A stretch of 13,258 bases of DNA from Prevotellaceae bacterium (GTDB lineage Bacteria; Bacteroidota; Bacteroidia; Bacteroidales; UBA932). Each line of letters starts with the position of its first letter. Within the stretch, counting starts at the first letter, position 1. The notes under the pieces were generated by a model that ran no database searches, was not told the DNA's origin, and was given only the letters and a program-made list of their open reading frames with translations. Shown in pieces: positions 1-13,258 of the stretch. Position numbers and translations under genes: made by a program. Location: positions 1-13,258 of the forward strand of contig JAITQP010000289.1 of NCBI GenBank assembly GCA_031288885.1, written 5' to 3'.

Positions 1-60
1 AAGCAGCGCAATGGTGATAATCATTCCTTTCTCAACTATCGATAGCGAGCGAATTTTCAT
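1..60 (-). CDS. Possible 5' end of an unidentified gene running off the window
   Basis: An ATG on the minus strand at 60-58 opens a frame that stays open for 20 codons to the window edge. It starts MKIRSLSIVEKG and continues into a hydrophobic run (MIITIALL), which could begin a membrane segment. A purine-rich AGAGG lies about 10 nt upstream of this ATG. The frame is too short to assign a family and could be chance. Its orientation matches the Rpn-type gene upstream of it. Confidence 0.35.
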   Translation of the reverse strand, partial: MKIRSLSIVEKGMIITIALL

Positions 61-92
61 GCTCTACCTCTTACCTTTTAATTTTTAGTGAT

Positions 93-135
93 GCAGCTGC
101 AATAGGGCGGGTTTGAAACCCGCCCCTACAGCTGC
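93..135. repeat. Palindromic hairpin repeat at the end of the Rpn-type gene
   Basis: The core GGGCGGGTTT (105-114) is followed after one base by its reverse complement (116-125). The outer GCAGCTG (93-99) pairs with CAGCTGC (129-135), giving a long imperfect stem. It overlaps the last codons of the Rpn-type gene and resembles the GC-rich intergenic palindromes scattered through many bacterial genomes. No T-run follows on the minus strand, so a classical terminator is uncertain, although mRNA 3'-end protection or termination is possible. Confidence 0.6.
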
Positions 136-1034
136 GAGCCATTTCCTTTTAGCGCAGCTAACTCGGCGAGCGCTCGGGCAAGGGCGGCGTCTTTTTCGGC
201 AAGTGCAGCGGTGGTTTCGGCAAGTGCGGCAGCATTTTCGACAAGGGCAGCGTCTTTTTCGGCAAGGGCGGTAGCGCTTTCGGCAAGCTTTCGCTCCATC
301 ACCGCGTAGCTCGCGTCCCATCTGGCTTGGTCAATGTTGCGGTCGTAGATGTCCAGCTCGGCTTTCGTGTACGCGCCCTCCTCGCAGATGGCTATCGCCT
401 GCTTTATCTCTTCGGCCTCCAGCAGCTCTTCAGGAGGCGTTTCGTAGCGCGCTATCTCCTTCAAAAAGCGTAGCCACAGCACGGCCATGCGCTTGTCCAT
501 CTGGCTCCACGTCTCGCGCTCAAACTTGGGCAGCTCCACCAGCACAAACTCCAGCCCCTCCAGCACCTGCTCGGGGTTGCTCTTTTCGGATATGCGGTAG
601 TGGTGGTACCACTTCGTCTCCTCCTCCGCCTTGGGATGGCGGGGGAGCGTGGCGTTGACTATCGCCAGCGTGTACACGGTCTGAGCCTCCACGAGGGGGA
701 GCGTAGGGTCGGTCTCCTTTTCCTTGTCCATCTGGCTGACGTAGGTTTTGGAGGCGTTGAACACCAGCCGCCGCGCAAAAAGCGTGTTCCACTCCAGCTG
801 CATCTCCACGATGAAGTGGCGCCGATGGCTGTCCACGCACTTGACGTCCACAATGGAGTGCTTGGCGCGCGAGTTGCGCGGCACCTGCTCCGGCGAGAGG
901 TACTCTATCGCCACAATCTCCTGCCCCTCCGGAAGCGGCAGCAGGGCGTTGAGGAAGCTGATGAGCAAATGCTTGTGCTCGCCAAAAACTTTTTTGAACG
1001 GGAGGTCGTACTTGGGGTCTAAGTATCGTGCCAT
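126..1034 (-). CDS. Rpn-family PD-(D/E)XK nuclease / transposase-like protein
   Basis: This 302-residue protein begins MARYLDPKYDLPFKKVFGEH, the characteristic opening of Rpn/'PD-(D/E)XK nuclease family transposase' proteins (PDDEXK_2 type). Catalytic candidates are D63 in the SIVDVKC strand and E77-x-Q79 in FIVEMQ, the usual D...ExQ variant of this family. The body (residues 1 to about 245) is the nuclease domain. Residues about 250-295 are an Ala/Leu/Glu-rich heptad-repeat tail likely to form a coiled coil. E. coli RpnA is a DNA endonuclease that promotes RecA-independent recombination. These genes are often present in many copies in Bacteroidota, and their biological role there is unclear. 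The ATG at 1034 fits a TAnnTTTG element 31 nt upstream. Family call is firm; activity is inferred. Confidence 0.88.
   Translation of the reverse strand: MARYLDPKYDLPFKKVFGEHKHLLISFLNALLPLPEGQEIVAIEYLSPEQVPRNSRAKHSIVDVKCVDSHRRHFIVEMQLEWNTLFARRLVFNASKTYVSQMDKEKETDPTLPLVEAQTVYTLAIVNATLPRHPKAEEETKWYHHYRISEKSNPEQVLEGLEFVLVELPKFERETWSQMDKRMAVLWLRFLKEIARYETPPEELLEAEEIKQAIAICEEGAYTKAELDIYDRNIDQARWDASYAVMERKLAESATALAEKDAALVENAAALAETTAALAEKDAALARALAELAALKGNGSQL
150..272 (-). repeat. Tandem 21-bp (heptad) repeat inside the Rpn-type gene
   Basis: About six consecutive seven-residue units related to A-A-L-A-E-K-D (codons 255-295) are encoded by imperfect 21-bp DNA repeats; ALAEKDAAL itself occurs twice. 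The repeats should form an extended coiled coil. Because the unit is a multiple of three, gain or loss of copies would change tail length without breaking the frame. Confidence 0.75.
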
Positions 1035-1064
1035 GGATTTATGTATTTTAGGTGTTTTGTTTCG

Positions 1065-1074
1065 TACAAAGGTA
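1065..1074 (-). promoter_or_regulatory. Candidate -7 element for the Rpn-type gene
   Basis: Read on the minus strand this is TACCTTTGTA, a match to the Bacteroidota TAnnTTTG element, placed about 31 nt before the ATG. It is embedded in the palindrome GTAC-AAAG-GTAC (1064-1075). I see no convincing -33 TTTG at the right distance, so the assignment is tentative. Confidence 0.45.
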
Positions 1075-1119
1075 CAAAAAAATTGATTAATGATTAATGG
1101 CGCGAGGCGTGCGGAGAGG

Positions 1120-1143
1120 AGTTAAGAACTAAGAGTTAAGAAC
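1120..1143. repeat. Short direct repeat AGTTAAGAAC x2
   Basis: AGTTAAGAAC occurs at 1120-1129 and again at 1134-1143, separated by TAAG, in the space between the Rpn-type and DUF721 genes. It is similar in style to the short AT-rich tandem repeats near 4914. No function is evident. Confidence 0.5.
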
Positions 1144-1158
1144 TTCACTTCACTCCAT

Positions 1159-1470
1159 TTACTTCAGGATAATTTCGCTGACGATGTGGGCCTTTGCCAG
1201 CTCGTTGATGCGGAGCATTATTTCGTCGCGCCGCATGAGCACCTCGCTGCGCGCTGCGGAGGAGCTGAACTCCACAAACAGCTTCTTATCCCTCAAAAAC
1301 AGCTGCTGGGTGCGCGCCGCAACGCCCTTGCCCACCACCTCCTCCCACAGCCCAAGGATGTAGGCGCGGCGCAGCATGGATGTTTCGCGCGTGTTGCTGC
1401 GTATCGACTCCAGCAGGATGTCGCCGAGGCTCATGGTGGCGGTGTGGCGCGGTGGTAGCTGACGTTTCAT
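1159..1470 (-). CDS. DUF721 (DciA-like) family protein
   Basis: A small basic protein of 103 residues, read from the ATG at 1470. It shows the DUF721 pattern: an N-terminal helix (SLGDILLESI), a central W42-containing LWEEVVG segment, a basic LRDKKLFVEF strand pair and a C-terminal SSAARSEVLMRRDEIMLRIN helix. DUF721 includes DciA, which loads the replicative helicase in many bacteria; short Bacteroidota members of this size are common, but their link to DnaB loading is inferred. The in-frame ATG at 1518 would add 16 residues, but it lies upstream of a TAnnTTTG element at 1494-1501, so the later start is preferred. The gene is divergent from higBA. Confidence 0.8.
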   Translation of the reverse strand: MKRQLPPRHTATMSLGDILLESIRSNTRETSMLRRAYILGLWEEVVGKGVAARTQQLFLRDKKLFVEFSSSAARSEVLMRRDEIMLRINELAKAHIVSEIILK

Positions 1471-1493
1471 AAGGTGAGCTGTTTTTACGCCGA

Positions 1494-1524
1494 CAAACTT
1501 ACGCGAAAAATTCAACATTTACAA
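1494..1524 (-). promoter_or_regulatory. Candidate Bacteroidota promoter for the DUF721 gene
   Basis: On the minus strand TAAGTTTG (1501-1494) matches TAnnTTTG, with a CTTG at about 1525-1522 as a weaker -33 element 20 nt upstream. The ATG at 1470 lies 23 nt downstream of the -7 box. Confidence 0.5.
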
Positions 1525-1563
1525 GGGGACGGAGAAATAGAATTAAACAAAAGGCATGCTATT

Positions 1564-1596
1564 TTTGGGAATATTCAGTACTTGTACTACCTTTGC
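1564..1596 (+). promoter_or_regulatory. Promoter of higBA with candidate operator
   Basis: TTTG (1564-1567), 20 nt, then TACCTTTGC (1588-1596) is a full match to the Bacteroidota -33/-7 consensus, 25 nt before the higB ATG. Between the boxes sits the perfect palindrome AGTAC-TT-GTACT (1577-1588), which touches the -7 element. Antitoxins of the HigA type usually repress their own operon, so this palindrome is a reasonable candidate operator; that part is inference. Confidence 0.65.
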
Positions 1597-1620
1597 CTCC
1601 AAAGCATAGCGTCAATAATT

Positions 1621-1938
1621 ATGGTTGTATATTTTGAAAAGGAATACCTGCGCGAGTTGTACGAAACAGGTAGAACTACAGACAAAAAGCACCGTTTTCA
1701 GCCTGATGTGGCTGCAAAGTACAGAAAGCGTATTAAAACCCTTGAGGATGCCGCAAGGATTGAGGATTTGTTTGCCATCAACTCCTTAAGCTACGAGGTG
1801 CTCAAAGGCGACAAAGCAGGTATTTCTTCCATCAGGGTAAATAAGCAATACCGTATTGAATTTAAGGTCAGCGACAACGATGTTGAGCCATGGGTTACCG
1901 TATGCAACATATTAGAATTGTCAAATCACTATAAATAG
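1621..1938 (+). CDS. higB: HigB-like toxin (RelE/ParE superfamily)
   Basis: A 105-residue protein with the HigB/RelE-type fold signature: MVVYFEKEYLRELYETG at the start, a helical basic middle (YRKRIKTLEDA) and the C-terminal strand block LKGDKAGISSIRVNKQYRIEF ending in ILELSNHYK. HigB toxins are ribosome-dependent mRNA interferases and are neutralised by the HigA antitoxin encoded next. Gene order toxin-then-antitoxin with a 7-nt gap fits higBA. The open frame extends upstream to 1474, but the ATG at 1621 follows the promoter and begins the conserved domain. Basic residues R72, K75 and R78 are candidates for the catalytic or RNA-binding surface, which I cannot confirm without a structure. 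Confidence 0.85.
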   Translation: MVVYFEKEYLRELYETGRTTDKKHRFQPDVAAKYRKRIKTLEDAARIEDLFAINSLSYEVLKGDKAGISSIRVNKQYRIEFKVSDNDVEPWVTVCNILELSNHYK

Positions 1939-1945
1939 AAGCATT

Positions 1946-2290
1946 ATGATTACGTTAAAAGGGGTTGACCCCCGCATGATAGCCAACAACCTCACCCCGT
2001 ATGAGCCAACGCACCCGGGCGAAATCCTGAAGGAAGAAATTGAGTGCCGCGGCATTTCGCAGCGCAAGCTTGCCGCGCAGCTGGGCGTTTCCTACTCCGT
2101 TCTCAACGACATGCTGAACGCCAAACGTCCGGTAACCGCCGAATACGCCCTGCTATTTGAGGCTGCGCTGGGCATTGACGCCGGTATTTTTATCCGCATG
2201 CAAGCCGACTACGATGTGCAGACAACAAAGCAAAGCAAACCGTTTGTCCACCGCCTTGCTCAAATACGCAAAATGGCGGTAGCGCTTTGA
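1946..2290 (+). CDS. higA: HigA-like antitoxin, XRE-family transcriptional regulator
   Basis: A 114-residue protein of the HigA/VapI type. The pattern THPGEILKEEIECRGISQRKLA leads into a helix-turn-helix (about residues 36-62: ISQRKLAAQLGVSYSVLNDML, NAKRPV), followed by the helix around AEYALLFEAALGIDAGIFIRMQADYD that closes the domain in this family. It should bind and neutralise the HigB protein encoded 7 nt upstream and repress the shared promoter, probably at the palindrome at 1577-1588. The C-terminal tail (residues 92-114) is basic. Position immediately upstream of a T-run hairpin fits the end of a two-gene operon. Confidence 0.88.
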   Translation: MITLKGVDPRMIANNLTPYEPTHPGEILKEEIECRGISQRKLAAQLGVSYSVLNDMLNAKRPVTAEYALLFEAALGIDAGIFIRMQADYDVQTTKQSKPFVHRLAQIRKMAVAL

Positions 2291-2355
2291 TGACCAAGGC
2301 AATGTGGCGCAGCTTGCACCCCGACGTTCACTTTTCTGCCCTCACCCGTCCACCT

Positions 2356-2386
2356 AAAAAATACCATCATCATGGTATTTTTTTTT
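2356..2386 (+). terminator. Rho-independent terminator after higBA
   Basis: The arm AAAAAATACCA (2356-2366) pairs perfectly with TGGTATTTTTT (2373-2383) across a 6-nt loop, and T residues continue to 2386. The stem is AT-rich, so strength may be modest. It separates the toxin-antitoxin pair from the sulfur cluster. Confidence 0.65.
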
Positions 2387-2400
2387 ATGATAATTGCCCG

Positions 2401-2409
2401 TACATTTGC
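2401..2409 (+). promoter_or_regulatory. Candidate -7 element for the sulfur cluster
   Basis: TACATTTGC matches TAnnTTTGY and sits 20 nt before the cysK ATG at 2429. The expected -33 position (about 2377-2381) is occupied by the terminator T-run (TTTT rather than TTTG), so terminator and promoter overlap. This is the only clear promoter-like element I found ahead of the cluster. Confidence 0.5.
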
Positions 2410-2428
2410 AGCGACAAATGACACAAAC

Positions 2429-3364
2429 ATGGCAAAGATTGCAAAAAAACTCACGGATTTGATAGGCAACACGCCTCTTCTCGAGCTGAGCCGCGTGGAG
2501 AAGTCCGCTCCTGCCCAAGCGCGTATTCTCGGCAAGCTTGAGTACCTCAACCCCGCGCGGAGCGTCAAAGACCGGATTGGGCTGGCGCTGATTGAGGACG
2601 CGGAGCAGCGGGGGCTGCTTACGCCCCGCAGCATTATCATTGAGCCCACCAGCGGCAACACGGGCATTGCGCTGGCGTTTATCGCGGCGGCCAAGGGCTA
2701 CCGGCTGATACTCGCCATGCCGGACACCATGAGCGTTGAGCGCCGCAGCCTGCTGCGCGCGCTGGGCGCAGAGCTCGTGCTCACGCCCGGGTTTGAGGGG
2801 ATGGGCGGCGCTATCCGCAAGGCGGAGGAGCTGCAGCGCCAGCACCCCGACGCCTTTATCCCCCAGCAGTTCCAAAACCCCGCCAACCCGCAAGTCCACC
2901 GCCTCACAACGGCAAAGGAAATCTGGCGGGATACGGACGGCAAGGTGGATATTTTTGTTGCGGGCGTGGGCACGGGCGGAACGGTGACCGGCACGGGCGA
3001 GGTGCTCAAGCAGTACAACCCCGCCCTGAAGGTGGTAGCGGTGGAGCCGTTTGACTCGCCGGTGCTGTCGGGCGGAAAGTCCGGCCCGCACAAGCTGCAG
3101 GGCATTGGGGCGGGGTTTGTCCCCAAGGTCTTTAACCCAAAGGTGGTGGACGAGATATTTAAGGTAAAAAATGAGGAGGCGTTTGAAACGAGCCGCGAGC
3201 TGGCCCGCCGCGAGGGGTTGCTGGTGGGCGCCTCGTCGGGGGCAGCCGCCTACGCCGCCATACAGGTGGCCAAGCGGGTGGAGAATAGGGGCAAAACCAT
3301 TGTGGTCATCCTGCCGGATACGGGCGAGCGATACCTCTCCACGCCGCTCTACCAGCTTGAGTAA
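2429..3364 (+). CDS. cysK: Cysteine synthase (O-acetylserine sulfhydrylase family), PLP-dependent
   Basis: 311 residues, normal length for CysK/CysM. PLP-binding Lys47 lies in NPARSVKDR; the substrate loop TSGNTG is at 74-79, [10 protein letters not shown] at 97-106, the PLP-phosphate loop GTGGT at 181-185, and the CysK-type [12 protein letters not shown] at 219-230. It replaces the acetyl (or phosphate) group of activated serine with sulfur to make cysteine. The donor may be free sulfide, or the thiocarboxylated ThiS-like carrier encoded 29 nt downstream, as for mycobacterial CysM with CysO; the sequence alone cannot decide. The frame is open from 2372, but the ATG at 2429 starts the conserved [10 protein letters not shown] region and lies downstream of the TAnnTTTG element. 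It is the first gene of the sulfur cluster. No serine acetyltransferase is in the window. Confidence 0.93.
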
Positions 3365-3393
3365 AAAATAACGCTTAATCTTAAATAAAAATA

Positions 3394-3606
3394 ATGGCAA
3401 AAATAACCGTAAACGGAAAACCGCAGGAGGTGGCTAACCCAACCTCGCTTGCGCAGCTGATGGAGCAGAACAACATCGCCCAGCCCGACATGGTGTCGGT
3501 GCAGCTCAACGAAGAATTTGTGCAGCGGGAGCGCTACGCCGCCACCGCGCTGAAGGATGGCGACGAGGTAGATTTCCTGTACTTTATGGGGGGAGGGCGC
3601 AGCTGA
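3394..3606 (+). CDS. ThiS/MoaD/CysO-like sulfur carrier protein with a C-terminal Arg-Ser tail
   Basis: A 70-residue ubiquitin-like (beta-grasp) protein. MAKITVNGKPQEV is the typical first hairpin; LKDGDEVDFLYFMGGG (53-68) is the typical last strand and glycine end. Such carriers are adenylated at the terminal glycine by a ThiF/MoeB-type enzyme and converted to a thiocarboxylate that donates sulfur. Here the glycines (66-68) are followed by Arg69-Ser70 before the TGA stop, so the mature diglycine end is not directly encoded. That implies proteolytic maturation, for which the JAMM peptidase at 5757 is a candidate. The stop overlaps the ATG of the next gene by one base (TGATG), indicating translational coupling with the activating enzyme. 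With cysK and JAMM nearby, a CysO-like role is more likely than thiamine synthesis. Confidence 0.88.
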   Translation: MAKITVNGKPQEVANPTSLAQLMEQNNIAQPDMVSVQLNEEFVQRERYAATALKDGDEVDFLYFMGGGRS

Positions 3607-4421
3607 TGGACTTCACCGAAGAGCAAATCAACAGGTACAGCCGCCACATTCTGCTGCAGGATGTGGGGGTGGAGGGTCAGGAGAAAATCCGCCGAGGGCG
3701 CGTGCTGGTGGTGGGCGCGGGAGGCTTGGGCGCGCCGGTCGCGCTCTACCTCGCGGCCGCCGGCGTGGGCGCCATCGGCATTATTGACGGCGACACGGTG
3801 GACTTGAGCAACCTCCAGCGGCAAGTCATCCACTTCACGGAGGACGTGGGGAAGCCAAAGGTTACGTCCGCCGAGGAAAAAATCCGCCGGCTCAATCCGG
3901 ACGTGCAGGTCGAAACCTACCAAACGCTCCTGACGGCCGGCAACGCGCTGGAGATAATACGCGGCTACGACTTTGTGGTGGACGGCACGGATAACTTTCC
4001 GGTAAAGTTTTTGATTAACGACGCCTGCGTGATGCTCAGGAAGCCGTTTTCGCACGGCGGCATCCTGCGCTTTGACGGGCAAACGCTGACCTACGCCCCC
4101 GACGCGGCGTGCTACCGCTGCCTGTTCCACGCGCCGCCGCCGCCAAACGCCGTGCCCACCTGCTCGCAGGCGGGCGTGCTGGGCGCCATTGCGGGCATGC
4201 TGGGGACTATTCAGGCGGCGGAGGCGCTGAAGTACCTCACGGGCGTGGGCGAGCTGCTGACCAACAAGCTCCTCACCTTTGACGCAAAAACAATGACCTT
4301 TAGGACGATTAAAACGAAACGTTCGGATAAGTGCCCGATTTGCGGGGCGCACCCTACGATAACACAGCTAATTGATTACGAACAGGCGGCGTGTGACATC
4401 TCCGACCGCCAAAAACACTAA
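3606..4421 (+). CDS. ThiF/MoeB/HesA-family sulfur-carrier adenylyltransferase (E1-like)
   Basis: 271 residues. It carries the N-terminal signature FTEEQINRYSRHILLQDVG, the nucleotide loop GAGGLG (37-42), DGDTVDLSNLQRQ (61-73) with the ATP-contacting Asp/Arg residues, and DGTDNF (126-131). Zinc ligands are C169-x-x-C172 and C243-x-x-C246. C186 in PTCSQAGVLG is the conserved cysteine next to the crossover loop. It adenylates the C-terminal glycine of the ThiS-like carrier, whose gene overlaps its start, so that sulfur can be added. Unlike mycobacterial MoeZ it lacks a C-terminal rhodanese domain. Sulfur must therefore come from a separate donor, plausibly the desulfurase/TusA/DsrE proteins of the same cluster. 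Five bases separate it from the next gene. Confidence 0.92.
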   Translation: MDFTEEQINRYSRHILLQDVGVEGQEKIRRGRVLVVGAGGLGAPVALYLAAAGVGAIGIIDGDTVDLSNLQRQVIHFTEDVGKPKVTSAEEKIRRLNPDVQVETYQTLLTAGNALEIIRGYDFVVDGTDNFPVKFLINDACVMLRKPFSHGGILRFDGQTLTYAPDAACYRCLFHAPPPPNAVPTCSQAGVLGAIAGMLGTIQAAEALKYLTGVGELLTNKLLTFDAKTMTFRTIKTKRSDKCPICGAHPTITQLIDYEQAACDISDRQKH

Positions 4422-4426
4422 ACAAC

Positions 4427-4915
4427 ATGGCAGACGAAAAGCAAGCAAAAAAGCTATCCATCATCGCCTTCAGCGGCGATTTTGACAAGCTGACCGCCGT
4501 TTTTACGCTGGCAACGGGCGCGGCGGCGGTAGGCTACGAGGTTAACCTGTTCTTCACCTTTTGGGGGCTGGACGCAATTAAGCTAAAGAGAGGTCGCGCG
4601 CCCGTGGGCAAGGGGTTTTTGCCCAAGGTGTTTGGCGTTATGATGGGCGGGTTGAAGTCCGCGCCGGTGAGCCGCCTCAACTTTTTGGGCGTTAGCCCCA
4701 AAATCTTCCGCTACCTGATGCGCAAAAACAACGTCGCCACCCTCGAGGAGCTGGTGGAGGCCGCCAAGCAGCTAAACGTCAGCTTCTACGCCTGCGAAAT
4801 GGCGATGCACGTCTTGGGGCTGCAAACAAGCGACTTCATCCCCGAGGTGAAGGACGTGCTGGGCGTAGCCTCGTTCCTGCGCCTCTCTGAGGGCGGACAA
4901 ACGCTGTTTATTTAA
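4427..4915 (+). CDS. DsrE/DsrF/DrsH-like (DsrE2-type) sulfur-relay family protein
   Basis: 162 residues. The opening SIIAFSGDFDKLTAVFTLATGAA, the hydrophobic VGYEVNLFFTFWGLD strand-helix, and the FYACEMAMHVLGL motif (119-132) identify the DsrE2 branch of the DsrE fold. C123 is the conserved cysteine expected to carry a persulfide. Related DsrE/TusD proteins accept sulfur from TusA in tRNA thiolation and in sulfur oxidation. DsrE2 proteins often occur beside TusA and rhodanese genes and are thought to act in sulfane-sulfur trafficking; some have a membrane-prone helix, as residues about 25-48 might be here. The TusA gene is the next gene downstream, beyond a repeat block, supporting a TusA-DsrE relay. 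Substrate and direction of transfer are unknown. Confidence 0.87.
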   Translation: MADEKQAKKLSIIAFSGDFDKLTAVFTLATGAAAVGYEVNLFFTFWGLDAIKLKRGRAPVGKGFLPKVFGVMMGGLKSAPVSRLNFLGVSPKIFRYLMRKNNVATLEELVEAAKQLNVSFYACEMAMHVLGLQTSDFIPEVKDVLGVASFLRLSEGGQTLFI

Positions 4916-5009
4916 TTACGAATTACGAATTAGGAATTACGAATTACGAAGACGGTGTTTAATTACGAATTACGAATTACGAATTAGGAATTACGAATTA
5001 GGAATTACG
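4914..5009. repeat. Heptamer array AATTACG / AATTAGG
   Basis: Twelve head-to-tail 7-bp units: five at 4914-4948 and seven at 4961-5009, separated by AAGACGGTGTTT. Nine units read AATTACG and three AATTAGG. Each sub-array is followed by AAGACGG, so the whole cassette appears duplicated. The first unit overlaps the DsrE-gene stop codon. An inverted stretch of the same sequence (ATTAGGAATTACGAATTA, reverse complement at 5502-5519) occurs at the other end of the intergenic block. Confidence 0.9.
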
Positions 5010-5023
5010 AAGACGGCAGAGGG

Positions 5024-5199
5024 GGCGGTTTTTGTTAATTTCCCGTAGGGGATTAATATCAATAGAAACGGGTAATCCACCCAACCCCCTTCCCCGTAGG
5101 GGAATAATAGCGACCGGCGAAACGGTTAAAGCCCTACGGGCTATCAAGAACATAGGCGTTCATTTTCTATTGATATTATTGTCCTACGGACAATCGCAA
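5024..5199. repeat. Palindromic intergenic element, copy 1
   Basis: Copy 1 of a roughly 176-nt direct repeat. It is an extended palindrome: CCGTAGG (5043-5049), 4 nt, TAATATCAATAGAAA (5054-5068) at one end, and the exact inverse at the other (5164-5178, 4 nt, CCTACGG 5183-5189). A second inner pair (CCCCGTAGGG near 5092-5101 and CCCTACGGG at 5132-5140) and a small ACCG/CGGT hairpin nest inside. The form fits a MITE-like or REP-like element; no coding capacity is seen. Confidence 0.8.
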
Positions 5200-5296
5200 T
5201 GACGCAAGGCGTGCAATGGAGCGGTGGTGTGCGAGGAGGTTCCTCCGCTGCGCGCGCTCGTACCTCGCGCGCTCCGGTCGGAATGACGGTAGAGAT

Positions 5297-5473
5297 GGCG
5301 GTTTTTGTTAATTCCCCGTAGGGGAATAATATCAATAGAAACGGGTAATCCACCCAACCCCCATTCCCCGTAGGGGATTAATAGCGACCGGCGAAACGGT
5401 TCAAGCCCTACGGGCTATCAAGAACATAGGCGTTCATTTTCTATTGATATTATTGTCCTACGGACAATCGCAA
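5297..5473. repeat. Palindromic intergenic element, copy 2
   Basis: Second copy in the same orientation, 273 nt downstream, differing from copy 1 at only a few positions including a one-base insertion. It keeps the same inverted ends (CCGTAGG 5316-5322 with TAATATCAATAGAAA 5327-5341, and their inverses at 5438-5452 and 5457-5463). Near identity points to a recent duplication or two recent insertions. Confidence 0.8.
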
Positions 5474-5532
5474 AATCACAACATGCGAAACATGGTAATT
5501 TTAATTCGTAATTCCTAATAATTCTCTCAACG

Positions 5533-5760
5533 ATGGCAACATACCATTTGGACGTAACAAAAGAGCATTGCCCGATGACTTTTGTGAAGACGAAAATTGA
5601 GCTGAGCAAGCTCCAAAAGGGCGACGTGCTGACCGTAAAGGTGACGGCGGGCGAGCCGCTGGAGAACATCCCGAAGAGCGCCGCCGAGCAGGGCTTCAAC
5701 GTTTTGTCGGTAAAGGAGGCGGAGGCAGCGGGTTTTTATAGCATTGAGATAGAAAAATGA
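5533..5760 (+). CDS. TusA-family sulfurtransferase with a CPMT active-site motif
   Basis: 75 residues, standard length for TusA/SirA proteins. C13 in the EHCPMTFVKTKIEL segment aligns with the persulfide-forming cysteine of the family motif CPxP; here the fourth position is Thr, a variant I recall from TusA-like proteins encoded beside other sulfur genes. The rest (KLQKGDVLTVKVTAGEPLENIPKSAAEQGFNVLSV) matches the two-layer alpha/beta sandwich. TusA takes sulfur from a cysteine desulfurase and passes it to DsrE-type proteins or carriers. In this cluster the desulfurase at 7625, the DsrE protein at 4427 and the activated carrier are natural partners. The stop overlaps the next start in an ATGA junction, showing tight coupling with the JAMM peptidase gene. 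Confidence 0.9.
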   Translation: MATYHLDVTKEHCPMTFVKTKIELSKLQKGDVLTVKVTAGEPLENIPKSAAEQGFNVLSVKEAEAAGFYSIEIEK

Positions 5761-6155
5761 TAACCATTCCTCAGGCAATAGCGGACGGCATTGTTGCGCA
5801 GGCGCGGCGGGAGCTGCCGGACGAGGCGTGCGGCCTGCTGGTGGGCAAGGATGGCGCGGTGGCGCGGCACTACCCGCTGACCAACGTTGACCACAGCCCC
5901 GAGCACTTCTCGTTCGACCCGCAGGAGCAGTTTGGGGTGCTGCGGGAGGCGCGGGCGCAGGGCTGGCGAATACTTGCCTGCTACCACAGCCACCCCGCCT
6001 CGCCCGCCCGCCCCTCGGCGGAGGACGTGCGGCTGGCGTTCGACCCCGATATTATCTACGTTATTCTTTCGTTGCAGGAAAAAGAAAATCCGGTCATCAA
6101 CGCCTTTTCCATTCGGGAGGGCGAGGTGAAGCCGGTTGAAATACAAATTAGCTAA
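5757..6155 (+). CDS. JAMM/MPN+ zinc metallopeptidase (Mec/QbsD-like)
   Basis: 132 residues with a complete JAMM active site: E23 in PDEACGLLVG, then H77-S78-H79 in YHSHP, followed by S87-x-x-D90, i.e. the HxH-x7-SxxD zinc motif. Prokaryotic stand-alone JAMM enzymes of this size act on ubiquitin-like sulfur carriers. Mycobacterial Mec releases cysteine from CysO-cysteine, and QbsD and HcyD trim extra C-terminal residues from carriers to expose the glycine end. Both jobs fit here: the carrier at 3394 has a Gly-Gly-Gly-Arg-Ser end, and a cysteine synthase is encoded in the same cluster. The start overlaps the TusA stop (ATGA); 24 nt separate it from the encapsulin gene. Which of the two reactions it performs, or whether it does both, is not visible in the sequence. 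Confidence 0.92.
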   Translation: MITIPQAIADGIVAQARRELPDEACGLLVGKDGAVARHYPLTNVDHSPEHFSFDPQEQFGVLREARAQGWRILACYHSHPASPARPSAEDVRLAFDPDIIYVILSLQEKENPVINAFSIREGEVKPVEIQIS

Positions 6156-6179
6156 CTACACTTAAAACACAACACAACC

Positions 6180-7619
6180 ATGGCACAAAATGAGCTGCAG
6201 CGCAGCATTACCACGTCCACCGCCAAAAAGCTGGCGACAACCACCAAAACGCCCCCGCAGATGGGCTCCATCACCCCGCGGCTGCTGCTGAAGCTGCTGC
6301 CTTGGGTGCAGGTCGACTCGGGAACGTACCGCGTTAACCGCACCAAGGTGGAGCTGAAAAAGGCGGAGCGGATTGAGGTGGAATTTTTTAACGGCGTTCC
6401 CTCGTTTCGGGCGGAGTCCTTTAGGAGGATACCGCTGTTTGCCCACATCGAGCCCGACATCGTCAACCGGCTGGCAAAAAAGTTCCAAATCGAAAGCACC
6501 GGTCTGGGCGATAACCTGATTGCGGAGGGCAAGGATAGGCAAAAATTCTTCATCGTGGCGCAGGGGCAGGTGGAAATTTCGAGCAAGGGCACGCACGGCG
6601 AGGATTTGCGCATCGCCATCCTCTCGGAGGGCGAGTACTTTGGGGAGGCCAACCTGCTGTCGGACAAAGCCGCGTCGGTGACGGTGAAGGCTATCACGCC
6701 CGCCATATTTTTTACGCTCAACAGCAACGAGCTGGAGGAAATCATTAAGGATATCCCCACGTTTAGGGAGCAGTTCCAAACGGCCATTGACGAGCACCTC
6801 CGCCTGAAGGCAACGGTGAACGCCCACGGGGAGAAGCACATTGACTTGGCCTCGGGGCACGAGGAGTACAACGTTATCCCCGAAACGTACATCGACTACG
6901 AGGAGGAGCCGCGCGAGTACCCGCTGAATACGCTGCAAACGGTGGTGCGCGTGCACACCCGCGTCACCGACCTGCACAACAACCCCTACAACCAGCTGGA
7001 GCAGCAAATGCGGCTGAGCATCGAAAGCATCAAAGAGCGGCAGGAGTGGGAGCTGATAAACAACAAGAGCTTTGGGCTGCTGGCGAGCGTGGAGCCCGGG
7101 TACCGCATCAGCACCCGCTACGGCTCGCCTACGCCCGACGACTTGGACGAGCTGCTGTCGCTGGTGTGGAAAAAGCCGTCGTTCTTTTTGGCGCACCCGC
7201 GCGCCGTGGCGGCCTTTGAGCGGGAGTGCACGTGGCGCGGCGTGCCGCCCGTAACAACGGTGGTGTTTGGCGTGCCGGTCATCACGTGGCGCGGCGTGCC
7301 CATCATCCCCAGCGACAAGGTGGAAATTCAGGGGCAATACCTCACCAACCGCGGCGTGGGGACAACGAGCTTCATTCTGGTGCGCACCGGCGAGCAGGAG
7401 CAGGGCGTGGTGGGGCTGCATCAGGCCGGCGTTTCGGGCGAGATTGCCCCCAGCCTCTCCGCACGCCTCATGGGGTTAGACAAGTTTGCCGTGGCCAGCT
7501 ACCTGCTGACCAAGTACTTCTCGCTGGCCTCGCTGACGGACGACGCCATTGCCGTGCTCGAAAACGTAGAGGTGGGCTACTACCACGACTACAACAACCG
7601 TAAAACCCTCCTGAAGTAA
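6180..7619 (+). CDS. Family 2B encapsulin shell protein with cyclic-nucleotide-binding-like domain
   Basis: 479 residues. The N-terminal arm (STAKKLATTTKTPPQMGSIT, then LLPWVQVDSGTYRVNR, 12-54) and the C-terminal capsid part (SFGLLASVEPGYRISTRYGSPTPDDLDELLS, 297-327; TWRGVPIIPSDK, 369-380) match SrpI-like family 2 encapsulins, which have the HK97 phage capsid fold. Residues about 82-205 form an inserted cNMP-binding-like domain, IPLFAHIEPDIVNRLA through the phosphate cassette EGEYFGEANLLSDKAASVTV (150-169), which defines family 2B. The position that is usually Arg and contacts the cyclic phosphate appears to be Lys163, so ligand binding is uncertain. Many copies should assemble into an icosahedral cage enclosing the desulfurase encoded 5 nt downstream. 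Only one shell gene is present, so a single-component shell is expected. Family 2 shells loaded with desulfurase have been shown to store elemental sulfur. Confidence 0.93.
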   Translation: MAQNELQRSITTSTAKKLATTTKTPPQMGSITPRLLLKLLPWVQVDSGTYRVNRTKVELKKAERIEVEFFNGVPSFRAESFRRIPLFAHIEPDIVNRLAKKFQIESTGLGDNLIAEGKDRQKFFIVAQGQVEISSKGTHGEDLRIAILSEGEYFGEANLLSDKAASVTVKAITPAIFFTLNSNELEEIIKDIPTFREQFQTAIDEHLRLKATVNAHGEKHIDLASGHEEYNVIPETYIDYEEEPREYPLNTLQTVVRVHTRVTDLHNNPYNQLEQQMRLSIESIKERQEWELINNKSFGLLASVEPGYRISTRYGSPTPDDLDELLSLVWKKPSFFLAHPRAVAAFERECTWRGVPPVTTVVFGVPVITWRGVPIIPSDKVEIQGQYLTNRGVGTTSFILVRTGEQEQGVVGLHQAGVSGEIAPSLSARLMGLDKFAVASYLLTKYFSLASLTDDAIAVLENVEVGYYHDYNNRKTLLK

Positions 7620-7624
7620 GCGCC

Positions 7625-9121
7625 ATGCCGAGCAACCTATTTTTGCACCTGCCGGACGGCGACGCCGACCTGAGCAGCGTTTACGAGTCGCTTCAGCGCC
7701 TGCAGGCGCCGCCCTCCTACGGCGTGGGGGACGTTTTCCCCGAGGCGGGGGAGCTGGCGGGGCTCTTTTTTGGCGACAGCGGCGGCGACGATACCCCCGC
7801 CGAAACCTCCCTCCTGCGAACGGCTGCCGAGCAGGAGTTTGCCGATACCGGCTACTCGCCCTACTCCTTTCTGCGCGACCAGCCCATCACCTACGGCGGG
7901 CGGGAAACGTTCGACGTGCAGGCCATCCGCAGGGATTTCCCCATCCTCCACCAAAAGGTGAACGGAAAAGACCTGATTTGGTTTGACAACGCCGCCACCA
8001 CGCAAAAGCCCAAGCAGGTAATCGACGCCATCCGGCGCTACTACGAAAGCGACAACTCCAACATTCACCGCGCGGCGCACACCTTAGCCGCCCGCTCCAC
8101 CGACGGCTACGAGGGCGCGCGGGAGAAAGTCCGGCGCTTTATCAACGCGCCCTCCGCGGAGGACGTTATCTTTGTGCGGGGCACCACGGAGGGGATTAAC
8201 CTCGTGGCGCAAACCTACGGGCGAAAGTTCATCCAGTCGGGCGATGAAATCATCCTCTCCACCTTAGACCACCACGCCAACATTGTCCCGTGGCAGCAGC
8301 TCGCCAAGGAGCGCGGCGCAAAGCTGCTGGTCATCCCCGTCAACGACCGAGGGGAGGTGATTTTGGAGGCGTACGAAAGCCTGCTGAGCCCCCGCACCAA
8401 AGTGGTGTCGTTTGCACAGGTGAACAACACGTTTGGGACAGTTTTGCCGGCCAAGACCATGGTTGCCATGGCGCGGCGCTACGGCGCGCGCGTCCTGATA
8501 GACGGCGCGCAGTCCATCCCCCACACGCCGGTGGATGTGCAGGAGCTGGACGCGGATTTCTTTGTGTTCTCGGGGCATAAGATTTATGCGCCAAACGGAA
8601 TAGGCGTGGTGTACGGCAAAAAGGAGCTTCTGGAGCTCATCCCCCCGTGGCAGGGCGGCGGCAACATGATTAGGGACGTGACGTTTGAGGAGACGACGTT
8701 CAGCGCGCCGCCCCACAAGTTTGAGGCGGGCACGCCCAACGTTGCCGACGCCATCGGGCTGGGCGCAGCGCTGGACTACGTGAGCAGAACGGGCGTCCGG
8801 TGCATCGAAAAGTACGAGCACTACCTGACGGAGTACGCCCGCGAGGCGCTGGGCAGGGTAGACGGCGTGCGGCTGGTAGGCAACCCCCGCGAGCGGGTGA
8901 GCGTAGTTTCCTTCATCATTCAGGGGATGCCCGTGCCCGAGGTGGGCTCGCTGCTGGACAAGGAGGGTATTGCCCTTCGCGCCGGACACCACTGCGCCCA
9001 ACCCGCCCTGCGAGCCCTCGGCGTGGAGGCCACCGTGCGCCCCTCGTTCTCGTTCTACAACACAACGGACGAGATAGACCGGCTGGTGGAGGCGGTGAGG
9101 AGAATTGCGGCGAGAGGGTAG
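7625..9121 (+). CDS. SufS-type (group II) cysteine desulfurase, probable encapsulin cargo
   Basis: 498 residues, about 90 longer than ordinary SufS. The enzyme domain starts near residue 96 (FDVQAIRRDFPIL). It has DHHANIVPW (215-223), D293 in LIDGAQS, the PLP lysine K319 in FSGHKIYAP, and the persulfide cysteine C457 in LRAGHHCAQP. The N-terminal extension (1-95) is rich in Gly, Ala, Asp and Pro and looks disordered, with hydrophobic patches such as LAGLFF (44-49) and YSPYSFL (77-83). Extensions of this kind direct desulfurases into family 2 encapsulin shells. The gene directly follows the shell gene (5-nt gap), supporting cargo status. It removes sulfur from cysteine, forming alanine and an enzyme persulfide. 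No SufE-type partner is in the window; TusA at 5533 is a likely acceptor. It is the last gene of the cluster. Confidence 0.93.
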   Translation: MPSNLFLHLPDGDADLSSVYESLQRLQAPPSYGVGDVFPEAGELAGLFFGDSGGDDTPAETSLLRTAAEQEFADTGYSPYSFLRDQPITYGGRETFDVQAIRRDFPILHQKVNGKDLIWFDNAATTQKPKQVIDAIRRYYESDNSNIHRAAHTLAARSTDGYEGAREKVRRFINAPSAEDVIFVRGTTEGINLVAQTYGRKFIQSGDEIILSTLDHHANIVPWQQLAKERGAKLLVIPVNDRGEVILEAYESLLSPRTKVVSFAQVNNTFGTVLPAKTMVAMARRYGARVLIDGAQSIPHTPVDVQELDADFFVFSGHKIYAPNGIGVVYGKKELLELIPPWQGGGNMIRDVTFEETTFSAPPHKFEAGTPNVADAIGLGAALDYVSRTGVRCIEKYEHYLTEYAREALGRVDGVRLVGNPRERVSVVSFIIQGMPVPEVGSLLDKEGIALRAGHHCAQPALRALGVEATVRPSFSFYNTTDEIDRLVEAVRRIAARG

Positions 9122-9152
9122 GGGGGAGGTTGTGCCGCTTACGCCAATGACT

Positions 9153-9198
9153 AAAATGTTCCGAAAAATCAAAATTTTTTGATTTTTCGGAACATTTT
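9153..9198. repeat. Perfect 22-bp inverted repeat upstream of the ATPase gene
   Basis: Bases 9153-9174 are exactly complementary to 9177-9198, leaving a 2-nt centre (in practice a 4-8 nt loop). It follows the desulfurase stop by 31 nt and could end transcription of the sulfur cluster, but no T-run follows. Its right half contains the -33 box of the next gene, so it could also be an operator or a remnant of an insertion. Confidence 0.85.
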
Positions 9199-9208
9199 GG
9201 TATGTTTG
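9178..9208 (+). promoter_or_regulatory. Promoter of the DUF4143 ATPase gene
   Basis: TTTG (9178-9181), 19 nt, TATGTTTG (9201-9208): a full match to the Bacteroidota consensus. It makes the ATG at 9202 unusable as a start for this transcript and supports 9229 (or 9217). The -33 box lies inside the 22-bp inverted repeat. Confidence 0.7.
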
Positions 9209-9228
9209 TGCTCAAAATGGAGGCTACT

Positions 9229-10518
9229 ATGAAGCGAAAAATTTCGAGCTTGCTCGTTGAATGGAAAAACAGCAAAGAGCGCAAACCTTTGATATTGAAT
9301 GGAGCGCGGCAGGTGGGTAAAACCTATATTTTGGAGGAATTCGGCAAAGAACATTTTGACGATGTGGTGTACCTCAACATGGAGGTTGAGGGTGCAGTGC
9401 GCCGTTTTATTGAGCGGGAGCTGTCGCCTCGCAAAATCATTCAATTTGTAGAGGCGGCAAGAAAACAGGAAATTACGCCGGAAAGAACGTTGATTTTCTT
9501 CGACGAAGTTCAGGCGAGCGAAAGGACGCTGACCGCGCTGAAGTATTTTTGCGAGCAGACGCCCGAGTACTACGTCGTGGCGGCGGGCTCGCTTTTGGGC
9601 GTAGCTGTCCATCGCGAAAAATACTCCTTTCCCGTTGGCAAAGTCAACGAGCTGACTATGTACCCGCTTGACTTTGAGGAATTTTTGTGGGCAATGGGCT
9701 ACGAAAAATTGGCCGCAGAGGTAAGAAATCACTTTGCAGAGAACAAGGCGTTTGCGGCGCACGAGCTCGCGCTGGAGCTGTATCAAAAGTATTTCATAGT
9801 GGGGGGAATGCCGGAGGCTGTAAAAACCTTTACCGAAACGGACAGCTTCTTGAAGGTACAAGCTATTCAGAATGATATACTTAATGAATACATTGCGGAT
9901 ATGGCAAAGTATGCCGACGCCGCTACGAGCGTAAAAATCCGCGCCTGTTACGACTCAATCCCTGCGCAGCTTGCCAAAGAAAACGCCAAATTTCAGTACA
10001 AGGTGGTGCAGCGCGGCGGCACGGCGACCATTTTTGGCGAGGCGATAGAGTGGCTTAACTTGGCGGGGATTACGCTCAAGTGTCAGCGGTTGGAGCACGG
10101 CTTTACGCCGATAAATGCGTATATGGACTTGATAAACTTCAAGCTGTATATGGGCGATATCGGGATTTTGACGCTGCGCTCGGAAATGCCGCTGCAAACC
10201 ATTTTATCGCCTGTTGAAACCGACAACATCTTCCTTGGCGCCATGACGGAGAATTATGTGGCGCAATGCTTCAGAGCCAAAAATTACCGCTTGGCGTACT
10301 GGCAGAGCGAGGGTAAGGCGGAGGTTGATTTTGTGCTGCAAATAGACGGAAAGGTGGTGCCGGTGGAGGTCAAAAAAGGCAGGCGTAACCGCGCAAAAAG
10401 CTTGGGCGTTTTTATGGAAAAATACCAATCGGAGTACGCCATTCGTATTTCCAAAAAGAATTTTGGCTTTGAGAACAGCATAAAATCCGTGCCGCTGTAC
10501 GCCGCTTTTTGTATTTGA
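9229..10518 (+). CDS. AAA-type ATPase with DUF4143 domain
   Basis: 429 residues from the ATG at 9229; in-frame ATGs at 9202 and 9217 are rejected because the promoter -7 box covers the first and the second is barely downstream. Walker A is GARQVGKT (25-32) and Walker B LIFFDEVQ (88-95). The loop AAGSLLG (118-124) and the MYPLDFEEFLWA segment (144-155) are hallmarks of this family. The C-terminal DUF4143 part ends in a PD-(D/E)XK-like core with EVDFVL (D367) and PVEVKKG (E380-x-K382). These proteins are very common and variable in copy number in Bacteroidota. Proposed roles, nuclease-linked defence or addiction, are unproven. It stands alone behind its own promoter and is not obviously part of the sulfur cluster. 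Confidence 0.9.
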   Translation: MKRKISSLLVEWKNSKERKPLILNGARQVGKTYILEEFGKEHFDDVVYLNMEVEGAVRRFIERELSPRKIIQFVEAARKQEITPERTLIFFDEVQASERTLTALKYFCEQTPEYYVVAAGSLLGVAVHREKYSFPVGKVNELTMYPLDFEEFLWAMGYEKLAAEVRNHFAENKAFAAHELALELYQKYFIVGGMPEAVKTFTETDSFLKVQAIQNDILNEYIADMAKYADAATSVKIRACYDSIPAQLAKENAKFQYKVVQRGGTATIFGEAIEWLNLAGITLKCQRLEHGFTPINAYMDLINFKLYMGDIGILTLRSEMPLQTILSPVETDNIFLGAMTENYVAQCFRAKNYRLAYWQSEGKAEVDFVLQIDGKVVPVEVKKGRRNRAKSLGVFMEKYQSEYAIRISKKNFGFENSIKSVPLYAAFCI

Positions 10519-10534
10519 GAGAAAAATTTCAGAC

Positions 10535-10613
10535 GGGAGAATACGACGTGCTCAAGAAGCTGTCGCTGCGCGGCAACGCGGTGCTGCTGCTGCTGTCCCG
10601 CACCTCATTTTGA
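10535..10613 (+). pseudogene. Decayed fragment duplicating the start of the EamA transporter gene
   Basis: Bases 10535-10586 match 11733-11784, near the start of the transporter gene, at 50 of 52 positions; weaker similarity continues to about 10606. In the same frame it encodes YDVLKKLSLRGNAVL and then diverges into a Leu run and stops at TGA (10611-10613). It has no start codon or upstream membrane segment of its own, so it is a remnant. The two copies flank the DUF3791/DUF3990 pair, which suggests that the pair arrived by insertion with partial duplication of the transporter gene. The rest of the 10519-10687 gap holds only the promoter described next. Confidence 0.85.
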
Positions 10614-10636
10614 AGCGTCGCTCCGGTATTGGTCAA

Positions 10637-10668
10637 TTTGGCAAATACGATTATTTCGGTTACATTTG
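10637..10668 (+). promoter_or_regulatory. Promoter of the DUF3791/DUF3990 pair
   Basis: TTTG (10637-10640), 20 nt, TACATTTG (10661-10668), a full match to the Bacteroidota consensus, 26 nt before the DUF3791 ATG. Confidence 0.7.
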
Positions 10669-10694
10669 GTAAATTATTTCAATAAAAAAGAGGT

Positions 10695-10943
10695 ATGGTA
10701 CTTAATACAGCCCCAAAGACATTGAGCAACGAAGCAAAAAACAAAGTTGCATTTGTTACGTTCATCATAGAGGAATTTGCGTCTGCCTTTAAAATGAACC
10801 GCAGGGATGCTTATCAATACCTGAAAAAGTATGGCGGACTTGACTATATCTTTGAATGCTGGTGGGCGTTGCATGTTGACAACCCCTATTGGGCATTGCG
10901 GGATATTTATAAAGTATGCTATAAAAATGGAGGGTATAGGTAA
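10695..10943 (+). CDS. DUF3791 family protein, probable antitoxin partner
   Basis: 82 residues. The all-helical sequence with NKVAFVTFIIEEFASAFKMNRRDAYQYLKKYGGLDYIFECWWALHVDN matches DUF3791, which in Bacteroidota and Firmicutes is regularly encoded next to DUF3990 proteins. The paired occurrence and the abutting genes (TAA directly followed by the next ATG) suggest an antitoxin or accessory subunit that controls the DUF3990 protein. I see no DNA-binding motif that I can name with confidence. Base composition is AT-richer than that of the sulfur genes, in line with separate acquisition. Confidence 0.82.
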   Translation: MVLNTAPKTLSNEAKNKVAFVTFIIEEFASAFKMNRRDAYQYLKKYGGLDYIFECWWALHVDNPYWALRDIYKVCYKNGGYR

Positions 10944-11627
10944 ATGAGAGTTTTTCATGGCAGTGATACGCCTGTTAGAACGATTGACTTGTCTAAGTGT
11001 AAGCTGGGGCGTGATTTCGGGCAAGGGTTTTATGTAACTAAATTCTACCAACAAGCCGAAGCAATGGCCTATAGAGTTTCCAAATGGAGCGGAAAAGAGC
11101 CTGTCATTACAGCGTTTGACTTTGATGAAGTGGCATACGAAGACGATGATTTGAAGCTACTGTCATTTGATGCATACAATGAAGTGTGGCTTGATTTTAT
11201 CATACTGAACCGGCAAAACAAATCACGTAAGCAAGTCCACGATTATGATATAGTAGAAGGCCCCGTTGCTGATGACGCCGTGTCAATCCGTATCGTAGAC
11301 TATTTGAAAAGCAAAATATCGAAGGTAGATTTCCTTGAAGAGCTCAAATTCAAAAAACCTTCGCATCAGCTTTGTTTTTGCACTTTTCAGTCGCTGCAAA
11401 CGCTTACAAGAACGATTGATTCAGCTGCCGATGATATTTACCATGTTGATGATTTAATTGTGCAGCAGCTGATGGTTGATTATGAATTATCCGATATTCG
11501 TGCCGGCGACCTGTATTTTAACTCCAACGTATATTCGCAGCTGATTGATGAAAATACAAGGCTTTACCAAAAACCATGGGGGGAGATTTATAAAGCGTTG
11601 ACCGGAGAGCTGCAGCTGGAGGAGTAA
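10944..11627 (+). CDS. DUF3990 family protein, probable ADP-ribosyltransferase-like toxin
   Basis: 227 residues. MRVFHGSDTPVRTIDLSKCKLGRDFGQGFYVTKFYQQAEAMA is the DUF3990 signature. His5-Gly6-Ser7 and the DFGQGFYVT block (24-32) resemble the NAD-binding H...Y pattern of ADP-ribosyltransferase folds, to which I believe DUF3990 is related. The central part has FDFDEVAYEDDDLKLLSFDAYNEVWLDFI, and a later DYDIVEGPVADD segment is also typical. The likely role is a toxin that modifies a cellular target, held in check by the DUF3791 protein encoded with no gap upstream. Substrate, target and enzymatic activity are inferred. The C-terminal half (about 135-227) is less recognisable. Confidence 0.8.
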   Translation: MRVFHGSDTPVRTIDLSKCKLGRDFGQGFYVTKFYQQAEAMAYRVSKWSGKEPVITAFDFDEVAYEDDDLKLLSFDAYNEVWLDFIILNRQNKSRKQVHDYDIVEGPVADDAVSIRIVDYLKSKISKVDFLEELKFKKPSHQLCFCTFQSLQTLTRTIDSAADDIYHVDDLIVQQLMVDYELSDIRAGDLYFNSNVYSQLIDENTRLYQKPWGEIYKALTGELQLEE

Positions 11628-11694
11628 AAAATTCATTTCTTTTTCTTTACCATAAAAAACACCAAACACCACAACCTAAAATTAGCCCCAACCC

Positions 11695-12588
11695 ATGTGG
11701 ATTTCTCTTTCGATTATATCGGCGCTGCTGCTGGGAGGATACGACGTGCTCAAGAAGCTGTCGTTGCGCGGCAACGCGGTGCTGCCGGTGCTGTACCTTG
11801 CCTCGCTGTCGGGCGCGCTGGTGTTTGTCCCCTTTCTGATTATCTCCGAGGTGGCTCCCGACGCGCTGACGCTGCTCTACATGCCGCGCATGACGTGGGA
11901 GCAGCACGCGCTTACGTTTGTAAAGTCCTCCATTGTGGGGGCGTCGTGGGTGCTGTCGTACTACGCCATGCGCTACCTTCCCATCACCATCGTATCGCCC
12001 ATACGCGCCACCTCGCCGCTGCTCACGCTGCTGGGGGCGGTCACGCTGCTGGGCGAAACGCTCAACGCCATGCAGTGGGTGGGCGTAGCGGTAACGGTGG
12101 TTTTCTTTTGGCTGTTTTCGCGGGCGGGCAAGCTGGAGAGCATCTCCTTTGTGCGCAACAAGTGGATAATTTGCCTCTACGTTGGCACCTTTTTTGCCGC
12201 CGTGAGCGGGCTGTACGACAAGTACCTGCTGGCAAATCTGGGCGTTCCCAAGAATACCATGCAGGCGTGGTTTAACATCTACATGACGGTGGTGCTGCTT
12301 CCGTTCCTGCTGCTCAAGTGGCGCCCCGTGCGCCGCGAGAACAGGCTCGTCTTCCGGTGGACTATCCCGCTCATTGGCGTTTGCCTTGCCCTTGCCGATT
12401 TCGTGTACTTCTACGCCCTTGCCGAGCCGGAGTCGCTGGTGGCGATTGTGTCGGCGTTGCGGCGCTGCAGCGTGGTGGTACCGTTTTTGGTGGGCGCGCT
12501 TTGCTTCAGGGAGCGGCACGTGTGGCGAAAGCTGGCCATCATTTGCGGCATGGTAGCAGGCGTGTGTATGGTGGTGATGGGAAGCTGA
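11695..12588 (+). CDS. DMT-superfamily (EamA) transporter
   Basis: 297 residues of mostly hydrophobic sequence with about ten predicted membrane helices in two similar halves. The first half includes SYYAMRYLPITIVSPIRATSPLLTLLGAVTLLGETLNAMQWVGVAV (about 99-144), the second YFYALAEPESLVAIVSALRRCSVVVPFLVGALCFRERHVWRKLAIICGMV (about 238-287). The P-I-R..SP.L and S-A-L-R-R-C-S-V-V patterns followed by a conserved Glu loop are typical of EamA drug/metabolite transporters. It sits in the inner membrane and exports or imports a small metabolite that cannot be named. Some EamA proteins export cysteine pathway metabolites, but nothing here links it to the sulfur cluster. A fragment of its start is duplicated at 10535. 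No clear -33/-7 promoter was found in the 67-nt upstream gap. Confidence 0.88.
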   Translation: MWISLSIISALLLGGYDVLKKLSLRGNAVLPVLYLASLSGALVFVPFLIISEVAPDALTLLYMPRMTWEQHALTFVKSSIVGASWVLSYYAMRYLPITIVSPIRATSPLLTLLGAVTLLGETLNAMQWVGVAVTVVFFWLFSRAGKLESISFVRNKWIICLYVGTFFAAVSGLYDKYLLANLGVPKNTMQAWFNIYMTVVLLPFLLLKWRPVRRENRLVFRWTIPLIGVCLALADFVYFYALAEPESLVAIVSALRRCSVVVPFLVGALCFRERHVWRKLAIICGMVAGVCMVVMGS

Positions 12589-12591
12589 AAT

Positions 12592-12624
12592 TTTGCGCTT
12601 ATCCAAAGAAATACCTATATTTGC
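12592..12624 (+). promoter_or_regulatory. Promoter of the DUF5618-like gene
   Basis: TTTG (12592-12595), 20 nt, TATATTTGC (12616-12624): a full match to the Bacteroidota consensus, 24 nt before the ATG at 12649 and immediately after the transporter stop codon. Confidence 0.72.
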
Positions 12625-12648
12625 CATGTCATTTAAAACCACCTAACT

Positions 12649-13068
12649 ATGTCTATCGAAGAGCAACAGGAGCTGAAGCAAAAGAGCTACGCAGAAGCGC
12701 TTCGCTACATGAATAACGCCAAAGAGACGTTGCGGAAAGCAAAGAAAGAGGATAAATTCTACACTAACCGCAGACTTGTGCGTATTGCCTGCGAGAGGGC
12801 ATACAAAGGCGTGCTCCTTGCGCTTGATGCCTACCTTACGCTGAACGATGTAGAACTACCCACGAAAAAGTGCCGCTCAATAGATTTTTACACGATGTGG
12901 AAAATAGAAGAAATAGACGACATGCTACCAAAATATTGGGTAACCGTGCATAGTATTCTGTGCTTAGGCGGTCATTCTGGTCACAGTTTAGATAGTGTTG
13001 TATTACATGCAGCTTTTGCCAACGCCTACGAAATCATCAACAAAATCAAGCCGGCAGGCTGCGATTAG
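12649..13068 (+). CDS. DUF5618-like, HEPN-type helical protein
   Basis: 139 residues, mostly helical. AEALRYMNNAKETLRKAKKEDKFYTNRRLVRIACERAYKGVLLALDAYL (residues 15-64) matches the pattern I associate with DUF5618, a small family found mainly in Bacteroidota and similar in shape to HEPN domains. A canonical HEPN RNase motif (R-x4-6-H) is not evident, although R44-x5-Y resembles the region where it would lie. Function is unknown. It has its own promoter and ends 4 nt from the convergent guanylate kinase gene, with no visible terminator between them. Confidence 0.65.
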   Translation: MSIEEQQELKQKSYAEALRYMNNAKETLRKAKKEDKFYTNRRLVRIACERAYKGVLLALDAYLTLNDVELPTKKCRSIDFYTMWKIEEIDDMLPKYWVTVHSILCLGGHSGHSLDSVVLHAAFANAYEIINKIKPAGCD

Positions 13069-13072
13069 GCCG

Positions 13073-13258
13073 TCATCCGGCAAACTCCCGTATCACCTGC
13101 TCGGCTTCGGCGATGGCGCGCTCCAGCTGGTCGTTGATAATTGTCCTGTCGAAGTGCTTGGAGAAGGAGAGCTCGTGCTCGGCTTTTGCCACGCGCTCGT
13201 CGATAACGTCGGGGTCGTCGGTGTTGCGCCCCACGAGGCGGCGGCGCAGCTCCTCCAC
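13073..13258 (-). CDS. gmk: Guanylate kinase, C-terminal part (gene continues past the window)
   Basis: The last 61 codons of a minus-strand gene. EELRRRLVGRNTDDPDVIDERVAKAEHEL and FDRTIINDQLERAIAEAE are the C-terminal signature of guanylate kinase: the lid-region arginines, then the D...I.ND helix. The enzyme phosphorylates GMP to GDP with ATP. The GTG at the window edge is an internal Val codon, not a start; roughly two thirds of the protein, including the P-loop, lies beyond 13258. This is a housekeeping gene and marks a return to core chromosome at this side of the window. Confidence 0.9.
   Translation of the reverse strand: MEELRRRLVGRNTDDPDVIDERVAKAEHELSFSKHFDRTIINDQLERAIAEAEQVIREFAG

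Follow-up and report, generated by a model that had tools for sequence, protein, structure and literature searches.

Organization of the locus

The window analysed here is a complete contig of 13,258 nucleotides from a Prevotellaceae MAG (a gut bacterium; 79% complete). Its plus strand carries eight genes between positions 2429 and 9121, and for all eight the list of open reading frames and the Pfam and NCBIfam assignments agree with the families and the gene order of the original prediction:

2429..3364, plus strand: cysK, cysteine synthase A-type (O-acetylserine sulfhydrylase; TIGR01139, best PDB match 2q3b)
3394..3606, plus strand: ThiS-like sulfur carrier of 70 aa, ending in GGG and a two-residue tail (Pfam/NCBIfam)
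3606..4421, plus strand: ThiF/MoeB-type E1 adenylyltransferase without a rhodanese domain (PF00899)
4427..4915, plus strand: DsrE2-like sulfur-trafficking protein (PF13686)
4916..5532, plus strand: repeat-rich insertion between DsrE2 and TusA (direct repeats)
5533..5760, plus strand: TusA sulfurtransferase (PF01206)
5757..6155, plus strand: JAMM/JAB metallopeptidase (PF14464)
6180..7619, plus strand: family 2B encapsulin shell protein with a cNMP-type insert (NF041163, PF19307, PF00027)
7625..9121, plus strand: SufS-type cysteine desulfurase with an N-terminal extension of about 95 residues, putative cargo (PF00266)
9153..9198, plus strand: 20-pair hairpin just 3' of the desulfurase gene, the longest stem among the terminator-like sites

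The tight spacing also claimed for these genes holds for most junctions, which measure 5-29 nt or overlap, but not for the 617 nt between DsrE2 and TusA. By ORF coordinates, CysK and ThiS lie 29 nt apart, ThiS and ThiF have 1 base in common, ThiF and DsrE2 are separated by 5 nt, TusA and JAMM overlap by 4 nt, and the encapsulin gene begins 24 nt after JAMM and ends 5 nt before the desulfurase gene. The CysK start previously placed at 2429 is a reasonable ATG, the longest ORF beginning at 2372. The long gap holds direct repeats of 120 nt and 84 nt and an AT-rich 14-nt periodicity, and a searched piece of it was absent from every other genome fetched. Since the gap between DsrE2 and TusA is only about 30 nt in locus L017, the 617-nt stretch in the window looks like an insertion. 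The hairpin downstream of the desulfurase gene possibly marks the operon end; terminator- and promoter-like sites in the window are no more numerous than in shuffled sequences, and the window has no Rfam match.

The shell and its putative cargo

The encapsulin scores 557 bits against NF041163 (cut-off 400) and 370 bits against the SrpI-like HK97 shell domain PF19307, carries its cNMP-type domain (PF00027) at residues 110-190 and aligns over residues 7-467 with PDB chains 9bje, 9bix and 9bhu, which we take to be family 2B shells. The desulfurase (PF00266, 486 bits) reaches 763 bits with the 'encapsulin cargo desulfurase' model NF041166, below the cut-off of 800 and aligned at model positions 218-623 alone; its lysine motif SGHK and cysteine motif RxGHHC are present in 78 of 78 copies. 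The predicted extension is indeed there, as about 95 extra N-terminal residues absent from the separate SufS-like copy of the same genome. This other desulfurase, in a 408-aa frame, aligns only from residue 97, and four encapsulin-less members of the genus have one desulfurase match apiece, aligned from residues 93-99. With this extension, the desulfurase of the window is a specialised copy and a putative cargo of the shell. Two published family 2A cargo motifs give p values of 0.07 and 0.054 in its N-terminus, which are not significant, and occur at p<=0.05 in 3 and 12 of 59 desulfurases (one of 60 was left out).

Encapsulins of family 2 that are paired with desulfurases occur widely. Andreas and Giessen (2021; PMC8346489) list 199 family 2B encapsulin-cysteine desulfurase operons from 9 phyla, which, in the available part of that paper, resemble the window in their cNMP-insert shell, their SufS-type desulfurase with an N-terminal extension and, as in some relatives of the window, a serine acetyltransferase (SAT). 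The accessory genes named in that part are serine acetyltransferase and rhodanese, with no mention of carrier, E1, JAMM, TusA or DsrE2; a dedicated rhodanese acceptor is proposed there, and the later use of the sulfur is described only generally. The role assigned to family 2 encapsulin-desulfurase pairs, in the accessible portions of the literature, is sulfur storage or sulfur starvation. The family 2A pair SrpI/CyD of Synechococcus elongatus, as far as the available text of PMC8049743 goes, likewise combines a shell, a desulfurase with a disordered N-terminus and sulfur metabolism, but the window has a 2B shell and a shorter N-terminus, and no carrier cassette is reported there for SrpI/CyD. 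The recurrent link to carrier, E1 and JAMM offers concrete candidate sulfur acceptors and products for such compartments.

The carrier cassette and its relatives

The ThiS-like carrier (TIGR01683, 70 bits, cut-off 37) terminates in FLYFMGGG plus a tail of two residues, and of 60 carriers from genomes with JAMM, 59 have an unconserved tail of 1-13 residues after GGG. The JAMM protein (93 bits) has conserved E23, H77, H79 and D90, and the HSHP-SxxD motif is whole in 73 of 74 copies, the sole miss being a cut copy. The near-universal short tail suggests that JAMM most likely removes it from the carrier and afterwards releases the amino acid, a prediction that sequence alone affords. The E1 (PF00899, 283 bits) lacks a rhodanese domain; among 19 sequences its cysteines C186, C169, C172 and C243 are invariant and C246 almost so. 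The DsrE2-like protein (PF13686, 133 bits; 72 bits with the NCBIfam DsrE2 equivalog NF047629, below the cut-off of 210) has a single conserved cysteine, in YACEMAM, and TusA (70 bits) carries a CP motif that recurs in 43 of 43 aligned copies. CysK ordinarily uses free sulfide, and we know of no case in which it uses a thiocarboxylate.

The original prediction referred to the CysO/CysM/Mec pathway of mycobacteria, with which the window shares a carrier, a JAMM peptidase and a cysteine synthase. As a template this pathway does not fit: the synthase is of the CysK type (TIGR01139, 459 bits, above the cut-off of 351) and falls below the cut-off of the CysM model (TIGR01138, 303 against 394 bits), its best PDB match 2q3b is a cysteine synthase A, the E1 is rhodanese-less and the carrier bears a two-residue tail after GGG, whereas CysO-type carriers terminate in GG. 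We thus reject membership in that group; the CysK-type synthase and the rhodanese-less E1 indicate that the nearest kin are the sulfite-reductase-linked class and the Wolinella type.

In Wolinella, a protein-thiocarboxylate methionine pathway (HcyS/HcyF/HcyD/MetY), reportedly described by Krishnamoorthy and Begley in 2011, is said to employ its carrier to make homocysteine; HcyS is said to have a C-terminal extension, taken off by a linked JAMM, and an E1 is reportedly present. The window shares the tailed carrier, the E1 and the linked JAMM, tail trimming being predicted here, but it has CysK rather than MetY, and an encapsulin-desulfurase pair as a possible sulfur source. The available part of PMC5764234 cites the use of the Wolinella carrier for homocysteine. 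Class 4e operons (Iyer, Burroughs and Aravind, 2006; PMC1779556) comprise, in the accessible part of that paper, a ThiS/MoaD-like protein, a JAB peptidase, a rhodanese-less E1, SirA (TusA), sulfite reductase and O-acetylhomoserine sulfhydrylase, with no mention of encapsulin. Compared with this description, the window likewise joins carrier, JAMM, rhodanese-less E1 and TusA/SirA in a sulfur-assimilation setting, but it has CysK in place of MetY, an added DsrE2, and an encapsulin-desulfurase pair where some relatives have sulfite reductase.

Recurrence of the encapsulin-carrier unit

Encapsulin and the carrier/E1/JAMM genes form one recurrent unit in Bacteroidales, a conclusion that the survey supports. 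Among 25 Bacteroidota loci with full flanks, the desulfurase is present in 25, TusA in 24, DsrE2 in 23, CysK in 21 and JAMM in 19, and the ThiS/ThiF/JAMM set is complete in 15. In the order sample of 393 genomes, family 2B encapsulin and JAMM occur together in 9 (including that of the window), encapsulin only in 1, JAMM only in 7 and neither in 376 (Fisher p 2e-13, shared ancestry being ignored). Within the genus, six of the seven genomes with encapsulin have JAMM, against none of the four without. Of 12 Bacteroidota genomes in which no cassette was seen at the encapsulin, 10 have JAMM elsewhere, five of them as SiR-ThiS-ThiF-JAMM (SiR, sulfite reductase). Three loci, L040, L050 and L065, have a SAT gene between JAMM and encapsulin. 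In a second phylum, encapsulin and JAMM co-occur in 14 of the 17 encapsulin genomes of an order surrounding a Geobacteraceae MAG, and all eight close loci there run Enc-desulfurase-SAT-(MetY)-ThiS-ThiF-JAMM along a single strand. The recurrence that the original prediction proposed to look for is thus found, as the same genes in the same order in many genomes and as a differently arranged unit in another phylum's order, and that part of its interpretation stands while the CysO/CysM/Mec template falls. A chance neighbourhood in a single genome would be in keeping with the local rearrangement seen in the 617-nt repeat insertion, but it is already refuted, since the genes recur together in many genomes and also in a second phylum, and its probability is close to nil.

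It is possible that the sulfur of the encapsulated desulfurase passes through the carrier to MetY, giving homocysteine from cysteine with no need for transsulfuration, CysK being the return arm. Seven of the eight Geobacteraceae-order loci, and L044, have MetY within the operon; the gene directly follows the desulfurase in L138 and is divergent in L143, and Wolinella reportedly provides the precedent of such a carrier serving homocysteine synthesis. However, the operon of the window has no MetY gene (PF01053), and the conserved sulfhydrylase of the Bacteroidales loci is CysK (21 of 25) and not MetY (1 of 25), so this scenario seems improbable.

Cassette and encapsulin apart

Conservation of carrier and JAMM genes without any link to encapsulin had been named as evidence against a joint system, and it is found in part: of the 16 genomes with JAMM in the order sample, 7 lack encapsulin, as do 46 of 60 in the Geobacteraceae order. 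Such encapsulin-free cassettes often adjoin sulfite reductase (SiR)-TusA. Conversely, in a phylum sample of 345 genomes, 3 have JAMM (E<=1e-30) and 53 score above the cut-off of the encapsulin model. The encapsulin matches include 47 genomes of family f136 (one merely a fragment below the cut-off), with JAMM at E<=1e-30 in 0 of the 47; six other genomes match in the shell part only, with no cNMP match, and thus look like family 2A. Since cassettes without encapsulin and encapsulins without JAMM both exist, neither needs the other, and the idea that encapsulin is the general partner of the cassette is rejected on the strength of this sample and its 47 f136 genomes.

The f136 loci also bear on whether the carrier might serve another thio-product (thiamine thiazole, molybdopterin, tRNA thiolation or a secondary metabolite), in which case the operon would not be about cysteine. 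ThiS lies behind the encapsulin-desulfurase operon in 4 of 6 fetched f136 loci, and L264, the sole one annotated further, has ThiS-ThiG-ThiH-ThiF thiazole genes. Yet a Pfam scan of the window genes outside the cassette returned no thiazole, molybdopterin or tRNA-thiolation family, and window-type carriers differ in being tailed and in lying beside CysK, MetY or SAT. The f136 carriers (thiazole-linked in L264) are bare-ended in 4 of 4 detected cases, with no such JAMM found in those loci; a thiamine role for the window carrier is therefore rejected, and another thio-product is in general very improbable.

The relation to sulfite reductase is best seen in the slot that follows CysK-ThiS-MetY-ThiF-DsrE2-TusA-JAMM, which holds SiR in G245 (L131) and Enc-CD (encapsulin-desulfurase) in L044. 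Given that the cassette also occurs encapsulin-free, this swap indicates a known type of protein-thiocarboxylate operon into which encapsulin and desulfurase have been plugged: a protein compartment occupies the place held by sulfite reductase in a relative. Short 'SiR' matches in Geobacteraceae-order loci are TusA, and SiR tags on encapsulin loci in the ThiF tree, which arise because the SiR query includes a TusA part, were disregarded. Of 51 encapsulin genomes, 24 have sulfite reductase (PF01077), 17 of them among the 44 from Bacteroidota; this leaves unsupported the notion of encapsulin as a substitute for a lost sulfite reductase; in the genus, the three of seven encapsulin-bearing genomes with sulfite reductase are the three most complete. 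Neither sulfite reductase nor serine acetyltransferase was found in the genome of the window, which says little in a MAG that is 79% complete, and sulfite reductase and O-acetylhomoserine sulfhydrylase, both of which occur in relatives, are absent among the scanned genes of the window.

Perhaps the two modules merely share control: a cassette fed by SiR or sulfide would make cysteine, while encapsulin and desulfurase would act apart from it, storing overflow cysteine or detoxifying it, and be kept in the same operon only for common regulation. In keeping with this, five of the seven order-sample genomes that have JAMM but no encapsulin carry the cassette next to sulfite reductase (the match in G177 being a 100-residue SiR piece alone, and G275 being cut), and in five encapsulin genomes the cassette sits at the sulfite reductase locus, away from the encapsulin. 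Yet in 5 of the 25 full loci TusA and DsrE2 remain with encapsulin, desulfurase and CysK (order CysK-DsrE2-TusA-Enc-CD) where the cassette sits elsewhere, which suggests that the shell passes sulfur on to them, and desulfurase and carrier genes are united in more than one arrangement. Shared regulation alone is thus rather unlikely.

A proposed route for sulfur

A more appealing scenario, to which we give about an even chance, is that the locus is a protein-thiocarboxylate sulfur-assimilation operon in which a family 2B encapsulin with its desulfurase has been inserted as a sulfur store or supplier. Similar joins in other bacteria suggest that the compartment feeds the carrier pathway, or the pathway the compartment. 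In the former direction, JAMM would remove the short tail of the carrier, exposing the terminal glycine that the E1 would then adenylate. The desulfurase would make sulfane sulfur from cysteine, to be kept in or at the shell, from which TusA and DsrE2 would pick it up as persulfide and pass it on to give the carrier thiocarboxylate. CysK may couple this sulfur to O-acetylserine provided by serine acetyltransferase, whereupon JAMM would cleave the same Gly-X bond anew, letting cysteine out and recycling the carrier. The shell would thus bank cysteine sulfur for later rebuilding into cysteine, and in relatives sulfite reductase-TusA would be the other source from which this carrier receives sulfur. 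Against this scenario, turning cysteine into sulfur and back again achieves nothing unless storage or timing is part of the scheme.

More tentatively, and with less than even confidence, we propose that a single carrier machine can draw its sulfur from either encapsulin-desulfurase or sulfite reductase, the two being interchangeable and using a common slot, with sulfur banked in the shell and passing as TusA/DsrE2 persulfide to the tail-trimmed, ubiquitin-like carrier and on to cysteine (through CysK) or homocysteine (through MetY). If true, this would explain how sulfur exits a family 2 encapsulin.

An encapsulin operon that includes a carrier, E1 and JAMM cassette

The operon that joins a family 2B encapsulin (Enc) to a cassette of ThiS carrier, ThiF E1 and JAMM peptidase is real and recurrent. 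In the window, the eight genes named by the original prediction, encoding CysK-type cysteine synthase, ThiS-like carrier, ThiF-like E1, DsrE2, TusA, JAMM, encapsulin and a SufS-type cysteine desulfurase (CD), lie on a single strand in the order it gave, and family searches concur. Neighbouring genes are spaced as tightly as it described, by 5 to 29 nt, or overlap by 1 to 4 bases, except for DsrE2 and TusA, between which a repeat-rich piece intervenes. This piece and the main flanking features are:

4916-5532, repeat-rich insertion of 617 nt inside the operon, between DsrE2 and TusA
126-1034, PD-(D/E)XK nuclease family protein
1474-2290, HigB-type toxin and HTH protein
10695-11627, DUF3791/DUF3990 pair

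The insertion contains a pair of 120-nt direct repeats that are 96% alike, a pair of 84-nt repeats, an AT-rich 14-nt periodicity and matching inverted arms at its far end; an exact search for a 32-base piece of it among the 311 loci fetched matched only three, each of them part of the window's own contig. A 20-pair hairpin lies directly 3' of the desulfurase gene. Family searches of the window genes revealed no sulfur link among the flanking genes, which further include DciA, an AAA/DUF4143 ATPase, EamA and DUF5618. The genome, 79% complete, amounts to 2.49 Mb spread over 320 contigs, one of which is the window in its entirety. Judged by the shell protein, its closest public relatives are MAGs named Prevotellaceae bacterium, Candidatus Symbiothrix and Dysgonamonadaceae, probably of termite-gut origin.

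The E1 consists of a ThiF domain alone. The E, H, H and D residues of JAMM are kept in all 20 aligned sequences, and the HSHP...SxxD part is intact in 73 of 74 copies. The encapsulin scores above the family 2B cut-off and resembles solved chains of the same layout across nearly its full length; according to PMC12407261, cyclic nucleotides are not bound by the cNMP-like domain in shells of this kind. The window desulfurase has about 95 additional N-terminal residues: a second SufS-like copy in the same genome is 45% identical and aligns only from residue 97, and genus members without encapsulin (n=4) have one such SufS-like match apiece. Encapsulin-linked desulfurases carry 48-226 residues ahead of the RxDFP motif, where the SufS domain starts, in 59 of 60 proteins; locus L059 was excluded from this set, as its chosen start gave 26 residues and the open frame permits 246. 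The two cargo motifs given in PMC8049743 were not significant when scored in the window desulfurase. Tandem encapsulin 2B genes precede the desulfurase in L295, L303, L308, L059, L055 and L057, and two-component shells with paired encapsulin genes have already been published.

Recurrence in Bacteroidales and in a second phylum

The same genes recur in order in many Bacteroidales, and a second phylum has a differently arranged unit. A shell-protein scan gave 65 loci, 47 of them from Bacteroidota by title (a few sharing a genome) and many cut by contig ends; these 47 carry desulfurase (44), TusA (41), DsrE2 (38), CysK (33), JAMM (31), ThiF (23) and ThiS (21). Among the 25 loci with full flanks (at least 4.9 kb upstream and at least 1.5 kb downstream), desulfurase is found in 25, TusA in 24, DsrE2 in 23, CysK in 21 and JAMM in 19, with all of ThiS, ThiF and JAMM in 15 and none of the three in 6. 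Nine of the 25 have the exact window order, and five read CysK-DsrE2-TusA-Enc-CD, including Dysgonomonas capnocytophagoides DSM 22835 (L042). Serine acetyltransferase (SAT) is inserted between JAMM and encapsulin in L040, L050 and L065, three further loci of the 25 that otherwise keep the window order, follows the desulfurase in L143 and lies about 6 kb upstream in L029. On the L065 contig, shared with L220, E1, JAMM, shell and desulfurase each match in two pieces, reflecting either sequencing error or decay. In genome G145, contigs L137 and L138 end just past TusA and just before encapsulin, unjoined; cassette and shell may adjoin there too.

In the order to which G463 belongs, by its title a Geobacteraceae MAG (141 genomes; JAMM at E≤1e-30, encapsulin 2B over the cut-off), encapsulin 2B occurs in 17 and JAMM in 60 genomes, with both in 14, encapsulin only in 3 and JAMM only in 46 (Fisher p 5e-4); the two lie 5.1-6.2 kb apart in 8 genomes. 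All eight fetched loci (L294-L301) read Enc-CD-SAT-...-ThiS-ThiF-JAMM on a single strand. O-acetylhomoserine sulfhydrylase (MetY) is present in 7/8, as is a sulfite reductase (SiR)-like gene with weak matches (23-28% identity); in L297, the only locus annotated, Pfam confirms NIR_SIR and SAT. DsrE2-TusA precedes the shell in five of the eight; in two more the sequence breaks off at the shell, and in L296 the 1.4 kb before it lacks both genes.

The Bacteroidales shells group (100/100) with those of f136, a family within a phylum sample of 345 genomes, and not with those of the G463 order, and the E1s of each order form their own group in the ThiF tree (100/100 and 98/91). These groupings, from trees that are only midpoint-rooted and, for the shell, carry long-branch warnings, argue that the encapsulin-cassette link probably formed more than once. 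Within Bacteroidales, the cassette stands at the encapsulin in L046/L047, whereas in their sister L223 it lies elsewhere (support 99/85), pointing to relocation.

The link that the original prediction drew thus recurs, but it is not obligate: encapsulin occurs without the cassette JAMM in f136, and JAMM without encapsulin in both orders. This JAMM was found in none of 47 f136 genomes with an encapsulin 2B hit. The f136 operon is CysK-SAT-Enc-CD in five of six fetched loci (L264-L269), the sixth, L266, being cut within CysK. Thiazole genes lie behind the Enc-CD operon in L264, a third link of Enc-CD with a ThiS-type carrier, without JAMM and without tail. In Chlorobium and Pelodictyon, ThiS/ThiG adjoin cysteine synthase, according to Iyer et al. 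2006 (PMC1779556); our guess is that f136 is their family.

Encapsulin and sulfite reductase in the same slot

JAMM was found in 44 of 55 genomes searched, and most of these 44 hold a single copy, so that the sulfur inputs probably have one carrier machine in common. Twelve Bacteroidota encapsulin genomes have no cassette at the encapsulin, some on contigs too short to judge (G007, whose contig begins inside encapsulin and which has no JAMM match, and L070/L072 are left out). Ten of these carry JAMM elsewhere and two, G440 and G447, nowhere in the genome. In five of the ten, JAMM sits behind a SiR-TusA fusion as SiR-ThiS-ThiF-JAMM (L207, L212, L213, L218, L229); in the other five (L222-L226), no SiR was found on the fetched JAMM stretch. 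In G098 the carrier is at the encapsulin, and E1 and JAMM lie with MetY and SiR about 20 kb distant on the same contig.

Across the window's order (393 genomes; JAMM at E≤1e-8, encapsulin 2B over the cut-off), JAMM occurs in 16 and encapsulin 2B in 10 genomes: both in 9, counting the window genome, JAMM only in 7 and encapsulin only in G271 (65% complete). Their co-presence has a Fisher p of 2e-13, kinship ignored. SiR adjoins the cassette in five of the seven JAMM-only genomes (G064, G157, G245, G252, G424); G177 has just a 100-residue C-terminal SiR piece, and the stretch of G275 is cut. The order CysK-ThiS-MetY-ThiF-DsrE2-TusA-JAMM runs on into SiR and siroheme genes in G245 (L131), and into Enc-desulfurase in L044. 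Of all the observations, this exchange within one slot hints most strongly that encapsulin acts as a sulfur input.

Sulfur storage has reportedly been described for a family 2A encapsulin. PMC8346489 counts 199 family 2B Enc-desulfurase operons, with serine acetyltransferase and rhodanese as the most enriched accessories in desulfurase operons; a carrier-E1-JAB-SirA-sulfite reductase class appears in PMC1779556, a Wolinella methionine pathway of this type is cited in PMC5764234, and PMC12407261 mentions briefly that encapsulated desulfurases take part in sulfur storage. A literature search gave no paper that joins encapsulin to thiocarboxylate, and no such link appears among the titles and abstract starts listed; supplementary neighbourhood tables, outside that scope, may list it unremarked. 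We give an even chance to the best reading, in which the operon combines thiocarboxylate-type sulfur assimilation with an Enc-desulfurase module serving as sulfur bank or input. This reading takes in the observed gene content, gene order, carrier tails and active sites, and adds packaging, storage and sulfur flow as inferred steps.

Carrier tails and the JAMM peptidase

All 22 carriers of a first set end in FLYFMGGG plus 1 to 13 residues, the tail sequence being unconserved. Among 60 distinct carriers (61 read, L227 and L272 being the same gene), 59 have a tail after GGG, the exception, L131, stopping exactly at GGG. JAMM shares the stretch with 59 of the 60 carriers; for the remaining one (L135, from G098) it lies about 20 kb off in the same genome. 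The f136 carriers have a bare end in 4/4 detected, JAMM of this kind was not found in that family, and L264, its sole locus annotated further, reads ThiS-ThiG-ThiH-ThiF. A tail needing removal and a linked peptidase each explain the other. By analogy with the Mycobacterium and Wolinella systems, JAMM would also free the amino acid from the carrier.

The nearest solved relative of JAMM is PDB 2kks, labelled 'uncharacterized protein'. That of the carrier is 2k5p/3cwi, labelled a thiamine-biosynthesis ThiS; since it ends in FLYFMGGG plus one residue, the thiamine annotation of 2k5p may be wrong.
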